Shown here piece after piece: positions 1 to 64,000 of a stretch of 64,000 nucleotides of DNA; position 1 is the stretch's first letter; every line of letters begins with the position of its first letter. Position numbers and translations under genes: made by a program. Under the pieces are notes generated by a model that was not told the origin of the DNA, ran no database searches, and saw nothing but the letters and a program-made list of their open reading frames with translations. The stretch is from contig NZ_CP114039.1 in NCBI RefSeq assembly GCF_026965535.1, forward strand, positions 1,426,001 to 1,490,000. The letters run 5' to 3'. This stretch comes from Corallococcus sp. NCRR. Its GTDB lineage: Bacteria; Myxococcota; Myxococcia; Myxococcales; Myxococcaceae.

Positions 1-1427
1 AACTGATTGGCCGCGAGCGCGATGATCCACGGCGTATAGGAATAGCGGCCCGCGAGGCTGACGTTGGTGCCGGTGGACTTGAAGGGCGTCTCGATGAAGA
101 AGCCCGCGTTGATGAAGTCCGCGTAGGCGCTGCCGTGCACGCGGTCGTCGCGGGGACGGGTGAGGCGCCCGTCGATGGCGCCGCCCATCAGCCGGCCGTA
201 CTGCGGCGGCGGCGAGCCCGGATAGAAGTCGATGGCGTCCAGGAAGTCCGGGTGGATGACCGCGGGCCCCAGGAACAGGTGGAAGAGGATGGGGATGCGG
301 ATGCCGTCCAGGAAGTAGCCCGTGGACGCGGGCTGGCTGCCGCGCACCACCGGGTACGCCACGCCGGACAGCATGCTGCCCACGCCCGGCAGCAGCATCA
401 CCACGCGGAAGGGGTCGCCCATGGTGCCGGGAACCTCGCGCAGCTCCGCGTCGTGCAGCGTGATGCGGCTGACCTCCGTGCGCTCGCGGTCGCCTCGCAC
501 CACCGTCTCGTAGGGGTTCACCACGAGCGGCTCCAGGCCGTAGACGACCTCCAGCGACTCGGTGGACTTCAGCGCCTCGCGGAACAGGCCGGGCTTGTGG
601 CCGGGGGCGAACACGCGCACCGCCTGGCCGCCCGTGGGGAAGCGCGCCTCGAAGCGGCCGTTCTCGTCCGTCTGCACCGGCGCGTCCGGCGCCGCGTCCG
701 ACACCAGCGTCGCCCCAATCAACGGCCGGCGGTTGCCCTTCTGCCGCACCAGGCCCTTGAGCGTGATGGGGCCCTGAGGTGCCAACGTGCCGCCGTCCGC
801 CCCGGTGGCCACGGGGACGGGCGCCTCGAAGCGGTACTCGAAGGACAGGCGCACCGCGACGGGCTGGCCCTCCATCATCGCGGGAGAGAAGCGCAGGGAC
901 GGCGCCGCGTGCAGCGCGGCCTCGTTGAGCAGCGGGTGCACGCCCTCCACCAGCGTGGCGCTGTCCACCTCGCCCGCCTCGTCCACCAGCAGCTCCAGCT
1001 TCACCGTGCCCGCCACGCCCTCGCCCACCAGCCGGGGCGGGTACGGCGCGGGCGAGTCCCCCACCAGCGCGGGCGGCACGAAGGCGGCCAGCGCGGGGCC
1101 CCCGTCCGCGCCATCACCGGGAGCCGCGCCGGGCTCCACCGCCCAGCCACCGTCCGGGGTGCGCTGGAGGTCCGCCTCCTTCGCGACCGTGCCCGTGCCG
1201 CCGTCCCGCGGGCCGTCCCCTTCCGTCCACGGCGCGTCCATGCTCCGAGCCGCGGCGCCGGTGGTGAGGTTCTCCTCCGTGACAGGCAGGCCCGCGTCCA
1301 GGGTATCGCCCAGCCGGGCACTGCCAGGGTCCGCTTCAGGGGCTTGGGCCCAGGCCGGCCACGTCAGGCACAGGGAAAGCGCCAGCGCGGCGGCGTGCCA
1401 GGGCGTGCTCCTCTTCGCGAAGGTCAT
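1..1427 (-). CDS. TonB-dependent receptor with N-terminal TonB-like domain (partial)
   Basis: Outer-membrane receptor for energised uptake, cut by the left edge of the window, so about 475 N-terminal residues are visible. It begins with a signal peptide (MTFAKRS..., ending near AWAQA). Residues about 105-190 resemble a TonB C-terminal domain (PYPPRLV, LLVDEAGEV). Residues about 205-290 form a carboxypeptidase-regulatory-like beta domain (LIGATLVSD), and from about 310 the receptor plug begins (VVMLLPGVG, VVRGSQPASTGYFLDG). The receptor barrel lies outside the window. A TonB-like domain placed on the receptor itself is a layout seen in myxobacteria; its partner is unknown. The start is the ATG in front of the signal peptide. 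Substrate cannot be inferred. Confidence 0.85.
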   Translation of the reverse strand, partial: MTFAKRSTPWHAAALALSLCLTWPAWAQAPEADPGSARLGDTLDAGLPVTEENLTTGAAARSMDAPWTEGDGPRDGGTGTVAKEADLQRTPDGGWAVEPGAAPGDGADGGPALAAFVPPALVGDSPAPYPPRLVGEGVAGTVKLELLVDEAGEVDSATLVEGVHPLLNEAALHAAPSLRFSPAMMEGQPVAVRLSFEYRFEAPVPVATGADGGTLAPQGPITLKGLVRQKGNRRPLIGATLVSDAAPDAPVQTDENGRFEARFPTGGQAVRVFAPGHKPGLFREALKSTESLEVVYGLEPLVVNPYETVVRGDRERTEVSRITLHDAELREVPGTMGDPFRVVMLLPGVGSMLSGVAYPVVRGSQPASTGYFLDGIRIPILFHLFLGPAVIHPDFLDAIDFYPGSPPPQYGRLMGGAIDGRLTRPRDDRVHGSAYADFINAGFFIETPFKSTGTNVSLAGRYSYTPWIIALAANQ

Positions 1428-1789
1428 GGGCGATGGCGTTCGTGCAAGGCAGGTCCGGGCGAGCATCCATGAGGCCAGGGGATGTCCGCCCTGACAAGCG
1501 CTGCTCCGTGACGCGTGCCATCACCGCCCGCCCGGGGCCGCGCGGGCGGCGCCCCCTTTCCGCTGGAGGACATTTGCCCTCCGCGTCACGTCTCGCCGTG
1601 GATGACGAGGTGGGTCCCCGGGACGGGGCGCCCCATTTCGGATCCATCCCCACCTTCCAGGAAGTCGCCCTTTCCCACTTCCCCGGACGCCATGCCCATG
1701 GTGGAACGCCCCAACCCTTCCAGAGCACTCTCCAACGACATGCACCAAGGCAGGGTTCGCGCGGCGCCCGGCGTCACGCGAGCCTGCTT
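1428..1789. other. Intergenic region between divergent genes
   Basis: This 362-base stretch separates the divergently transcribed TonB-dependent receptor and a small secreted protein. Open frames across it have no ribosome-binding site or recognisable domain and look like chance frames of GC-rich DNA. It should hold promoters for both flanking genes, but I see no clear -35/-10 pair. Confidence 0.5.
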
Positions 1790-2209
1790 ATGATTCCCCC
1801 GCCGTCCCTGCGCTACCTTCCCCACGGACTGCTCGCGTCACTGCTGTTGTGCCTGATGTTGCTGCCGCTGCTCTTCCCGCCGTCGCTGGCGCGCGCGGGC
1901 AATGAGGGGCCGGACACGTTCATCGACGAAGGGCCCCCGGGCGCCACGCCCTCCAGGGAGGCCACCTTCGTCTTCACCGCCACCACGCTGAAGCCCGTGT
2001 TCTGGTGCTCGCTGGATGGCAGCCTCTACATCCCCTGCGAATCCCCGTGGCGCCTGAAGGACCTGCCCCTGGGCGAGCACACCCTGGACGTGTACGCGGT
2101 GGACGTGAACACCGCGCAGCGCGACCCCACCCCGTCCGGCTGGGTGTGGCGGGTGACGAAGGCCGACCCGCGCTCGGGCACGGCCCGCCCTCCCGCGTCC
2201 GCGCCCTGA
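1790..2209 (+). CDS. Small secreted hypothetical protein
   Basis: Unrecognised 139-residue protein. The N-terminus is a long hydrophobic signal segment (residues about 12-35, LLASLLLCLMLLPLLF) ending in ARAG, so it is probably exported. The mature part holds a short beta-rich module with FVFTATTLKPVFWCSLDG, PCESPW and GEHTLDVYAVD. That pattern resembles the Ig-like repeats found in myxobacterial surface proteins, where two cysteines flank a sugar- or protein-binding loop. The start ATG overlaps no other gene. It ends 9 nt before the convergent XRE regulator; a short CTGAAG/CTTCAG hairpin spans the two stop codons. Function unknown. Confidence 0.6.
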   Translation: MIPPPSLRYLPHGLLASLLLCLMLLPLLFPPSLARAGNEGPDTFIDEGPPGATPSREATFVFTATTLKPVFWCSLDGSLYIPCESPWRLKDLPLGEHTLDVYAVDVNTAQRDPTPSGWVWRVTKADPRSGTARPPASAP

Positions 2210-2218
2210 AGGCGCGCT

Positions 2219-2692
2219 TCAGCGGCGCGTGGGCAGGATGGCGCTGGCCACCAGGCTCATCAACTTGAGCTGGGGGCGCGGCAGCCGGCGCACCGCGCGC
2301 AACAGGCGGCGCATCTCCGGCAGGTCGTCCTTGTCCGTGGAGTCCTCCTCCCACAGCCCCGCGCCCGCCGCCGCCGCCAGGGCCAGCCCCAGGGACGCGT
2401 CCGCGGACAACTGCAGCGCCAGGCACAGGCGGAACAGCGTGGGGACGCTGGGCATCATCTTGCCCCGCTCCAGCCGGCCGTAGACCTCCGACGCGATGCC
2501 GACGCGATCCGCCACGTCCGCCTGCGTGAGGCCCGCCCGCAGACGCGCGGCCCGGGCCGCCGCCCCCACGCTGACCGCCAGCTTGCGCTCCAACTGCCGC
2601 CGCGACAGCGCCGCCGCCGACGCGGGCGCCACACGGGGCTTCTTCCGGACGCGGCCGGATGCGAGACGACCTCGGGGGTGGGTTTTCACCAC
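2219..2692 (-). CDS. XRE-family helix-turn-helix regulator
   Basis: A 157-residue DNA-binding protein. Residues about 40-100 form a Cro/C1-type helix-turn-helix: LRAGLTQADVADRVGIASE, then YGRLERGKMMPSVPTLFRL. The first 30 residues are basic and disordered (RGRLASGRVRKKPR). The C-terminal 45 residues (RRLLRAVRRLPRPQLKLMSLV) are helical and may dimerise. Upstream, 2693-2940 is a gene-free, relatively A+T-rich stretch that likely carries its promoter and operator. No target is evident; it stands alone between convergent and co-directional neighbours. Confidence 0.85.
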   Translation of the reverse strand: MVKTHPRGRLASGRVRKKPRVAPASAAALSRRQLERKLAVSVGAAARAARLRAGLTQADVADRVGIASEVYGRLERGKMMPSVPTLFRLCLALQLSADASLGLALAAAAGAGLWEEDSTDKDDLPEMRRLLRAVRRLPRPQLKLMSLVASAILPTRR

Positions 2693-2940
2693 ATCAACCT
2701 TGCACGTGACGTCCGGTGGGGTGGCCGCAAGGCTCGCGACCCCGCCACCGCCGGAACGGTTCAGAGGTCGTTATAACCCGCCACGTCACCCGGGCCCATC
2801 CCTATATGGCAGGTAGTCCCGCATTCCCTCGTCCACGGGAAGCGCGCCGTTCACGGGTCCATTAGCCCACATGAAACGACACGCGAATCCGGGAAGGCCT
2901 GGAGATTGTCCGGCTTCGGGGTCCCGGGGTTGCGCCGGGC

Positions 2941-3549
2941 TCAACCGTCCGCCGTGGCGACGCGTCCCCAGCCATCCGGGTAGTGCGTCACGAGCCCCAG
3001 CGCGTCGGTGTCCAGCTCCGCGACGAAGGTGCCTTGCGCGCTCTCGTAGCGGTAGCGGGTGGAGGACAGCCGGGTGTAGCGCTGCTCCAGCCGCTCCAGG
3101 GACAGGTCCGGCAGCCGCACCCACGCGGCCGTCACGTCCCGGCCCTGGCCCGGCTCCAGCGCCAGCCGGCGGATGGGCAGGGTGTTGGTGGCGGGGGTGA
3201 CGCTCAGGTCCACGTCCACGCACCCGCGCAGCTCCGGCACCTCGCGCCCGTCGCGCCACCAGCGCTGGTGGTCATCCACCTGGAGCACCAGCGTGCGCCG
3301 CGTGCCGCCCTGATGCACGGCCAGCCGCGCCTCGCGCGTGTGCCAGTCCGGGTCGCACGCCACGGTGTAGCGCACGAGCAGCGGCAGGCCCTCGCCCACC
3401 CCCACCACGGTGCCAGCGAGGAGCGGCCCTTCGGCGGACTCCCACAGCTCGAAGTGCTCGGTGCCCGGGGACTCCAGGCGCCGCCAGGTGAGGGATTGGA
3501 GGCAGCGGCCCACGGGCGGACCGCCGGGCCGGGCGGTGCGCGCCGTCAT
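2941..3549 (-). CDS. Putative glycolipid-binding protein (DUF1089-like)
   Basis: A 202-residue cytoplasmic protein (no signal peptide) resembling the putative glycolipid-binding family PF06475. Typical features are the opening ESPGTEHFELWES, the beta-strand LLVRYTVACDPDWHTREARL, the HQRWWRDG turn, ELRGCVDVDLSVTPATNTLP, and the C-terminal YTRLSSTRYRYES and FVAELDTDALGLVTHYP. Length fits the family (about 180-200). Biochemical role is poorly defined in the family. It begins 13 nt upstream of nothing co-transcribed with certainty, but the next gene upstream on the same strand ends at 3563, so the two may be one operon. Confidence 0.8.
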   Translation of the reverse strand: MTARTARPGGPPVGRCLQSLTWRRLESPGTEHFELWESAEGPLLAGTVVGVGEGLPLLVRYTVACDPDWHTREARLAVHQGGTRRTLVLQVDDHQRWWRDGREVPELRGCVDVDLSVTPATNTLPIRRLALEPGQGRDVTAAWVRLPDLSLERLEQRYTRLSSTRYRYESAQGTFVAELDTDALGLVTHYPDGWGRVATADG

Positions 3550-3562
3550 GGAACCGGCGGCC

Positions 3563-4303
3563 TCACGGCGCGCCCCGTCCCGCGTAGAGGCAGTCCAGGG
3601 CCTCGTCCAGCAGGCACAGGGCGGCGTCGCTCCAGCCGCGCAGCCGCTGCTGGGGCGTGGGGCGGCCCACGTGGGGGATGAGCTGCGCGTCGGCCGCGTC
3701 CTCGATGAACTGGGCCTGCTGCTCCGGGTTGAGCTCCGCCCAGCGCCGGTGGCCCACGGCCTTGCGCCAGTCGTAGCCGTCCCCCAGGTACTGGGCCGCG
3801 AGCGCGCCGCTCAGGTAGCCCGTGCCGCCGTGCTGGTGCTGCCACACGTGCGTGAGCTCGTGCACCAGCAGCCGGAAGCCCACCGCGCCGTAGCCGGGCG
3901 GGATGAAGAGGACGTCGCCATGGGCGAACGCGCGGCCCGGCAGGCCCAGCAGGCCCAGGGCGCCTTCCTTCACGCGCACGCAGCGGTAGTCCAGGCTGTC
4001 GCCGAAGATGGGGCGCAGCCGGTCCACCTCCACGTCCGTCAGCCGGCGGCCCACGGGCTCCAGGCCCGTCACCACCTGCACGGCGGACAGCACGCGCCCG
4101 CCCAGCATCAGCACCAGGTCCACCGGCACCTGCGCCACGCGGAACAGGGAGCGCTTGAGCTGGGGCAGCCCGTCCCGCGAGCGCCCCGTCGCGCAGCGGG
4201 CCATGCCGCTGGCGAAGAGCATCAGCGCCAGGTACGCGCTGCGCGCGGCGCCCGCGGACGCCCCGGCGATTCCGGTGAACAGCCCGTGGCCCGCGTCCGC
4301 CAC
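3563..4303 (-). CDS. DUF4157-like putative zinc metallopeptidase
   Basis: About 246 residues. The central HELTHVWQH motif is a HExxH zinc-binding site of the DUF4157 type, preceded by a conserved FIPPGYGAVGFRLLV strand and a RPIFGDSLDY segment as in that family. The N-terminal part has a short hydrophobic stretch (SAYLALMLFASGMA). DUF4157 domains are common in contractile-injection and toxin-associated proteins, but here the domain stands alone, so a peptidase or scaffold role cannot be decided. The start is uncertain: I chose the GTG at 4303; a TTG at 4387 has a better ribosome-binding site (GGAGAGG) but would overlap the upstream receiver gene by about 40 nt. Confidence 0.7.
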   Translation of the reverse strand: MADAGHGLFTGIAGASAGAARSAYLALMLFASGMARCATGRSRDGLPQLKRSLFRVAQVPVDLVLMLGGRVLSAVQVVTGLEPVGRRLTDVEVDRLRPIFGDSLDYRCVRVKEGALGLLGLPGRAFAHGDVLFIPPGYGAVGFRLLVHELTHVWQHQHGGTGYLSGALAAQYLGDGYDWRKAVGHRRWAELNPEQQAQFIEDAADAQLIPHVGRPTPQQRLRGWSDAALCLLDEALDCLYAGRGAP

Positions 4304-4346
4304 CCGCGCCGTCAACGGCGCCAGGCGGGGAGCGTCACGGCGGGAG

Positions 4347-4745
4347 TCACGGACGGCTTGCGGATTGAGCGAGGTAGGAGACCCCAAGGACCCTCTCCAG
4401 GAGCATGCGCAGCTCACCGGCGCGCCAGGGCCGGCCGAGTGCGAAGTGGGTGTCACAGGCCGTCAGGAAGGTGGCGCTCGCCTCGGGACGGAAACCGGAG
4501 GACAGGAGGATGCGCGGACCGTGGAAGCCCCGGTCCACCAGACGGCAGAGGAAGTCGCTCACGACGCGGCGATCCGCGTCCAGGTCCAGCACCAGCCCGT
4601 CCACCGCCACGCCCATGTCCAGCCGCCGGTCCGCCGACGTGGCCCCCAGCGACGTCACGATGCGGCACGCCAGCCCCACCTCACGCGCCACCGCCAGCCG
4701 GACCTCGGGGGCCTCGGAGACCACCAGCAGCACCGGCGCCGCCAT
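4347..4745 (-). CDS. Response-regulator receiver-like protein
   Basis: A 132-residue single-domain protein that looks like a degenerate receiver. It opens with a hydrophobic strand (MAAPVLLVVSEAPEVRLAVA), contains VDGLVLDLDADRR where a phosphoacceptor Asp would lie, then RILLSSGF and the C-terminal GRPWRAGELRMLLERVL typical of the receiver alpha5 face. The usual KP loop is replaced by a GRPW turn, the form seen in many receivers with Lys changed. No output domain. The ATG at 4745 was chosen because the preceding 52 codons are low-complexity and lack homology features. It lies directly upstream of the DUF4157-like gene. Confidence 0.6.
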   Translation of the reverse strand: MAAPVLLVVSEAPEVRLAVAREVGLACRIVTSLGATSADRRLDMGVAVDGLVLDLDADRRVVSDFLCRLVDRGFHGPRILLSSGFRPEASATFLTACDTHFALGRPWRAGELRMLLERVLGVSYLAQSASRP

Positions 4746-4897
4746 CCCCGTCCGGGCCGGAGCTGCCGGGACCCGGGTCCCGCGCCGCGCACCCGGAACC
4801 GCGGGCGCCGTGGGACGGCTGAAAGCGAATTCCGGGACAAGGAGGGAAGACGGTGCGGTGGACACGCCCCGCACAGTAAGCAGCAAGAACGGAAATA

Positions 4898-6145
4898 TCA
4901 AGCTTGGCTTGAATCACCGCCAGAACGGGGAGCTCCTACCAGGGTGAGGGCCGCGATCTCCGGGGCGGGCCCCAGGCGCATGGGGGGACCCCAGTAGCCG
5001 GTGCCGCGGTGCGTATAGACCCGGGTCCCGGCGACGGTGGCGAGGCCCTGGACGACGGGCTGCTGGAGCTTCACGAAGAACATGAAGGGGAAGATCTGCC
5101 CGCCATGGGTGTGGCCGGACAGCTGGAGGTCCACGCGCAGGCCCTTCAGGGACAGGGCGGTGCGGGGCTGGTGGGCCAGCAGCAGCCGGGGCACGTCCGG
5201 CGGGGCGCCGGCGAGCGCGAGGTCGGGGCGGCTCTCCAGGGGTGGATCGATGTGGCCGGCGTCGTGGTCGGTGACGCCCGCGACGACGAGCTTCGCGCCG
5301 CCGCGCTCCACGACGCGGTGTTCGTTGGTGAGGACGGTGATGCCCAGCCGGGCGACCTCGGCCATCCAGGCGCGGGCGCCATGGTAGAACTCGTGGTTTC
5401 CGGTGACGTAGTAGACGCCCAGCGGGGCCTTGAGGGACGCGAGCGGCGTCATCTGGTCGCGCAGGTCCTCCACGGAGCCATCCACCAGGTCACCGGTGAT
5501 GGCGACGAGGTCCGGCTTCAGGGCGTTGACCTGGTCCACCACGCGCTGGAGCCACACACCGTCCAGGGTGGGGCCCACGTGCACGTCGGACAGCTGCACG
5601 ACGCGCAGGCCCTCCAGGCCCGGGCCCAGGTCCTTCAGGGCCACGGTGGTGCGCTCCACGCGGGCCCTGCCGCGCGCGGTGACGAAGGCGAAGGCCACGG
5701 CGGGCACGACGGTGCCCAGCACGGCGGCCGCGCGGCCCCGGGCGAGCGCGTGCATGTCCGTGACGGTGCCGGAAAGCGACAGCGCGGCGCCCACGATGTC
5801 GGAGGCCAGCACGGCGGTGAGGAACACGCCGAACGCGCCCAGCCACAGGTACGCGCCCCACTGGATGACGCGGGAGAAGCCGGTGGCCTCACGGCGCGCG
5901 GCGCGGAAACCCGCCAGCAGCACGAGGAAGCAGAGGCCCAACAGTCCCCAGCCCACCGCGGCCCAGGGAGCGGGCCAGCCGGGCGCGGTGAAGAGGCGCA
6001 GGCCGATGTAGATGTGCAGCGCGACGGGCAGGCCCAGCCCCAGCAGCAGGGACAGCATCCACCGCCAGCGAGGAGCCCCGGCCGAGCGCCGGGCTCGCCG
6101 TGGTGAGGCTTCTTCCGAGGACACGTCCGTCGTCACGCGCGCCAC
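4898..6145 (-). CDS. Membrane-anchored metallophosphoesterase
   Basis: A 415-residue calcineurin-like phosphoesterase of the YaeI/YkuE type. The N-terminal 160 residues carry about four membrane segments (e.g. SLLLGLGLPVALHIYIGL, LLGLCFLVLLAGF, VFLTAVLASDIVGAALSL, VLGTVVPAVAFAFV). The catalytic domain (about 175-400) has all metal motifs: LSDVHVGP, ITGDLVDG, VTGNHEFYHG, and SGHTHGGQIFPF. Relatives hydrolyse lipid-linked phosphates such as UDP-diacylglucosamine or act on unknown phosphodiesters; the substrate here is not predictable. The domain faces the cytoplasm or periplasm depending on helix count. Upstream 6146-6266 is intergenic and divergent from the lipoprotein island. Confidence 0.9.
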   Translation of the reverse strand: MARVTTDVSSEEASPRRARRSAGAPRWRWMLSLLLGLGLPVALHIYIGLRLFTAPGWPAPWAAVGWGLLGLCFLVLLAGFRAARREATGFSRVIQWGAYLWLGAFGVFLTAVLASDIVGAALSLSGTVTDMHALARGRAAAVLGTVVPAVAFAFVTARGRARVERTTVALKDLGPGLEGLRVVQLSDVHVGPTLDGVWLQRVVDQVNALKPDLVAITGDLVDGSVEDLRDQMTPLASLKAPLGVYYVTGNHEFYHGARAWMAEVARLGITVLTNEHRVVERGGAKLVVAGVTDHDAGHIDPPLESRPDLALAGAPPDVPRLLLAHQPRTALSLKGLRVDLQLSGHTHGGQIFPFMFFVKLQQPVVQGLATVAGTRVYTHRGTGYWGPPMRLGPAPEIAALTLVGAPRSGGDSSQA

Positions 6146-6266
6146 CCTTGTCGCCCCGGGAGCCGGGACGCCTTCGAGCGCGGGAAGATAACGGCCCCCC
6201 TACCGCCGCGCCCGCCGACCCGGCCGGACGCCTGGCGGGCTTCAAAAGTGGTATTCCAAGATAAAA

Positions 6267-6647
6267 ATGAAATCCACTCACTGGCGCGCATGACTCACGC
6301 TGGCGTTGTGCAGCATGCTGCTTGGGAGCTGCGCGACTGCGACGTGCCTGGACAGCGAGACCTGCTGCGTGGAGGCCCATCCGGGCAATCCAGCTGCATG
6401 TGGACTCACGGACGCCGAGGCCGCCGCTCTCATGGGCACCGCGGCAGTCGGAGCAGCCGCGGTCGGCGCCACGCTCAAAGAGATGGATGATCCAAACCAG
6501 GGATGGCGACAGCACTGCATCGACCGCTATGTGCAGTGCAAGGACTCGAAGAAGCCCCGCTGGTTGGGGGACTGTTACGCCTGCCTGCGATACTGCGAGG
6601 GCCAGAAACAGTGGCCCTTCGACCTTTGCCGTCCTCGCCGTAACTAG
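6267..6647 (+). pseudogene. Cys-rich lipoprotein with in-frame TGA in the signal peptide
   Basis: Read from the ATG at 6267, codons run M-K-S-T-H-W-R-A, then a TGA at 6291-6293, then L-T-L-A-L-C-S-M-L-L-G-S-C. The halves form one good lipoprotein signal: basic start, hydrophobic core and an LGSC lipobox. The body (residues to 126) is Cys-rich, with an Ala/Gly helix (GTAAVGAAAVGATL) and a C-terminal HCIDRYVQCKD, GDCYACLRYCEGQ, WPFDLC block. Without the upstream ATG, translation could restart at the TTG at 6306, which would lose the basic N-terminus. The gene is 8 nt upstream of the DUSAM gene. The arrangement recalls lipoprotein toxin and immunity pairs of myxobacteria (SitA/SitI), but that is inference. 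Confidence 0.6.
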
Positions 6648-6655
6648 AGAGCCCC

Positions 6656-7033
6656 ATGGACGAGCAGGAATTGAACTGGGACGACGTTCGGGACCTCGCG
6701 CGTCGCGTCTCGGACGGGGAGCCGTTCAAGCTCACCTCCGAGTCGCGTGCCATTCTCCAGCGCACTGGCCCCCAGGTTGGAATTCCCGCAGCGGACGTCG
6801 AGCGGGCGCTCCATGGCGAGGCCAGCGCCGCGACGCTGCTCGGCGAGGTCGCAAAGCGCATCCGGGACGGGTCTCACCGTTTGTCACGCGCCCTCAGTGA
6901 AGCAACACGGCGGCAGGAGGCGAGCGACATGGACGGCGCACGGCAGGTGCTCCGCGCCATCGTGGAGGACGAGGTCGTGCCGCTCTACCGTGACATCGCG
7001 CAAATCCAACTCGAAGCCCTGGATGAGGGCTGA
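6656..7033 (+). CDS. DUSAM domain-containing protein
   Basis: A 125-residue acidic helical protein that matches the myxobacterial DUSAM family as I remember it: the N-terminal W-D-D-V-R-D-L-A-R-R-V, the RAILQRTGPQVGI segment, LLGEVAKRIRDGS, then HRLSRALSEATRRQEASDMD and the final EVVPLYRDIAQIQLEAL. The family is confined largely to Myxococcales and its role is unknown. It starts 8 nt after the Cys-rich lipoprotein, so the two are probably translated from one message, and it could be that gene's immunity or partner protein. No membrane segment or signal peptide. Confidence 0.8.
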   Translation: MDEQELNWDDVRDLARRVSDGEPFKLTSESRAILQRTGPQVGIPAADVERALHGEASAATLLGEVAKRIRDGSHRLSRALSEATRRQEASDMDGARQVLRAIVEDEVVPLYRDIAQIQLEALDEG

Positions 7034-7076
7034 GGGCCAGGACTCGGCGCCCGCGAGGCACCGCGCCCCGCCCCTG

Positions 7077-9464
7077 TCAGCTCCGCGAGCGGCGGCGGCG
7101 CGCCAGGGCGCCCAGGCCCAGCAGCGCCCAGAGGCTGATCATCCCCGCGGGCGCCGAGCCGCAGCCGCAGCCCACGTCCAGGTCGGTGGGGCCTCGCACC
7201 TGGAAGCCCACCTCCGGTGAGCGCAGCCCCGCCTCGCCCGAGTCCGTCACCACCTGCGCGACGACCTTGTGCGCCCCCGTCGCGAGCGCGGTGTCCGCCG
7301 TCAGCACGTGGCGGAAGACGCCTTCGTCATCCGCGGTGGCGGTCGCGAGCGCCTTGCCGTCCACTTCCAGCCGCACGGACGTGCCGGGCAGCGCCACGCC
7401 CACGAACATGAAGGTCGGATCCACCGTCGCGCCCTCCTCGGGCACGAGCACCATGGGCGTCGCCGGATCCACCGTGCCCGCGTCGGTGCCGCCGTCCGTT
7501 CCGCCGTCCGCGCCGGCCACCACCACCTCGAAGCCCACGACGTCGGAGTACGGCCCGTCATCGCCCGCCTCGTTGTGCGAGTGCACCGTGACCTTGTGCG
7601 TGCCCACGCTCAGCGGCGCGGAGTTCGGCACCTGGTAGCGGAAGCGCCCCAGCAGGTCCAACGGCACGATGTGGTCCGGCCCGTCGTCGATGACCACGCC
7701 CACGTTCACGCCGTTGGGCGCGGTGCCGGCGAACAGCGGCGTGGGCCCCACGGTGTCTCCATTCGAGGGCACCACCAGCACGGCCATCTGCACGACGCCC
7801 CCGTCCGCGAGCACCACCGCGGGCGTGGTGAAGCGCACCGGCGTGGAGGGCTTGCTCGCCACGCCCAGCGACTCCGCCCACGCGACCACGTCGTGCGCGC
7901 CCGCGTTCAGCGGCGCGGTGGGGTCGAAGGTGAAGCGGCCATCCGACCCCGGCACCGTCGCGCCAATCTCCCGCCCATCCACGACGATGTGGACGACCGG
8001 CCCCGTCGTGCCCGCGGTCCCCTCGAAGCGCGGGCGCGTGGAGGTGGACGCCTCGCCCGACACGGGCGCCGTGATGGCGGGCGTGACGGGGACCTGGAAG
8101 GCCTGGGACACCTGCTGCACCGTCCCCGTGGACGTGCCGCCGTCCGGAGTGCCGCCATCCGACGCCGCGGTGGCCGGCCCCGCGCCGTACGAACCCGCGC
8201 CCGCGGAGGCGGACACCCCCGCGCTGCCCGCGCTCACGTTGGGCGGGCACGCGAGGGTCTTGCCCTCGATCAGGATGCGTCCTCCAGCTCCACCACCGCC
8301 CGGGCCGAAGGGCTGCTTGTCCAACTGCGTGTTGCCGCCCGCGCCGCCGCGCGCCTCGACCCCGCCGCAGTTCAGGAGCTCCACCGCGCGCAGCACCACC
8401 GCGCCGCCCGCGCCGCCACCGCCCGCGCCGTCGTTGCCCGTCGAGGCCCCCGCCGTCGAGCCCGACGCGCTGTAGACGCCCTTGCCATCGAACGCGCTGG
8501 AGCGGATGAACACCACGCCGCCGCCCGCGGCGCCGTTGGCGCCGGCCGTGTCGGAGCCCTGTCCCGCGCCGCCACCACCGCCGAACGTGAAGCGCTCGAA
8601 CACGGAGTAGCTCAGCGCCGCGCCGCCCAGGCCGCCCTGGTCGCGCGAGCCGTCCCCCGTGGCCGTGCGCCCCCCGATGCCGCCCACGCCGCCGTGCCCG
8701 CCACCGCCGCCGCCGGCCGCCGCGCAGTTGCCGCCGCCACCGCCGTTGGCCAGGTTGCCGCGCCCGCTGACGATGCCGGTCCGGGACACCGTGCCCGCCA
8801 CACCCTCGCCGCGCGCGGATCCGCCCTTGCCCTGCTCCAGGTCCAACGCCGTGCAGCCATTCAGGTCGGCGGCGTCGGTCCGGAAGATGCCGCCCTGATA
8901 GCCCAGGCCATCCGCGTCGATGCGGCCGTCGTTGACGACCTTCCCACTCACCAGCATCGCGAGGATGCCGCCGGACCTGCCGTTCCACTGCGACACGGTG
9001 AGCCGCGCGCCCTCCGGGATGATGACGTCGGAGTACTCGTACACGCGCAACACCTGCGTGCGCCCCGCGGCGTACCCGTAACGCAGCGGCGCGGTCAGCG
9101 TGAGGAGGGCGGGCGTGGTGGACGACACCCGCTCCACCCGCGCCAGCTCCCAGCGTCCCAGCGTGACCGTCCCCACCAGCGACACGGGCTTCGTGTTGCC
9201 CACGTCAGGCGCGGAAGCCAGACCGGTGCTCTCGTGGATCATCACCAGATCGCCAGCGGCGATCTTGGTGCCGGACACGACCAGCTCCAGGCCTCCCTCC
9301 GCGACGCTCTTCCCCAGCGGAGCGGCCATGCCCAGGGCGAGCCCCTGCCCCGCGGCGAGGTTGAGCACGCCGTCGCGTCCGGTGCCCAGGTCAAAGGAAT
9401 CCGGCTCGGCGCGAGCGACCTGCGCCAGGAGCAATCCAACGATGAGAGCCAGCGTGATGCGCAT
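7077..9464 (-). CDS. MYXO-CTERM surface protein, AgmC-like
   Basis: A 795-residue exported protein. After a signal peptide (MRITLALIVGLLLAQVARA) comes a beta region, then a very Gly/Ala-rich central part (about 240-440) that reads like a right-handed glycine-rich repeat. Two to three Ig-like beta modules follow (about 470-760; each has a G-x-H-x-V-V-A type strand such as NAGAHDVVAWAES and ATGAHKVVAQVV), separated by Asp-Gly-Gly-Thr linkers. The last 30 residues form a MYXO-CTERM signal: VGCGCGSAPAG, a hydrophobic helix, then RRRRSRS. Such tails are cut and anchor proteins to the surface. The layout resembles AgmC of adventurous gliding; that assignment is moderate. Confidence 0.8.
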   Translation of the reverse strand: MRITLALIVGLLLAQVARAEPDSFDLGTGRDGVLNLAAGQGLALGMAAPLGKSVAEGGLELVVSGTKIAAGDLVMIHESTGLASAPDVGNTKPVSLVGTVTLGRWELARVERVSSTTPALLTLTAPLRYGYAAGRTQVLRVYEYSDVIIPEGARLTVSQWNGRSGGILAMLVSGKVVNDGRIDADGLGYQGGIFRTDAADLNGCTALDLEQGKGGSARGEGVAGTVSRTGIVSGRGNLANGGGGGNCAAAGGGGGGHGGVGGIGGRTATGDGSRDQGGLGGAALSYSVFERFTFGGGGGAGQGSDTAGANGAAGGGVVFIRSSAFDGKGVYSASGSTAGASTGNDGAGGGGAGGAVVLRAVELLNCGGVEARGGAGGNTQLDKQPFGPGGGGAGGRILIEGKTLACPPNVSAGSAGVSASAGAGSYGAGPATAASDGGTPDGGTSTGTVQQVSQAFQVPVTPAITAPVSGEASTSTRPRFEGTAGTTGPVVHIVVDGREIGATVPGSDGRFTFDPTAPLNAGAHDVVAWAESLGVASKPSTPVRFTTPAVVLADGGVVQMAVLVVPSNGDTVGPTPLFAGTAPNGVNVGVVIDDGPDHIVPLDLLGRFRYQVPNSAPLSVGTHKVTVHSHNEAGDDGPYSDVVGFEVVVAGADGGTDGGTDAGTVDPATPMVLVPEEGATVDPTFMFVGVALPGTSVRLEVDGKALATATADDEGVFRHVLTADTALATGAHKVVAQVVTDSGEAGLRSPEVGFQVRGPTDLDVGCGCGSAPAGMISLWALLGLGALARRRRSRS

Positions 9465-9514
9465 GCCCCCATGGTGCCCCACCGGGCGTCCGGGGTCGAG
9501 GGTGGCCCCCTGCT

Positions 9515-10015
9515 TCAACGGGACGGAATCAGGTCCTGGAGCCCTCGCGCGTTGACGGGCGCGAAGAAGGGCTGCCGCAGCAGTCGTCCCAGGGCGCGGC
9601 GCTCGACGCAGAGCAGTTGGAGCGAGTCCTCCCACTCCCCCAGCACCGCCACCGCGCGCACGTCGGCCGCGTCGCGATACAGGTCGTTGAGGTTGTGCAC
9701 GAGCGCGGACACGTCCTCCAGCTCCCAGCGCTCCGTGACGTCGCCCGCCGCGACATGCAGCTCCAGCGCGGGGCGCTCGCGCACGTCCACGACCTTGAGC
9801 TTGCGCGCCGCGCCGCCCATGGCCGCGGTGAGGGGGCCCACCAGCTCATCCGGCCGGACGCCGTACCCCACGGTGAGCCCGCCCACGAGCAGGCCCGCGT
9901 CACACAGCCGCAACAACGACACGTGCGGAGGCTCGCCCTTGGGTACGAGTCCGGACGCGGCGGCGGAGTCCTTGAGCAGCCGCTCGCGGTCGAGCGCATC
10001 CAGCAGGGAGGCCAT
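9515..10015 (-). CDS. Hypothetical protein, cytoplasmic
   Basis: Unrecognised 166-residue protein without signal peptide or membrane segment. It has a mixed alpha/beta pattern, with GLLVGGLTVGYGVRPDEL, a VVDVRERPALELHVAA strand and a C-terminal helical stretch ending in RQPFFAPVNARGLQDLIPS. Gene spacing is 15 nt from the upstream cupin gene (stop at 10031), and the downstream MYXO-CTERM gene starts 50 nt on, so it may be co-transcribed with the cupin. The N-terminal DALDRERLLKDSAAAS resembles a helical dimerisation segment. No function can be assigned. Confidence 0.65.
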   Translation of the reverse strand: MASLLDALDRERLLKDSAAASGLVPKGEPPHVSLLRLCDAGLLVGGLTVGYGVRPDELVGPLTAAMGGAARKLKVVDVRERPALELHVAAGDVTERWELEDVSALVHNLNDLYRDAADVRAVAVLGEWEDSLQLLCVERRALGRLLRQPFFAPVNARGLQDLIPSR

Positions 10016-10030
10016 GGCCGGGCCACCCTA

Positions 10031-10531
10031 TCAGGGCTCCTCGCCCTCCCAGTAATCCACCTGCGCGTCCAGGGGCAGATACGCGTGCAGCGTGCGCGAC
10101 GCCTTGTCACCCCCGGGCGCCGCCCCCGCGAAGACGCCCACCTTCTTCGAGTCCGCGTACACGAGCACGTCCGGCGCCTCCATGGTGGAGAAGCATAGGT
10201 AGCGCAGCGGCTCGTCACCGTCGTTGATGAGCTGGTGCGCGCACTCCGCGCCCGGAGGCAGCGCGACGTAGTCCCCTTCGCGCACGGGCAGCGTCTGGGT
10301 CCCCAGTCGCATCCGCCCCTTGCCGGACAGGACATACACGGCCTCTTCATTGCCCAGGTGGTAGTGCAGCGGCCACGAGCGGCGGCCCGGCGGAAGCTCC
10401 ACCAGGCTGCACCCGAGCTTGCGGCCGTGCGCGGCGGCGCCCAATTGCTTGCGTTTGAGCGCCACGCGGCTGCCGTGGGCGAGCTCGGTCCAGGGAACAT
10501 CTTCGGCGTGGATGAGGTGGGGCGAGGCCAT
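10031..10531 (-). CDS. Cupin-domain protein
   Basis: A 166-residue single cupin. The fold is clear from G-C-S-L-V-E-L-P-P-G-R-R-S-W-P-L-H-Y-H-L-G-N-E-E-A-V-Y-V-L: the two histidines and glutamate (HYHLGNEE) form a metal site, followed by the second motif LPPGAECAHQLIND with its His. Relatives include sugar isomerases and oxygenases, but the C-terminal YLPLDAQVDYWEGEEP is not diagnostic. A good ribosome-binding site (AGGAG) precedes the ATG at 10531. The next upstream gene on this strand (methyltransferase) ends 14 nt away, so the cupin probably belongs to that operon. Confidence 0.8.
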   Translation of the reverse strand: MASPHLIHAEDVPWTELAHGSRVALKRKQLGAAAHGRKLGCSLVELPPGRRSWPLHYHLGNEEAVYVLSGKGRMRLGTQTLPVREGDYVALPPGAECAHQLINDGDEPLRYLCFSTMEAPDVLVYADSKKVGVFAGAAPGGDKASRTLHAYLPLDAQVDYWEGEEP

Positions 10532-10545
10532 GGCGGGCTCCTGTT

Positions 10546-11325
10546 TCACGGGCGCTCCGCGACGAGCGCGAACACGCGGTGGGGAACGGACATCGGCTCT
10601 TGAGGGAAGCGCGCGGCGAGGAGCGCGGCCAGCGCGGCGTCGAAGCGAGCGACCTCTTCGGGCGGGAGCATGGCGCCGATGCGTGCATTCGCGCGCATCC
10701 GTCCGCGCCACGCTTCGTGGGTGTAGGGGGTGAGCGTGTCGAAGGTGAAGGACGTGAGGGACTGGAAGCCGGCCACGCCTACGTCGCGGAACCACTGCGG
10801 GTAGATGCCCACGCCCTGGCCGAAGTGATCCACGGCCAGTTTGACGCGAGGGCTGAACTCCTCCACCAGGGCCTCGGTGGCCTCCAGCAAGTTGCCGGGC
10901 AGGGCCGTCCAGTCGAAGTGGCAGAGGATGAGCTTCCCGCCGGGCTTGAGCAGGCGGAACACTTCACGCGCGGCGGCGGCGCGGTCGAACCAATGCCAGC
11001 ACTGGCCCGCGAACACGCGGTCGAAGGAACCCGAAGGCAGGCCGGTGTTCTCCGCGGGCGCTTCGCCAAACTCGATGGTGAGGCCCTCGTCGCGAGCGAG
11101 TCGTGCGGCGGCCTCCAGCTGTGGTGCGGACACGTCCTGAGCGGTGACGTCGCAGCCGCGCCGGGCCAGGTTGCGCGCGACGGTGCCGGTGCCGGTGCCC
11201 AGGTCGAGCACCCGCAGGCCGGACCTGAGTACGCCGTCCTGTTCGAGCCGTGTGTAGAAGGCCTCCGGGAAGCCAGCCCGGTGCTTCGCGTAATCCGACG
11301 ACGTGCGTCCGAAATCCACGTTCAT
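10546..11325 (-). CDS. Class I SAM-dependent methyltransferase
   Basis: A 259-residue methyltransferase of the Methyltransf_11/UbiE-like class. SAM-binding motif I is VLDLGTGTGTVA, motif II-like DVTAQDVSAPQLE follows, and motif III lies near RVFAGQCWHWFD and RLLKPGGKLILCH. The substrate is unpredictable; the C-terminal part (FDTLTPYTHEAWRGRMRANARIG) matches small-molecule methyltransferases of unknown target. The start ATG follows a purine-rich stretch (GGGAGAG). It probably leads an operon with the cupin. It runs divergently from the citrate-synthase-like gene, and the shared 99-nt gap carries promoters. Confidence 0.85.
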   Translation of the reverse strand: MNVDFGRTSSDYAKHRAGFPEAFYTRLEQDGVLRSGLRVLDLGTGTGTVARNLARRGCDVTAQDVSAPQLEAAARLARDEGLTIEFGEAPAENTGLPSGSFDRVFAGQCWHWFDRAAAAREVFRLLKPGGKLILCHFDWTALPGNLLEATEALVEEFSPRVKLAVDHFGQGVGIYPQWFRDVGVAGFQSLTSFTFDTLTPYTHEAWRGRMRANARIGAMLPPEEVARFDAALAALLAARFPQEPMSVPHRVFALVAERP

Positions 11326-11424
11326 GGTCGCTCTCCCTGCCTGGAATGGCCTCACCACGGACGGGTCAACTCGACAGGGTGGTCCAGTCGAGTCGAGACT
11401 CCGCATCCGGGAGGCACGCGAAAC

Positions 11425-12804
11425 ATGGTGCGTCGTGCAGGGGGACGTTCTCAATCTCGATTCGACCATCCAGTTGAGGAGGAGCTGCTGCGCGCGGAGG
11501 AGGCAGCGGCCCTGCTGGGGGTGAAGCGGGCGACGCTCTACACGTACGTCAGCCGGGGGCTCGTGCGGTGCGTGCCGGAGAAGGGCACGAAGGAGAACCG
11601 CTACCTGCGCGCGGACGTGGAGCGGCTGAAGACACGCCACGACGCACGGGCAGGCCACGCGGCGGTGGCGTCCGGAGCCTTGCGCTGGGGTGAGCCCGTC
11701 ATCGACTCGTCGGTGTCACGCATCAGCGAGGAGGGGCTCTCATACCGGGGCCACGACGCGGTGGAGTTGGCCACGCGAGGCCGCCGCTTCGAGGACGTGG
11801 CGGAGCTGCTGTGGACCGGGCACCTGCCGCTGGAGTCCACGGCATGGCCCGCGCCTGAAACACCGTGGGACACTGTCGGGTCCACGGAGCCGCCCGTGCG
11901 AGGCGCGCGGTACTCAACCTCCGAGCGCGCCGCTTCCGCGTCCAGGGACGCGTTGCTCGTATCTCCTTCCGCGCTCGCAGCAATGCTTCCTCGCGACACG
12001 CCTCCCCTCTCCGCCCTGGCCGCGCTGGTGCCGCTCCTCGCCGCGAGCGACGCGGGCCGCTTCGCTGCTCCAGCGGAACAGGACATGCTCCGCGCGCGAA
12101 GGCTCATCCGTCACCTGGGCGCGTGGGTCTGCGTGGCCCAGGCTCCCGGCCGCGTGTCGCGCGCGTTGAAGGAGCCCACGGTGGCCGCGTCACTCGCCAC
12201 GGCCTGGGATGCGAAGCCGAAGCGGACCGCGGAGCTGATCAACCTGGCGCTCGTGCTCTGCGCGGACCATGAGCTGAACACCTCCACCTTCGCGGCCCGC
12301 GTGACGGCCTCCTCCGGCGCGGACCTGTACGCGTGCATCAGCGCGGCGCTCGCGGCCATCTCCGGCCACCGTCATGGCGGCGCCTGTGACCGCGTGGAAG
12401 CGCTCATCGCGGAGGTCGGCCGCCCCGAGCGCGCCGCCCAGGTCGTCCACGGCCGCCTGCGCCGGGGCGAAGCCGTGACGGGCTTCGGCCACCGCCTCTA
12501 CCTGAAGGGCGACCCGCGCACGCCACCGCTCGTCGACGCCGCGTTGAGCGTGAAGCCCGAAGCCCCCAGGGTCCGCGTGGCCCGCGCCGTCATGGACACC
12601 ATGCGCGACGCCGGCCACCCACCGCCGTCATTGGACTGGGGTTTGGTGGTGCTCGCGGACGCGTTGGGGCTGCCCTCCGGCGCCGCCACCGTGCTCTTCA
12701 GCCTGGGCCGCACCGCGGGCTGGGTCGCCCATGTCCTGGAGCAGCGTGAACAGGGCCACCTGCTCCGCCCCCGCGCCCGCTACGTGGAAGCCCCGCCCCG
12801 GTAG
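11425..12804 (+). CDS. Citrate synthase-like protein fused to a MerR-type HTH
   Basis: A 459-residue fusion. Residues about 20-75 are a MerR/excisionase-like winged helix (LLRAEEAAALLGVKRATLYT, VSRGLVRCVPEKG, NRYLRADVERL). Residues about 95-440 are citrate synthase-like: the first catalytic His in CADHELNTSTFAARV, the second in GFGHRLYLKGDPR, the acidic position in PPSLDWGLVVLADAL, and the substrate Arg in LGRTAGWVAHVLEQRE. All key residues appear kept, so it may catalyse condensation of acetyl-CoA with a 2-oxoacid and sense its own substrate, but that is inference. The ATG at 11425 has a GGGAGG ribosome-binding site. It runs divergently from the methyltransferase operon. Confidence 0.85.
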   Translation: MVRRAGGRSQSRFDHPVEEELLRAEEAAALLGVKRATLYTYVSRGLVRCVPEKGTKENRYLRADVERLKTRHDARAGHAAVASGALRWGEPVIDSSVSRISEEGLSYRGHDAVELATRGRRFEDVAELLWTGHLPLESTAWPAPETPWDTVGSTEPPVRGARYSTSERAASASRDALLVSPSALAAMLPRDTPPLSALAALVPLLAASDAGRFAAPAEQDMLRARRLIRHLGAWVCVAQAPGRVSRALKEPTVAASLATAWDAKPKRTAELINLALVLCADHELNTSTFAARVTASSGADLYACISAALAAISGHRHGGACDRVEALIAEVGRPERAAQVVHGRLRRGEAVTGFGHRLYLKGDPRTPPLVDAALSVKPEAPRVRVARAVMDTMRDAGHPPPSLDWGLVVLADALGLPSGAATVLFSLGRTAGWVAHVLEQREQGHLLRPRARYVEAPPR

Positions 12805-12899
12805 CACCGTGAAACATTCCGCGCGGCTGTCACATGGCGTGCACGCCGCGCGGCTTTCCGTTTGGCGCTCCGGGCTCCCGTGCACACACTGGCGGCCCC

Positions 12900-13187
12900 G
12901 TGAGCACCTCCCGCCCGACCCTGCCCTATCCCGCCCTGATGCTGCTCGGCAACGTGGCGTTCATCGCCTCGTGGATCGTCATCCTCAAGCGCCCCGAGGG
13001 TTGGCAGGTCGTGGGCCCCGTCCTCCTCGCCCTCTTCCTGGCCCTGCGCGTGGGCGGCGTGTGGAAGTACGCCCTGAACCACCCGGACCCCGCCGGCCGC
13101 ACGAAGCGCTCCGCCATCCTCTCTACCGTGCTGGCCGTGCTCGCCGTGGGCCTCTGGGGCTACACGTGGCTGAGCGGCCCCCGGTAG
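12900..13187 (+). CDS. Small inner-membrane protein
   Basis: A 95-residue membrane protein with three likely hydrophobic helices: LMLLGNVAFIASWIVIL, VGPVLLALFLALRVGG and ILSTVLAVLAVGLWGYTW. The short connecting loops are basic (KRPEG, NHPDPAGRTKRS). No family is recognised. The GTG at 12900 was chosen because the preceding 22 codons are a Pro/Gly-rich frame with no ribosome-binding site. It follows the citrate-synthase-like gene by 95 nt and ends just before a bidirectional hairpin terminator. Codon usage matches the genome. Function unknown. Confidence 0.55.
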   Translation: MSTSRPTLPYPALMLLGNVAFIASWIVILKRPEGWQVVGPVLLALFLALRVGGVWKYALNHPDPAGRTKRSAILSTVLAVLAVGLWGYTWLSGPR

Positions 13188-13197
13188 CAAACGAAAC

Positions 13198-13230
13198 GGG
13201 CGCCCCTTCCGTGAGTGGAAGGCAGCGCCC
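13198..13230. terminator. Bidirectional hairpin terminator
   Basis: Nested inverted repeat between the convergent membrane-protein and ychF genes: an outer stem of GGGCGC with GCGCCC and an inner stem of CCTTCC with GGAAGG around a six-base loop. It lacks a long U tract, as many high-GC terminators do, but its position between two stop codons supports termination in both directions. Confidence 0.7.
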
Positions 13231-13262
13231 GTCGTCACTTCAGTCCGTGGGAAGAGCCCGCG

Positions 13263-14372
13263 TCAGACGTTGAAGCGGAAGTGCATGCAGTCGCCGTCCT
13301 GCACGACGTACTCCTTGCCTTCCACGCGCAGCAGGCCCTTCTCCTTCACCGCCGACTCGCTGCCCAGCTTCACCAGGTCGGTCCACGAGAAGACCTCCGC
13401 CTTGATGAAGCCGCGCTCGAAGTCGGAGTGGATGACGCCCGCCGCCTGCGGCGCCTTGAAGCCCTTGTGGATGGTCCACGCGCGGCACTCCTGCTCGCCC
13501 ACCGTGAAGTACGTCCACAGGCCCAGCAGCTTGTAGCCCTCGCGCACGACCTTGTGCAGGCCCGGCTCCGTCAGGCCGGAGTCCGCCAGGAAGCCGGGAC
13601 GGTCGGACTCGGGGAGCTGCTGGATCTCCGACTCCAGCGCCGCCGCCAGCACCACCACGCCCGCGCCCTCCTTGGCCGCCATCTCCCGCACCTGCTGCAC
13701 GCGCGGGTCCGCGTCCTCCTTGCCAATCTGCTTCTCGCTGATGTTCGCCACGTACAGCACGGGCTTGTCCGTCAGCAGGAACAGGTCCTGGATGGCCGCC
13801 TTCTCTTCATCGGTGAGCTTCTGCGCGCGCACCGTGATGCCTTCATCCAGCTTCGCCTTGATGCGCTCCAGGAGCGCGACCTCGGCCTTGGCCTCTTCGC
13901 CCGCCTTGCCGCCGACCTTGGTGTTCTTCAGCGAGCGCTCGCGGCGCTTCTCCACGGTCTCCAGGTCCTTGAGGCACAGCTCCGTGTCGACCACGTCCCG
14001 GTCCCGCACCGGGTTCACGCCTCCCTCGACGTGGGTGACGTTGTCGTCCTCGAAGCAGCGCAGCACGTGGAGCACCGCGTTCACCTGCCGGATGTTCCCC
14101 AGGAACTGGTTGCCCAGGCCCTCGCCCTTGGACGCGCCGCGCACCAGGCCGGCGATGTCCACGAACTCCAGCGACGTGGGGATCTTCTTCAGCGGCTTCA
14201 CGAGCGCCGACAGCTGGTCCAGGCGGTCGTCCGGCACCGGCACCACGCCCACGTTCGGCTCGATGGTGCAGAACGGATAGTTCGCCGCCTGAGCGCCCGC
14301 GGCGGACAGGGCGTTGAACAGGGTGGACTTGCCCACGTTGGGCAGACCGACGATGCCGATGGAGAGAGCCAT
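13263..14372 (-). CDS. ychF: Ribosome-associated ATPase YchF
   Basis: A 369-residue universally conserved ATPase of the Obg/YchF family. Signature motifs: the P-loop GLPNVGKSTLFNAL, the switch I/II region FVDIAGLVRGASKGEGLGNQ, the NxKD replacement VLYVANISE (where YchF prefers ATP over GTP), and a coiled-coil middle (about 130-190). The C-terminal TGS domain (about 285-369) holds GLWTYFTVGEQECRAWTI and QAAGVIHSDFERGFIKAEV, ending in DGDCMHFRFNV. Length fits the family. YchF binds ribosomes and affects oxidative-stress response. It lies 45 nt downstream of atpF on the same strand and is probably expressed independently as well. Confidence 0.97.
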   Translation of the reverse strand: MALSIGIVGLPNVGKSTLFNALSAAGAQAANYPFCTIEPNVGVVPVPDDRLDQLSALVKPLKKIPTSLEFVDIAGLVRGASKGEGLGNQFLGNIRQVNAVLHVLRCFEDDNVTHVEGGVNPVRDRDVVDTELCLKDLETVEKRRERSLKNTKVGGKAGEEAKAEVALLERIKAKLDEGITVRAQKLTDEEKAAIQDLFLLTDKPVLYVANISEKQIGKEDADPRVQQVREMAAKEGAGVVVLAAALESEIQQLPESDRPGFLADSGLTEPGLHKVVREGYKLLGLWTYFTVGEQECRAWTIHKGFKAPQAAGVIHSDFERGFIKAEVFSWTDLVKLGSESAVKEKGLLRVEGKEYVVQDGDCMHFRFNV

Positions 14373-14417
14373 GATGGATTCCTGGAACAGGCGGGCGCGG
14401 CGGAAGACTCCCGGCCT

Positions 14418-14966
14418 TTAGGCCGAGCGGCGGGTCGCCGTGGCGCTGGTGGCGCCGGGCAGGCCCTGCACGAACTGCTCGGCCAGCGCGCGGTGCTTGG
14501 CGTCGTCCATGCGCTCGTTGATGAGCTTGCCGGCCACGTCCATGGCCAGGTCCACGGCCATGGAGCGGACCTCCGCGATGGCCTTGGCCTTCTGGTCCTC
14601 AATCTCACGGCGGGCGGACAGCTTCAGCTCCTCCGCCTCCTTGCGGCTCTTGGCCATCAGCTCGTCGCGGAACTTCTCCATGTCCGCCTGCACGCGGCGG
14701 GTGGTCTCCGCGGCCTCGCGGCGGGCCTCGGCGATGGCCGTCTTCTGGTCGGCGAGCAGCTTCTCCGCCTCGGCGCGCTCACGCTTGGCGCTCTCGATGG
14801 CGTTGGAGATCTGCTTCTCGCGCTCCTCGACGAGCGACAGGATGGGCCCCCACGCCTTCGCCCGCAGCACCAGCAGGACGATGACGAAGGTGACGATGGT
14901 CCAGAAGATGAGGCCCGGACGGACCTCCACGAAGCTGCTGGCGGCGAGGACAGAGGGCAGGAACAT
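14418..14966 (-). CDS. atpF: ATP synthase F0 subunit b
   Basis: A 182-residue peripheral-stalk subunit. One N-terminal membrane helix (LIFWTIVTFVIVLLVL) is followed by a long charged coiled coil (about 45-150; EREKQISNAIESAKRERAEA, AEARREAAETTRRVQ). The C-terminal part (AVDLAMDVAGKLI) contacts delta and F1. Length is a little above the usual 156-165 residues. It is the last gene of the F0 operon, which here runs atpZ-atpI-atpB-atpE-atpF; the F1 genes are not in the window. A 141-nt gap with a hairpin separates it from atpE. Confidence 0.96.
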   Translation of the reverse strand: MFLPSVLAASSFVEVRPGLIFWTIVTFVIVLLVLRAKAWGPILSLVEEREKQISNAIESAKRERAEAEKLLADQKTAIAEARREAAETTRRVQADMEKFRDELMAKSRKEAEELKLSARREIEDQKAKAIAEVRSMAVDLAMDVAGKLINERMDDAKHRALAEQFVQGLPGATSATATRRSA

Positions 14967-15040
14967 GGCGGGTCCCGGTGAAGCGGAAAGACAGAGGGAG
15001 GATGCGGGAGACTTCAGGTGACACGGGTGCTGCGCACTGC

Positions 15041-15086
15041 GAGCCGGAACGCCGGCGCCCCTTCTTCCCGAAGAGGACGCCGGCTC
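15041..15086. other. Intergenic hairpin between atpE and atpF
   Basis: GAGCCGG at 15041-15047 pairs with CCGGCTC at 15080-15086, around a C/A-rich loop with further internal pairing. It sits in the 141-nt space after atpE. Such hairpins in atp operons can stabilise upstream mRNA and help the higher dosage of subunit c; that role is inferred. Confidence 0.5.
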
Positions 15087-15107
15087 CCGGTGACACCGAC
15101 GCCCTGA

Positions 15108-15338
15108 CTAGACCTTGATGGCCAGCAGGATGCAGACGACCAGCGCGAACAGCGTGGCGCCTTCGATGAGGGCCGCGGCGATGATCATCGTGGTGCGGAT
15201 GTCGCCACCAGCGGCCGGCTGACGGCCCGTGGCGTCCATGGCGGCGGCGGCCAGCTTACCGATGCCGAGGGCGGCGCCGATGATGGAGAGACCCGCGCCG
15301 ATACCGGCGGCGAGGAACGCGAGAGCGAGGTTGGTCAT
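15108..15338 (-). CDS. atpE: ATP synthase F0 subunit c
   Basis: A 76-residue proteolipid made of two membrane helices. Helix 1 is Gly/Ala-rich (AGIGAGLSIIGAALGIGK), the polar loop is ATGRQP, and helix 2 carries the essential ion-binding Glu in ALIEGATLFALVV. Serine or threonine is not directly next to that Glu in the Na+-type manner, so a proton-translocating ring is more likely. Several copies form the rotor ring. It lies between atpB and atpF in the F0 operon. The start ATG is preceded by a GAAAGAAG purine stretch. Confidence 0.97.
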   Translation of the reverse strand: MTNLALAFLAAGIGAGLSIIGAALGIGKLAAAAMDATGRQPAAGGDIRTTMIIAAALIEGATLFALVVCILLAIKV

Positions 15339-15440
15339 GGGAGCACGTCTTCTTTCGTGAGGCGGGACCCGCTTGTGGGGGGGTCGTGAAATCCCTTTAG
15401 GACTACCTCCGGCGGCCTTTCGAACCGCCGGGTCTTCAAC

Positions 15441-15472
15441 CGGGGCGCGCCGTCACAACGACGTGCGCCCCG
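15441..15472. other. Intergenic hairpin between atpB and atpE
   Basis: CGGGGCGC at 15441-15448 pairs with GCGCCCCG at 15465-15472 around a 16-base loop. It occupies the 148-nt space between atpB and atpE. On the message it would form a stem directly upstream of atpE, a position where such structures modulate translation or stability of the c-subunit transcript. This role is inferred. Confidence 0.5.
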
Positions 15473-15486
15473 TCAACTTGTGCGGC

Positions 15487-16539
15487 TCAGCCCAGGTGGT
15501 GGGCCTTGCCGTGGTCGTGGCTGGCGCCACCCTCGTGGTGCTCGTCGTGGTGGTGGCCCATGGCCACGCTCATCCCGATGAACAGCGCCGACAGCATGGT
15601 GAACACGTACGCCTGCACGAAGGCCACGAACAGCTCCAGCAGGTAGATGCCGAAGGCGAACGGCACGCTCACCAGCGCCACCGCGGGGTTGCGGAGCATG
15701 AAGATGAGGCCCAGCAGGAAGAAGATGACGATGTGGCCCGCCAGCATATTGGCGAACAGACGGATGGTGAGCGCGAAGGGCTTGGTGAACAGGCCCAGGA
15801 ACTCCACCGGAATCATGATGGGCCACAGCCAGGGGGCCACGCCGCCCGTCAGGTGCTTGAGGTAGCCGCCGATGCCCGCCGCGCGGATGCCGGCCGCCTG
15901 CGTGACGAAGAAGGTGCAGAGCGCCAGGCCGCAGGTGACCGCGATGTTGCCCGTGGCGGTCGCCATCCAGGGGAACAGGCCCAGCAGGTTCATGAAGAGG
16001 ATGAAGAAGAACGCGGTGAGCAGGTAGGGCACGTACCGGGGACCCTCCTCCTTGCCGATGTTCTTGATGGCCAGCTCGTCGCGCACGAACAGCACGAGCA
16101 TCTCGAAGAGGTTCGCCCCGGCGCCGCGCGGCACGAGCTTCGTCTTGTCGCGGTTGCTCCAGACGAGGATGGAGCCGATGAGCAGCAGCGCCGCCAGCCA
16201 CATCATCACCGTGTGCTTGGTGATGGAGAGGTCCAGGCAGCCCTCGCTCAGGCCCGGGTACACCTCACCGTGGCCGCCGTGCGTGTCCGCCACCGGCGTG
16301 CAGGCGCCCTCCTTCAGCGAGATGGGGATGCGCGGCAGGTGGATGGGGATGTGGTTGTGGCTGAGGGGGACCTCGAACTCGTACTCGTTCGAGTCCGCCA
16401 CGTGGTGGAGGATGTAGCCGGCGACGTCCTCGCCCTCGGCGTCCTTGTCCTCGTTGGCGTAACCGTGCTCGCCGGCCGGGTCGGAGGCCCACACGGCGCC
16501 CGCGAACAGACAGGCGAACAGCACCATTGCCTTGCGCAT
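15487..16539 (-). CDS. atpB: ATP synthase F0 subunit a
   Basis: A 350-residue proton channel subunit. The N-terminus looks like a cleavable signal ([18 protein letters not shown]) followed by about 110 soluble residues, then five to six membrane helices. The essential Arg lies in [15 protein letters not shown]. Further helices are [32 protein letters not shown] and [18 protein letters not shown]. The last 25 residues are His-rich ([11 protein letters not shown]). Both extensions are longer than the 271-residue E. coli protein. The start is the ATG at 16539, which overlaps the atpI stop (TGATG); a GTG three bases upstream is possible. Confidence 0.95.
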
Positions 16540-16952
16540 CACTCGTCTCCGCCCGCCGTGTCTTTCGACACGGCCATCACGTAGCTGACTTCAATCCACT
16601 GCAGCGCGAAGTAGACGCCGAAGAAGCCGCCCACGAACGCGATCGCGCTCAAACCTCGGGACACCACCCACGCCAGCCCGATCCCCACGCCCACGCCCCG
16701 GAGAGCGAAGACCACCCCGACCACCTTCAACGCCGCCTTCAAATCCGCCTGCATCGCCGCGCGCCGCTTGAGCACCAGCGCCAGCACGCCCGTCACCGCC
16801 GCGATTCCCACGCCCAGCAGCGCGGAGACCCGGTCCTCCGTCACCTTCGGCAGCGCCGCCGCCACCACCGCGCCCACGCCCATCACCGCCGCCGCCAGCC
16901 CCGCGTGCGACCAGAACGGGTCCCGCTTCGGCTGTCCGCCCGTCCCCGTCAC
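16539..16952 (-). CDS. atpI: ATP synthase subunit I-like protein (AtpI)
   Basis: A 137-residue membrane protein with four hydrophobic helices ([75 protein letters not shown]). Its position immediately before atpB, with overlapping start and stop codons, and the helix pattern match the AtpI family, which aids c-ring assembly and may carry Mg2+. The GTG at 16952 overlaps the atpZ stop by four bases (GTGA), which fixes the start and indicates translational coupling. Confidence 0.8.
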
Positions 16953-17215
16953 TTGCGCTTCCCCAGCCGCGCCATCGCATGAAGGAAGCCGTAGAACCCC
17001 ACGCCAATCCCCACCAGGCTCAAGCCCAGGAGCAGCCAGGGCGACGTCCCCAGCCACCGGTCCAGGAAGTACCCTCCCAGGACCCCCACCACCGCCCCGC
17101 CCACCAGCTTCCAGACCGCGGAGATGTACGGCTCCGCCGCCCGCATCTGCCGGGCCGTCTCGCCCAGCTCACTGCCCGGCGCGTCCTCCTGCTTGCGAGG
17201 CTCCTGGTCTGCCAT
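16949..17215 (-). CDS. atpZ: AtpZ/AtpI-family F0 accessory protein
   Basis: An 88-residue protein with two membrane helices (LVGGAVVGVLGGYFLDRWL and PWLLLGLSLVGIGVGFYGF) and an acidic N-terminus. The GGYFLDRWLGTSPW motif is typical of AtpZ/AtpI proteins (PF09527) found in front of F0 genes, thought to help Mg2+ handling and assembly of the c-ring. It is the first gene of the operon, so the promoter should lie upstream in 17216-17599. Start ATG at 17215. Confidence 0.85.
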   Translation of the reverse strand: MADQEPRKQEDAPGSELGETARQMRAAEPYISAVWKLVGGAVVGVLGGYFLDRWLGTSPWLLLGLSLVGIGVGFYGFLHAMARLGKRK

Positions 17216-17599
17216 GCGGACGCCTCACCAAACCCCGGGAAAGTCTTGGGTTTCCTTCACCAACCCCGACCCCGCCCATACACGCGCGGGCGCCGCTTAG
17301 CACCGAATGCGCGGCGCGTGCAACCGGTACGGGGACCCGGGCCACCCCACCGCCAGCAGCGGTTGCGGCACCCGCAAGCGCAGCTACCACGGCGCCGGGG
17401 CCATGGGGGTGGTTTCTCCTCTGATGAACGGGTTCGGAGGAGCAGGCGTCCCGGGGGGCGCCCGGTGGATCAGCGGCGACAGGGTCCCAGGGAGGTGACG
17501 GGCGGCCGGGCGGAGCGCCCTCCGTCTCTCAGCACCGGGCCCACGGCATCGCCAGCTTGGCAGGGGTCACGTTGGCCGTTCATGCCCAAGGAGTCACGC
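17216..17599. other. Intergenic region upstream of the F0 operon and PEBP gene
   Basis: This 384-base stretch separates the divergent atpZ and PEBP genes and must contain both promoters. Two short frames in it lack ribosome-binding sites and homology features. It is less GC-rich in the first 60 bases upstream of atpZ than the coding DNA. I see no convincing -35/-10 pair or repeat. Confidence 0.5.
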
Positions 17600-18094
17600 A
17601 TGCCGAAGCCGCTCGAGCTCACCTCTCCGAAGTTCAAGGACGGGACGCCCATCCCCATCGCCTACACCGGCGAGGGCGACGACAAGGCCCCTCCCCTCCA
17701 CTGGGAGAACCTCCCCGCCGGGGCCAAGAGCCTGGCGCTCATCGTGGAGGACCCGGACGCGCCGGACCCGGCGAACCCCCAGCGCACCTTCTGCCACTGG
17801 GTCCTTTACAACCTCCCGGTCAACGCCCAGAGCATCCCGGACGGGGCCACCCTGGACGTGCTGCCCGACGGGGTGAAGCTGGGGCGCAACGACTTCGGCC
17901 GGCAGGACTACGGCGGCCCCATGCCTCCCATCGGGAGCCACCGGTACTTCTTCAAGCTGTACGCCCTGGACACGGTGCTGCCGGACCTGAACCAGCCCAC
18001 CCGCACGGAGCTGCTCAAGGCGATGCAGGGCCACATCGTGGGTGAGACGCAGCTCATGGGCACCTACGAGAAGACGCACCACCGCAAGCACTGA
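17600..18094 (+). CDS. PEBP-family protein (YbhB/YbcL-like)
   Basis: A 164-residue phosphatidylethanolamine-binding protein of the bacterial Raf-kinase-inhibitor-like type. Motifs: YTGEGDDKAPPLHWENLP, the ligand-pocket strands ALIVEDPDAPDP and CHWVLYNLP, RNDFGRQDYGGPMPPIGSHRY, and FFKLYALDT. These give the anion-binding pocket of the family. Bacterial members have no known enzymatic role. The ATG at 17600 has an AAGGAG site seven bases upstream and is preferred over the ATG at 17582. It converges on the RiPP operon's last gene, with a 16-nt gap. Confidence 0.93.
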   Translation: MPKPLELTSPKFKDGTPIPIAYTGEGDDKAPPLHWENLPAGAKSLALIVEDPDAPDPANPQRTFCHWVLYNLPVNAQSIPDGATLDVLPDGVKLGRNDFGRQDYGGPMPPIGSHRYFFKLYALDTVLPDLNQPTRTELLKAMQGHIVGETQLMGTYEKTHHRKH

Positions 18095-18110
18095 AGGCGC
18101 ACGGGGCACC

Positions 18111-18704
18111 TCAAGGTGACGGCAGCTCGCGCGTCATCACCGCGGGCAGGCCCGGCACCTTGAGGTACTCCACGCGCGTGGGCTTCGGCTCCACCAGGGG
18201 CCAGCCCGGCGCGTCCAGCGCGGCGAGCAGCGTGAGCACCGGATGGTCGAAGGACTCCACGAACACGCCTGACGCCGGCATGGGGGTCAGCCCCCACGCG
18301 AGCGACAGGCGCAGCCGTTCGCACCGGGCCAACTGAGGCACGTACGCGGGGAGCTTCGCGTGCTTGCCCGTCTCCAGGAAGTGGCAGTACGCGATGGCCT
18401 CCTCGCGGTTGAGCACCTCCGGCGGCACGTCCTGGAGGAAGCGCGCGCGAAGTGGGCCCAGCTCCGGCCGCTTCGCTTCATCCACCCAGGGGAGCTGCTC
18501 GCGCACGCGCTCGGTGCGGTGGAAGTCCATCATCCGGCCAGCGCGCTCCACCACCACCGGCTCCACCCGCTGGAGGGCCTCCGCTTCCAACGGCGTCAGG
18601 TCCAGCGGAGCCAGGGCCGTGAGAGCGTCGCGGCGCCACGCTTCACGGAAGCGGGGATCCACGTGCAGCCGCGCCAGGACCTCCAACGTTCGTGGGTAGC
18701 TCAT
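18111..18704 (-). CDS. MNIO partner protein (HvfC/BufC-like)
   Basis: A 197-residue protein translationally coupled to the DUF692 gene (ATGA overlap at 18701-18704), last gene of the RiPP operon. The N-terminal half is helical (YPRTLEVLARLHVDPRFREA, LTALAPLDLTPLEAEAL). The C-terminal half has YCHFLETGKHAKLPAYVPQL followed by ARCERLRLSLAW, which is like the FL...LPYLxDLARLE pattern of HvfC/BufC-type proteins that pair with MNIOs; this match is remote and judged by eye. Such partners hold the precursor for the oxidase. The rest (PASGVFVESFDHPVLTLLAAL) is not diagnostic. Confidence 0.65.
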   Translation of the reverse strand: MSYPRTLEVLARLHVDPRFREAWRRDALTALAPLDLTPLEAEALQRVEPVVVERAGRMMDFHRTERVREQLPWVDEAKRPELGPLRARFLQDVPPEVLNREEAIAYCHFLETGKHAKLPAYVPQLARCERLRLSLAWGLTPMPASGVFVESFDHPVLTLLAALDAPGWPLVEPKPTRVEYLKVPGLPAVMTRELPSP

Positions 18705-19531
18705 GCCGCGCTCGCACCGCAGCGCTGGAGGATGGCGCGCGCACGAGCCAGTTCCTCCACCAGCCGCGCGAACGGAGGAAAGCCGCTGTCCATCTCGAAG
18801 TTCACCCCGCGCACCGGGCTTCGTGGCGCCACGTATTCCAACAAGCGCCACACCTCTTCCGGCGACGGCGCGGAGTGGCTGTCCAATCTCAACCCCTCCA
18901 TCGTGACGCCGCCCGCCAGGTGCACCTGCACCACGCGCTCCAAAGGCAGACGGTCCAGGAAGGCATACGGGTCGAACCCGTGATTGACCGCGTTGCAATG
19001 GAGGTTGTGCAAGTCCAGCAGCAGCCCGCAGTCCGCGCCCTCCACCACGCGGCGCAGGAACTCCGCTTCATCCAGCGTGTTGAGCGGCGTGTGGAAGAGA
19101 TACGCGATGTTCTCCACCACGAAGGGCACGTCCAGGTCCGCCTGCGCCGCCTTCACGTTGCGCACGCACGTGGCCACCGCCTCCTCCGTCAGCGGCACCG
19201 GCGTCAGCGCGCGCAGGGGCAGGTTCCCCACGCGCGTGAAGCACAGGTGGTCTCCGTGCCAGACGCTCTTGGTGACGTGACGGATGCGCTTCAAGCCGTC
19301 CCGGTAGCCGGGCGCGTCCACGCCGTCCGAGCCCACCGACAGCTCCAGGCTGTGGCCCACCAGCGGGTAGCGCTTCGCGAGCAGCTCCAGCCGCCGCTCC
19401 GAGTCCGGCGTGAGCGGCAGGAAGTGCTCGGGCGTCACCTCCAGCCAGTCCACGCCGGGGTTGCCGCGCGCCAGGTGCGGATTGAGGTCCCAGCGATAGC
19501 TGAGCCCCACGCCCAGGAAGGGAAGGCCCAT
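18701..19531 (-). CDS. DUF692 multinuclear non-heme iron oxidase (MNIO)
   Basis: A 276-residue TIM-barrel enzyme of the DUF692/MNIO family (MbnB, TglH, BufB), which oxidises peptide residues with a two- or three-iron centre. Family motifs, in order: GVGLSYRW, WLEVTPEHFL, VGHSLELSVGS (His60), GDHLCFTR (His95), VVENIAYL (Glu140), LLLDLHNLHCNAVNHGFDP (Asp173, His175), HLAGG (His204) and DSHS (Asp217, His219). All expected iron ligands appear present. It lies 4 nt after the methyltransferase gene and overlaps its partner gene by 4 nt. It likely modifies the Cys motif of the two peptides at 24538 and 24683. Confidence 0.93.
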   Translation of the reverse strand: MGLPFLGVGLSYRWDLNPHLARGNPGVDWLEVTPEHFLPLTPDSERRLELLAKRYPLVGHSLELSVGSDGVDAPGYRDGLKRIRHVTKSVWHGDHLCFTRVGNLPLRALTPVPLTEEAVATCVRNVKAAQADLDVPFVVENIAYLFHTPLNTLDEAEFLRRVVEGADCGLLLDLHNLHCNAVNHGFDPYAFLDRLPLERVVQVHLAGGVTMEGLRLDSHSAPSPEEVWRLLEYVAPRSPVRGVNFEMDSGFPPFARLVEELARARAILQRCGASAA

Positions 19532-19535
19532 GGCT

Positions 19536-20378
19536 TCAGCCCTTGCGCCGCGCCATCACCTGGAAGTGCTGTCCCAGGACGGCGAAGCCCTCGTGCGCCA
19601 GCTTCTCCTGCAACGCCAGTATCTCCTCGCGCGCGGCCCACGCGTCCCACGGCTTCTCCGCGGTCCCGCCGTGCGAGGCCGCCATCGCCTTGAGCATGTC
19701 GAAGAACATCACCGGCTTGCCGAAGATCTCCAGCAGCTCCGCGCCCGCGTCCGCCACCGCGCGCTCCAGCTCGCGCACCGTGAAGGCGTGCACCGGCAGG
19801 CCATACGGGCACGTGGTGCGGCCGTCGTGGAGCGTGCGGAAGGCCTCCTGCGGCTTGCCCATCTTCAGGTAGCCGGAGAACGCCTCGTAGCGGTTGTCCA
19901 CGCCCAGCACCACCGGCGCGCCCGGCTTCGCCACGCGCACCAGCTCCTTCACCGCGCTCGGGTACGCCTCCAGGCAGTACGACACCGGGTCGCCTTCGCA
20001 GAAGACCAGGTCGAAGGCCGCGTCCGGCAGCTCCAGCGCCGCGACGTTGCCCTCCACGAAGCTCACCCGGTCCAGCAGGCCCTTCGCGGCGAACTGCGCC
20101 CTGGCGCCGTCGAGCATGCCCGGAGAGATGTCCAGCACGGTGACGTGGTGACCTGCCTCCGCGAAGCGCGTGCCGAACTTGCCGCCCCCGCCGCCCGCGT
20201 CCAGCACGCGCCAGGCCGTGCCGTCCTTCGGCAGGAGCGCCTCCACGGGCTTCCAGGTGAGGTGCTCATACGTCAGCCAGAACAGCTTGATGGCCGTGGC
20301 GTCCGGCGCGCCCTGGTCGTACTTCGGGGACACCTCGTCGTAGCGGCGCTTGAGGCTCTGCGGATCGGCGGAGGTCAT
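19536..20378 (-). CDS. SAM methyltransferase of the RiPP operon
   Basis: A 280-residue class I methyltransferase. The SAM motif is VLDAGGGGGKFGTRFA, followed by VTVLDISPGMLDGARAQ, NVAALELPDAAFDLVFCEGD and LVRVAKPGAPVVLGVDNR. It begins 21 nt after the beta-barrel gene and ends 4 nt before the MNIO gene. Methyltransferases accompany MNIOs in other peptide clusters, where they methylate the peptide or its new ring. The C-terminal AREEILALQEKLAHEGFAV helix is a common end of this family. Substrate not proven. Confidence 0.88.
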   Translation of the reverse strand: MTSADPQSLKRRYDEVSPKYDQGAPDATAIKLFWLTYEHLTWKPVEALLPKDGTAWRVLDAGGGGGKFGTRFAEAGHHVTVLDISPGMLDGARAQFAAKGLLDRVSFVEGNVAALELPDAAFDLVFCEGDPVSYCLEAYPSAVKELVRVAKPGAPVVLGVDNRYEAFSGYLKMGKPQEAFRTLHDGRTTCPYGLPVHAFTVRELERAVADAGAELLEIFGKPVMFFDMLKAMAASHGGTAEKPWDAWAAREEILALQEKLAHEGFAVLGQHFQVMARRKG

Positions 20379-20399
20379 GCGGATGGCCCTTGGGACAGG

Positions 20400-22529
20400 T
20401 CAGTAGTTGAAGGAGATTTTCGAGAGGATCCGCCGCTCCTGGGAGCCGCCGAAGGGCTGATCCGTGTAGACGAGGAAGATGTCGCTCCACTGGCGGTAGT
20501 GCCACCCCACCATCGCGTCCAGGAACGTGCCCTTCACGGAGTTGTAGTCCGCCAGCTCGTACACGCCGCCCTTCTGCAAGGTCAGGCGCGCGTAGAGGTC
20601 CGGGCTGAAGTGGTAGCGCAGCTGCGCGTAGCCGGAGAAGCTGTAGCCGTCCCCGGACGTGCCGTAGAGGTCGCTGTTCGTCGGCACGTTGAAGTTGCGC
20701 GTGTAGAAGCCGCTGAAGCGCGCGACGATATGCGGTCCAATCTTGATGTTCGCCGCGCCGTTGAAGCCGCGGATCTCCCCGCCCAGGAAGCGGCCGGCGA
20801 CGGCGGTCAGCGTGTAGCTCTGCCAGTCGTGCGGGAACAGGGTGAAGCCGAACGTGCCCAGCCGGTCCCGGAAGCCCAGGTTGTCGTCGTAGATGCCCTC
20901 CAGGTAGAGCGCGAAGTCGTGGTGCAGGTAGGGCTGCACGTTGAGGCGGTTGCGCCAGCGCGTGCGCTCGTGCTCGTGGTTGCGGCGCCACAGCGAGTCC
21001 CACGTCACGTCCAGCCGGGGCAGGAAGCGCCACCCGGGGAACGGGTTCAGGAACAGGCGCGAGTTGTAGCCCTGCTTGTCCACCACCGGCGTCCAGCCCA
21101 GCGGGTTCGCGTAGTTCTTCCCGATGTCCTCGAACTGCAACCAGAACTCCGACAGCGTGTCGAAGCGGTGCAGGCCCACGTGGTACGCGTCCGAGTCCTC
21201 GTTGCCCAGCGGGCTCCAGCTCTTCAGCGCCTGCGCCTGGATGAAGAACTCCTCGAAGAGGTGGAAGTTGCCGTCCACGCCCACCGTCTGGAAGTCCGAG
21301 TCCCCGAACAGCCCGCCCCGCCCGCTGCGGTTGAGCGCCACCACGGAGATCATCGACCGCTTGCCGATGTCCTGCTGCAAGCGGATGACGCCGGAGTTGA
21401 CGTTCTCGAAGACCTCACGGCCGTTGGCGTCCCGCCCGGTGAGGTCGCGGTGCTGCACGTCCATCATCGAGAAGCTCAAGCCCCCCAGCTTGCCGGTGAG
21501 CTGCAGGCCGCCCCACACCCGGTCATGCGGCCGCAGCGCGATGCGGCGCGAGGTGAAGACGTTGATGGGCGCGATGAAGAGGTGCTCGCTCTCCGTGAAG
21601 AACGCGCGGCGCTCCGGCAGCAGCGGCATGTCCGTGTCCAGCAGGAGGAAGCTCTGGTCGGCCTCCGCGTCGCTGAAGTCCGGGTTGGCGGTGAGCTTCA
21701 CCGCCAGCCAGGGCGTCGGGTCGATGCGCGCGTCCGCGCCCACGTTGGGACGGAAGACGCCCCGGTCGTCCGTGGTCTTGAGCGCCACCGTGGTGGCCAC
21801 GTACGGGGTGATGCTGAAGATGCTGCGCGGCTTGATGCCCTTGAGCCCCTCCAGGTGCGGATAGCGGCTCACCTTCGCGCTGTTGACGCCGTCCGGCGTC
21901 CAGTTGCTCCACTCCTGGTTGCGCGACTGCTCGCGGTCCAGGAGCATGCCGAAGGAGATTTCGTCCTTCGTCTCGAACTGGAAGTTGGCGAACGGGATGC
22001 GCACCTCTGAAATCCACCCGTCCTTCACGATGGTGGACTTCGTCTCCCATTCCCCGCGCCAGTTGGTGGAGAACGCCTCGCCGTCATCCACGATGCGCCC
22101 GTCGGTGCGCACACCCAGCGGGTTGGTCCAGAAGTAGTACGCGTTCCGGTGGTCCAGGAACGTGTCCAGGATGATGGTGATGTTGTCCTCCTGGTGGAGG
22201 AACCCCTCGTTCTGCACCGTGTAGCCGGTGATGCGCTCCGGCTTGGAGTCGATGCAGTGGAAGAGGAAGTAGAGGTTGTCCTGGTCGTAGAGGATGCGGA
22301 CCTTCGTGTCGTCCGGCGCGGGCTTGCCGTAGTTGACGCGCGTGAGGTACCAGCCGGAAATCTCCGGGGCCGCCTGCCACGCGGGCTCATCCCCCTTGCC
22401 GTCGATGGTGATGGCGTCCTGCGTCCGCGTCGCGGTGACCTTGTACGTCGAATCAGCGTGTCCCAGCGTGGGCACCAGCGCGGCCAACAGCGCGGTGCCC
22501 CAGCGACACACGTGGCGAAGGGGGCTCAT
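20400..22529 (-). CDS. DUF5916-like outer-membrane beta-barrel with N-terminal CBM9-like domain
   Basis: A 709-residue exported protein. Signal peptide (residues 1-25, ending GHADS). Residues about 35-215 form a CBM9/DOMON-like carbohydrate-binding fold (ITIDGKGDEPAWQAAPEI, VRILYDQDNLYFLFHCID, FLDHRNAYYFWTNPLG, EVRIPFANFQF). The rest is DUF5916: an outer-membrane barrel of about 16 strands, with alternating aromatic residues and a C-terminal Phe-Asn-Tyr. It overlaps the MFS gene by four bases (ATGA) and is therefore co-translated. In the operon it could form the outer-membrane step of peptide export or uptake. Relatives are of unknown function. Confidence 0.85.
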   Translation of the reverse strand: MSPLRHVCRWGTALLAALVPTLGHADSTYKVTATRTQDAITIDGKGDEPAWQAAPEISGWYLTRVNYGKPAPDDTKVRILYDQDNLYFLFHCIDSKPERITGYTVQNEGFLHQEDNITIILDTFLDHRNAYYFWTNPLGVRTDGRIVDDGEAFSTNWRGEWETKSTIVKDGWISEVRIPFANFQFETKDEISFGMLLDREQSRNQEWSNWTPDGVNSAKVSRYPHLEGLKGIKPRSIFSITPYVATTVALKTTDDRGVFRPNVGADARIDPTPWLAVKLTANPDFSDAEADQSFLLLDTDMPLLPERRAFFTESEHLFIAPINVFTSRRIALRPHDRVWGGLQLTGKLGGLSFSMMDVQHRDLTGRDANGREVFENVNSGVIRLQQDIGKRSMISVVALNRSGRGGLFGDSDFQTVGVDGNFHLFEEFFIQAQALKSWSPLGNEDSDAYHVGLHRFDTLSEFWLQFEDIGKNYANPLGWTPVVDKQGYNSRLFLNPFPGWRFLPRLDVTWDSLWRRNHEHERTRWRNRLNVQPYLHHDFALYLEGIYDDNLGFRDRLGTFGFTLFPHDWQSYTLTAVAGRFLGGEIRGFNGAANIKIGPHIVARFSGFYTRNFNVPTNSDLYGTSGDGYSFSGYAQLRYHFSPDLYARLTLQKGGVYELADYNSVKGTFLDAMVGWHYRQWSDIFLVYTDQPFGGSQERRILSKISFNY

Positions 22530-23836
22530 CCGGGCTCCGAGGTAGGGGTGAGGGCGGCCACGGGGGCCGGTTCAGGCGTGACGTGTGAGGACGCCTCGCG
22601 CACGCGCGACACACAGGCGAGCGCCAGCACGAGGGACCCCGATGAGAGAAGGAACGTGCAGCCGATGCCGGCGGCTTGCGCGACGAAGCCGTAGGTGACC
22701 GGCGCGAGCACGGAGGCCAGCGCGCCGCAGGCGCCCAGCGCGCCCATGAACCGGCCGCGCTCGGAGGGCGCCGGGGACTGCTCCACCACCAGCGCGGACG
22801 CGGAGGAGCGGTGCAGGCCGTCGGGAATCGCCAGCAGCACCCAGGCCCCCACCAGCGTCACCAACGCGGCGCCGTCCGGCAGCCACCCCGCGGCCCCCAG
22901 CACCGCCGCCATCACCGCCATGCCCGCGAGGCCCGGCACGATGAGGCCCACGCGCCGCGACAGCCGGTCCGACAGCCGCCCGCCGAAGGGCTGCGCGAAC
23001 GCGTACGTCAGCCACGACGCCGCCACCAGCGGCCCCACCGCCTCCCGGGGGGCGCCCAGCTCCACCGCGTACAGCGGCAGGTACGTGGGGAACAGCGCCA
23101 GCGCGAAGGTGAAGAAGAACTGCCAGAGGAACAGCCCCGCCGCGCCCGGCCGGTCCTTCACGTAGGTGAACGGCGACAACAGCCCCCGGAACACCAGGCC
23201 CCACCCCGCGCCACCGCGCACGGCGTCCGCGCGCGGAGGACGCGCCGGTTCGTCCAGCCCCAGGAGCAGCAGGCTGCCCGCGAGGAACAGGCCTCCCGCG
23301 AGGAAGAAGGTGCCCGCCACCGACAGCGCGCGGATGACGGCGGAGGACGCGAACAGCGCGGCGACGAACACCAGGTTGGACGTGGCATCCAGCAGCGCGA
23401 AGAGCGTGGCGCGCTGCTTCGCGGGCGCGAAGTCCGCCACCATCGCGTTGGACACCGGCGCCGCGCTGCGCGACAGCAGCATCTTGAGGATCATCACGGC
23501 GGCGAGCGGCTGCGGGTCGTCCACCAGCGCCACCGCCGGCACCATCAGCGACGTGACGAGCGACAGCCCCACCACGAAGGGCTTGCGCCCATGGCGGTCC
23601 GACAGCGCCCCCAGCACCGGCTGCACGAAGATGGGCAGCAGCGCCCCCACCGTGTAGAGCGCGCCAATCTCCTGGAAGCCCAGCCCGCGCTCGCGCAGGT
23701 ACAACGGCATCACCGGGTTGAGCAGGCCGGAGGCCGCCATGCCCAAGAGCCCCGAGCCCAGCATCACCCTCAGATTTCCCAGCCCCCGCGTCAGCCCGAC
23801 CATCTCCCGGATGGCGCCCACGCCCTGGCGGATCAT
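22526..23836 (-). CDS. MFS transporter of the RiPP operon
   Basis: A 436-residue permease with 12 predicted helices. The family signature loop between helices 2 and 3 is GALSDRHGRKPFVV, and the repeat in the second half is GGRLSDRLSRRVGL. Opening helices read NLRVMLGSGLLGMAASGLL and VGALLPIFVQPVLG. It overlaps the upstream Lon-like gene (ATGA at 23833-23836) and the downstream beta-barrel gene. Drug-efflux-like MFS proteins export small products, so it is the likely inner-membrane exporter of the mature peptide. Confidence 0.92.
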   Translation of the reverse strand: MIRQGVGAIREMVGLTRGLGNLRVMLGSGLLGMAASGLLNPVMPLYLRERGLGFQEIGALYTVGALLPIFVQPVLGALSDRHGRKPFVVGLSLVTSLMVPAVALVDDPQPLAAVMILKMLLSRSAAPVSNAMVADFAPAKQRATLFALLDATSNLVFVAALFASSAVIRALSVAGTFFLAGGLFLAGSLLLLGLDEPARPPRADAVRGGAGWGLVFRGLLSPFTYVKDRPGAAGLFLWQFFFTFALALFPTYLPLYAVELGAPREAVGPLVAASWLTYAFAQPFGGRLSDRLSRRVGLIVPGLAGMAVMAAVLGAAGWLPDGAALVTLVGAWVLLAIPDGLHRSSASALVVEQSPAPSERGRFMGALGACGALASVLAPVTYGFVAQAAGIGCTFLLSSGSLVLALACVSRVREASSHVTPEPAPVAALTPTSEPG

Positions 23837-24456
23837 CCCCCCACCCCTTCCGCGCCATCGGCTCCGGCGGCGCGAGGCTTCAGCCCCAGCACCGCCTCCA
23901 CCGCCTTCGTGAGCGTGGGCACCGGCCGCACGTCCAGCGCCGTCAGGGGCGCCGTGTCGAAGGCGCTGCCCTCCGGCACGAACACCGCCACCCGCTCCGC
24001 CCGCGGAAACACCTGCTTCACGTAGGCCTGCGCCACGCCCAGCTTTCCCTGGAGGAACTCGCGCGGCGCGGGCGCGAGCCTCTCCCCATGCGCCTCCAGC
24101 GCCACGCCCGTGCCCAGGAAGGGCGACGGCAGCGGCAGTCCCGAAAGCAGCGCCACCCACGCGACGAACAGCGGCAGCGACGCGCTCCGGCCATCCAGCG
24201 TCACGTTCCGGCCGCGCGGCGAGACGTGCAGGTCCGTCTGCTCCCACGGCAGCGCATAGCGCGCGCGGCCCACCGCGGACAGGTGGCGCGCATGGTCCTG
24301 CCACGCGGGGGTGAAGGCATTGCCCCGCGACACGTCCGTCCACAGCCGTCCCTGGCCGGGGCGCACGGACAGCTCCACGGGCACGACGCGAAAGAGCGCG
24401 TGTCCGCCGACGTCCGCCTGGGTGAAGAGCAACAACTGCGTGGATGCGGGCAGCAT
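23833..24456 (-). CDS. Lon-like (S16) proteolytic domain protein
   Basis: A 207-residue protein. Residues about 80-165 match the fold order of the Lon proteolytic domain: LDGRSASLPL (Ser91 at the place of the catalytic Ser in DGPSAG), LGTGVALEAHGERL, then FLQGKLGVAQAY (Lys138 at the place of the catalytic Lys) and RVAVFVPEGS. No AAA domain is present. If active, it could cut the leader from the two peptides. The ATG at 24456 is chosen because a GTG at 24510 lies inside the hairpin at 24494-24526. It overlaps the MFS gene by 4 nt. Confidence 0.6.
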   Translation of the reverse strand: MLPASTQLLLFTQADVGGHALFRVVPVELSVRPGQGRLWTDVSRGNAFTPAWQDHARHLSAVGRARYALPWEQTDLHVSPRGRNVTLDGRSASLPLFVAWVALLSGLPLPSPFLGTGVALEAHGERLAPAPREFLQGKLGVAQAYVKQVFPRAERVAVFVPEGSAFDTAPLTALDVRPVPTLTKAVEAVLGLKPRAAGADGAEGVGG

Positions 24457-24493
24457 GGGCGGGGGCGTGTCGGCGCTCTTGAGGAAAGACACA

Positions 24494-24526
24494 GCCGGGA
24501 GGAGGACCACAGGCCCTCCTCCCGGC
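24494..24526 (-). terminator. Hairpin attenuator after the precursor peptides
   Basis: A perfect 12-bp inverted repeat: 24494-24505 (GCCGGGAGGAGG) with 24515-24526, around a nine-base loop. It begins 12 nt after the first peptide's stop codon and is followed by only a short pyrimidine stretch. Its place between the peptide genes and the modifying and transport genes suggests partial termination, giving more peptide message than enzyme message; this is inferred. Confidence 0.75.
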
Positions 24527-24537
24527 CATGAAACGCG

Positions 24538-24630
24538 TTACTCCGCGACGACGATCACGCCCATGCCGTTGGAGCAGGTGCACTTGTCGGTGGCGGCGGA
24601 AACGCGGACGATCTCGGACTGGATGTACAT
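24538..24630 (-). CDS. RiPP precursor peptide 1 (30 residues)
   Basis: Small gene, start ATG at 24630, with an AGGAG ribosome-binding site seven bases upstream. It begins MYIQSEIVRVSA, followed by ATDKCTCSNGM (Cys17 and Cys19), then GVIVVAE and TAA. The first 12 residues are identical to peptide 2, so they are likely the recognition part, with the Cys region and the C-terminus as the core. It lies inside the MNIO operon, between the PqqD-like gene and the enzyme genes. No homologue is known to me. Confidence 0.88.
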   Translation of the reverse strand: MYIQSEIVRVSAATDKCTCSNGMGVIVVAE

Positions 24631-24682
24631 GGTGGTTCTCCTGGGATGAATGTTTGGGGTTGAAAGCAAGACGACGGAGTGA

Positions 24683-24784
24683 CTACTCCGCGCTCACGGT
24701 CGTCGAGGCGATGACCATGCCGTTGGAGCAGGTGCACTTGTCGGACGACGCGGACACGCGGACGATCTCGGACTGGATGTACAT
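24683..24784 (-). CDS. RiPP precursor peptide 2 (33 residues)
   Basis: Small gene, start ATG at 24784, with the same AGGAG site and spacing as peptide 1. It begins MYIQSEIVRVSA, then SSDKCTCSNGM (Cys17, Cys19), then VIASTTVSAE and TAG. It differs from peptide 1 at residues 13-14 and in the C-terminal part after Met23, while the ending AE is shared. The 52-nt gap between the two genes is also similar in sequence to the region upstream of this one, which points to a recent tandem duplication. Transcribed from the promoter upstream of the PqqD-like gene, possibly with a weak internal one in 24785-25023. Confidence 0.88.
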   Translation of the reverse strand: MYIQSEIVRVSASSDKCTCSNGMVIASTTVSAE

Positions 24785-25023
24785 GGTGATTCTCCTGGGT
24801 GGATTGCTGCGTTCACTGCGGTGAAACATGGCGGAGTGTGGACAGGGGGTCTGACATTGCCTGCCAACACTCCGGTGCTTCATTCCAGCCGTGAAAACAC
24901 GTCTCACGTCTGGCATCACGCGCACCCGGGGCGACCCGGGCACACGGGATTCCCAAGGCTCGGGACATGGCCCGGCCTGTCCCTCTGACGAGGGCAAAAA
25001 GGCGCTTCAGCGGACGGCGAAGG

Positions 25024-25302
25024 TCAGACGGGGCGCGAGGGCTCGCACAGCCCCAGTTGCTGGAACTGCGTCACGGTGCGTTGGACGTCGGCGCGGATGG
25101 CCTCTTCCTGGCCCACGGCGCCCAGCCGGAGCGCCAGCGACGCCACCGCTCCCTCCAGGGACGTGTCGCCCTGGCACAGCTCGAAGATGCGCGCGGCGGT
25201 CTCGTTCACCCGGAAGACCTCTCCGCCCTCCGTGTCCAGGAGGAAGAAGGCTTCACCTTGCTGCTGGACGATGACGCCGGAGGCCGCGTGGGGCAGGTTC
25301 AA
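25024..25302 (-). CDS. PqqD-like RiPP recognition protein
   Basis: A 92-residue stand-alone PqqD-superfamily protein. The winged-helix/RRE fold shows in GEAFFLLDTEGGEVFRVNET, then AARIFELCQGDTSLEGAVA, and a C-terminal helix FQQLGLCEPS. PqqD-type domains bind the leader of RiPP precursors and present it to the modifying enzyme. It is the first gene of the operon, 240 nt before the peptides. The TTG at 25302 is the likely start, since no ATG or GTG lies in frame between it and the promoter. Confidence 0.85.
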   Translation of the reverse strand: MNLPHAASGVIVQQQGEAFFLLDTEGGEVFRVNETAARIFELCQGDTSLEGAVASLALRLGAVGQEEAIRADVQRTVTQFQQLGLCEPSRPV

Positions 25303-25340
25303 GACATTCCCCTTTGAAACCGCACTGTCACATTTCCATG

Positions 25341-25369
25341 TTTCTAGGTGTTCTCATAAACCCTGTCAA
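25341..25369 (-). promoter_or_regulatory. Sigma70-type promoter of the RiPP operon
   Basis: On the minus strand, TTGACA (25369-25364) and TAGAAA (25346-25341) are separated by exactly 17 bases. This is a perfect -35 and a 4-of-6 -10, in an A+T-rich stretch of an otherwise GC-rich chromosome. Transcription would begin near 25334, about 30 nt before the start codon of the PqqD-like gene. This is the clearest promoter in the window. Confidence 0.75.
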
Positions 25370-25521
25370 TACATGCAAGGATTCGGGTTGGAATTCATGA
25401 GAGGGTTTGAGAACGTGTCGGGTCCTGAAGGGCCGGGCCGGCCCGGCTGTTGTGCGGTGGTGGGCGATTGACGGGCGGGGGTGGCTTCACCGAGGGGGGC
25501 CAGGGGTGCGAAGGTAGGGGG

Positions 25522-28221
25522 GTGAGGAGCACAGAGCGCACGAACCGTCGGGTGGGGACGGTTCCCGAGGAACCGGAGGCGGCGTACCGCCTCTTCGACG
25601 ACATGCCCCTGGGCGTGTTCGTGCTTCGGGACGGCCTGCTCATCCACGCCAACGCCGCCCTGTCACGCCTGCTGGGCGTGGCGCGCGAGCAGCTGATGGG
25701 CAAGCCGGTGACGGCGCTCCTGTGGGAGCCGGGGCCCATGGAGGACCCGGCGGATCGGCTCGCGCGGCGGCTGGGTTCATCGCCCGTGGCGGGCACCTAC
25801 GAAGCGTGGCTGCACGTGGGCGCTGGCGGGCTGCGCGTGGAATTGACCGTGCATCCGCATGCCAGGGATTGGGTGGTGCAGGTGCGCGATGTGACGTCCC
25901 GCGTCCGGCGCCGCATGGTGCTGCGGCGGCTGGCGGAGCTGGGGAGCGCGGTGCGCGCGCTGCACTCCGAGGACGCGGTGCGCGAGGAGGTGTTCCGCGG
26001 GCTGGAGGCGCTGGAGCTGGGCTTCGCGTGGCTGACGCCCCGGGGCGTGGGCGTGGAGCTGTCCGTGGCGGGCCTGTCCCCCCGGCTGGTGCCGCACGCG
26101 CCGTCCCTGGGAGGCCGCGTGCGGGTGGAGGCCCCGGGCGGCTGGGCGCCCGCGCTGGTGCGCACCTGGCGCGAAGGCGACGCGTGGGTGGAGGACCTGG
26201 GCGTGGAGGCGTCCCGGTTCGTCTCCGAAGCGCGCATGGACGCGGTGCTGGCGGTGTTCCGGCGCGTGGAGACGCACCGGGCGGTGGGCGTGCGCATCGA
26301 CGTGGAGAACGCGCCCATGGCCATGCTCGTGCTGGCCTCCGACTGGTTGAGCGAGGAGGACGTGGCGGCGGTGCGGCTGTTCGGCCAGCAGGTGTCCTCC
26401 GCGCTGGACGCGGCGCGCACCATCCAGCGGCTGAGCGTGCGCGCGACGGCGCTCACCGCGCTGGGACGGCTGGCGTCCCAGGCCGCGTCCGCGCCCCACC
26501 CGCGCGCCTTCTTCGGCTCCGGCACGGAGGAAATCTCGGGCCTGCTGGGCTGTGACGCCGTGTGCCTGCTGCTGCCCGCGGACATGCGGCACGAGCCGGG
26601 CGAGCCCCTGGAGCTCGTGTACGCGCGCGGCCTGTCCGAGGACGCGGTGGCGCGCGTGCGCCGCGCGCGGCTGGGGTCGCTTCCCCGTCCGGGCGGGATG
26701 CCGGACGCCGTGCAGGTGCTGGACGCGGAGACGTGTCCCGCGCCCACGCGCGACGCGCTCCGGGCGCTGGCGTTCCAGACGCTGGTGTCGGTGCCGCTGC
26801 GGGTGCGCTCGCGCGGCGTGGGCACGTTGAGCGTGCTGTTCCACGCGCGCCGCCGGCTCACCGCGCTGGAGGTGGAGACGCTCCAGGCCATGGGCACGCA
26901 CTTCGCGGCGGCCATTGAGTCCCACCGGCTGCTGGACGAGGTGCGCGGCCGGGCGGAGGACCTGGCGCTGATGCACGAGGTGGGCAAGGCGCTGGCGGCC
27001 ACGCTGGAGCTGGACCGGCTGCTGGCCACGGGCGTCACCAGCCTGGCGCGCATCGTGGACGTGCCGGACGCGTACGTGCTCCTGCCGGATGCCCAGGGGA
27101 ACCGGCTCGCCGTCCGCGCGGCGACGGGCGGCCACCCGGAGCTGGTGGGGCGCCACGTGTCGCTGGACCCGTCGACGAACTCGCTCGCGAGCCAGGTGTT
27201 CCGCACGCGCCAGCCGATGCGCGTGGAGGACGCGCGGCTGGAGACGCGGGCGGACGAGGAGCTGCGCCGCGCGGCGGAGGCCCAGTCGTACATGGTGCTG
27301 CCGCTCGCCGTGCATGACCAGATGGTGGGCGTGGCGGTGATGGTGGAGACGCGCCGGCCGCGCCGCTTCACGCCCTCCGAGCTGGAGCGCGCGGACGCCA
27401 TCGCCAACCAGCTGTCGCTGGCGCTGGAGGGCGCGCGGCTGGTGGAGGACCTGAAGCAGAGCTACGCGGAGCTGGCGCGCGCGCAGGAGCAGCTGGTCAA
27501 CCGCGAGCGGCTGGTCGCGCTGGGTGAGCTGTCCGCGGTGGTGGCCCACGAGGTGCGCAACCCCCTGGGCGCCATCTTCAACTCGGTGGCCACCATCCGC
27601 CGCATCATCGGGCCGGAGAGCCCGGCCATCCCGCTGGTGGACATCGTGGGAGAGGAGGCGGACCGGCTCAACCGCATCGTCGCGGACCTGCTCACGTTCG
27701 CGCGGCCTCCGTCGCCGCACCTGTACCCGGTGTCGGTGACGCAGCTCTTGGAGGAGGCGGTGGGCAGCGCGCTCTCCGACGTGGGCGGCACCTCGCCGCC
27801 GCCGGTGCGGGTGGAGTGGGTGATGGAGGAGGACGTGCCGTCGGTGACGGTGGACGAGCGGCTCATCCGCCAGTGCTTCCTCAACGTGGCGCTCAACGCC
27901 GTGCAGGCCATGCTGCCCCAGGGCGGCACGCTGCGCGTGGCGGCGCGCAGGGCGTGGATGGACCGGCCCGGCGTGCAGGTGGAGATCAGCGACACGGGGC
28001 CGGGCATCCCGGCGGAGCTGCGCGTGCGCGTCTTCGAGCCCTTCTTCACCACCAAGGCCCAGGGCACCGGGCTGGGGCTCGCCGTGGTGAAGCGCATCAT
28101 CGACTCACACGTGGGCCAGGTGTCGCTGGACGCGCCGGAGACGGGCAAGGGCACCATCTTCCGCCTCTTCCTGCCGCTGGAGCCGCCGGTGGCGCCGAAC
28201 CTGCCCCTGACGGGCGCGTGA
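25522..28221 (+). CDS. Hybrid PAS/GAF sensor histidine kinase
   Basis: A cytoplasmic sensor kinase of about 899 residues with no membrane segment. Order: PAS (about 20-130, GVFVLRDGLLIHANAALSRL), then two or three GAF-type sensor domains (about 130-640; LMHEVGKALAATLELDRLLA opens the last one), a coiled-coil linker, HisKA with phosphoacceptor in VVAHEVRNPLGAIFNSVATI (about 675), and HATPase with N box CFLNVALNAVQAM, G1 SDTGPGIP and G2 KAQGTGLGLAVVKRI. The response regulator is not adjacent. It is divergent from the RiPP operon. The GTG at 25522 follows AAGGTAGGGG. Confidence 0.93.
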   Translation: MRSTERTNRRVGTVPEEPEAAYRLFDDMPLGVFVLRDGLLIHANAALSRLLGVAREQLMGKPVTALLWEPGPMEDPADRLARRLGSSPVAGTYEAWLHVGAGGLRVELTVHPHARDWVVQVRDVTSRVRRRMVLRRLAELGSAVRALHSEDAVREEVFRGLEALELGFAWLTPRGVGVELSVAGLSPRLVPHAPSLGGRVRVEAPGGWAPALVRTWREGDAWVEDLGVEASRFVSEARMDAVLAVFRRVETHRAVGVRIDVENAPMAMLVLASDWLSEEDVAAVRLFGQQVSSALDAARTIQRLSVRATALTALGRLASQAASAPHPRAFFGSGTEEISGLLGCDAVCLLLPADMRHEPGEPLELVYARGLSEDAVARVRRARLGSLPRPGGMPDAVQVLDAETCPAPTRDALRALAFQTLVSVPLRVRSRGVGTLSVLFHARRRLTALEVETLQAMGTHFAAAIESHRLLDEVRGRAEDLALMHEVGKALAATLELDRLLATGVTSLARIVDVPDAYVLLPDAQGNRLAVRAATGGHPELVGRHVSLDPSTNSLASQVFRTRQPMRVEDARLETRADEELRRAAEAQSYMVLPLAVHDQMVGVAVMVETRRPRRFTPSELERADAIANQLSLALEGARLVEDLKQSYAELARAQEQLVNRERLVALGELSAVVAHEVRNPLGAIFNSVATIRRIIGPESPAIPLVDIVGEEADRLNRIVADLLTFARPPSPHLYPVSVTQLLEEAVGSALSDVGGTSPPPVRVEWVMEEDVPSVTVDERLIRQCFLNVALNAVQAMLPQGGTLRVAARRAWMDRPGVQVEISDTGPGIPAELRVRVFEPFFTTKAQGTGLGLAVVKRIIDSHVGQVSLDAPETGKGTIFRLFLPLEPPVAPNLPLTGA

Positions 28222-28330
28222 CGTAAACGCTCGCGGGGAGGAGTGAACAGTCCCCCGCTCGAAAATCCCCTCCGCGCGCCCCGGTCGCGTCTGCTGCCGG
28301 CCTCGAGGATGCACTCCCCAGGGGAAGACC

Positions 28331-29197
28331 ATGCGCGCGTCGCGAGTCGTGGCAGGAATGGTGGCGTGGCTGTTCGGGGTGGCGGGCTCCGCTGACGCGG
28401 CGGAGGACGCGCCGCGCAAGGAGGAGCCGCGCGTGGAGCTGCGCGCGGTGGCGGAGCTGGGCTTCCTGGACGTCCTGTCGCACAGCCTGCGCCAGGGGCG
28501 CAACGGGACCATCTTCCGCTTCCCGGAGGACGGCGGGCAGGACAACCTCTACACGTTCGTGCGCCTGAGCGCGGAGCTGTCCCTGCGCGGGCGACACACG
28601 CTGGTGTTCCTGGTGCAGCCGTTGGACCTCCAGACGCAGGTCGTGCTGCGGCGGGACGTCACGATTGACGACCTCACGTTCCCGGAGAACACGAATCTGG
28701 ACACGCGCTACGCGTTCCCGTTCTACCGGGCCAGCTACCTCTACGACCTGCTCGGCGGCCCCGAGCGGGAGCTGTCCGTGGGCGCGTCCCTCCAGCTTCG
28801 CAACGCGACGTTCGTCTTCACGTCCGCGGACGGCACCCTGCGGCGGACCAGCCGGGACGTGGGGCCGGTGCCGCTGCTCAAGGTGCGCGTGCGCTGGCCG
28901 CTGGGGCCGAACTGGTGGGTGGGGCTGGAGGCGGATGGCAGCTACGCGCCGGCGGCCATCATCAACGGCGACAGCGACTCGGCCACGACGGGAGCGCTGC
29001 TGGACGCGAGCCTGCGCGGCGGCGTGCGCGTCACCGACCAGGTCGACGTGTTCCTCAACCTGCGCTACCTGGGCGGCGGCGCGCGGGGCACGTCGGACGA
29101 CAACGACGACGAGTTCGGCGACGGCTTCACGAGCAACTGGCTGAACACCGCCACCGTGTCGCTGGGCGTCCAGTACCGGCTGCCGGCGCTGGATTGA
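28331..29197 (+). CDS. Outer-membrane beta-barrel protein
   Basis: A 288-residue exported protein. After a signal peptide (MRASRVVAGMVAWLFGVAGSADA) the sequence is a series of short amphipathic strands with aromatic caps: RVELRAVAELGFLDVL, YTFVRLSAELSLRGRHTLVF, FYRASYLYDLLGG, WWVGLEADGSYA, and the last strand VSLGVQYRLPALD. The acidic loop DDNDDEFGDGF could bind a metal. It resembles small myxobacterial porin-like or opacity-type barrels without a precise family. It follows the sensor kinase by 109 nt, so co-expression is possible. Confidence 0.7.
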   Translation: MRASRVVAGMVAWLFGVAGSADAAEDAPRKEEPRVELRAVAELGFLDVLSHSLRQGRNGTIFRFPEDGGQDNLYTFVRLSAELSLRGRHTLVFLVQPLDLQTQVVLRRDVTIDDLTFPENTNLDTRYAFPFYRASYLYDLLGGPERELSVGASLQLRNATFVFTSADGTLRRTSRDVGPVPLLKVRVRWPLGPNWWVGLEADGSYAPAAIINGDSDSATTGALLDASLRGGVRVTDQVDVFLNLRYLGGGARGTSDDNDDEFGDGFTSNWLNTATVSLGVQYRLPALD

Positions 29198-31741
29198 TCA
29201 GACGCCGCCTTCGCCGCCGTTGAGGAAGAGCCACATCACGCCGAAGCCCAGGCCGCACGCCAGGGCCACCACCACGAGCATGACCCAGAAGCGGTGCTGG
29301 GGCGGGATGGGCCACAGGCCCTGGAGCGGATTGCCCCCCGTGGACTTCGGCTTCGCGGGCCTCTTCTTGCCGCGCTTCTGGGCGGCGAGCTCTTCCTCGC
29401 GGCGCTTCAGCTCCGCTTGCCGGAGCGCCTCCGAGATGTCCATGTCGTAGCCCACGAGCGTTTCGCGCGTCTTGGTCCGCACCTGCATGGGGCGCGTCTC
29501 GTGGGGCCGCTCGTCCACGGCGGGGGCCTTGCGGCGCGGGGCCTCCTTGGGCGCGACGTAGGGGGTGGCCTTCTCGTCCAGGTAGGCCGGCATGTTGCCC
29601 GTCGTCTGGGACAGGGCGCCGAAGATCTTCGCGGCCTCCAGGGCCTCGGTGGCCTCGCCCGAGCCCTGCGGCGTCCAGGGCAGCGGCAGCTCGTCCTGGG
29701 ACATGGGGCGGGTGGCGTCCGGGAAGGCTTCCGCGGGGCGCGCCTGGGGGGCGGCGCCCGCGGAGGTGGCGGGGCGCGACTGCGGCGCGGGGCCCACGGA
29801 GGTCTGGGGACGCGGCTGCGGAGCGCGCGGCGCGGGGGGCGCCTTGGAGCGGCCGGGCTTGTCGACGTCGGTGCCCTCATCGTCCGCGTCGTCGTCCGCG
29901 TCCGGGCGCGAGGTCATGGGCGAGGCGCCCTCGGTGGCGTCGTCCTCGCCGGAGCCCGGGGTCCAGCCGCCCTTGCCAGCGGCGGGCAGGCCCGTGGCGC
30001 TCTTGCGCGCGGGCCGCTCGTTGGTGGTGGAGTCCTCACTGCCTGCGCCGGGAGTCCAGCCCGGGCGCGAGGGGCGGTTCTGCATCGGTGAGTCCTCCGG
30101 GGCCGGGGGGGGCCCCTCACTGTGAGACGCTCGAAGGTGTGTAACGGAGTCTTTCGCGTCCGCGTCCGGATTCCAATCCGGCCGAGGCGGTTCTTCCGCC
30201 GGAGCCTGCCTGCCCGAAGGCGACTCCGCGGGCGCGGGGGTGCGCTCACCCGGGTCGGTGGTGTCCTCGGAGCCCGGTCCCCCACGGGGTTCCAGCGTGG
30301 CGGGAGACTCTTGAGGGGTGGCCTCGTCCTCGCCCGGCCCGGGCGTCCATGGCGCGGCCCCCGGCGAGGATGAAGGGGCCGTGGCCGCCTCTGGCGTCTG
30401 GGGAGGAAGTCCCGGCGTGGTGGGCTCCGCGGCGCCAATGCCTGGCAGCCAGGCATCCATGGTGATTTCCAGGTTGTGCAGCCGCGCCGGAGGCGCCTTG
30501 CGCGGCGGCTCCGCCGCGTCACCAGACTCCGCCCGCGGCCGTTGCGCCTCCGCCGCCGCGCGCAGCGCCTGCTCCACCTTCGCCGCGTCCAAGGCCTCGG
30601 TCTGCTGCCCCACGGTGGCGTACTCGGGCGGTGGTGGCCTCGCGGCGCCCGCGCCCTCCGCCTGCGCCACCTTCGCCGCGTCCAGCGCCTCGGTCGCGAT
30701 GTCCTCCTGCGCGCGGAGCGCCTCCGCCGCGTCCACGGCCCCGGGGGGCGCGAGCACGGACGGAAACTCCTGACGCGTGTTCGCGCGCTCGGGCTGCTCG
30801 CGCAGCAGGTCGTCCAGCATCTGCTGCTCGATGACCTTCTCGCGCGGGAAGGCCGCCGACATCAGCCGCACCAGGTCCTGATCCGTCACGTTGGGCGCCA
30901 GCTTCTCCTTCAGCGCACCCAGCGCCTCCGCCATGGCCGTCGCCGTGGGGAAGCGGTCGTTCGGCTCGGACGCCAGCGCTCGCGCCAGGAACGCGTCCAC
31001 CGCGCGCGGCAGGTCCGGCCGGTAGCGCCCCGCCGGCTCCCACTGCGGATAGGCCGCGCGCCGCCAGCGCTCCAGCGGGTCGCCCCGCTGCGACAGCGGC
31101 TTCCACGAGAACAACTCCCACAGCACCACGCCCACCGCGTACAGGTCCGCCCTCCGGTCCACCGTGCGCTTGCGGGCCTGCTCCGGCGCCATGTACGTGA
31201 GGTTGCCAATCACCACGCGCGGCGCCGTCTGCTGCTCCTTCAGCGTGGACTGCGCCGCGCCGAAGTCGATGATCTTCACCTCGCCCGCGTAGCTCACGCA
31301 CACGTTCGCGGGGGACAGGTCGCGGTGCACCAGGTGCAGCGGGTGCCCGGCCTCGTCCGTCGCGTCGTGCGCGTACGCCAGGCCCTCGCACAGCCGGATG
31401 CCCATCTGGAGCAGCGGCCCCAGGGGCATCATCCGCTGACGTTGCCGCAAGCGGTACGCGAGCCGGCTGAGCGTCTTGCCCAGCACGTACTCCATGGCGA
31501 GGAACAACTGCCCGTCCACCTCGCCCATCGCGTACACGCGCGCGATGTTCGGGTGCGCCAGCCGCACCACCACGCGGGCCTCGTCGCGGAAGCGGCCCAC
31601 GAACTGCCGGCTGTCCACCAGCCCCGGCAGCACCTTCTTCACCACCACCGCGCGCCGCACGCCCTCCTCGCGCGCGAGGAAGACCTCCCCCATCCCCCCG
31701 GCGCCAATGCGGCGCACGAGGGTGTAGGGGCCGAAGCGCAT
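29198..31741 (-). CDS. Tail-anchored eukaryotic-like Ser/Thr protein kinase
   Basis: An 847-residue kinase. Residues about 5-280 are the catalytic domain: glycine loop [13 protein letters not shown], catalytic Lys in [18 protein letters not shown], metal site IIDFGAA, APE-type [11 protein letters not shown]. The middle is long, disordered and acidic, with TEALDAAK repeats and about five W-[TN]-P motifs. A single membrane helix near the very end ([20 protein letters not shown]) leaves only a short tail, so the kinase faces the cytoplasm and lacks an extracytoplasmic sensor. It starts 22 nt after hemL ends and may be co-transcribed with it. Confidence 0.93.
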
Positions 31742-31763
31742 GGGCCCGCTCAGGGCCTCGGGT

Positions 31764-33059
31764 TCAACGGGCGTCGCCAAGCGCGCGGAACGCCTTGCGG
31801 GCCGCGGCGAGCACGTGCGCCACCTCCGGCTCGCCGATGGCCAGCGACACGAACGCCGCCTCGAACTGGCTGGGCGGCAGGTACACACCTTCTTGCAGCA
31901 TCGCGTGGAAGAAGCGCCCGAATTTCGCAGTGTCCGCCTTCTTCGCGGACGCGTAGTCGAACACCGGCTCCGCCGTGAAGAACACCGTGAGCATGCTGCC
32001 CACGCGGTTCACCGTCACCGGCACGCCCGCCGCCTTCGCCTCCGCGCGGAAGCCCTCCTCCAACAGCAGACCCAGTTGCTCCAGCCGCTGGTACGTCCCC
32101 GGCGCCGCCAGCGCCTTCACGCACGCCATGCCCGCCGCCACCGCCACCGGGTTCCCGGACAGCGTGCCGGACTGGTACACGGGGCCCTCCGGCGCCACCT
32201 TGGACATGATGTCGCGCCGGCCGCCATACGCGCCCAGCGGCATGCCGCCGCCCACCACCTTCGCCATGGTGGTCAGGTCCGGCTTGAGCCCGTACAGCTC
32301 CTGCGCGCCGCCACGCGCGAGCCGGAAGCCCGTCATCACCTCATCCAGCACGAAGAGCACGCCGTGCTTCTGGCAGAGCTTCTGCAACCCTTCGAGGTAG
32401 CCGGGGCGCGGCACCAGCACGCCCATGTTGCCCACCACGGGTTCGATGATGGCGCAGGCGATGTCCTGGCCCTTCTCGTTGAAGATGCGCTCCACGGCCT
32501 CCAGGTCGTTGAAGGGCGCGGTGAGCGTGAGCGACGCCAGCGCGGCCGGCACGCCCGGCGAGTCCGGCAGGCCCAGCGTCTCCACGCCGCTGCCCGCCTT
32601 CACGAGGAACGGGTCGCCCGCGCCGTGGAAGCAGCCCTCGAACTTGAGGATGTAATCGCGGCCGGTGAAGCCGCGCGCCACTCGGATGGCGGCCACCGTG
32701 GCCTCCGTGCCGCTGGAGACCAGGCGCACCTTCTCCACCGAAGGCACCGTGGCGCAGAGCAGCTCCGCGAACTCCACCTCCGCGGCGACGGGCGCGCCGA
32801 AGGTGGTGCCGCGCCGCGCGGCCTCCAGGATGGCCTCCACGATGGGCGGGTACGCGTGGCCCAGGATGAGCGGGCCCCAGCTGCCCACCAGGTCCACGTA
32901 GCGGTTGCCGTCCACGTCGGTGAGCCACGCGCCGGAGCCCTCCTTGAAGAAGACGGGGTCGCCTCCCACGCCACGGAAGGCACGCACTGGAGAGTTCACG
33001 CCACCCGGGATGCGCGCCTGCGCACGGGCGAAGAGGGCCTGGCTTTGAGCGTGTTTCAT
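31764..33059 (-). CDS. hemL: Glutamate-1-semialdehyde 2,1-aminomutase
   Basis: A 431-residue PLP enzyme of the C5 haem pathway that makes 5-aminolevulinate from glutamate-1-semialdehyde. Motifs: IPGGVNSPVRAFRGVGGDPV, the PLP-facing SSGTEATVAAIRVARGFTGR, the Asp in FVLDEVMTGFR, and the Schiff-base Lys in TTMAKVVGGGMPLGAYGG. Length is typical of HemL (about 425-430). The start MKHAQSQ is preferred to an ATG 12 nt upstream. The upstream 233-nt gap contains the A+T-rich promoter of the divergent AbiE-like genes. Confidence 0.97.
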   Translation of the reverse strand: MKHAQSQALFARAQARIPGGVNSPVRAFRGVGGDPVFFKEGSGAWLTDVDGNRYVDLVGSWGPLILGHAYPPIVEAILEAARRGTTFGAPVAAEVEFAELLCATVPSVEKVRLVSSGTEATVAAIRVARGFTGRDYILKFEGCFHGAGDPFLVKAGSGVETLGLPDSPGVPAALASLTLTAPFNDLEAVERIFNEKGQDIACAIIEPVVGNMGVLVPRPGYLEGLQKLCQKHGVLFVLDEVMTGFRLARGGAQELYGLKPDLTTMAKVVGGGMPLGAYGGRRDIMSKVAPEGPVYQSGTLSGNPVAVAAGMACVKALAAPGTYQRLEQLGLLLEEGFRAEAKAAGVPVTVNRVGSMLTVFFTAEPVFDYASAKKADTAKFGRFFHAMLQEGVYLPPSQFEAAFVSLAIGEPEVAHVLAAARKAFRALGDAR

Positions 33060-33201
33060 GGCCGGTTCCATAACACGCGCCCCGGCGTGCCTCGCCGCCA
33101 CTCTTCGGATGCCTGGCCGCTACCGACCCCACACGACGTCCAGGCCCTTGGGGCACGACCAGGCAGGGTCCCTTCCCGCCAATATTCACTGGAGATACAT
33201 T

Positions 33202-33217
33202 TTCACTATTGAGTGAA
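33202..33217. promoter_or_regulatory. Inverted repeat upstream of the AbiE-like antitoxin gene
   Basis: TTCACT at 33202-33207 and AGTGAA at 33212-33217 form a palindrome with a four-base spacer, and a further ATTCACT half-site lies at 33184-33190. The region is A+T-rich compared with its neighbours, 75 nt upstream of the AbiEi-like start. AbiEi-type antitoxins bind inverted repeats in their own promoter, so this is a plausible operator. Confidence 0.55.
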
Positions 33218-33292
33218 TCTGTCCCAGGAATGAAAATCCAGTTCCCAAGCCATTGGATTTCCTAAACATCCACGAGCCATTGCGAGCGAAAG

Positions 33293-34321
33293 ATGTCCGC
33301 CATCCTCCATCTTCCTCCCAGGCTGATGTCCTGGCTGCCGGCGCGCCCCTGGCTCCAGGTGCGCGGCGCGGCGCGCCCGTCCCTCGAATGGGAGGGCCGC
33401 GAAGTGGCGACGTTCACGCTGCTGGAGGCCGCCTCGGGCCTCCGTGTGGACCAGTTGCCGCTGCTGCTCGGGGCGCATCGTCCCGCGACGGCGCGACCGT
33501 CCCGGGACCTCCCCTTCGTCGTCGGCCCCTGGCTCAAGAAGGACGTTCGCGACGCGCTGGAGGCGCAGGGGGTCGGCTACCTGGACTCGCGCGGCCATCT
33601 CCACCTGCATGCCCGGGGAGTGCTCCTCCACATCGAGGCGGAGCGCACCGCTGCGCGCGAGAAGCCCCCGGGCACCGCGACCCTTGGCGTGCATGGCGTC
33701 CGGGCCGTGCAGGTGCTCCTCCAGGGGGAACAGCCGCTTTCCGTTTCCCGGTTCGCGGAGCAGGCCTCGGTGTCTCTGGGGCAGGCCCACAAGCTGCTGA
33801 CCTGGCTCGAACAGTTGGAGCTGGTCCGCGCGGAGGGCAGGGGTCCCGCGAAACGACGCACCGTCCGGGATCGGACCGGACTGCTCGACTGGCTCGAGCG
33901 GCAGGCTCCCGCGACACGCAGGGAGCGCTCCCTGCACGTGGCCCTCTATGCGCGGCGTCCCGAGGAGCTTTGGCAGCAGACCCGCACGCGGCTCGGCAAG
34001 GCCGGCATCGCCCATGCACTCACGGGGTCCGCGGCGGTCAGCATGTTTGGCGTCGGGCCCACCAGCGTCCCCGTGTCGCGCATCCGCATCTCACCCGAGG
34101 TGCCCCTGGACCAGGCAGCGAAGCACCTGGACGCGGAAGTGACGGAGCGAGGAGCGAACCTCATGTTGATCCACGACACGGGCAGGGTCGGCACCTGGGC
34201 ATCCACGTCCCGGGATGGCGTCCTGCTCGCGCCGCCCGTGCGCATCTATCTGGACGTCCGCACGGAGCGCCGGGGCGAGGACCTCGCGCGGCACTTCCGC
34301 GAGGAGGTCCTTGGTTACTGA
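33293..34321 (+). CDS. AbiEi-like antitoxin with winged-helix domain
   Basis: A 342-residue protein resembling the AbiEi antitoxin of type IV toxin-antitoxin systems. The N-terminal part (1-140) has a restriction-endonuclease-like alpha/beta pattern (FVVGPWLKKDVRDALEAQGV, GYLDSRGHLHLHARGVLLHI). Residues about 145-205 carry a winged-helix segment (LSVSRFAEQASVSLGQAHKL). The remainder (about 215-342) has the AbiEi C-terminal lobe. The stop overlaps the start of the nucleotidyltransferase gene at 34311, the usual gene order in AbiE. It probably represses its own promoter. Confidence 0.7.
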   Translation: MSAILHLPPRLMSWLPARPWLQVRGAARPSLEWEGREVATFTLLEAASGLRVDQLPLLLGAHRPATARPSRDLPFVVGPWLKKDVRDALEAQGVGYLDSRGHLHLHARGVLLHIEAERTAAREKPPGTATLGVHGVRAVQVLLQGEQPLSVSRFAEQASVSLGQAHKLLTWLEQLELVRAEGRGPAKRRTVRDRTGLLDWLERQAPATRRERSLHVALYARRPEELWQQTRTRLGKAGIAHALTGSAAVSMFGVGPTSVPVSRIRISPEVPLDQAAKHLDAEVTERGANLMLIHDTGRVGTWASTSRDGVLLAPPVRIYLDVRTERRGEDLARHFREEVLGY

Positions 34322-35174
34322 AGGCGGACACCTGGGCGAGTACGACCCCTCGGTCCGCTCGGCCCTGCTCGCGGAGGCCGTACACGTCGTGCGTGCGTTC
34401 GGCTTCGCGGGCGCCCATGTCGTCATCATCGGCGGCCTCGTCCCTTCCCTGCTCGTCCCCGAGCCGGGTCCCGGCTTCGAGCCCCACATCGGCACGCAGG
34501 ACCTCGACCTTTGTTTGAGGGTCGCGCTCGTGGAAGGCGAGGTGGGGCACTACGAGCGGCTGGAGCAGACGCTGAAGGCCGCGGGCTTCCGTCCGCATCC
34601 TCATTCGAGCTGGCGCTGGAAGGGAGGCGTCACCCATCCCCTCACGGTCGAGTTCTTCTGCCCCCTGGCCCCCGGACGCGAGGCAGGCCGGTTGTACCGG
34701 CCCGGGGGTGTCGTGGGTGGAAAGCTCTCCGCGCTGGTCCTTTCCACCGGAACCCTCATCGACCGGGACTTCGTCGAGAAGGAGGTCGTCGTCGCGCTTC
34801 CGGGAGGCGGGGGCCGCACGCGCCAGCGCCTGAGGGTCGCGGGTCCAGCCGCCTACCTCGCCGCGAAGGTGGACGCCCTGCGAAACCGGCTCAAGAACAA
34901 GGATGCCTACGACATCGTGTGGATGGTCGAGTCATGGCCCGGAGGACAAACCGGGCTCGCCCTCGTCATCCGACAAAGCCCCATCCACACGGATCCGCTG
35001 TTCCAGCAGGCCCTCGTCGCCCTGGCCCAGGAGTTCGCGGACCTCGACGCGGCGGGCGCGCGGAAGTACGCCCGCTTCATGTCAGCGCCAGGTGTCGACC
35101 TGGATCAATCCGCCCGGCGCGCGAGCAGCGCGGTGAAGCTGCTGCTGGCGGAACTCTCGGCGCCGCGGTTATAG
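34311..35174 (+). CDS. AbiEii-like nucleotidyltransferase (toxin)
   Basis: A 287-residue nucleotidyltransferase-fold protein. The [18 protein letters not shown] strand-loop carries the Gly-Gly motif and [10 protein letters not shown] supplies two of the metal-binding Asp residues (D-L-D); the third acidic position may be in [11 protein letters not shown]-terminal helical part ([24 protein letters not shown]) matches the AbiEii/Abi-GII family. AbiEii toxins add pyrimidines to tRNA or other targets; here the catalytic pair is kept. The TTG start at 34311 follows GAGGAGG and overlaps the antitoxin stop. Confidence 0.7.
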
Positions 35175-35181
35175 CCACCGC

Positions 35182-35568
35182 ATGCGCATCCTCCACACCA
35201 TGCTCCGTGTCGGCGACCTGGAGAAGTCGCTCGACTTCTACACCCGCGTGCTCGGCATGACGCTCCTGCGCCGCCAGGACTACCCGGACGGCCGGTTCAC
35301 CCTCGCCTTCGTCGGCTACGGCCCGGAGGACACCCACCCGGCCCTGGAGCTGACCCACAACTGGGACACGGCGAAGTACGAGCTGGGCTCCGCCTACGGC
35401 CACATCGCCCTGGGCGTCAGCGACATCCACGCCACCGCCAACGCCATCCGGCAGGCCGGCGGCAAGGTCGTCCGCGAGCCCGGCCCCATGAAGCACGGCA
35501 CCACCGTCATCGCCTTCGTGGAGGACCCGGACGGCTACAAGGTGGAGCTCATCCAGCAGAAGCGCTGA
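35182..35568 (+). CDS. gloA: Lactoylglutathione lyase (glyoxalase I)
   Basis: A 128-residue glyoxalase I that isomerises the hemithioacetal of methylglyoxal and glutathione. The metal ligands sit in [17 protein letters not shown] (His5), [10 protein letters not shown] (Glu), GHIALGV (His) and GYKVELIQ (Glu). The substrate-binding loop is [20 protein letters not shown]. Length fits the short Ni-dependent proteins. It begins 7 nt after the AbiEii-like gene, so it may sit on the same message. The ATG at 35182 has no clear Shine-Dalgarno. Confidence 0.95.
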
Positions 35569-35752
35569 CCTGGCCCCGGGGTGTCCTCCCGTGAACCCGT
35601 GGACACGGGGGGCATGGGCAGGCAGGCGGACGGGACTTTCCGCTCGATGTTTCGCGCCTTCCGCTCGCCGTGTCCCCGGGAGGGGTGTAGAGAGGCCCGC
35701 GCGCGATGCAGCGAGGCGCGCACCCTCCCCCTCTTCTTTCGAGGCCGTCGTC

Positions 35753-37081
35753 ATGGTGGAGAGTCCCCAGAGCCAGAACGCGCTGTCCCCCGACGAGCTT
35801 CACGAGGCGTGGGCCGTGCTCTCCGTGGACGAGCGCCTGGAGGGCTTCCGCCTGCTGCCCGCGGCGGTGGCGGACGACTTCTTCCTGGGACTCAGCGCGC
35901 GCGAACAGGGCGAGCTCATCCTCAGCCTCCCCCCGGCCGAGCGCCGCACCTGGGTCCGCCTGCTCCCCCCGGACGACCTGGCCGACCTGGTCCAGGCCGT
36001 GGAGCCGGAGCAGGTGGACGCCATCCTGTCGCAGCTGGACGACGCCAGCCGCCGCGAGGTGAACGTCCTCCTGGCGTACTCGGAGGACGACGCGGGTGGC
36101 CTCATGAACCCGCGCTTCGCCCGCGTGCGCCCGGACATGAGCATCGACGAGGCCATCGGGTACCTGCGCAAGCAGGCGCGCGAGAAGGTGGAGACCGTCT
36201 ATTACGCGTACGTGCTGGACGCCGAGCAGCGGCTGCAGGGCGTGCTGTCCCTGCGCCAGCTCTTCCAGGCCGCGCCGGACAAGCGCGTGGCGGACGTGAT
36301 GATTCGCGACGTCATCACCGTGGCGGAGAACACGGACCAGGAGGCGGTGAGCCGCACCTTCTCCGAGCACAGCTTCATGGCCATGCCCGTGGTGGACGAG
36401 CAGCGGCGCATGAAGGGCATCGTCACGGTGGACGACATCGTGGACGTGGTCCAGGAAGAGGCCACGGAGGACATCCAGAAGGTCGGCGGCATGGAGGCCC
36501 TGGACGCGCCCTACTTCGACGTGGGCTTCATGGCGATGCTCAAGAAGCGCGCCGGCTGGCTGATGGTGCTCTTCCTGGGGGAGATGCTCACCGCCACGGC
36601 CATGGGCTACTTCGAGCACGAGATTGCCCGCGCCGTCGTGCTGAGCCTCTTCATCCCGCTCATCATCAGCTCCGGCGGCAACTCCGGCAGCCAGGCCACC
36701 ACGCTCATCATCCGGTCGCTGGCGCTGTCGGAGATGCGGCTGAAGGACTGGTGGCGCGTGGCCCGGCGGGAGCTGACCACGGGCCTGGCGCTGGGCGCGG
36801 TGCTGGGCATCGTGGGCTTCCTGCGTGTGATTGCGTGGCAGGCCCTGTTCCACAGCTACGGCGACCACGCGATGCTCATTGGCCTGACGGTGGGCGTGTC
36901 CCTGGTGGGCGTGGTCATCTTCGGCACGCTGTCCGGCTCCATGCTGCCGTTCATCCTGCGGCGCGTGGGCTTCGACCCCGCGAGCGCGTCCGCGCCCTTC
37001 GTGGCCACGCTGGTGGACGTGTCCGGACTCGTCATCTACTTCACGGCCGCGAGCCTCTTCCTGAGCGGAACCCTGCTGTAG
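35753..37081 (+). CDS. mgtE: Magnesium transporter MgtE
   Basis: A 442-residue channel. Residues about 1-125 form the Mg2+-sensing N domain (DELHEAWAVLSVDERLEGFR, LPPDDLADLVQAVEPEQVDA). Residues about 130-250 are two CBS domains (MNPRFARVRPDMSIDEAIGY, DVMIRDVITVAENTDQEAV, MPVVDEQRRMKGIVTVDD). The last 180 residues are five helices with the family's selectivity segment IISSGGNSGSQATTLIIRSLAL. The start ATG at 35753 is chosen because preceding codons are low-complexity. It follows gloA by 184 nt. Confidence 0.95.
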   Translation: MVESPQSQNALSPDELHEAWAVLSVDERLEGFRLLPAAVADDFFLGLSAREQGELILSLPPAERRTWVRLLPPDDLADLVQAVEPEQVDAILSQLDDASRREVNVLLAYSEDDAGGLMNPRFARVRPDMSIDEAIGYLRKQAREKVETVYYAYVLDAEQRLQGVLSLRQLFQAAPDKRVADVMIRDVITVAENTDQEAVSRTFSEHSFMAMPVVDEQRRMKGIVTVDDIVDVVQEEATEDIQKVGGMEALDAPYFDVGFMAMLKKRAGWLMVLFLGEMLTATAMGYFEHEIARAVVLSLFIPLIISSGGNSGSQATTLIIRSLALSEMRLKDWWRVARRELTTGLALGAVLGIVGFLRVIAWQALFHSYGDHAMLIGLTVGVSLVGVVIFGTLSGSMLPFILRRVGFDPASASAPFVATLVDVSGLVIYFTAASLFLSGTLL

Positions 37082-37102
37082 TCGGCGACGCTCCCGGGTC
37101 CC

Positions 37103-38026
37103 ATGATTCCCACCACCCGCCGGCGCACGCTCACCCTCGCGGCGCCCGAAGCCCCCGGCCGTCCCGCGCATGTCTCCGCCGCCAGCGGCCTGGTGCGCGC
37201 GGGGGACTGGCTCTACGTCGTCGCGGACGACGCGCTCCACCTCGCGGTGTTCCCCGCCACCGGAGACGCGCCGGGCCACACCGTGCGCCTCTTTCCAGGT
37301 GAGCTCCCGCAAGGGCACGCGGAGCGCAAGGCCGCGAAGCCGGACCTGGAGGCGCTGTGCCGGCTGGGCCCCTCCGCGTCCTTCGCGCACGGGGCGCTCC
37401 TGGCCCTGCCGTCCGGGTCCACGCCCGCGCGGCGCCGGGCGTCGGTGCTGCCCCTGAACGCGGACGGGACGCTCGCGGGTGAGCCGCGCACGGTGGACTG
37501 CACGTCGCTCTACACGCAGCTGGAGCGCGAATTGGTGGCGCTCAACGTGGAAGGCGCTGCGGTGGCGGGCAAGCGGCTGCGGCTGCTCAACCGGGGCAAC
37601 GGCGAGGGCGGCGTGGACGCGCTGGTGGACCTGGACCTGGACCGGGTGCTGGGCAGCCTGGACGCGGGCGTGATGGGGCCGGAGGCCGTGCGCACCGTGC
37701 GCCGCTGGGAGCTGGGTGAAGCCAACGGCGTCCGGCTGTCCTTCACGGACGCGTCACCGCTGCCGGACGGGCGCGTGGTGTTCACCGCCACGGCGGAGGC
37801 GTCTCGCGACCGCGTGGCGGATGGGCCCGTGAAGGGCTCGGCCGTGGGCGTGCTCGCCCCGGACGGCACGCCCGTGTACCTGGACGCGGTGGACGCGCCC
37901 GTGAAGCTGGAGGGCGTGGACGCGCGCGTGGAGGGTGGCCGCGTCCACGTGCTGCTGGTGGCGGACGCGGACGACCCGTCGGTGCCCGCGCCGCTCCTGG
38001 AAGCCGCGCTGCCCGTGCCGGGCTAG
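37103..38026 (+). CDS. DUF6929-like beta-propeller protein
   Basis: A 307-residue protein with repeated beta strands, each ending in a short polar turn: LVRAGDWLYVVADDALHLAV, ASFAHGALLALPSGS, RLRLLNRGNGEGGVDALVDLDL, RLSFTDASPLPDGRVVFTATAE and VYLDAVDAPVKLEGVDARVEGG. This pattern matches a six-bladed propeller family of unknown function. No signal peptide. It starts 22 nt after mgtE and ends 1 nt before the convergent SDR gene. The codon pattern is normal for the genome. Confidence 0.65.
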   Translation: MIPTTRRRTLTLAAPEAPGRPAHVSAASGLVRAGDWLYVVADDALHLAVFPATGDAPGHTVRLFPGELPQGHAERKAAKPDLEALCRLGPSASFAHGALLALPSGSTPARRRASVLPLNADGTLAGEPRTVDCTSLYTQLERELVALNVEGAAVAGKRLRLLNRGNGEGGVDALVDLDLDRVLGSLDAGVMGPEAVRTVRRWELGEANGVRLSFTDASPLPDGRVVFTATAEASRDRVADGPVKGSAVGVLAPDGTPVYLDAVDAPVKLEGVDARVEGGRVHVLLVADADDPSVPAPLLEAALPVPG

Positions 38027-38776
38027 CTACCCGCCGCGCTTCACCAGCAGCGGCCCGAAGGCCTGCACCACCGGCATCATGGAGATGACGTTGATGTTCA
38101 CGTGCGCCGGGCGCGTGGCCACCCAGTACGCCGTGTCCGCGACGTCCTCGGGCGTGAGCGGCTGGGTCTTGTCGTAGAGCGAGGCGGCCTTCGCGTCATC
38201 TCCACGGAAGCGCACGTGGGAGAACTCCGTGCCGCCCAGCAGCCCCGGCTGGATGTCCGTGACGCGCACCGCGGTGCCGTGCAGGTCCGCGCGCAGGTTG
38301 AGCGTGAACTGATGCACGAACGCCTTCGTCGCGCCGTACACGTTGCCGCCGGGGTACGGGAACTCGCCCGCGATGGAGCCGATGTTGATGACGTGCCCCC
38401 GGTCGCGCGCCACCATGCCCGCGAGCGCCTCACGCGTGCAGTACAGGAGGCCCTTCACGTTGGTGTCCACCACCACGTCCCAGTCCTCCAGCCGCGCCGC
38501 CTGCGCGGGCTCCATTCCCAGCGCGAGCCCCGCGTTGTTCACCAGGACATCCACCTGCGCGAAGTCCGCCGGCAGCGAGGCGAACGCCGCCTTCACGGCC
38601 GCCTTGTCCGTCACATCCAGCGTCACCGGTAGGAGCCGCTCGCCCAGCTCCGCCTTGAGCGCGTCCAGCCGGTCGCTCCGCCGTCCAGCGGCGATGACGC
38701 GCGCGCCCTCCTTCACGAAGCGGCGCGCGATGGCCTGCCCGATGCCCGCCGTGGCCCCTGTCACCAGCACGATCAT
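38027..38776 (-). CDS. YdfG-type SDR oxidoreductase
   Basis: A 249-residue short-chain dehydrogenase. NADP site VTGATAGIGQAIARRF, Arg after the second strand (AAGRRSDRLDAL) favouring NADP, NNAGLALG, catalytic Ser in INIGSIAGEFPYPGG, Tyr-x-x-x-Lys in YGATKAFVHQF, and the C-terminal YWVATRPAHVNINVISMMP characteristic of YdfG-like serine/3-hydroxy acid dehydrogenases. Substrate not proven. Start ATG at 38776 follows GGAGACATTCAC. Confidence 0.93.
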   Translation of the reverse strand: MIVLVTGATAGIGQAIARRFVKEGARVIAAGRRSDRLDALKAELGERLLPVTLDVTDKAAVKAAFASLPADFAQVDVLVNNAGLALGMEPAQAARLEDWDVVVDTNVKGLLYCTREALAGMVARDRGHVINIGSIAGEFPYPGGNVYGATKAFVHQFTLNLRADLHGTAVRVTDIQPGLLGGTEFSHVRFRGDDAKAASLYDKTQPLTPEDVADTAYWVATRPAHVNINVISMMPVVQAFGPLLVKRGG

Positions 38777-38792
38777 GTGAATGTCTCCTACG

Positions 38793-39713
38793 TCAGTCGC
38801 CGCGGTCGCGGGCGGCTTCCTCGGCGCTGCCGCCCATGGCTTCCACGGAGGTGCGCGCCTGCTTGCTGCGGTCGAACGCCACCTCCTTCTTGCCAATCCC
38901 CTCCACCGTGAGGTTGGCCAGGCGGCGGCGGGCCCGGGCGATGGCGTCCTGCACGAGCGACGGGTCGGGGTGCGTCTTCAGGCACTCCACCCAGGTCTCG
39001 ATGGCCTTCTCGTTGTCCCCCGCGTCCGCGCGCAGCTTGCCCATCTCGAAGAGGGCGTACGGCGCCAGCTCCGAGTCCGGGAAGCGCGTGCGCAGGTCCG
39101 CGTAGGTGCGCAGGGCCTCCTGGCGCTTGCCCTCCACCATGGCCAGCGCCTGCGCCTGGAGGAAGAGCGCGTCGTCCACGTAGGGGCTGGTGGCGAAGCG
39201 GTCCGGCAGCTTCTTCGCCTCCAGCTCGCACTGCGGATAGTCCTGGAGTTCGAAGTACGTCTTGGCCACCTGGTACTGCAGCTCCGCGCCCTGCGGCGGG
39301 TTGCGGTGCAGCGCGGCGGTGAGCTGATCAATGGAGCCGCGCAGGTCGCGGTAGTGCACCCGCAGCAGCTCCGCCAGGATGATGCGCGCGTCCAGCGACT
39401 CCGGCGCCTCCGGGCACTGCTGGATGAGCTGGCGGTAGACGCTCACCGCCTCCTTCACCTTGCGCTGCTCCAGCCAGTACACGTCCGCCGCGCCCTTGAG
39501 CGCCCGGGCGCGCATCACCAGCGCCTCCGGGGACTCGTCGCGCAGCAGCATCTCGTAGGCCTTGCGGTACTCCACCAGCGCCTCGTCCGGACGCTTCTCG
39601 AAGATGGCGTCGCGGGCGCGCTGCATGTGGTCCACCGGCTTGTCCCGGCACCCCGTGACGGCGAGCGCCCCCACCGCCAGGACGCAGGCCCAACGCGACA
39701 GCCGCCGCGTCAT
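38793..39713 (-). CDS. TPR-repeat lipoprotein
   Basis: A 306-residue lipoprotein (signal to VTGC at residue 22) composed of tetratricopeptide-like helical pairs: ARDAIFEKRPDEALVEYRKA, VKEAVSVYRQLIQQCPEAP, LFLQAQALAMVEGKRQEALR, MGKLRADAGDNEKAIETWVE. Such proteins are outer-membrane scaffold or BamD/YfgL-like helpers; the fold does not fix the partner. The end (VAFDRSKQARTSVEAMGGSA) is less ordered. The ATG at 39713 overlaps the upstream lipoprotein stop by four bases (ATGA). Confidence 0.75.
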   Translation of the reverse strand: MTRRLSRWACVLAVGALAVTGCRDKPVDHMQRARDAIFEKRPDEALVEYRKAYEMLLRDESPEALVMRARALKGAADVYWLEQRKVKEAVSVYRQLIQQCPEAPESLDARIILAELLRVHYRDLRGSIDQLTAALHRNPPQGAELQYQVAKTYFELQDYPQCELEAKKLPDRFATSPYVDDALFLQAQALAMVEGKRQEALRTYADLRTRFPDSELAPYALFEMGKLRADAGDNEKAIETWVECLKTHPDPSLVQDAIARARRRLANLTVEGIGKKEVAFDRSKQARTSVEAMGGSAEEAARDRGD

Positions 39714-39964
39714 TGGCAGGACTCCGGGATGAGGCGCACGCAGCGCGACTCGTCGCAGCGCACGCACTCGCGCTCGGAGGAGACGTCCGTCACGCACACG
39801 GAGACGCGGGACGTCCTGGGGCAGTCCTCGGACGTCACGCAACGGTAGAGGCCCCCGTCGGTCCGGGTGATGTCCACCGGCGTCGAGCCGCAGCTCTCCA
39901 GGTCGTTGCATCCCAGGAGCGCCGCCGCCGCGACTGCCATTGCTGCCACCAAGGCGCGTTGCAC
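39710..39964 (-). CDS. Small Cys-rich lipoprotein
   Basis: An 84-residue lipoprotein. Signal with lipobox ALLGC (Cys about 19), then a mature part with eight further cysteines arranged CGSTPVDITRTDGGLYRC, VTSEDCPRTSR, VCVTDVSSERECVRCDES and CVRLIPESCQ. This resembles the short Cys-rich secreted domains common in myxobacteria and suggests several disulfide bonds. It is co-translated with the TPR lipoprotein (4-nt overlap). Function unknown. Confidence 0.7.
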   Translation of the reverse strand: MQRALVAAMAVAAAALLGCNDLESCGSTPVDITRTDGGLYRCVTSEDCPRTSRVSVCVTDVSSERECVRCDESRCVRLIPESCQ

Positions 39965-40116
39965 GGCCGTGGGTTCTAGCCAACTTCCGACCCCGGGTCA
40001 CGAACCGTGCGCCCGCCTGCCCGCCCGTCTGGAAGCGGGAGTTCCCCGGGTTTCGCCCGCTGTGCTAGCCCTGCCGCGTCACGCCCTCCCCCTCTCGCAC
40101 CAGGAGTCCGAAAACC

Positions 40117-40950
40117 ATGAGCCTTCCCTCTCGTCCTCGCGCGGTGGTGACAGGCGCCGGCAGCGGCCTGGGCCGCGCGTTGTGTGAAGCGCTGGCGGCC
40201 CGGCAGGCGCGGGTCATGGTGTCGGACATGAACGCGGCCAGCGCGGAGGAGACCGCCCGCCGCGTCACGGAGCTGGGCGGCGAGGCGCGCGTGCACCCGT
40301 GCGACGTGACGGACCCGGACGCGGTGGAGGCGCTGGCGCGCGCCACGGACGAGGCGTTCGGCGGCGTGGACCTGGTGGTGAACAACGCGGGCGTCGCCAC
40401 CGGAGGCGCGGTGGGCACGCTGCCCCTGTCGGAATGGAAGCGCGTGCTGGACGTGAACCTGTGGGGCGTCATCCACGGCTGCCACGCGTTCGTGCCGCGC
40501 CTGAAGAAGCAGGGCTCCGGGCACGTGCTCAACATCGCGTCCGCTGCGGGGCTCGTGTACGCGCCGAACCTGGCGGCCTACAACACGTCCAAGGCCGCGG
40601 TGGTCGCGCTGTCGGAGACGCTCTACGCGGAGCTGCAGCCGCTGGGACTGGGCGTCACGGTGGCGTGCCCCACGTTCTTCCGCACGAACATCGCCTCCGC
40701 GGCCGCGCCCTACTCCGACCCGGAGACGCGCCGCATGAGCGTGAAGCTGGTGGACCAGTCGAAGATTGGACCGGAGTGGGTCGCCGAGCGGCTGCTCAAG
40801 GCGGTGGACCGGAACGCGCCGCACGTGCTGCCCATGGCGGACGCGCGCTGGTTCTGGCGGCTGCGGCGGCTGGCGCCCGGGATTTTCCTCCGGGGCGTCA
40901 TCGCGGTGGAGAAGCGCATGCGCGAGCGCACCGCGCGCATCCCCGGCTAG
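40117..40950 (+). CDS. SDR-family oxidoreductase
   Basis: A 277-residue short-chain dehydrogenase. Cofactor loop VTGAGSGLGRALCEALA, acidic DMNAASAEETARR suggesting NAD, NNAGVATGGAVG, catalytic Ser in NIASAAGLVYAPNL, and YNTSKAAVVALSETLYAEL for Tyr-x-x-x-Lys. The C-terminal WRLRRLAPGIFLRGVIAVEK tail includes a hydrophobic stretch that may bind a lipid substrate; similar proteins are labelled as acetoacetyl-CoA or retinol-like reductases. Exact substrate unknown. Divergent from the small Cys-rich lipoprotein gene. Confidence 0.93.
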   Translation: MSLPSRPRAVVTGAGSGLGRALCEALAARQARVMVSDMNAASAEETARRVTELGGEARVHPCDVTDPDAVEALARATDEAFGGVDLVVNNAGVATGGAVGTLPLSEWKRVLDVNLWGVIHGCHAFVPRLKKQGSGHVLNIASAAGLVYAPNLAAYNTSKAAVVALSETLYAELQPLGLGVTVACPTFFRTNIASAAAPYSDPETRRMSVKLVDQSKIGPEWVAERLLKAVDRNAPHVLPMADARWFWRLRRLAPGIFLRGVIAVEKRMRERTARIPG

Positions 40951-40962
40951 AGGCGCGCGACG

Positions 40963-41346
40963 TCAGTTGCTGCGCTGCTGCGTGGGCGCCTTGCCGGACG
41001 TGAGCACGGCGGTGTCCACGGAGGCCATGGAGTTGCGCTGCTTCAGCATCCGCGCCTTCTGGTTCTGCTTGTCCTCGTGCTTGAGGATGGCGGCCATGTG
41101 GGCGTCGGCCACCTTGCACTGGATGGCGCTCACCTCCTGGTGACGCCGCCCCAATTCGTTCCACATGGCGAGCCGGCCCTGGCTGCCCAGGAGCCGGTCC
41201 TCGACCGCGTCCAGGGCCTGGTCCATCTGCTTGCCCTCGGCCTCCAGGACCGCGAGCCGCGCTTCGGAGTCCTCCGGGGACTGCCCGCATCCGGTGGACA
41301 CGGCGAGCCCCACGGTCACCGCCATTCCGAGCCACATCCGCCGCAT
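40963..41346 (-). CDS. Lipoprotein with coiled-coil
   Basis: A 127-residue lipoprotein (signal MRRMWLGMAVTVGLAV, lipobox STGC). The mature part is almost wholly helical, with heptad-like leucines: SEARLAVLEAEGKQMDQALD, AVEDRLLGSQGRLAMWNELG, HMAAILKHEDKQNQK. It may form a coiled coil on the inner face of the outer membrane. Not recognised. The ATG at 41346 has a GGAGG site nine bases upstream. It converges on the SDR at 40117. Confidence 0.65.
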   Translation of the reverse strand: MRRMWLGMAVTVGLAVSTGCGQSPEDSEARLAVLEAEGKQMDQALDAVEDRLLGSQGRLAMWNELGRRHQEVSAIQCKVADAHMAAILKHEDKQNQKARMLKQRNSMASVDTAVLTSGKAPTQQRSN

Positions 41347-41592
41347 CCCCACGTCGCCTCCCAGGTGTCTCGGGCCGTCCACCGGCCATCAGGCAGCGCA
41401 AGGTAGGAACGGGCCCTGGGAGCGACAACCCGAACGCCAGCCGGGGAGGTAGGCGTTTCCAGGAGCGAACGTTTGGGCCTTTTTCCCATCCCACCGGTTT
41501 GACGGTGAGGCAGAAGGCCCGTGAATCCATTTCGTTGCGCACGGCCCGGGCCTGTCCCAGGTTGGGAAGGTCATGCCCACGGGAGGAAGGCG

Positions 41593-42198
41593 ATGAAGGA
41601 TTCATCGAAGCCCGGCAGCGCGCGCTGGATGTCCGGCGCCATCGCGGGCGCGGCGCTGTCACTGGCGTCCGTCGACGCGCACGCGGACGCGAAGGCGGCG
41701 GTGCCCACTCGGCTCACGTTCAAGGATGACGGCAAGGTGCCCAACAGCCGCTTCCCGGTGCTGGTGTACCGCGCGGCCCTTCCGCGCGAGGGTGACCTGG
41801 CCGCCGCGTTCGAAAAGCGCTTCGAGGCGAACGGCTGGCCGCCGCAGTGGCGCTCCGGCGTCTACGACTTCCACCACTACCACTCCACCGCGCACGAGGT
41901 GCTGGGCGTGGCGAAGGGCAGCGCGAAGCTGATGCTCGGCGGTGAAGCGGGACAGGTCGTCAGCGTGCAGGCCGGTGACGTGGTGGTGCTGCCCGCGGGC
42001 ACCGGCCACAAGCGTGTGGAGTCGAGCGGCGATTTCCTCGTCGTGGGCGCCTATCCGGAAGGCCACGGCCAGTGGGACCTGCAGCGCCCGGACGCGGCGA
42101 CGCACGATGACTCCGTGAAGCGCATCGCGCAGGTGCCGGTGCCGCCAGCGGACCCGGTCACCGGCAGGGACGGCGCGCTGGTGCGCGACTGGAAATAG
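41593..42198 (+). CDS. Periplasmic cupin-like protein
   Basis: A 201-residue exported cupin. The N-terminal segment (KPGSARWMSGAIAGAALSLASVDAHA) resembles a Sec signal. The cupin motif lies at FHHYHSTAHEVLGVAKGSAKL and the second at GDVVVLPAGTGHKRVES, so a metal site (two His and a Glu in the first motif) is plausible. The C-terminal SYP-type VVGAYPEGHGQWDLQRPDA segment resembles the cupin clade often labelled as uncharacterised or DUF985-like. It may act on a small ligand outside the cytoplasm. Confidence 0.75.
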   Translation: MKDSSKPGSARWMSGAIAGAALSLASVDAHADAKAAVPTRLTFKDDGKVPNSRFPVLVYRAALPREGDLAAAFEKRFEANGWPPQWRSGVYDFHHYHSTAHEVLGVAKGSAKLMLGGEAGQVVSVQAGDVVVLPAGTGHKRVESSGDFLVVGAYPEGHGQWDLQRPDAATHDDSVKRIAQVPVPPADPVTGRDGALVRDWK

Positions 42199-42201
42199 CC
42201 G

Positions 42202-42516
42202 TCACGGCTCCGCTGGCGTCACTGACACCCCGCCGTCCGTGGGGAGCGGATCCCGGTACGTGAAGCGGAAGGTGTAGGGCATGTCCACCGGCTTCCCGTT
42301 GTAGCGGACGGGTGGGTACTCGCGCGCATGGATGAGGCGCAGGGCCTCGTTGAGTTGATCGTCGCTGACGGCGCCGTCCCGCTTCTTGACCTCGCATCCC
42401 TCGGCCCGGCCGGCCTTCGTGATGACGCACTTCACGACGGCTTCGCCCTTCACGGGCCGCGTGCTCGCGCACCCCGCGAGGCACAGGACTCCCGCGAACC
42501 ACATCCCCCACTTCAT
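42202..42516 (-). CDS. TonB C-terminal-like lipoprotein
   Basis: A 104-residue lipoprotein (signal to LAGC). The rest resembles the TonB C-terminal fold: VKGEAVVKCVITKAGRAEGC, ALRLIHAREYPPVRYNGKP, MPYTFRFTYRDP. It has no membrane anchor other than the lipid, so it is an orphan TonB-like domain that could contact receptors rather than energise them. The ATG at 42516 was used; a GTG at 42537 is an alternative. Confidence 0.7.
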   Translation of the reverse strand: MKWGMWFAGVLCLAGCASTRPVKGEAVVKCVITKAGRAEGCEVKKRDGAVSDDQLNEALRLIHAREYPPVRYNGKPVDMPYTFRFTYRDPLPTDGGVSVTPAEP

Positions 42517-42538
42517 GCGGTGCTTCCCCCTCTTCACA

Positions 42539-43054
42539 TCACGGCGCGACGCGCGTCCGGTGCCGCAGGATGAACTCACACACCTCGCGCGCGGCGCCGA
42601 AGCCCGCGGCGCGCTGGGCCACGTAGTGCACCTGCGCGCGCACCTCGTCCGGCGCTTCCGGCACCGTGGCGGAGAAGCCCACCGCGTTGAGCAGCGGCAG
42701 GTCCACCACCTCGTCACCCATGTAGCCGCAGTTCTCCGCGGACACGTTGAGGATGCCGAGCAGCTTCTCGAAGTGCGCCACCTTGTCCTGGCTGCCGAAG
42801 TGCACGTGGCGCAAGCCCAGCGACTGCATGCGCATCTGCGCGGAGAGGCTGTCGCCGCCGGAGATGGCGGCCACCTCGATGCCCACCTCCTGCAGGCGCT
42901 TGATGCCCATGCCGTCACGCACGCTGTACATCTGCGTCCAGCCGGAGTTGGGCACCCAGAAGATGCGGCCGTCGGTGAGCGTGCCGTCGATGTCGAAGAT
43001 CATCACCGACAGGCGCGCCACCCGCGCCTTGAGCGACTCCAGGTCGTGGTTCAT
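42539..43054 (-). CDS. KdsC-like HAD phosphatase
   Basis: A 171-residue cap-less (C0) HAD phosphatase resembling 3-deoxy-D-manno-octulosonate 8-phosphate phosphatase. Motif I MIFDIDGTLTDGRI (nucleophile and acid Asp), motif II AISGGDSLS, the tetramer-forming HFGSQDKVAHFEKLL region and motif IV CGYMGDEVVDLPLL. KDO-8-phosphate is needed for lipopolysaccharide inner core. N-terminal MNHDLESLKARVARLSV is short. It lies 13 nt upstream of nothing on the same strand; the next gene upstream ends at 43068. Confidence 0.9.
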   Translation of the reverse strand: MNHDLESLKARVARLSVMIFDIDGTLTDGRIFWVPNSGWTQMYSVRDGMGIKRLQEVGIEVAAISGGDSLSAQMRMQSLGLRHVHFGSQDKVAHFEKLLGILNVSAENCGYMGDEVVDLPLLNAVGFSATVPEAPDEVRAQVHYVAQRAAGFGAAREVCEFILRHRTRVAP

Positions 43055-43067
43055 GCCGTGCCTTCCG

Positions 43068-44111
43068 CTACTTGGGCACGGCCTTGAGCGAGGCCTTGCC
43101 GTCCTTGATGACGACCTTGAACTCCACGGCCTTCGCGTTGTGCTGCTTGAGCAACTCCGGCACCTGCTTGCGCAGCGTGGCGGCCACCGACTCGTAGGAC
43201 AGTTTGGACGTGTCCTCCTGGCAGCGGCGCTTCGCGGTGACGTACGCGTCGTACACCGCGCGCAGCTTGTCGTCGGACATGCCGCCACCAGGGCCGGCCG
43301 CCGCGGGCCGGGGCGCCGCCGCCGCGGGAGCCGCCGGACGCGCAGGCTGCTGCGGAGCCGCGGCGGGAGCCCTGGTGGCCATGCCCGGAGGCACGGCCGG
43401 ACGTCCCGCCGCCGGGGTCCCCACGGGCGCGATGGACGGCAGCCCGCTCACGGGGGAGACAGCCGGAGCGGACTGCTTCGGCGGCACCAGCCCCGCGGGC
43501 GTCCCCCGGGGCGCGCCGGCCGGCTGCGCCGCGACGGGCGCCGCCGCCGGAGTCCCCCGGAAGGGCGTGCCGCTCGGGGACTGCTGCTCCGCCAGGTACT
43601 CCGAGGCGAGCTTCGGCTCGTTGATGGGACGGCGGCCGGTGAGCTCTTCAATCTCCTCGAAGTCCATGTCGTCGACTTCTTCGGGGATCTCCACCACGCC
43701 CTTCGGGCGCTCGCCCGTGGCACTGGCCTGCTTCGTCCCGGAGCGGCGGCGGGCCTTGGCCAGGTCGCGGCGGTAGGTGCCGGCTTCAATCTCCTGGAGC
43801 GTGCGCACCCACAGCCGCTCGTAGGTGAGGAACTTGTTGTGGAGGCTCTGCACGCGGAACTTCACCGACGTGCTGCGGATGAAGGCCCCCTTGAGCTTCA
43901 GCATCCGCTTCTTCAGGTCCTCATGCGCGCGGATGGGCGCCTGCCGCTCCATGCCCAGGAAGTACTGCTCGTAGCTGTGGCGCAGCTCCGCGATGGCCGC
44001 CTCCAGCTCCTCGCATTGTTGGAGGGCGGCTTCGCTGGAGGAACTGGCGTCCTGTTGCGCGGGCCGGGCCCCACCTTTGGCGGCGGGCCGTGCGTTGTCG
44101 GGCGGCGGCAT
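43068..44111 (-). CDS. Coiled-coil protein with Pro/Ala-rich linker
   Basis: A 347-residue cytoplasmic protein, not assigned to a family I can name with certainty. N-terminal coiled coil (ALQQCEELEAAIAELRHSYE, FLGMERQAPIRAHEDLKKRM), a basic helical part (YERLWVRTLQEIEAGTYRRD), a long Pro/Ala-rich linker (about 195-280), and a C-terminal helical domain (LRAVYDAYVTAKRRCQEDTS, VAATLRKQVPELLKQHNAKA). The layout suggests a signalling or cytoskeletal scaffold. The start ATG at 44111 is the first with the coiled coil intact. It is transcribed toward the KdsC-like gene. Confidence 0.7.
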   Translation of the reverse strand: MPPPDNARPAAKGGARPAQQDASSSSEAALQQCEELEAAIAELRHSYEQYFLGMERQAPIRAHEDLKKRMLKLKGAFIRSTSVKFRVQSLHNKFLTYERLWVRTLQEIEAGTYRRDLAKARRRSGTKQASATGERPKGVVEIPEEVDDMDFEEIEELTGRRPINEPKLASEYLAEQQSPSGTPFRGTPAAAPVAAQPAGAPRGTPAGLVPPKQSAPAVSPVSGLPSIAPVGTPAAGRPAVPPGMATRAPAAAPQQPARPAAPAAAAPRPAAAGPGGGMSDDKLRAVYDAYVTAKRRCQEDTSKLSYESVAATLRKQVPELLKQHNAKAVEFKVVIKDGKASLKAVPK

Positions 44112-44151
44112 GTTCCCCGGAGTGTCCCCAACCCGGGCGCGGCTCGCAACC

Positions 44152-45453
44152 TCAGGCCGCCGACGGTGTAGGCCCCAGGCCAGCGGTCTCACCCGCCGGT
44201 CGGTGGCGGGCCATCAGCAGCGCACCGAAGGTGAACATGCACAGGGAGATGAACTGGCTGGTGGACACGTTGTACCAGGCCTCCAGGGGCACCGCCCCGG
44301 CCAGGCCCTGGGCCCCCAGCGACTCCAGCAGGCCGTGCAGGGTGCCGCGCTCCACGTCGCCCCGGAACAGCTCCACCGTGGTGCGCAGGCAGGCGTAGGC
44401 CATCAGCCACAGGGCGAAGATGTGCCCGTGGAAGCGGCGGAAGCGGCGCGCGTACAGGAGCACCACGAAGAGCACCAGCTGCCCCACCGACTCGAAGAGC
44501 TGCGTGGGGTACACCGGCAACGTCGTGCCGTGCTGGGCCACCCAGTCGGAGATGCGCACCGCGCCCGGCGCCCACGCGTGGAGCACCTGACCGGTGGCCT
44601 CCACCACATAGCGACCATCCCCGGCCTGTGAGCCGTACGCCAGGCTGGACGCGCCCCCCAGCCGGCCGAACAGGTCCTGGGCCAGCCCCGAGCCCGGGAA
44701 GGTGACGCCCGTGTGCGAGTGGCTCCCGGCCATGTCGCCCCAGCAGCACCCGGCGGAGAAGCACCCCAGGCGCCCCAGGCACTGCCCCAGCGACACGGTG
44801 GGGATGCACACGTCCGCCAGCCGCATGAAGTCCAGGTCGTGCTTGCGGGCGAAGAGGTACGCCGCCAGTCCCGCGCCAATGAGGCCGCCGTAGAACACCA
44901 GCCCGCCGCCCAGGGAGAAGGCCTGCGTCCAGTCGCGCGCGTAGTCCTGCCAGTTCACCAGCACGAACAGCGCGCGGCTGCCCACGAGACCACCCACCAG
45001 CACCCAGAACGCCAGGTCTATGACCTGCTCGCGCTTCTGGGGCCCCTCCGTGTCCACCTGGCCCTTGCCCGGCACCAGCGTCACGCGGCGCCACTCGTCC
45101 TGCGCCAGCCGGCCCGCCACCGACACCGCGGTGACGAAGCCCGCGGCCAGCAGGATGCCGTAGGTGTGCAGCGGGATGCCCTCGCCCTTGCCGCCGGGAA
45201 AGGCGTCCTCGGGCAGCGCGTACTTCAGGCCGAAGTACGCGAGAAAGCCGCCCACCGCCGCGAACCCCACCGCGCGCAGCAGCTTGTCCTGGAGCGGCGC
45301 GGGGCCCTCCTGGCCCGTCGCCGCGTCCACCGGCCCCAGCGTGCCCTTCCAGCCGTTGACGGCGACGGAGGCCACCACCCCCACCGCGGCGGCGTACAGC
45401 AAGAGCTGCATCCACAGCGTGGTGAAGGACAGGCGCAGCAGGACGGGGAGCAT
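44152..45453 (-). CDS. lgt: Prolipoprotein diacylglyceryl transferase
   Basis: A 433-residue membrane enzyme that transfers diacylglycerol to the lipobox Cys. The Lgt signature is IGAGLAAYLFARKH and GQCLGRLGCFSAGCCWG, with the catalytic His/Arg/Asn positions in LPVYPTQLFESVGQ. Eight helices are predicted. It is longer than the 291-residue E. coli enzyme, with extra N-terminal helices and loops. The last base of the run is 18 nt from lspA. Many lipoprotein genes lie in this window. The ATG at 45453 begins MLPVLLRL. Confidence 0.95.
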   Translation of the reverse strand: MLPVLLRLSFTTLWMQLLLYAAAVGVVASVAVNGWKGTLGPVDAATGQEGPAPLQDKLLRAVGFAAVGGFLAYFGLKYALPEDAFPGGKGEGIPLHTYGILLAAGFVTAVSVAGRLAQDEWRRVTLVPGKGQVDTEGPQKREQVIDLAFWVLVGGLVGSRALFVLVNWQDYARDWTQAFSLGGGLVFYGGLIGAGLAAYLFARKHDLDFMRLADVCIPTVSLGQCLGRLGCFSAGCCWGDMAGSHSHTGVTFPGSGLAQDLFGRLGGASSLAYGSQAGDGRYVVEATGQVLHAWAPGAVRISDWVAQHGTTLPVYPTQLFESVGQLVLFVVLLYARRFRRFHGHIFALWLMAYACLRTTVELFRGDVERGTLHGLLESLGAQGLAGAVPLEAWYNVSTSQFISLCMFTFGALLMARHRPAGETAGLGPTPSAA

Positions 45454-45477
45454 GGGGACCTCTAGACCTTTAGACCT

Positions 45478-46092
45478 TCATGAAGCCTTCGCGGGCGTGG
45501 AGGCCTCCGGCTTCTCCTTGCGCACGAAGGCATCCACCACGAGCATGCCCACGCCGATGCAGATGGCCATGTCCGCGACGTTGAACGACGGCCAGGCGGC
45601 CTTGTCGTACCAATGGGCCTCCAGGAAATCGATGACGAAGGCCCGCGCCACGCGGTCGATGTAGTTGCCCAACGCGCCGCCCAGCACCAGCGGCAGGCCC
45701 CACAGCGCCCACACCTCCGCGGGGTCCGTGCCGGACAGCTTCCGGAAGTAGAAGACGATGAGCAGCACCGCGCCCACGCTCACCAGGTGGAAGAGCGGGC
45801 CGCGCACGTCCGGGGGCAGGTTCCTGAACATGCCCCACGCCGCGCCCGGGTTCTCCGCGTAGCGCAGGCGGAAGAAGTTCTCCGCGACCTCCACGTGCGT
45901 CTTCGGCTGGAAGTGCAGGCCCCGGAAGCCCGGTTCTTGCGCGGGCGAGTAGAACGCGCCCAGCCGCTGAGACAGCGTGGTGGCCCCGTCGAAGCGGGTG
46001 GTGAGATCGCGCACGACCAGGTACTTCGTCCACTGGTCCAGCACGATGACGCCCAGCGAGAGGGCGAGGAGGATGACGTATTTGCGCGGCAC
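45478..46092 (-). CDS. lspA: Signal peptidase II (first copy)
   Basis: A 204-residue aspartic protease that cuts the signal from diacylated prolipoproteins. Catalytic Asp residues sit in GNYIDRVARAFVIDF and FNVADMAICIG. The motif RYAENPGAAWGMF is the family's third conserved block. An insert of about 40 residues (GFRGLHFQPKTHVEVAENFF) separates the first helix from that block, longer than in E. coli. It is next to lgt and a second lspA, a layout seen in Myxococcus. The ATG follows CTTCGTGCCGC. Confidence 0.95.
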   Translation of the reverse strand: MPRKYVILLALSLGVIVLDQWTKYLVVRDLTTRFDGATTLSQRLGAFYSPAQEPGFRGLHFQPKTHVEVAENFFRLRYAENPGAAWGMFRNLPPDVRGPLFHLVSVGAVLLIVFYFRKLSGTDPAEVWALWGLPLVLGGALGNYIDRVARAFVIDFLEAHWYDKAAWPSFNVADMAICIGVGMLVVDAFVRKEKPEASTPAKAS

Positions 46093-46124
46093 GAAGAGGG
46101 CTTATACCAGCCCACCCCCGCGCG

Positions 46125-46754
46125 TCACGGCTGCGGGCTGCTGCCCTGGGGCAGGGGCTGCGCGGCGGCCGCTTCCGGACGGCGCAGCGAGTCCAGCAGC
46201 ATCAGCGCCACGCCCACGCAGATGGCCGCGTCCGCCACGTTGAACGTGGGCCAGCGCATGCCTGGCTGGTTGCGCCAGTGCCAGTCGATGAAGTCGATGA
46301 CGTAGCCCCGGATGAGCCGGTCCACGAAGTTGCCCAGCGCGCCGCCGGTGATGAGCGCCAGCGCCACGCGCACCGCCTTCTGCGACGGCTCCGTCTTCCG
46401 GTACAGCGTCAGGATGAAGCCCAGCGCCACCAGGCTCACCACGTGGAAGAACGCCTTGCGCGCCGTCTCCGGCAGGCTGGAGAACATGCCCCACGCCGCG
46501 CCCGGGTTCTCCACGTAGCGGAAGTGCCAGTAGTCCTCGATGAAGCGGTACGGCCGCGTGTTCTTGCGGAACACGCCCTCCACCGGAGGGTCGTTGTCCA
46601 GGTTCTGCTCGCTCAGGAAGCCGGACACACGCGAGAGGCCCTCGCGGCCATCCAGCGCTTCCGTCAGCCGGGACACGGCCAGGTACTTGGTCACCTGATC
46701 CGCCGCCAGCACGGCGAGGACCACCACGAGGAGGAGGCGGAGGGAGGCTTTCAT
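46125..46754 (-). CDS. lspA: Signal peptidase II (second copy)
   Basis: A 209-residue LspA paralogue. Catalytic Asps sit in GNFVDRLIRGYVIDF and FNVADAAICVG, and RYVENPGAAWGMF is kept. The first helix is SLRLLLVVVLAVLAADQVT. Compared with the first copy it has a different insert (LSEQNLDNDPPVEGVFRKN). It ends 32 nt before the first copy's start, so both lspA genes and lgt may be one operon. Two LspA genes can raise tolerance to LspA inhibitors such as myxovirescin, a myxobacterial antibiotic. Confidence 0.95.
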   Translation of the reverse strand: MKASLRLLLVVVLAVLAADQVTKYLAVSRLTEALDGREGLSRVSGFLSEQNLDNDPPVEGVFRKNTRPYRFIEDYWHFRYVENPGAAWGMFSSLPETARKAFFHVVSLVALGFILTLYRKTEPSQKAVRVALALITGGALGNFVDRLIRGYVIDFIDWHWRNQPGMRWPTFNVADAAICVGVALMLLDSLRRPEAAAAQPLPQGSSPQP

Positions 46755-46866
46755 GCGTTAGCCGAACCTCTATCGCGCCCCCGGGAGCCCTGACAACCCG
46801 GACCCGGGGCTGGGCCCGCCTGCCCACTTACTCCCGGAGTCCGCCTGTTTCGGGCATGGTGCGCCC

Positions 46867-47247
46867 ATGGCGCCTGTTGAGCCCGACGTGAAACCTTCCA
46901 CTCCCGACATTGCCCCACCCGGCACCACCACGCCTCCGGCGGCGAAGCCGACGTTGATGGCCCGCTTCAAGGCGCTGCTGCTGGAGTACGGCCCGGTGGC
47001 CTTCGCCCTGTACTGGCTGAGCTTCGGCCTGTCGTTGGTGGGCTTCTGGGCGGCCATCCGCGCCGGATTTCAACCGGAGGGCGCGGGCGCGCAGGCGGGA
47101 GCGTGGGGCGCTGCCTACGTGGCCACGCAGGTCATCAAGCCGCTGCGGCTGGGCGCGGTGTTCGTGCTGACGCCGCTGGTGGCGCGCATCCCGCCGGTGG
47201 CGCGCTTCCTGGAGCGCAACCGGCACAAGTGGAGCGACCTGCTCTGA
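46867..47247 (+). CDS. DUF1279-like membrane protein
   Basis: A 126-residue protein related to FAM210/DUF1279. Pro/Thr-rich N-terminus, then a conserved YGPVAFALYWLSFGLSLVGF helix, the KPLRLGAVFVLTPLVARIPP segment and a C-terminal FLERNRHKWSD. Eukaryotic members sit in mitochondria. Bacterial function is unknown. It runs divergently from lspA and ends before the hairpin at 47255-47291. Confidence 0.75.
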   Translation: MAPVEPDVKPSTPDIAPPGTTTPPAAKPTLMARFKALLLEYGPVAFALYWLSFGLSLVGFWAAIRAGFQPEGAGAQAGAWGAAYVATQVIKPLRLGAVFVLTPLVARIPPVARFLERNRHKWSDLL

Positions 47248-47254
47248 AACGGCA

Positions 47255-47291
47255 CGGGCCGGGCACCGGGGAGCTCCCGATGACCGGCCCG
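47255..47291. terminator. Hairpin terminator between convergent genes
   Basis: CGGGCCGG at 47255-47262 pairs with CCGGCCCG at 47284-47291, and the loop contains a further GGGAGCTCCC palindrome. It lies between the stop codons of the DUF1279-like and exonuclease-family genes, so it can serve both. Confidence 0.65.
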
Positions 47292-47311
47292 CGTTGCCTG
47301 CCACGCGCCCG

Positions 47312-48550
47312 TTAGAAGTTGGGCGTGCGGAACGTCTTGATGACGCCCATGTGCTGCATGCTGGACGCGCCGCTGTCGGAGTTCAGCGCCGGGTAGATCT
47401 CCGAGATGGGCGTGTACACGCGGCTGTCGAGCACCAGGCCGTTGTTGAAGGTGCTGCTCCCGATGACGGTGGGCACCTGGTACTGGCGCAGGTCGGAGTC
47501 CACGAGCACGTGGTCATACGGCTTGCTGCGGCTGGCATTGGTGCCGTCCTTGCCGTTCTTGTCCACCGGGTGCGGGCCCGCGGTGTCGACCACCTGCTTG
47601 AAGGTGGTGATGCACGCCTCGGAGCGGGAGTCGGTGTTGAAGTCGCCGCCGATGGCCAGGTAGTCGCCCTCGGGGATCTTCCCCTTGATGTAGCCCACGA
47701 GCTGGGTGGCTTCCGCGTTGCGGTTGCTGGAGCTGGTGGTGAGCAGGTGGACGCTGACGGCCCAGAGGTCACGCGGCCCGGGGATGTCGATGCGCGCCCA
47801 GGCGAAGTCGCGGTTGGAGACCTTGGAGTCCGTCCACTCGCCCGACTCGATGATGGGGTAGCGGCTGATGATGCCGTTGGGGATCTGCGCGCCGGTCTCG
47901 CGGTAGTAGTGGAAGCCCGCGCCAATCATGTCGACCATGGAGCGCATGTCCGCGGCCGAGTCCGACTTGTAGTTGAACTCCTGGATCATCACGATGTCGG
48001 GCTTCACGCCCTGCATCAGCCGGATGCCGTGGCCCGGGTCGTAGTCCTGACCGTTGCCGCTGGAGAGATTGGCGGCCATCAGGCGGATCTGCGTGTAGCC
48101 GCCGTCCGTGTCCGTCTCGCCAATCGTGCCCGAGTCCGCGGAGCCACCGTCCGTCGGAGAGCCCGCATCGGTGGAGGAGCCCGCGTCGGTGGTGGAACCA
48201 GCATCGATCGTGGTGCCCGCGTCCTCCGCGGTGCCAGCGTCGGTCGTGGTGCCAGCGTCGGTCGTGGTGCCAGCGTCGACCGTCGAGCCCGCGTCCTCCG
48301 CGGTGCCGCCGTCCTCGGTGCCCGGGTCCACGTCGGTTCCAGCGTCCTCGGTGGTGCCCGCGTCGTCCGTGGCCTGTCCCGCGTCGGAGCCCGCGTCATC
48401 GACGGTGGTGCCCGCGTCGGTGCGGGTCCCGGCATCCACGGAGGTCCCCGAGTCCGGAGGAGTGATGGGCTCATCACCCTCGCCGCAAGCGAGGGCCAGG
48501 AAACCCACCGCCACGAAGGGGCGGAGGAACGGGGAGAGCTTCATTGCCAT
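47312..48550 (-). CDS. EEP-family lipoprotein (endonuclease/exonuclease/phosphatase fold)
   Basis: A 412-residue lipoprotein (lipobox LALAC). Residues about 25-145 are a repetitive Asp-Ala-Gly-Thr linker (TVDAGTTTDAGTTTDAGTA...). The C-terminal part is an EEP domain: IRLMAANLSSGNG, VMIQEFNYKSDS, ISRYPIIESGEW, WAVSVHLLTTS, IGGDFNTDSRSEACI and KPYDHVLVDSDL contain the metal and catalytic Glu, Asp and His residues. Such lipoproteins may be secreted nucleases or sphingomyelinase-like phosphatases. The start uses the first ATG of M-A-M. Confidence 0.85.
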   Translation of the reverse strand: MAMKLSPFLRPFVAVGFLALACGEGDEPITPPDSGTSVDAGTRTDAGTTVDDAGSDAGQATDDAGTTEDAGTDVDPGTEDGGTAEDAGSTVDAGTTTDAGTTTDAGTAEDAGTTIDAGSTTDAGSSTDAGSPTDGGSADSGTIGETDTDGGYTQIRLMAANLSSGNGQDYDPGHGIRLMQGVKPDIVMIQEFNYKSDSAADMRSMVDMIGAGFHYYRETGAQIPNGIISRYPIIESGEWTDSKVSNRDFAWARIDIPGPRDLWAVSVHLLTTSSSNRNAEATQLVGYIKGKIPEGDYLAIGGDFNTDSRSEACITTFKQVVDTAGPHPVDKNGKDGTNASRSKPYDHVLVDSDLRQYQVPTVIGSSTFNNGLVLDSRVYTPISEIYPALNSDSGASSMQHMGVIKTFRTPNF

Positions 48551-48789
48551 GCAGGGCCTGGATCCTTGCTTCCGAGGGTGTCTAGGGGGTGACCCATCGG
48601 CTTCGGCACGCCGACTGGCGCGTGATTATAGAACTTTGCAAGAAGGCTGTCCCCTGACGGCCCGTGAGGATTGCGTCACCGTGTTTCAAGAATCCGAGAG
48701 TTTCACCGACCCACAGCTGGGGAAGGTGGGGATTCAACGCAAGACATCACGGGAATTGGCTACGACGCAGCAGGACGTGAGGAATCAGG

Positions 48790-49548
48790 ATGTCACCACG
48801 GCAGCTCACGGTGCGGATCCACGGCGCACTGAACGACTTCGTCGCACCGGAGCGCCGGGGCCAGGCGTTCACGCACGTCCTGCAGGGCAGCCCGTCGGTG
48901 AAGGACCTCATCGAGTCGCTGGGCCCACCGCATCCGGAAGTAGACGTGGTGTTGGTGGACGGAGAGCCGGTGGGCTTCGCGCACCGCGCGCAGGAGGGCA
49001 CGAACCTGGACGTGTATCCGGCGACGGATCCCTCCGCACCGCGCGTGGCGCGAGTGGGGCCGCCCCTCCCGGAGATGCCGCGCTTCATCCTGGACGTGGG
49101 GTTGGGGAGGCTGTCGGGCTTCCTGCGGATGCTCGGCTTCGACACGCTCTGGCGCAACGACTACGCGGACGACCAGCTGGCGCGCCTGTCCCACGACGAG
49201 GAGCGGGTGCTGCTGACGCGGGACCTGGGCGTGCTGAAGCGCTCGGAGGTGGTGCACGGCTACTTCCCGCGAGAGACGGATCCGGCGCACCAGCTGGTGG
49301 AGGTGGTGCGGAGGTATGGCCTGACGTCCCGCATGAGGCCTTTCTCCCGCTGCATCGCGTGCAACGCGCCGCTGTCCACCGCGACACCGGAAGAAGTGCA
49401 GGGCCGCGTCCCGGAGGGCGTGACCCAGCGCCACAGACACTTCCAGCAGTGCCCCGGCTGCCAGCGCGTCTTCTGGCCCGGCACGCACCATGAACGCATG
49501 CAGAACCTGGTGGAGACGCTGAGAAGGCTGGAGACTGCGGACGCATGA
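48790..49548 (+). CDS. Mut7-C RNase-like protein with ubiquitin-like domain
   Basis: A 252-residue fusion. Residues 1-90 are a MoaD/ThiS-like ubiquitin fold (LTVRIHGALNDFVAPERRGQA, DVVLVDGEPVGFAHRAQEGT, LDVYPATD). Residues about 95-250 are Mut7-C: MPRFILDVGLGRLSGFLRML, GFDTLWRNDYADDQLARLSHD, LTRDLGVLKRSE, then a zinc ribbon (CIACN, CPGC) and VFWPGTHHERMQ. The PIN-like core includes the RDLG site. Relatives are called Mut7-C RNase and predicted to act in RNA decay. Start ATG follows GGAATCAGG. Confidence 0.88.
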   Translation: MSPRQLTVRIHGALNDFVAPERRGQAFTHVLQGSPSVKDLIESLGPPHPEVDVVLVDGEPVGFAHRAQEGTNLDVYPATDPSAPRVARVGPPLPEMPRFILDVGLGRLSGFLRMLGFDTLWRNDYADDQLARLSHDEERVLLTRDLGVLKRSEVVHGYFPRETDPAHQLVEVVRRYGLTSRMRPFSRCIACNAPLSTATPEEVQGRVPEGVTQRHRHFQQCPGCQRVFWPGTHHERMQNLVETLRRLETADA

Positions 49549-49585
49549 CAAATCCCTGTCAGCCCAATCCCTTCCGCCTGGCGAC

Positions 49586-50082
49586 ATGTTGGGCGTCTAC
49601 ACGCTCAAGGCCACCTCCCGGGGGAGCTGGGAGCGGGATGGCCAACACCTTGAGTGGTCCGACAACTTGCACTTCCACGGCTTCTTCCGGATCCGAATGA
49701 CGGCCTCGTCCCAGCGGGGGAGCAGCAGATTGCGAGCCGCAAGGTCGGTCAGTCGGAGGAGTCCCAATCCGTGACGGCCGAAGTCCCCACCATCCCCGCG
49801 CTCCCGGATCGCTTCTTCACGTTCCCCATGTCGACGAAGGAGCGGCGGTTCCACGAGCAATTGAAGTTCATCACCTTGGGGAACGAGGTCGTGGAGAGCC
49901 TCTCCGCCACCCTCGCATGGGGCCAGAAGCCCATCGAGTGGGACGTCACCTGGGAGATCCAGCCTGAAGCCAAGGGCGCGTCGATGACGCTGGGGGCTGA
50001 ACGCCAGAAGGACGGACAGACCTGGCTGCCGCAGGCCACACCCGGGCGAACCCTCAAGCTGCCCCGGAAGCAGGCGCCCTGA
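49586..50082 (+). pseudogene. Frameshifted remnant of a small protein
   Basis: Two frames overlap here. One (49586-49774) begins MLGVYTLKATSRGSWERDGQ; the other (49654-50082) continues GEQQIASRKVGQSEESQSVT and ends with PRKQAP. Between 49660 and 49740 both frames read partly plausible sequence, so a one- or two-base shift may have split one coding region. The second part contains ALPDRFFTFPMSTKERRFHE and a Trp-rich WDVTWEIQPEAK strand. No family is recognised. The remnant lies between Mut7-C and ileS, on the opposite strand from ileS. Confidence 0.35.
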
Positions 50083-50084
50083 GT

Positions 50085-52979
50085 TCAGCTCAATGCCTCA
50101 CGGCACTTGAGACAGACATCCCCACCCTGCCCCACTGCTTCGGAGTACACCCAGCAGCGGGGGCACTTGATGCCCAGGGCCGGAAGCACGTCTATGGACA
50201 GCGATACACCGTCACCGAAGGTCTGTGAAACATCCATGACCTTCGCTGAGTCAGATGGAGCATCCGCCAGCTCCACCTGGCTCACGATGAACAGCCCGGG
50301 CAACTCCGCGAGGTGCGCCTCCAGCACCCCGCGCACCGTGCCCATGGCGCTCAGCACCACGCGGGCCTCCAGCGACGCGCCGATGCGCTTGTCCCGCCGC
50401 GCCACCTCCAGCACGCCCTGCACCGCGCTGCGCACCGCGAAGAGCTTCGCGTAGCGCGCCTCCAGCTCCGGCGGCATCGTGGCCTTCACCTCCGTGAAGC
50501 CCGCCAGGAACACGCTCTTCGCGCGCTCGCCCGGCAGGTGCTGCCACGCCTCCTCCGCCGTGAAGCTCATCACCGGCGCCAGCAGCGGCAGCAGCACCGT
50601 GAGCGCCTCGTGCAACACCGTCTGCGCACCCCGCCGCGCGGCTCCGTCCTGCTTCGCCGTGTAGAGCCGGTCCTTCAGGATGTCGAAGTACACGGCTGAC
50701 AAATCATTGGCGCAGAAGTCCACCACCGTCGCGTAGACGAGGTGGAACTCATAATCCTCGTACGCCTGCCGCACTCGGGCGGCCACCTGCGCCAGCCGTC
50801 CGCGCGCCCACTTGTCCAGGGGCAACAGCTGGTCCCCGGCCACCGCGTCCTTCGCCGGGTCGAAGTCGTGCAGGTTGCCCAGCGCGTACCGCAAGGTGTT
50901 GCGGATCTTCCGGTAGCCCTCCGACAGCCCCTTGAGGATGGCGTCCGACAGGCGCACGTCGTTGCGGTAGTCGCTCGCCGCCACCCACAGGCGCAGCACC
51001 TCCGCGCCGTACTGCTGGATGACCTTGTCCGGCGCCACCGTGTTGCCCCGGCTCTTGGACATCTTCTCGCCCTGGCCATCCACCACGAAGCCGTGTGTCA
51101 GGCAGGCCTTGTAGGGCGCCACGTCGCGCGTGCCCACCGACACCAGCAGCGAGGAATGGAACCAGCCCCGGTGCTGATCACTCCCCTCCAGGAACAGGTC
51201 CGCCGGCACGCGCTGCCGCTTCGCCAGCACCGCGGACGCCATGCACGCCGAGTCGAACCACACGTCCAGGATGTCCGTCTCGCGGTGGAACTCACCCTTG
51301 CCGCAGCGAGGACACGTGAAGTCCTGCCCGAGGAACTCCTTCACCGGCGTGCGGTACCACACGCCCGCGCCCTCCCTCTCCACCGCCGCCGCCACCCGCT
51401 CCATCACCTCCGGGGACACCACCGCGTCGTCACACCCGTCGCAGTACGCGATGGGAATCGGCACGCCCCAGCTGCGCTGCCGGCTGATGCACCAGTCCGG
51501 GCGGCCCTCCAGCATGCCCCGGATACGCGACTGTCCCCACGACGGCACCCACCGCACCTGGTCCACCTGATCCAGCACCACCTGCCGGAAGGTCTGCGTG
51601 CCGTGGAACGGCGCATCCATCGGGATGAACCACTGATACGTCGCCGCCTGGATGACCGGCTGGTGGCAGCGCCAGCAGTGCGGATAGCTGTGCGTGAGCG
51701 TGTCCGACCTGTCGTTGAGCAGCGCGCCCCGCTGCACCAGCAGGTCCAGCACCACCGGGTTCGCCTCGAACACGCGCCGGCCCGCGAGCACCTCGCCCAC
51801 CGTGTCGTCGTAGCGGCCGTCCGCGCGCACCGGGTTGTAGATGTCCAGGCCGTACTTCAGACCGACCTCGTAGTCCTCCTGGCCATGTCCCGGCGCCGTG
51901 TGCACCAGCCCCGTGCCCGCGTCCAACGTGACGTGCTCGCCCAGCACCACGCGCCCCTGCCGCTCCAGGAACGGGTGCTGATACGTCACGTGCTCCAGGT
52001 CCTCGCCCGTCGCGTACGCGAGGATGCGAGACGGATCCACCAGCGCCGGTGACGACACCTCGCCCGTGGGCAACTGCACGTGCTTCACCGCGAGCTCGTC
52101 CGACTTCACCTCCGCCAGCACCTTCGCCAGCAGGTCCTTCGCCACGCAGAGGACGCGGTCCTCCAGCCGGTAGAAGACGTATTCGAACCCGGCGTTCACC
52201 GCGATGGCCAGGTTGGCCGGCAGCGTCCACGGCGTGGTGGTCCAGATGACGAAGGACACACGCTGTCCCTTCAGCTGCGGCAGCTTCTCCAGCAGCGCCG
52301 GCCCCGCGTCGAAGGCCACGTACGCGGACGGCGAGGTGTGCTCCGCGTACTCCACCTCCGCCTCCGCGAGCGCGGTCTGGTCCTGGAGGCACCACGCCAC
52401 GGGCTTCTTGCGTCGGTACAGCATGCCCCGGCGCGCGAACGCGGCCAGCTCGCGGACCTCCTGCGCCTCGTAGCTGAAGTCGAGCGTCCGGTAGGGCGCG
52501 TCCCACGTCCCGAAGACGCCCAGCCGCTGGAACTCCGCGCGCTGGATGTCCACGAACTCCAGCGCGTACTCGCGGCAGCGCTCCAGCAGCGCGTCACGCG
52601 ACAGGGTGCGCTTGTCCAGCTTCTGTTCCTTGAGGCGCTTCTCCACCGCCTGCTCGATGGGCAGACCGTGAGTGTCCCAGCCGGGGATGAAGTCACACGG
52701 GCGTCCGGAGAGGTTCCGGAACTTCACCACGATGTCCTTCAGCACCTTGTTGAGCGCATGCCCGGCGTGCAGGTGGCCGTTGGCGTACGGCGGCCCGTCC
52801 GCCAGCACGAAGGGCTCACGGCCCGCGTTCTTCGCGAGCAGCTGGGTCCACACGTCCTGCTCCCGCCACCAGGCGAGCAGGCGCGGTTCGAGCTGGCCCA
52901 GGTTCCCCTTCATGGGGAACTCCGTGCGCGGCAGGTGGACGGTGGCGTCGAGGTCCTTGCGGGAGGGGGCGTCGCTCAT
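50085..52979 (-). CDS. ileS: Isoleucyl-tRNA synthetase
   Basis: A 964-residue class Ia synthetase. HIGH motif in PPYANGHLHAGHALNK, KMSKS motif in GEKMSKSRGNTV, an editing domain between the halves (WTTTPWTLPANLAI, FVDIQRAEFQRLG), an anticodon-binding helical domain (about 640-800), and a C-terminal zinc-binding end with cysteines (CPRCWVYSEA, CLKCREAL). Length fits IleRS. It charges tRNA-Ile. The start is the ATG at 52979; the preceding 13 codons were omitted. The small Cys-rich peptide gene (53033) lies directly upstream on the same strand. Confidence 0.97.
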   Translation of the reverse strand: MSDAPSRKDLDATVHLPRTEFPMKGNLGQLEPRLLAWWREQDVWTQLLAKNAGREPFVLADGPPYANGHLHAGHALNKVLKDIVVKFRNLSGRPCDFIPGWDTHGLPIEQAVEKRLKEQKLDKRTLSRDALLERCREYALEFVDIQRAEFQRLGVFGTWDAPYRTLDFSYEAQEVRELAAFARRGMLYRRKKPVAWCLQDQTALAEAEVEYAEHTSPSAYVAFDAGPALLEKLPQLKGQRVSFVIWTTTPWTLPANLAIAVNAGFEYVFYRLEDRVLCVAKDLLAKVLAEVKSDELAVKHVQLPTGEVSSPALVDPSRILAYATGEDLEHVTYQHPFLERQGRVVLGEHVTLDAGTGLVHTAPGHGQEDYEVGLKYGLDIYNPVRADGRYDDTVGEVLAGRRVFEANPVVLDLLVQRGALLNDRSDTLTHSYPHCWRCHQPVIQAATYQWFIPMDAPFHGTQTFRQVVLDQVDQVRWVPSWGQSRIRGMLEGRPDWCISRQRSWGVPIPIAYCDGCDDAVVSPEVMERVAAAVEREGAGVWYRTPVKEFLGQDFTCPRCGKGEFHRETDILDVWFDSACMASAVLAKRQRVPADLFLEGSDQHRGWFHSSLLVSVGTRDVAPYKACLTHGFVVDGQGEKMSKSRGNTVAPDKVIQQYGAEVLRLWVAASDYRNDVRLSDAILKGLSEGYRKIRNTLRYALGNLHDFDPAKDAVAGDQLLPLDKWARGRLAQVAARVRQAYEDYEFHLVYATVVDFCANDLSAVYFDILKDRLYTAKQDGAARRGAQTVLHEALTVLLPLLAPVMSFTAEEAWQHLPGERAKSVFLAGFTEVKATMPPELEARYAKLFAVRSAVQGVLEVARRDKRIGASLEARVVLSAMGTVRGVLEAHLAELPGLFIVSQVELADAPSDSAKVMDVSQTFGDGVSLSIDVLPALGIKCPRCWVYSEAVGQGGDVCLKCREALS

Positions 52980-53032
52980 GGCTTGAGCGCCCGTAACACC
53001 CTCCCGCCGGTCCTTCAATCACACCCGCGGAC

Positions 53033-53329
53033 TCACTCGTCGTGGTGGTCGTCGCCGTGTTCGTGCGTGTGCGGCCGGGGCGTGTTCTTGCCCTTGCCCT
53101 TGGGGCACTTCTTGGCGCACTTCGCCTTCGCGTCCTGGAACGCCTTCGTGCACTTGTCCGTGCAGTTCCGGTCCTTGGCGGAGCACTTCTTCACACAGGC
53201 CTGCATCGTGGGGCCGGCGTTGATGGAGCACTTCTCGTCGCACGTCTGCGCGAGCGCCTGGGGCGCCACCAGCACCGCGCCCAACACCATCAGTCCCAGC
53301 CAGCCCCGCACCGCGATACGCGTCGTCAT
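53033..53329 (-). CDS. Secreted twin-CX3C peptide with His-rich tail
   Basis: A 98-residue secreted peptide (signal ending in LAQ). Mature part has paired CX3C motifs: TCDEKCSI, ACVKKCSA, NCTDKCTK, KCAKKCPK, then a Lys/Gly linker and a His/Asp-rich end (HTHEHGDDHHDE). The twin CX3C layout recalls helical-hairpin disulfide proteins, and the His tail may bind metal. It is related to the peptide at 54060-54389. No known family. Confidence 0.75.
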   Translation of the reverse strand: MTTRIAVRGWLGLMVLGAVLVAPQALAQTCDEKCSINAGPTMQACVKKCSAKDRNCTDKCTKAFQDAKAKCAKKCPKGKGKNTPRPHTHEHGDDHHDE

Positions 53330-53359
53330 GTCGCTCTCGTCTTCCCTTGCCCGCTGGCG

Positions 53360-54049
53360 TCACTCGCCCGGGCGCATGTCATCGTCCGCCGCCGCGGCCC
53401 GGCGCACCAGCCGCACCGCCACCGGGCCGTCCTTGGTGACGCCCAGGGTGAGCGAGACCTCTTCCGTGGAGGACTTGAACACGCGGGGTTGGATCTCCTT
53501 GAACCCCGCCTTGGTGAGCACCTCCCGGTAGAAGGCCTCCACGTCCGCGGTCGTCCTGCCCGGCACCGAGTAGCTCACCGTGTGCGAGCCCTCCGTCTGC
53601 GCCGTCAGCACCCCGGAGCCGCCGGGGAAGACAGGCAGCCCGGCCGGCTGCGGCGCCTTCGCCGCGCCCAGGTTCGCCTGCCCCAGGAACACCGTGGTGG
53701 TGCCGTCCGGATTCACCTGGAGGATGGCCGTGTAGGAGATGAAGTTGCGCGTATCGAGGCCCGTCACCATCGGCTCGCGCAGCAGCTGCGGCTGCTTGTA
53801 CGCCTCATCCACCGAGAAGCCCCAGGACTGGAAGCGGTCCACCACGCTCTGGAGGATGACCTGCGCCTTCTCCTTGCTGCGCACCGCGAGCAGCTTCACC
53901 GGCACGCCGTTGGCGTCCACCTGGCCCGGCACGTCCACGACGCTGACGGTCTTGGGGATGTCCCAGGTGAAGTTGGCCCGCTGAGCCCAGGCAGGAGCGG
54001 AAAGCCCCAACACCAGCGTCAGCGCCGCCCCATGAATCGCGCGCATCAT
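53360..54049 (-). CDS. Secreted hypothetical protein between twin CX3C peptides
   Basis: A 229-residue secreted protein (signal ends in WAQ). Mature part is beta-rich: FTWDIPKTVSVVDVPGQVDA, VPVKLLAVRSKEKAQVILQS, FISYTAILQVNPDGTTTVF, HTVSYSVPGRTTADVEAFY, VSLTLGVTKDGPVAVRLVR. These repeats look like a cohesin/Ig-like or lipid-binding sheet. A purine-rich AGGAGGGG site precedes the ATG at 54049. It sits between two twin-CX3C peptide genes and the Tad-like cluster, so it may be part of the same secreted system. Confidence 0.7.
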   Translation of the reverse strand: MMRAIHGAALTLVLGLSAPAWAQRANFTWDIPKTVSVVDVPGQVDANGVPVKLLAVRSKEKAQVILQSVVDRFQSWGFSVDEAYKQPQLLREPMVTGLDTRNFISYTAILQVNPDGTTTVFLGQANLGAAKAPQPAGLPVFPGGSGVLTAQTEGSHTVSYSVPGRTTADVEAFYREVLTKAGFKEIQPRVFKSSTEEVSLTLGVTKDGPVAVRLVRRAAAADDDMRPGE

Positions 54050-54059
54050 CCCGCCCCTC

Positions 54060-54389
54060 CTACCCTCGGTTCGAACGCGCGGCCTTGACGGACTTGCCCG
54101 ACTTCGGCCCCGTGTCGCCCTCCGGCTTGGGGCAGCGGGCCTTGCACTGGTTGAACTGGGCCTGGAACTTCTTGGCGCAGCGCGCGGAGCAGGTGCGGCT
54201 GCTGTCCTTCGCGTCACCCGGGCTGCCCGGCGCCGGACAGGCGGTGATGCAGGCGTTGAGCGTGTCGCCGTTCTTCGTCGCGCAGTCCGTGTTGCACGAG
54301 TTGCTGTCCGCGCGCGCCGGAGACGCCGTCAGGCACACGCCCAGCACCAACGCCAGCACTCCACCCGACAGCAGGCTTCGCATCTTCAT
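54060..54389 (-). CDS. Secreted twin-CX3C peptide
   Basis: A 109-residue secreted peptide (signal MKMRSLLSGGVLALVLGVCL). Paired CX3C motifs: SCNTDCAT, ACITACPA, TCSARCAK, QCKARCPK, then a basic Lys/Gly/Ser end (SGKSVKAARSNRG). The paralogue at 53033-53329 has the same spacing of four cysteine pairs. Likely disulfide-bonded in the periplasm or outside. The start is one base from the stop of the Tad-like gene at 54391, so expression may be coupled. Confidence 0.75.
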   Translation of the reverse strand: MKMRSLLSGGVLALVLGVCLTASPARADSNSCNTDCATKNGDTLNACITACPAPGSPGDAKDSSRTCSARCAKKFQAQFNQCKARCPKPEGDTGPKSGKSVKAARSNRG

Positions 54390-54390
54390 C

Positions 54391-55389
54391 TCAGCAGTCC
54401 TTTCCAAGGAAACAGCCGTTCCGGTCCAGATAGCCCAGACCATAGTGGGGTGTGGTGATGCCAATCAGCGCGCCGGGGGACGTGTTCCACAGGTTGCCCA
54501 GGGGCGTAGGCCTGCTGATAAAGGCCTGCATGAATTGGCTCTCCTCACCCGCCGCGCTCATCCAGAAGGTGTTCTCCCGCTGCATCAAGACCAGGGGCGG
54601 CAGCGGATTCATGAAGAGGGCGTCCATGGCCAGGAAGCTGGCGTAGGTCGGGATGGGCAGCGTGGTGGGCTCGTAGACACCCTTCGTGGCCGCGTAGAAC
54701 GGCCCATTGGTGCACGGCAGCGCCATGTCCTGGAACAGCACGCATTTGGAGGACTCGATCTCATTGGAGAGCCCCCAGTCATCCACGAGCATGGAGAAAC
54801 TGCCCCGGCACGTGCCGCCCACCGCGCGGCCAATGCCACACACCTGGATGTTGGCGTGGGTCGGGTCCTGGTGCTGCTCCTTGTACAGCCCCGTCTCCGA
54901 ATTCTGGTCGAGGAACCGGGTGGGGATGTTCCAGGAGCTCAGGTTCGCCTGCGACGTGCACGCCGTGCCGCCCTCGTCGCGGTACATCAGCCGGGTCAGC
55001 ACAGGACCATCCCAGTCCAGGCCCCCGTTCCGGCGGCAGTTCACCCGCAGGTCCGAGCCCCGCGTGAACACCTGCGTGATGGTGTCGCCGCGGTTGACGG
55101 ACGACAGGCCGTTGAAGTCCGCGTACCGCGCCTGCGCGTCCTCGCCCGCCTGCCGCATGGAGTCATGCGCCGAGCCGTAGTCCAGGGGGATGTCGTGCAT
55201 CTCCCCGTGCGTGCCGTTCCACAGCGCGGACACGGCGGCCTCCTGCACCTTCAGCGACAGGAAGCCCACCTCCGCGAAGTGGATGCCGAACACCAGGATG
55301 GTGACGAACAGCGTGACGCCGAGGGCCGCCTCGACGATGGACTGGCCCCGCGCCTGCCGGCGGTGACGACGAAGGTGGCGATGCATCAC
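54391..55389 (-). CDS. TadE-like pseudopilin-domain protein
   Basis: A 332-residue protein whose N-terminal RGQSIVEAALGVTLFVTILV helix is the TadE/pseudopilin type (prepilin-like, Glu at the fifth position after the processing site). The remaining 280 residues are a large extracytoplasmic domain with several cysteines (CTSQANLSSWN, CGIGRAVGGTC, ALPCTNGP). It may be secreted by a Tad-like machine or anchored by its helix. The GTG start overlaps the 55386 stop (GTGA). It is in an operon with the TadG-like genes. Confidence 0.75.
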   Translation of the reverse strand: MMHRHLRRHRRQARGQSIVEAALGVTLFVTILVFGIHFAEVGFLSLKVQEAAVSALWNGTHGEMHDIPLDYGSAHDSMRQAGEDAQARYADFNGLSSVNRGDTITQVFTRGSDLRVNCRRNGGLDWDGPVLTRLMYRDEGGTACTSQANLSSWNIPTRFLDQNSETGLYKEQHQDPTHANIQVCGIGRAVGGTCRGSFSMLVDDWGLSNEIESSKCVLFQDMALPCTNGPFYAATKGVYEPTTLPIPTYASFLAMDALFMNPLPPLVLMQRENTFWMSAAGEESQFMQAFISRPTPLGNLWNTSPGALIGITTPHYGLGYLDRNGCFLGKDC

Positions 55390-57065
55390 TGGAACCCCCT
55401 GAAGCCCACGCGCCGCAGTTCCCGGATGGTGTCGGCGGAGGAAGGAGAGCTGGAACCCAACGCGTTGATGGCGTCATCCAGACCCGACTCGTCCGTGTCC
55501 ACCGGCACCAGCGTGGCGCGCCAGTACGGGTTGAGCAGGTTGGGCGGCTCGCTCCAGTGGGAGATGCCCAGGCTGCGGCCACGGTGGTAGTACGCGATGC
55601 CCGTGGACAGCGCCGTCTGGATGCCCAGCGGCGTGACGCCGTCCGCCATGGTCGCGCTGGTGTTGTCGAACCTACCCGCGTTCGGGTTCGGGTTGCTCGC
55701 CTTGAAGCGGAAGCGGAACGCCAGGTTCCACGGGTCCTGCTCCATCGCGGACATGTTGCTGCGGTCGCGCTGGATGACCGCGAAGTTCTTCGGCTGCCCG
55801 AAGTTGTTGTCCGCGCCGTTGGGCCACAGCTCCGTCAGGTTGTAGTCCAGGAACGGCGGCCAGATGCCCGGGCAACTGGACGGGCCACCCAGACACGGCG
55901 CCAGCATGTGCCGCGCGAAGGGCGCCGGATCCGTGCCGCCAAACCACATGTGCGTGGGCGTGGGCATGACGCCACCGGAGGCCGCGAACAGGGCAAGGGT
56001 CGGCACGATGCCGCCCACCATCACCGGGCACGGCGGCCCACCGCCATGCGCGATGTGGTTGTAGATGAAGGCCACCTCGCCCTCGTCCTCGGCCGTGACG
56101 GCGGGAGCGTAGGGGGGAAAGAGCCCGTACTGGAGGATGGGCTTGCCGAAGTGGGCCGTGCCGGCGGCGAACGGGAGCGTGACGATGTCCGGCGGAGTGA
56201 TGACGAAGGCCAGGTTCGCCTCGTGCGCGATGTACTGCTGGAGCAGGCGTGACGTGACGAAGGTGAAGCCGCGGCTGCCCATGGCCGCGTCCACGCTGTG
56301 GGCCACCGTCAACGGCAGCGGATCACAGACCGCGCCTCCGCCCACGCACAGTGCGTTGTCCGCCAGCTCGTTCTTGGAGACGTTGCCCGCGGAGGGCGCC
56401 CGCCACCCCGCATCGTGAGGGTTCTTCCCCGCCACCAGGTCTCCCAGGATGTCGTTGGCGAAGCCCTGGTCGTTCACCTTGTCCTTGAGGCTCCTGAAGT
56501 CCGCATACGAGGAGGCGTACAGCGCGCCCGCCGCCACCTGGTGCAGGCGCATCTGCAGGCCCACCATCGGATCCAACGCCTGGAAGACGGCCTCCACGCG
56601 CAGGTCCTCGCGCTGGAGCATGGTCATCAGCCGGCCCAGGTCCGTCACGCCACGCACGCCGCACTGGCACATGCGCGCACAGAAGCCGTTGCTCCAGGCG
56701 CAGGGGCAGCCCGCGGTGGCGAACGCCTGGTAGACGGGCACCCACGCCCCGTAGCCCATCTTCGCCGCGTTCAATTCGCCGCGGTAGAGGCTGGCCCAGT
56801 TGAGCAGGCTGGCCGCGCCGGCGTTCGCCACCATGTGGGCGATCTCCGCGCGGTTGGAGACAGCGATGGTGTTGAACGTGCGCGCCGTGGCCACCGCGTT
56901 GGAGTACGCGGCCGCGTCCGCCACCGTCTGCACCTCGATGCGCTCGCGCACCTTCATGGTGAACGACAGCGTGAGGGCCACCATCAGCAACAGCAGCAGC
57001 ATGCTGAGGACGAACAGCACCAGGGTCTGACCGCGCTGGGGGGAGGAGCGCTTCATCGTTTTCAC
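55386..57065 (-). CDS. TadG-like protein
   Basis: A 559-residue protein with an N-terminal helix (QRGQTLVLFVLSMLLLLLMVALTL) and a long extracytoplasmic part. The region after the helix (RIEVQTVADAAAYSNAVATA) is the TadG/Flp pilus assembly pattern. The middle is Cys-rich (AGCPCAWSNGFCARMCQCGV). No vWA metal site is obvious. The GTG at 57065 overlaps the upstream stop (57062), so it is coupled to the third pseudopilin gene. Likely acts with the two TadE-like proteins in assembly or export. Confidence 0.75.
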   Translation of the reverse strand: MKTMKRSSPQRGQTLVLFVLSMLLLLLMVALTLSFTMKVRERIEVQTVADAAAYSNAVATARTFNTIAVSNRAEIAHMVANAGAASLLNWASLYRGELNAAKMGYGAWVPVYQAFATAGCPCAWSNGFCARMCQCGVRGVTDLGRLMTMLQREDLRVEAVFQALDPMVGLQMRLHQVAAGALYASSYADFRSLKDKVNDQGFANDILGDLVAGKNPHDAGWRAPSAGNVSKNELADNALCVGGGAVCDPLPLTVAHSVDAAMGSRGFTFVTSRLLQQYIAHEANLAFVITPPDIVTLPFAAGTAHFGKPILQYGLFPPYAPAVTAEDEGEVAFIYNHIAHGGGPPCPVMVGGIVPTLALFAASGGVMPTPTHMWFGGTDPAPFARHMLAPCLGGPSSCPGIWPPFLDYNLTELWPNGADNNFGQPKNFAVIQRDRSNMSAMEQDPWNLAFRFRFKASNPNPNAGRFDNTSATMADGVTPLGIQTALSTGIAYYHRGRSLGISHWSEPPNLLNPYWRATLVPVDTDESGLDDAINALGSSSPSSADTIRELRRVGFRGFQ

Positions 57066-57871
57066 CGGGGACAGGCCATGGTGGCGAAGAAACGCGACTT
57101 CACGGGCGTCATCATTCGCATGGTGAACGTGGTGATGATGGGGAAGACGTACTGCCGGTTGAGCACGCGGTCCGCCAGCTCCGCGCCCAGCTCACCGTCC
57201 AGCACGTGCGACGCCGTCACGTCGCTGCCGTTCCAGTTGGCGTTGCGCTCCGGGATGAGCAGCGGATTCGCGGCGCCCGTGTAGGAACGCAGGCTGAAGT
57301 GCGCCAGGAACATGCGCGACATCACCCAGTTGGCGAACGGGATGCGCAGCGGGTACCAGAACACCAGCTGCACCTCCAGCCGCCGCAGGTGGCCCGGCCG
57401 GTCGAAGTCGCTGTCCTCCGGGCTGTCCACGCCGCCGCCCGCCAGGTCCCGCTGGATCCACACGATGCTGCGGTTGTGGACGCCGTCCAGGCCGGGGCCC
57501 GCACCGCCGGAGCCCGCGTAGCGGTTGTTCATCCGCGCCGCGAACGCCTCCGCCAACAGCCGGGGCGCGTCCGAACCCGCGCCTCGGCCCAGGGGACCGT
57601 TGAGCGAACCCGTCCCCTGCCCCATGAACGAGTGGAAGGTCGGAATCAGCGCCAGGATGGCCGCGTGGGTCATCCGCTCGCAGTCCCCGTGCGCCACGCT
57701 GCCCGCGCGCGTCGCGCGGAAGGCCGCGTAGTGCGTCATCACCCGCGCCTGCATCATCAGGAAGAGCTGCAACGCGCCCAGGATGAGGAACGTCACCAGT
57801 GGCAGCGACAGCGCGGCCTCCACCAGGGCCTGGCCGGATTCGCCTGCTTCACGGGGGGATCGTGCGCTCAT
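57062..57871 (-). CDS. TadE-like pseudopilin-domain protein (second)
   Basis: A 269-residue protein. N-terminal helix ESGQALVEAALSLPLVTFLI is TadE-like, with Glu at the usual position. The large C-terminal part is soluble (ALIPTFHSFMGQGTGSLNGP, GPGLDGVHNRSIVWIQRDLA). It is coupled to the TadG-like gene. A typical Tad locus would add a CpaF ATPase, prepilin peptidase and a secretin; none is present here, so the machinery must be elsewhere. The ATG at 57871 was preferred to one 12 bases upstream. Confidence 0.75.
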   Translation of the reverse strand: MSARSPREAGESGQALVEAALSLPLVTFLILGALQLFLMMQARVMTHYAAFRATRAGSVAHGDCERMTHAAILALIPTFHSFMGQGTGSLNGPLGRGAGSDAPRLLAEAFAARMNNRYAGSGGAGPGLDGVHNRSIVWIQRDLAGGGVDSPEDSDFDRPGHLRRLEVQLVFWYPLRIPFANWVMSRMFLAHFSLRSYTGAANPLLIPERNANWNGSDVTASHVLDGELGAELADRVLNRQYVFPIITTFTMRMMTPVKSRFFATMACPR

Positions 57872-58039
57872 ACGGAGGCTCATCCTGCGGGACGGGGGAA
57901 TCTCGCAGTATCCGTCAAGTGACCGCCGACACACTGCGTCGGGGCCGGAAGGGGGAACCGGCAGTGTCTCAGAGGACGGGCCCGGTGAAAACTTCCTGGG
58001 GATGAAACACTCCCAGTGAAACCGTATCACGGCGCTGTC

Positions 58040-59473
58040 TCAGCGCGGTTTCAGCCCCTTGGCGTCGAGCTGATACTTCTTCACCAGCCGCTCGATGGAC
58101 TTGCGGTGCAGCCCGCTCTCCCGGGCGGCGCGGGACAGGTTGCCCTCGCAGCGGGTGAGGACGCTGGTGACGTACTCGCGCTCGAAGTTCTCCAGCAGCT
58201 GCTCCTTGGCGTCCTTGAAGGCCAGGTGCTCGTTGAAGGGCAGCGGCCCCTCGCGGGCCTGGCCCCGGACGCGCGGGGGCAGGTGGGAGGGCAATATCTC
58301 CTCGCCCTCGGAGAAGGTCAGCACGTGGGAGAGCACGTTCATCAGCTCGCGCACGTTGCCGGGCCAGGCGTAGGCCATGAGCAGCCCCAGGGCCTCCGCG
58401 GAGAAGCGCTTGCGGCCGTGCTTCTCCACCACCTCCGGCTCCGCCAGCGCCTGCTTGAGGATGAGCGGGATGTCGTCCCGGCGCTGGCGCAGGGGCGGCA
58501 GCTGGATGTGGATGACGGACAGGCGGAAGTAGAGGTCCTCGCGGAAGTTGCCCGCGGCGATCTCCTTCACCAGGTCGCGGTGGGTGGCGGCGATGACCCG
58601 GCAGTCCACTTCAATGACGTCGTTGCCGCCCACCCGGCGCACCTCGCGGTTCTCCAGCACGCGCAACAGCTTGGGCTGGAGGTCCAGGCGCAGCTCGCCC
58701 AGCTCGTCCAGGAAGATGGTGCCCCCTTGCGCGCGCTCGAAGGCGCCGGGGCGGCTGGAGGTGGCGCCGGTGAAGGCGCCCTTCTCATGGCCGAACAGCT
58801 CGCTCTCGATGAGGTTGGGCGGGATGGCGCCGCAGTCCAGCACCACCATGGGGCCCTTCTTGCGGCCGGACAGCTCATGGATGGCGCTGGAGACCAGCTC
58901 CTTCCCGGTGCCCGTCTCGCCCTGGATGATGACGGACACGTCCATGGGCGCGATGCGCTTGATGAGCCCGAACACCTGCCGCATCTTCACGCTCTGGCCC
59001 ACCATGCCGCACAGCTCGCCCTCGCGGTCGGGCTCCACCGCCACCGCTTCGTCCATGGGGGCGAAGGTGATGACGGAGGAGCCGGCGCGGATCTGCGAGC
59101 CCGGGGACAGGTAGGCCCGTTCAATCCGGCGGCCGTCCAGGAAGGTGCCGTTGGTGGAGTTCAGGTCCACCAGCAGGTGGCCGCGCTCGGTGTACTGCAC
59201 CTCGAAGTGGTGGCGGCTGGCGGTGCGGTCCTCCACGAGCACCAGGTCGTTGCCCGGGTGGGCCCCGCAGCGCAGCCGCTCCTTGTCGCTGACCATGGAG
59301 CGCCCGGTGTCCGGCCCGGACGTCACCACGAGCCGGCACTTGTGCAGCTTCACGCTGGCGCGCGGATCCACCACCAGGGTCTCCCCCAGGAGGGGGGACT
59401 GGGAGGACAGCTCGAGGCCGACGTCTCCGGGATTGGTGTGGATGTCGTCGGGATGCGGGTTGGGTGCGGTCAT
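58040..59473 (-). CDS. FHA-domain sigma54-dependent activator
   Basis: A 477-residue activator. Residues about 40-130 are FHA (LVLVEDRTASRHHFEVQYTE with RxxS and SxxH, LVDLNSTNGTFLDGRRI). Residues about 155-385 are an AAA+ domain: Walker A GETGTGKELVSSAIHE, sigma54-contact GAFTGA, Walker B TIFLDELGEL, R-finger region FREDLYFRL. Residues about 430-470 are a Fis-type HTH (LSRAARESGLHRKSIERLV). FHA in place of a receiver is typical of myxobacteria and links Ser/Thr kinases to sigma54 promoters. Confidence 0.95.
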   Translation of the reverse strand: MTAPNPHPDDIHTNPGDVGLELSSQSPLLGETLVVDPRASVKLHKCRLVVTSGPDTGRSMVSDKERLRCGAHPGNDLVLVEDRTASRHHFEVQYTERGHLLVDLNSTNGTFLDGRRIERAYLSPGSQIRAGSSVITFAPMDEAVAVEPDREGELCGMVGQSVKMRQVFGLIKRIAPMDVSVIIQGETGTGKELVSSAIHELSGRKKGPMVVLDCGAIPPNLIESELFGHEKGAFTGATSSRPGAFERAQGGTIFLDELGELRLDLQPKLLRVLENREVRRVGGNDVIEVDCRVIAATHRDLVKEIAAGNFREDLYFRLSVIHIQLPPLRQRRDDIPLILKQALAEPEVVEKHGRKRFSAEALGLLMAYAWPGNVRELMNVLSHVLTFSEGEEILPSHLPPRVRGQAREGPLPFNEHLAFKDAKEQLLENFEREYVTSVLTRCEGNLSRAARESGLHRKSIERLVKKYQLDAKGLKPR

Positions 59474-59614
59474 CAGTGAACGCGAGGATAGCAAAGGGTG
59501 CCCACGCACCGTGCCCCCACGCCCGTGCGTGCTAGTGTCCCGCGCCCCGCATGCCCCCCCGAAAAGCCCAGCCGAAGAAGGCGCCGGTCCCTCCTGGCGC
59601 ACAGGCACCCGAGC

Positions 59615-60571
59615 GTGGTGACGCACCGCGACCCAAGCGGCCCCCGCGCGAAGAAGACCGTGGCCATCCTGTCCCGCAAGCGCTCGCTGTACTCGACGCG
59701 CCGGCTGGTGGAGGCCATCAAGGCCCAGGGGCACCGGGCGCTCGTGTTCGACACGCTGCGCTGCTGCCTGATGCTGGCGCGCGGCCAGCCGCGCATGACC
59801 TACCGCGGCGCGGAGGTGAAGGGCGTGGACGTGGTGATTCCGCGCATCGGCGCGTCCATCACCGCGTATGGCCTGGCGGTGGTGAACCACTTCGAGATGA
59901 TGGACGTGCCCGTCCTCAACCCGCCCACGGCCATCGCGCGAAGCCGCGACAAGCTGCGCGCGCTCCAGTTCCTCGCCCGCGCGGGCCTGGACATGCCCCG
60001 CACGGTGATGGCGCACGACCGCGGCAACGTACGCAAGCTGGTGCAGGAGGTGGGCGGGCTGCCCGTCATCATCAAGCTGATCAAGGGCACCCAGGGCGTG
60101 GGCGTGATGATCGCCCACACGCTGCCGGAGGTGCAGACCATCCTCGACACCTTCTGGGACCTGGGCCAGGAGATCGTCCTGCAGGAGTTCGTCGCGGAGA
60201 GCGAGGGCCGCGACGTGCGCGCGCTGGTGGTGGGCGACACCGTGGTGGGCGCCATGCGCCGCAAGGCGAAGAAGGGCGAGTTCCGCTCCAACATCCACCG
60301 CGGCGGCGAGGGCCGCGCCATCACCCTGCCCCCGGACTACGTGGAGGCCGCGGTGAAGGCGGCGCGCATCATCGGCCTGGAGGTCGCGGGCGTGGACATG
60401 CTGGAGGGCCGCGAGGGCCCGCGCCTGATGGAGATCAACTCCAGCCCCGGCTTCGAGGGCCTGGAGGGCGCCACCGGCAAGGACATCGCGGGGCACATCG
60501 TGGAGCACGCGTTGGTGTACGCGGGGACCCGGGCCAGCGTGTTGCGCACACGGGCGGGCCGCGCTTCCTGA
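59615..60571 (+). CDS. RimK-like ATP-grasp ligase
   Basis: A 318-residue ATP-grasp enzyme. It contains VAILSRKRSLYSTRRLVEAI, AIARSRDKLRALQFLARAGL, PVIIKLIKGTQGVGVMIA, QEFVAESEGRDVRALVVGD, FRSNIHRGGEGRAI and VDMLEGREGPRLMEINSSPG. These are the ATP-grasp lysine, acid and metal motifs of RimK (glutamate addition). Substrate could be ribosomal protein S6 or another peptide. The GTG at 59615 was chosen, but an ATG at 59551 in another frame would give a natural basic N-terminus if one C is removed from the run at 59641-59645. Confidence 0.85.
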   Translation: MVTHRDPSGPRAKKTVAILSRKRSLYSTRRLVEAIKAQGHRALVFDTLRCCLMLARGQPRMTYRGAEVKGVDVVIPRIGASITAYGLAVVNHFEMMDVPVLNPPTAIARSRDKLRALQFLARAGLDMPRTVMAHDRGNVRKLVQEVGGLPVIIKLIKGTQGVGVMIAHTLPEVQTILDTFWDLGQEIVLQEFVAESEGRDVRALVVGDTVVGAMRRKAKKGEFRSNIHRGGEGRAITLPPDYVEAAVKAARIIGLEVAGVDMLEGREGPRLMEINSSPGFEGLEGATGKDIAGHIVEHALVYAGTRASVLRTRAGRAS

Positions 60572-60766
60572 TCAAGCCGTGGTGTTGGAAGCAGGCACGC
60601 GAGCAGCGTCTGCGTGCCTGCCCGCCTGCTCCATGGCGTGCGTGCGGGGCCTCACGGTGCGCACGGTGCCTTGGATGCTCCTCAGGAATACGGGAATGCC
60701 TTCGGGCGTGGATTGTCCGTGGGTGTTGGCAGCGGCCGGGATGCGCCTCTAATCTGGCGACCCCCG

Positions 60767-61438
60767 ATGAAAACGCTGCACAAGCCGCTGCAGATCACCG
60801 TCTACCAGGATGTGCTGTGCTCCTGGTGCTACCTCGCCGACCAACGGTTGGAGGTGCTTCGCCAGGAGTTTGGCGACGCCGTCCGCTGGAGCGTGCGTCC
60901 CTACCCCTTGCGTCTGCACGACGTCCTGCCCACGGAGCGCGAAGTGCGCGGGCTGGTGGAAGAGGTGAAGCGCGCGCAGCGCGAACCCGACCCCACGGCC
61001 TCGCTGCTCTCCACGGACCTGTGGCTCGGCGGTGATCCGCCGCGCTCCAGCGTGCCGGCGCTGGCGGCACTGGAAGCAGCGCGGTTGCAGGGGCCGCAGG
61101 CGCGGGCCTTCCTCGCGCGGTCCATGCAGCGCGCCGCGCTGGAGCAGGGCGTCAACGTGTCGCGCTCGGATGTGGTGTTCGAGCTGGCGTCGCGCGTGGG
61201 CCTGTCCATGAACCAGTTCTCCGCGGCCTTCCGTTCGGAAGAGACGCGCCGGCTCATCTACGACGAGCACCGGCTGGCCGGCAGCCGCGGCGTGCGCGGC
61301 GTGCCCACGCTGGTGATTGGCGGCCGGTGGATGCTGTGCGGCCTGCGCGAATCGTCCGAGTACCGCGAGCACATCCTCGCGTGCCTGGGCAAGGTCGCCG
61401 TGCCCCGCTCGGGCTCCTCCGAGCGGCTGGTGCACTGA
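60767..61438 (+). CDS. DsbA-family (FrnE-like) oxidoreductase
   Basis: A 223-residue cytoplasmic thioredoxin-fold protein. The active site is in VYQDVLCSWCYLADQRLEVL (CSWC). The helical insert is DLWLGGDPPRSSVPALAALE and FLARSMQRAALEQGVNVSRS. The cis-Pro loop is RGVRGVPTLVIGGRW. FrnE-like proteins reduce or isomerise disulfides, in some cases in polyketide biosynthesis or stress. The start ATG follows a short gap (195 nt) after RimK. No signal peptide is seen. Confidence 0.92.
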   Translation: MKTLHKPLQITVYQDVLCSWCYLADQRLEVLRQEFGDAVRWSVRPYPLRLHDVLPTEREVRGLVEEVKRAQREPDPTASLLSTDLWLGGDPPRSSVPALAALEAARLQGPQARAFLARSMQRAALEQGVNVSRSDVVFELASRVGLSMNQFSAAFRSEETRRLIYDEHRLAGSRGVRGVPTLVIGGRWMLCGLRESSEYREHILACLGKVAVPRSGSSERLVH

Positions 61439-61448
61439 AGTCCCCCTC

Positions 61449-61482
61449 GCGCGCCTTCGCTCTCCGTTACGCGAAGGCGCGC
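61449..61482. terminator. Perfect hairpin terminator between convergent genes
   Basis: GCGCGCCTTCGC at 61449-61460 pairs over 12 bases with 61471-61482 around a ten-base loop (TCTCCGTTAC). It is followed by a short pyrimidine-rich stretch in either direction. Position between the DsbA-like and membrane-protein genes supports bidirectional termination. Confidence 0.8.
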
Positions 61483-61498
61483 CTGTCTCCCGCGGCTT

Positions 61499-62485
61499 TC
61501 AGCCCGGGAAGGACTCCGCGGCGGCGTCCCTGGGGAGGCGCACGGACAGGTACATCCCCGCGATGAGCAGCTGGGCCAGGGCCATGCCGGGGATGAAGCC
61601 CACGCAGCACGCGAAGACTCCCGCCACCATGGCGAGCCCCGCCATGAGGCTCACGCCGAGCATGGACAGCCGCTGCCCCCGCGCCGCCACCCAGCTGCGG
61701 CGCAGCACCTCCCAGGGAGAGGGCGGCGCGTCGTCGTACGCGAGCTCCGGCTGGACCAGGTACAGCGGCAGCACCAGGTAGGTGATGGGCACCACCAGCA
61801 CCGCGAACCCCAGCCCCATCAGGCCAAAGAAGGGCACCAGCGCGTTCCAGAACTCGTCCGATGAGGAGTTCAGGTCCACGCCGCTCAGCAGGCCCGTGCC
61901 CACGAGCGCGAGGATGCCCAGGAAGAGGAGGAGGACCACCGGCACGAGGACGATGACGAAGAGCAGGAGCATCGTCAGCGCGTAGGGCACCGCCTTGTGC
62001 ATCTGGCTGAAGAGGCGCGCCACGTCCACGCGGCCTCCGTGCAGCACGTCGAAGCACACGCGCATGAGCCCCAGCTGCACCAGCCCCTGCACCAGCTGCT
62101 GCGCCACGAGCCCCAGCAGGGCCAGCACCCCGGCGATGGCGACGCTGTCCAGCGCCGCGCCAATGCCCGTGGCCACGTTGAAGAGCAGGTTCGCGCCGAG
62201 GGTCACGCCCAGGGTGATCAACACCGCGAGCGACAGCATGCCCCACTCGCGCTGGAACGCCGCCCAGCACACGTCCCACAGCGCGTTGAAGTTCCACGTC
62301 TCCCGGTTCAGCGGGAACGTGGCGCCGGAGCGCTCCCGGCACGTGGGGCAGCGCGGCGACGCGCCGTCCTGGCTGCACGTGTCGCACATGAAGTTGCCAC
62401 AGCGCTCGCAGGTGCCCGTGGCCTCCCGCCCCGGGTGCAGCGCGCAGGACGCCCCCATCGCGCGTCCGAAATCCACATCCGACAT
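61499..62485 (-). CDS. Membrane protein with N-terminal zinc ribbon
   Basis: A 328-residue protein. N-terminal zinc-binding Cys cluster (ATGTCERCGNFMCDTCSQDG, PRCPTCRERSG) resembles a B-box or zinc ribbon. Then six helices (LSLAVLITLGVTLGANLLF, ALLGLVAQQLVQGLVQLGL, LTMLLLFVIVLVPVVLLLF, GLMGLGFAVLVVPITYLVL, MLGVSLMAGLAMVAGVFAC). A DUF975-like membrane core is possible. The ATG at 62485 has GGGAGG seven bases upstream. Function unknown. Confidence 0.75.
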   Translation of the reverse strand: MSDVDFGRAMGASCALHPGREATGTCERCGNFMCDTCSQDGASPRCPTCRERSGATFPLNRETWNFNALWDVCWAAFQREWGMLSLAVLITLGVTLGANLLFNVATGIGAALDSVAIAGVLALLGLVAQQLVQGLVQLGLMRVCFDVLHGGRVDVARLFSQMHKAVPYALTMLLLFVIVLVPVVLLLFLGILALVGTGLLSGVDLNSSSDEFWNALVPFFGLMGLGFAVLVVPITYLVLPLYLVQPELAYDDAPPSPWEVLRRSWVAARGQRLSMLGVSLMAGLAMVAGVFACCVGFIPGMALAQLLIAGMYLSVRLPRDAAAESFPG

Positions 62486-62666
62486 CCGCATGCCTCCCAA
62501 GGCGCGGCGCCCCAGGGCCGCGACCGGGGTGTCATATCAGGCGGGCCCCTCCCCTTCCCGGCGGGCGGGCGCCCCGGGTGAATTTCCGGAGCGGCCGGCC
62601 GTCATGGGGGCAGAGGTTGCGAAGCGGGACGCTTTGAGGGTCCACTTCCGCGACAGGAGACTCTTC

Positions 62667-63557
62667 ATGAACCGCTTGCTCGCCCTGGTCGTCCCCGTGG
62701 CCCTGCTGATGGGGACGGGCTGTGTCGTCGAGGCCCACTCGCACCGCCCCGTCCGCCGCGTGGCCTACGTCGCCCCCGCGCCCGTGGCGGAGTACCGGTT
62801 CGCCGGCGCGCACCCCGTCCCCGACGACTACGGCGGCGGCTGGTGCCCGGAGGACTACGCCCACGTCCACGACTACCAGCCGCCCCAGGCGTCCTACGTC
62901 TACACGGACGACGTCTACTACTACCGGGGCCCGACGGTGGTCTGGTACTGGGACTACCACCCCATCGCCAGCGGCGGGTACTGCAACCTCCACGGCCGCC
63001 ACCAGCACGACTACTACCCGCGCGGCTCCTGGGGCGCGGGCTACACCTACGACCGCGGCAGCCGGGGCTACCGCTGGAGCAACAGCCACTCGGCCTCCGC
63101 GGTCCCTGGCGGCCGCAACAACATCGCCCCCTCGCGGCCCGCGCCCGCTCCGGCCCCCGTCAACCAGGGCCGCAACCCGCCCCCCGGCGGCAACGGCACC
63201 GGCGCCCGGCCTCCCAGCGGCTCCGGCTGGGGCCGCGGCAACAACGTCGCGCCCTCCAACAACTCGCGGGACAACGACCGGGACAATGACCGTGGCAGCG
63301 GCGGCTGGGACACCCCGGCCAGCAAGAGCCGCGACGACGACAAGGACAACAACCGCGGCAACAGCAACAGCGGCAACAGCGGCCGGAGCAGCGGCGGCTG
63401 GAGCACCCCTCCCAGCGGCAACAGCGGCGGCGGCAGCAGCGGCAGTGGCCGGAGCAGCGGCGGTAGCAGTGGGAGCAGCAGCGGCAACGGCGGCTGGAAC
63501 ACCGGCAAGAGCTCCGGCTCCTCCGGCTCCTCCGGCAGGAGCGGGTCGGGCTGGTAG
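62667..63557 (+). CDS. Tyr- and Gly/Ser-rich surface lipoprotein
   Basis: A 296-residue lipoprotein (signal to MGTGC). N-terminal part is Tyr/His-rich (DDYGGGWCPEDYAHVHDY, DVYYYRGPTVVWYWDYHPIA). Middle and C-terminal parts are low-complexity: Asn/Asp/Arg repeats (NSRDNDRDNDRGSGGW) and Gly/Ser repeats (SSGSSGSSGRSGSGW). It resembles extracellular matrix or fibril proteins of myxobacteria in composition only. The start follows GGAGACTCTTC. A hairpin terminator follows. Confidence 0.75.
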   Translation: MNRLLALVVPVALLMGTGCVVEAHSHRPVRRVAYVAPAPVAEYRFAGAHPVPDDYGGGWCPEDYAHVHDYQPPQASYVYTDDVYYYRGPTVVWYWDYHPIASGGYCNLHGRHQHDYYPRGSWGAGYTYDRGSRGYRWSNSHSASAVPGGRNNIAPSRPAPAPAPVNQGRNPPPGGNGTGARPPSGSGWGRGNNVAPSNNSRDNDRDNDRGSGGWDTPASKSRDDDKDNNRGNSNSGNSGRSSGGWSTPPSGNSGGGSSGSGRSSGGSSGSSSGNGGWNTGKSSGSSGSSGRSGSGW

Positions 63558-63589
63558 CCGCTCCGCTTCCTCCTCCCTCGTTTGACCCG

Positions 63590-63643
63590 CGGCACCGGGC
63601 GACCGCCCTTCCGTTTCCAGCGGAAGGCAGGCTCCCGGTGCCG
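63590..63643 (+). terminator. Terminator after the surface lipoprotein gene
   Basis: An outer ten-base stem (CGGCACCGGG at 63590-63599 with 63634-63643) encloses an inner CCTTCCG/CGGAAGG stem (63607-63613 and 63621-63627). A GTTTT stretch follows on the plus strand, 33 bases after the stop codon. Both location and structure fit rho-independent termination. Confidence 0.8.
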
Positions 63644-63777
63644 ACGTGTTTTCAACACCCGGAGGGCCCGGTGTCCGGGGCATCCGGCCCGCGGGCGCGG
63701 CGGTGCGTCGTGAAGGGGACGGACGACACCGGGGGACGGATTGCGTGCCCTCCCCGCCGTGAAGATGTTGCCGCCCG

Positions 63778-64000
63778 ATGAAACACTACATTCGGGCGGC
63801 GGGTGGTGCCGTGCTCGGGCTGTTGGCGATGGCCTGTGGCGACGGCGGCTTCACACCGGACCCCGGCGTGCGGACCGAGGACGCCGAGGCGGTGGACCTG
63901 GAAAACCTTCGCATCCTCGTGAGCGGCGAGGCGCGCGTGTTCCCGGAGGCAGCGGGCATGGCCGCGGCACCGGCGTCGCTCACCGGGATGGCGCTCACCG
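63778..64000 (+). CDS. Lipoprotein (partial, right edge)
   Basis: Start ATG at 63778, running off the window; 74 residues are visible. The signal is MKHYIRAAGGAVLGLLAM followed by a lipobox ending MACG, then an acidic segment (DGGFTPDPGVRTEDAEAVDL) and SGEARVFPEAAGMAAAPASL. No domain can be named from this fragment. Confidence 0.7.
   Translation, partial: MKHYIRAAGGAVLGLLAMACGDGGFTPDPGVRTEDAEAVDLENLRILVSGEARVFPEAAGMAAAPASLTGMALT

Follow-up and report, generated by a model that had tools for sequence, protein, structure and literature searches.

Two short genes in the window analysed here, a 64,000-nucleotide stretch of the genome of Corallococcus sp. NCRR (9.79 Mb, one contig), very probably encode the precursors of an MNIO-dependent RiPP operon. 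The genes, which we call pepA and pepB, lie on the minus strand at 24683..24784 and 24538..24630, and their ORF translations are peptides of 33 aa (MYIQSEIVRVSASSDKCTCSNGMVIASTTVSAE) and 30 aa (MYIQSEIVRVSAATDKCTCSNGMGVIVVAE). A profile of the peptide family recovers both (E 8.9e-19 for pepA and 1.3e-17 for pepB) and finds such peptides, with best E values from 9e-20 to 2e-13, in 22 of the 195 genomes of the phylum; this result places pepA and pepB far beyond chance. The remaining four of the 26 genomes matched at E<=0.05 (G151, G132, G177 and G004; E 0.005–0.04) were set aside as noise. As far as the literature was searched, the precursor family, its arrays with fast-evolving tails, a seven-unit fusion and a predicted Lon-type peptidase are new; the class of MNIO enzymes is already known.

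A family of short arrayed peptides

The original prediction described two short ORFs with an identical 12-residue start, a common DKCTCSNGM block, a common AGGAG site and differing C-termini, and all of these features are present on the minus strand. pepA and pepB are identical over both the start and the block, AGGAG ribosome-binding sites lie at 24792..24796 (pepA) and 24638..24642 (pepB), with CCCAGGAGAAnCACC preceding each start, and the C-termini differ, although Ala-Glu ends both. The image of twin peptides holds for the window, which has two copies, but not elsewhere, where arrays of two to nine copies occur. Neither peptide matches a Pfam or NCBIfam family at E<=0.1 or any Pfam family at E<=10. 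By inspection of the residues, neither carries a Sec signal, the longest hydrophobic run in the first 23 residues being 2. Upstream of the array, an alignment of Corallococcus-type loci revealed a conserved element, TGTCAGACCCCCTGT (24842..24856, minus strand), which may be a promoter or operator; it is exact in 13 of the 14 aligned loci, differs by one base in the other (L140), and has one exact copy in the whole genome. At the corresponding place in the Citreicoccus and Myxococcus-type loci (L047–L054) stands an inverted repeat of the type GTGTGTTT...AAACACAC, to varying degree.

Using a pattern with D, N or E near position 15, C-x-C and M23, we collected 82 stand-alone genes in 21 loci, which encode 72 distinct peptides of 30–36 aa. 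Together with one fused gene, they provide the linked short Cys-containing precursors expected of an MNIO-dependent RiPP. M1, Y2, R9, A12, D15, C17, C19 and M23 are invariant in all 82, and I7, V10 and K16 are each kept in 81; the collecting pattern itself demanded C-x-C, D, N or E near position 15, and M23, so the other invariant residues are the independent part of this conservation. Position 6 is Glu in 36 peptides and Gln in the other 46, and the last residue is likewise always Glu (63) or Gln (19). The tails, 7–13 residues long, are rich in V, T, A, I and S and contain no Cys, Trp, Tyr, Pro or His.

The arrays differ in form among relatives. In a Myxococcaceae MAG (L053, 4531-5076), one 181-aa ORF consists of seven head-CxC-M-tail units fused in frame, and for this reason the unit looks like a functional module. 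The fused protein starts with a Gln-Ile junction, its inner junctions are Glu-Ile in five cases of six and Ala-Ile in the other, and it ends in Gln. A Pfam search at E<=10 gave only weak matches below cut-off for this protein. We also rejected tblastn matches to it on plasmids (six records from Enterococcus and Aeromonas, E down to 9e-12), two of which were inspected and are unrelated repeats, one without any Cys. A nine-copy array in G056 (L047, 10122-11161; repeat spacing 128 bases), with one tail in seven of its copies, six of which are identical peptides, is a recent expansion. Two satellite arrays of three peptides each (L137 6735-7139 and L138 6713-7118, minus strand) lie on 9-kb contigs that hold no homologue of other operon proteins at E<=1e-3; their peptides have the same head and C-T-C, with an extra tail Cys and a C-terminal Cys.

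Scanning the 22 main arrays with a DNA profile built from the head returned all 82 known heads, the first L053 unit (its further units being left out of the list of extra matches) and 11 extra matches. Eight of these are noise (E 0.5 or worse), and three are real relics or diverged copies (L044, L046 and L050; E 1e-7 to 3e-4), which fell outside the 82 because those were gathered by the motif pattern. L044 and L046 each have a third copy (9865-9933 region in L046 and the matching place in L044) whose 34-aa ORF is still open and preceded by a GGAG site. Its C-x-C is intact (R-C-M-C-C), but Y2, K16 and M23 are gone and the C-terminal residue is Ala; this copy may be decaying or may represent a new type of peptide. 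L050 contains a decayed relic without a start. Broken peptides beside an intact operon, the outcome that had been named beforehand as speaking against the prediction, were seen only in this weak form, as an extra diverged or decayed copy in 3 of 22 arrays, each alongside intact copies (two in L044, two in L046 and seven in L050). The plain reading is that copies are born and die inside a maintained array.

The operon and its modification enzymes

The operon runs on the minus strand from 25302 to 18111 in the order PqqD-like RRE, pepA/pepB, X225, MFS transporter, CBM9/DUF5916 protein, methyltransferase, MNIO and TglI-like partner. Its first gene, in this genome as in all 19 whole operons, encodes a PqqD-like protein of 92 aa with a TTG start (25024..25302), a stand-alone RiPP recognition element of PqqD type (Pfam PF05402, E 3.8e-13; 50 bits against a cut-off of 23.4). 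After the peptides and X225 come a 436-aa MFS transporter (22526..23836; PF07690, E 2.5e-45), a 709-aa CBM9-like/DUF5916 protein (20400..22529; PF06452, E 5e-8, and PF19313, E 3e-5, both over cut-off, the latter barely) that is probably an outer-membrane barrel, its localisation being deduced, and a SAM-dependent methyltransferase of 280 aa (19536..20378; PF13649, E 1.3e-19). The last two genes, all of these likewise on the minus strand, encode a 276-aa MNIO oxidase of the MbnB/TglH/ChrH family (18701..19531; PF05114, E 2e-76, 257 bits against a cut-off of 25) and, directly 3' of it, a dedicated partner protein of 197 aa (18111..18704).

Gene order is identical in the 19 operons found whole on one contig, and three further genomes, with the operon split over two contigs, hold nothing that contradicts it; the main arrays lie between the PqqD-like gene and X225 in 22 of 22 cases. 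X225 is found strongly (E 1e-119 to 4e-101) in the same 22 of 195 genomes as the peptides. Orthologues of the MNIO (at least 77% identity) occur in 23 of the 145 genomes of the order, including 15 of 16 of its own genus, and these 23 are the 22 genomes with peptides and X225 plus G060, whose MNIO sits on a 6-kb contig cut off within the MFS gene. A contigs scan, built on X225 patterns only, matched 69 stretches and yielded 13 relatives (13 loci, from Corallococcus, Citreicoccus, Myxococcus, Pyxidicoccus and two Myxococcaceae MAGs). All carriers are Myxococcaceae, in whole-genome searches that covered their own phylum and a contigs scan that used X225 patterns, so relatives beyond these may be missed. 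Ten non-orthologous MNIO loci (L055–L064; 40–46% identity, one 29%) were considered and rejected, the precursor C-x-C motif being found in none of them.

The genes on either side of the operon, encoding a histidine kinase (window 25450-28221) and a PEBP protein (17597-18094), are kept in Corallococcus and Citreicoccus. In L049–L054, the 14.8 kb examined around the operon contain neither, and in G109 the kinase homologue lies elsewhere, from which we infer that the operon has occupied more than one genomic site over time. In L049 (11391-11656), the PqqD-like frame is apparently broken next to eight peptides and an otherwise intact operon; this is either a sequencing error or a sign that the PqqD-like gene is dispensable.

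One member of the genus, G069, retains a deletion remnant of the operon (L149, 11724-12306) between flanks that both match in DNA; the scraps left correspond to the C-terminal 54 residues of the methyltransferase, the N-terminal 59 of the MNIO and residues 115–197 of the partner. G069 is the sole congeneric genome without peptides, and most of its operon is gone as well, so that peptides and operon were lost together. This loss bears on the proposal that the peptides act without modification, as toxin-antitoxin, bacteriocin-like or signalling peptides, and that the MNIO operon serves another substrate. Short, arrayed and diverse peptides would suit such roles, and the satellite arrays do lie away from modification genes. 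However, the main family shares its 22 of 195 genomes with the operon, occupies the same slot in 19 of 19 whole operons, keeps C-x-C and disappeared with most of the operon in G069, and we consider the proposal highly improbable.

In the MNIO itself, the nine iron ligands of TglH, as given in PMC10880893, fall on H60, H95, E140, D173, N176, H204, D217, H219 and E246, and all nine positions are kept in 23 of 23 aligned MNIO sequences; an earlier fixed ligand pattern matched 16 of 22 orthologues, a shortfall caused by the spacing of the pattern. Against NCBIfam models, the enzyme scores 192 bits with BufB (cut-off 310), 184 with HvfB (cut-off 360), 127 with ApyH, 63 with ChrH and 20.9 with MbnB (cut-off 325), the last of which sets it apart from methanobactin enzymes as that model defines them. 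Since all of these scores are under the curated cut-offs, the enzyme belongs to no named subfamily and its chemistry is not readable from it.

The partner protein matches no Pfam family at E<=0.1, DUF2063 (PME-type 1) included, and its one match to the PDB by sequence is unrelated (E 1.8). Its AlphaFold2 model (pLDDT 88.9) has chain A of TglHI as Foldseek ranks 1 and 2 (E 3.7e-3 and 1.1e-2, probability 1.00), and at 268–269 aa, against 304 for the TglH chain, chain A is taken as TglI. Structural comparison gave Z 10.3 over 188 residues with TglI, 8.2 with NGO1945 and 7.6 with Os1348. A Z score near 10 is modest by itself for a mostly helical protein, but each of the first four rows is either an MNIO partner or the Os1348 fold, for which NCBIfam gives a weak match at the partner's N-terminus as well, and the predicted assignment of this model as TglI-like by fold, and hence PME-type 2, is convincing. 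In MNIO systems, signal-less precursors correlate with PME-type 2 partners according to PMC12452194, and the combination of signal-less precursor and PME-type 2 partner seen here agrees with that correlation.

These components suggest a pathway in which the conserved head, approximately residues 2–15, would be bound by the PqqD-like RRE together with the C-terminal region of the TglI-like partner. The MNIO would then oxidise one or both Cys of the K-C-[TS]-C motif (Cys17, Cys19), with 5-thiooxazole-type groups as the most likely outcome. This chemistry is favoured because the best-scoring named subfamilies are the 5-thiooxazole-type BufB and HvfB maturases and because MNIO/PME-type 1 systems make 5-thiooxazole at Lys-Cys, according to PMC12668002. 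Against it, a TglI-type partner goes with MNIOs of other chemistries; we put 5-thiooxazole-type modification just short of an even chance, and the chemistry is the most open step of the pathway. The methyltransferase would add a methyl, and the MFS transporter and the CBM9/DUF5916 protein would move the product out, export being deduced from their families. Metal binding through the two Cys and the Met is a guess that we regard as doubtful.

Evolution of head and tail

Fifteen pairwise comparisons were made among six Corallococcus genomes whose operons are complete, with the head taken as a fixed 23 codons (here and in the clade comparisons), the tail taken without its last two codons, and pS calculated from five operon genes. 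Tail pN exceeded operon pS in 14 of the 15 close pairs and the tail's own pS in 12, and head pN exceeded operon pS in none, in pairs that are not independent of one another, given related genomes, short segments, pairwise alignments with indels and visible exchange between paralogs. An instance of such exchange is seen in L037, where pepA carries pepB-type head codons.

In the closest clade, head pS was 0.055 and 0.021, against 0.096–0.163 in the operon genes, and head pN was 0.03–0.04, too few changes for head dN/dS in this clade to be informative alone. The low head pS led us to consider that the head may be constrained at the level of DNA or RNA as well, or that copies may be exchanged. Among paralogs within a genome, head pN was below pS in 17 of 20 loci, with no change in the other 3 (L035 had no head value, and three peptides were cut two residues early at an extra Met). 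These comparisons indicate that the head is under purifying selection, and they support the earlier view of the pair as the product of a precursor duplication, with leader and Cys motif under constraint.

The behaviour of the tail depends on the clade. It evolves fast, and in the closest clade it is probably diversifying. For two other clades of Corallococcus, tail pN (0.22 and 0.28 in clade B; 0.09 and 0.30 in clade C) was below tail pS (0.25 and 0.29; 0.25 and 0.35), so tail dN/dS is not above 1 there, and we read the tail as at least weakly constrained in these clades. Between paralog tails of equal length, pN exceeded pS in 6 of 8 usable loci, with the opposite in L052, no change in L047 and L035 left out. 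The 2–9 peptides of a genome would present a common Cys warhead with differing short tails rich in beta-branched residues and, by virtue of the shared warhead and differing tails, the array would amount to a small natural peptide library.

Alternatively, the peptides may be carriers arrayed for dosage. Only the constant K-C-T-C-S-N-G-M would end up in the product (a small ligand for metal or a small molecule like the pearlins), and the tail would be discarded and unconstrained. The expanded array of G056, with one tail in seven of nine copies and six identical peptides, looks like dosage, and a tail pN that is not above tail pS in two of three Corallococcus clades is what drift would give. The 14 of 15 closest-clade pairs in which tail pN exceeds operon pS are more than drift predicts, however, and a tail that ends in Glu or Gln in 82 of 82 peptides and from which five residue types are absent is not free. 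We consider the carrier explanation unlikely and retain the reading of the array as a library of varied tails on a common warhead.

A predicted Lon-type peptidase and relation to known systems

The gene between the array and the MFS transporter (23833..24510, minus strand; start uncertain, GTG at 24510 or ATG at 24456) encodes X225, a predicted stand-alone Lon/S16 Ser-Lys peptidase domain. It matches no Pfam or NCBIfam family at E<=0.1 and has only weak Pfam matches below cut-off at E<=10, and its best PDB match by sequence has E 0.1. The Pfam Lon_C model (PF05362) matches five other places in this genome, X225 not among them, so the likeness to S16 is one of fold and dyad only. An AlphaFold2 model based on 19 orthologues (pLDDT 82) gave the E. 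coli Lon proteolytic domain as its top Foldseek match (E 3e-11), with Z 18.2 and rmsd 2.6 over 174 aligned residues. All 19 orthologues have both Ser91 and Lys138. When X225 was compared by profile with seven Lon proteins, of which this genome supplied two and its relatives five (hhalign probability 87), Ser91 fell on the Ser of the Lon motif DGPSAG, and Lys138 on the second Lys of GG[IL]KEK, which corresponds to K722 of E. coli Lon; S679A is named in the PDB title of one of the Lon structures matched. The distance from Ser to Lys is 43 residues in Lon and 46–47 in X225. An AAA+ ATPase domain is absent from X225, which at 207–225 aa consists of the proteolytic domain alone. From the S16 fold above all, and with the Ser-Lys dyad in place, we predict that X225 is active as a stand-alone S16 domain.

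Weak matches to the X225 profile in seven further genomes (E 1e-6 to 1e-3) were rejected as stretches of long ORFs, five of which (L118–L122) contain the Lon motifs DGPSAG and GGIKEK; L117 and L123 are the other two. X225, the MNIO partner, the DUF5916 protein and the fused precursor had no match among defence families.

Some Lon-fold domains, including those of RadA and ComM, are not known to have a protease role. X225 may similarly be a scaffold, the role proposed for the Lon-fold domain of RadA, in which case a housekeeping protease would mature the peptides. The RadA and ComM Lon-like domains come nearly as close to X225 as Lon does (Z 16.0–16.8), and a fold by itself shows no activity. 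The complete invariance of Ser91 and Lys138, and their alignment with the Lon dyad, argue for a protease, and a scaffold seems rather unlikely to us. From its place in the operon and its co-occurrence with the peptides, X225 probably matures them, a conclusion that we hold with modest confidence. It would trim the modified peptide, whose small size would make the unfoldase part of Lon unnecessary.

A more specific proposal can be made for the site of cleavage. The stand-alone Lon domain may be a dedicated maturation peptidase that cuts between Glu or Gln and Ile, removes the six-residue MYxxx[EQ] head and splits the seven-unit polyprotein, giving products that run from I-x-R-V to a terminal Glu or Gln. 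The proposal derives from the Glu or Gln found at position 6 and at the last residue of all 82 peptides and from the Gln-Ile start and five Glu-Ile inner junctions of the L053 protein. Against it, the third copies in L044 and L046 end in Ala and the satellite peptides in Cys. Lon, moreover, is not known to cut preferentially after Glu or Gln. A fair rival is that the units were fused by simple recombination at shared Ala-Glu codons and that the last residue was fixed for another reason, a requirement for an acid or amide at the C-terminus. We advance this cut site tentatively, at clearly less than an even chance.

MNIO enzymes carry out unusual oxidative chemistry on peptides, and here one is found with short arrayed precursors beside a predicted peptidase. 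If our model is true, the operon would offer a compact enzyme set and a peptidase for peptide libraries around a modified Cys pair, and would raise the question of what predatory myxobacteria vary the tails for. The literature searched, which had supplements and most subscription journals outside its scope, yielded no description of this MNIO RiPP family and, in main texts, no RiPP leader peptidase of Lon/S16 type; the main text of a review of RiPP leader proteases (PMC10885120) contains neither Lon nor S16. DUF5916 was not mentioned in the literature searched, nor was Corallococcus among the matches listed in the search on such systems, and the myxobacterial mentions in one MNIO paper (PMC12257519) are reference-list entries on other RiPPs. 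The terms 'Myxococc', 'PqqD' and 'methyltransferase' are absent from the main text of PMC12452194, the supplement of which may list such systems; the same paper models a PME-type 2 protein of the myxobacterium Plesiocystis and states that most published MNIO precursors carry Sec signals, some being very long.

Several known systems share parts of this architecture. X225 resembles Lon/S16 peptidases in fold and Ser-Lys dyad, but has about 207 residues, lacks the AAA+ ATPase domain and lies inside a RiPP operon. Chryseobasin (ChrH) and methanobactin (MbnBC) likewise involve the MNIO superfamily and a Cys substrate, although the MNIO described here reaches only 63 and 21 bits with their NCBIfam models. 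The pearlins (TglA/TglHI, 3-thiaglutamate) have the partner whose fold ours most resembles; in contrast to pearlins, the modified Cys would be internal here, the main-array peptides end in Glu or Gln, and no Cys-adding LanB-like ligase was found among the nine operon proteins scanned with Pfam and NCBIfam. PMC12452194 describes adjamnio-1, -2 and -7 as having signal-less precursors, as here, the first two with PME-type 2 partners, whereas adjamnio-7 has CxxC in place of our C-x-C. The captophorins or bufferins (Buf, HvfABC, fontiphorin and oxazolin) are the systems whose BufB and HvfB enzymes give our MNIO its best scores, and the Lys-Cys dipeptide that becomes 5-thiooxazole in fontiphorin, at a mass loss of 4 Da for each motif according to PMC12668002, is present in 81 of our 82 peptides. 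Unlike those systems, the family described here has no Sec signal, DUF2063 partner or EGKCG repeat, its precursors are only 30–36 aa long, and its operon adds a methyltransferase, a separate PqqD-like RRE and a predicted Lon-type peptidase.
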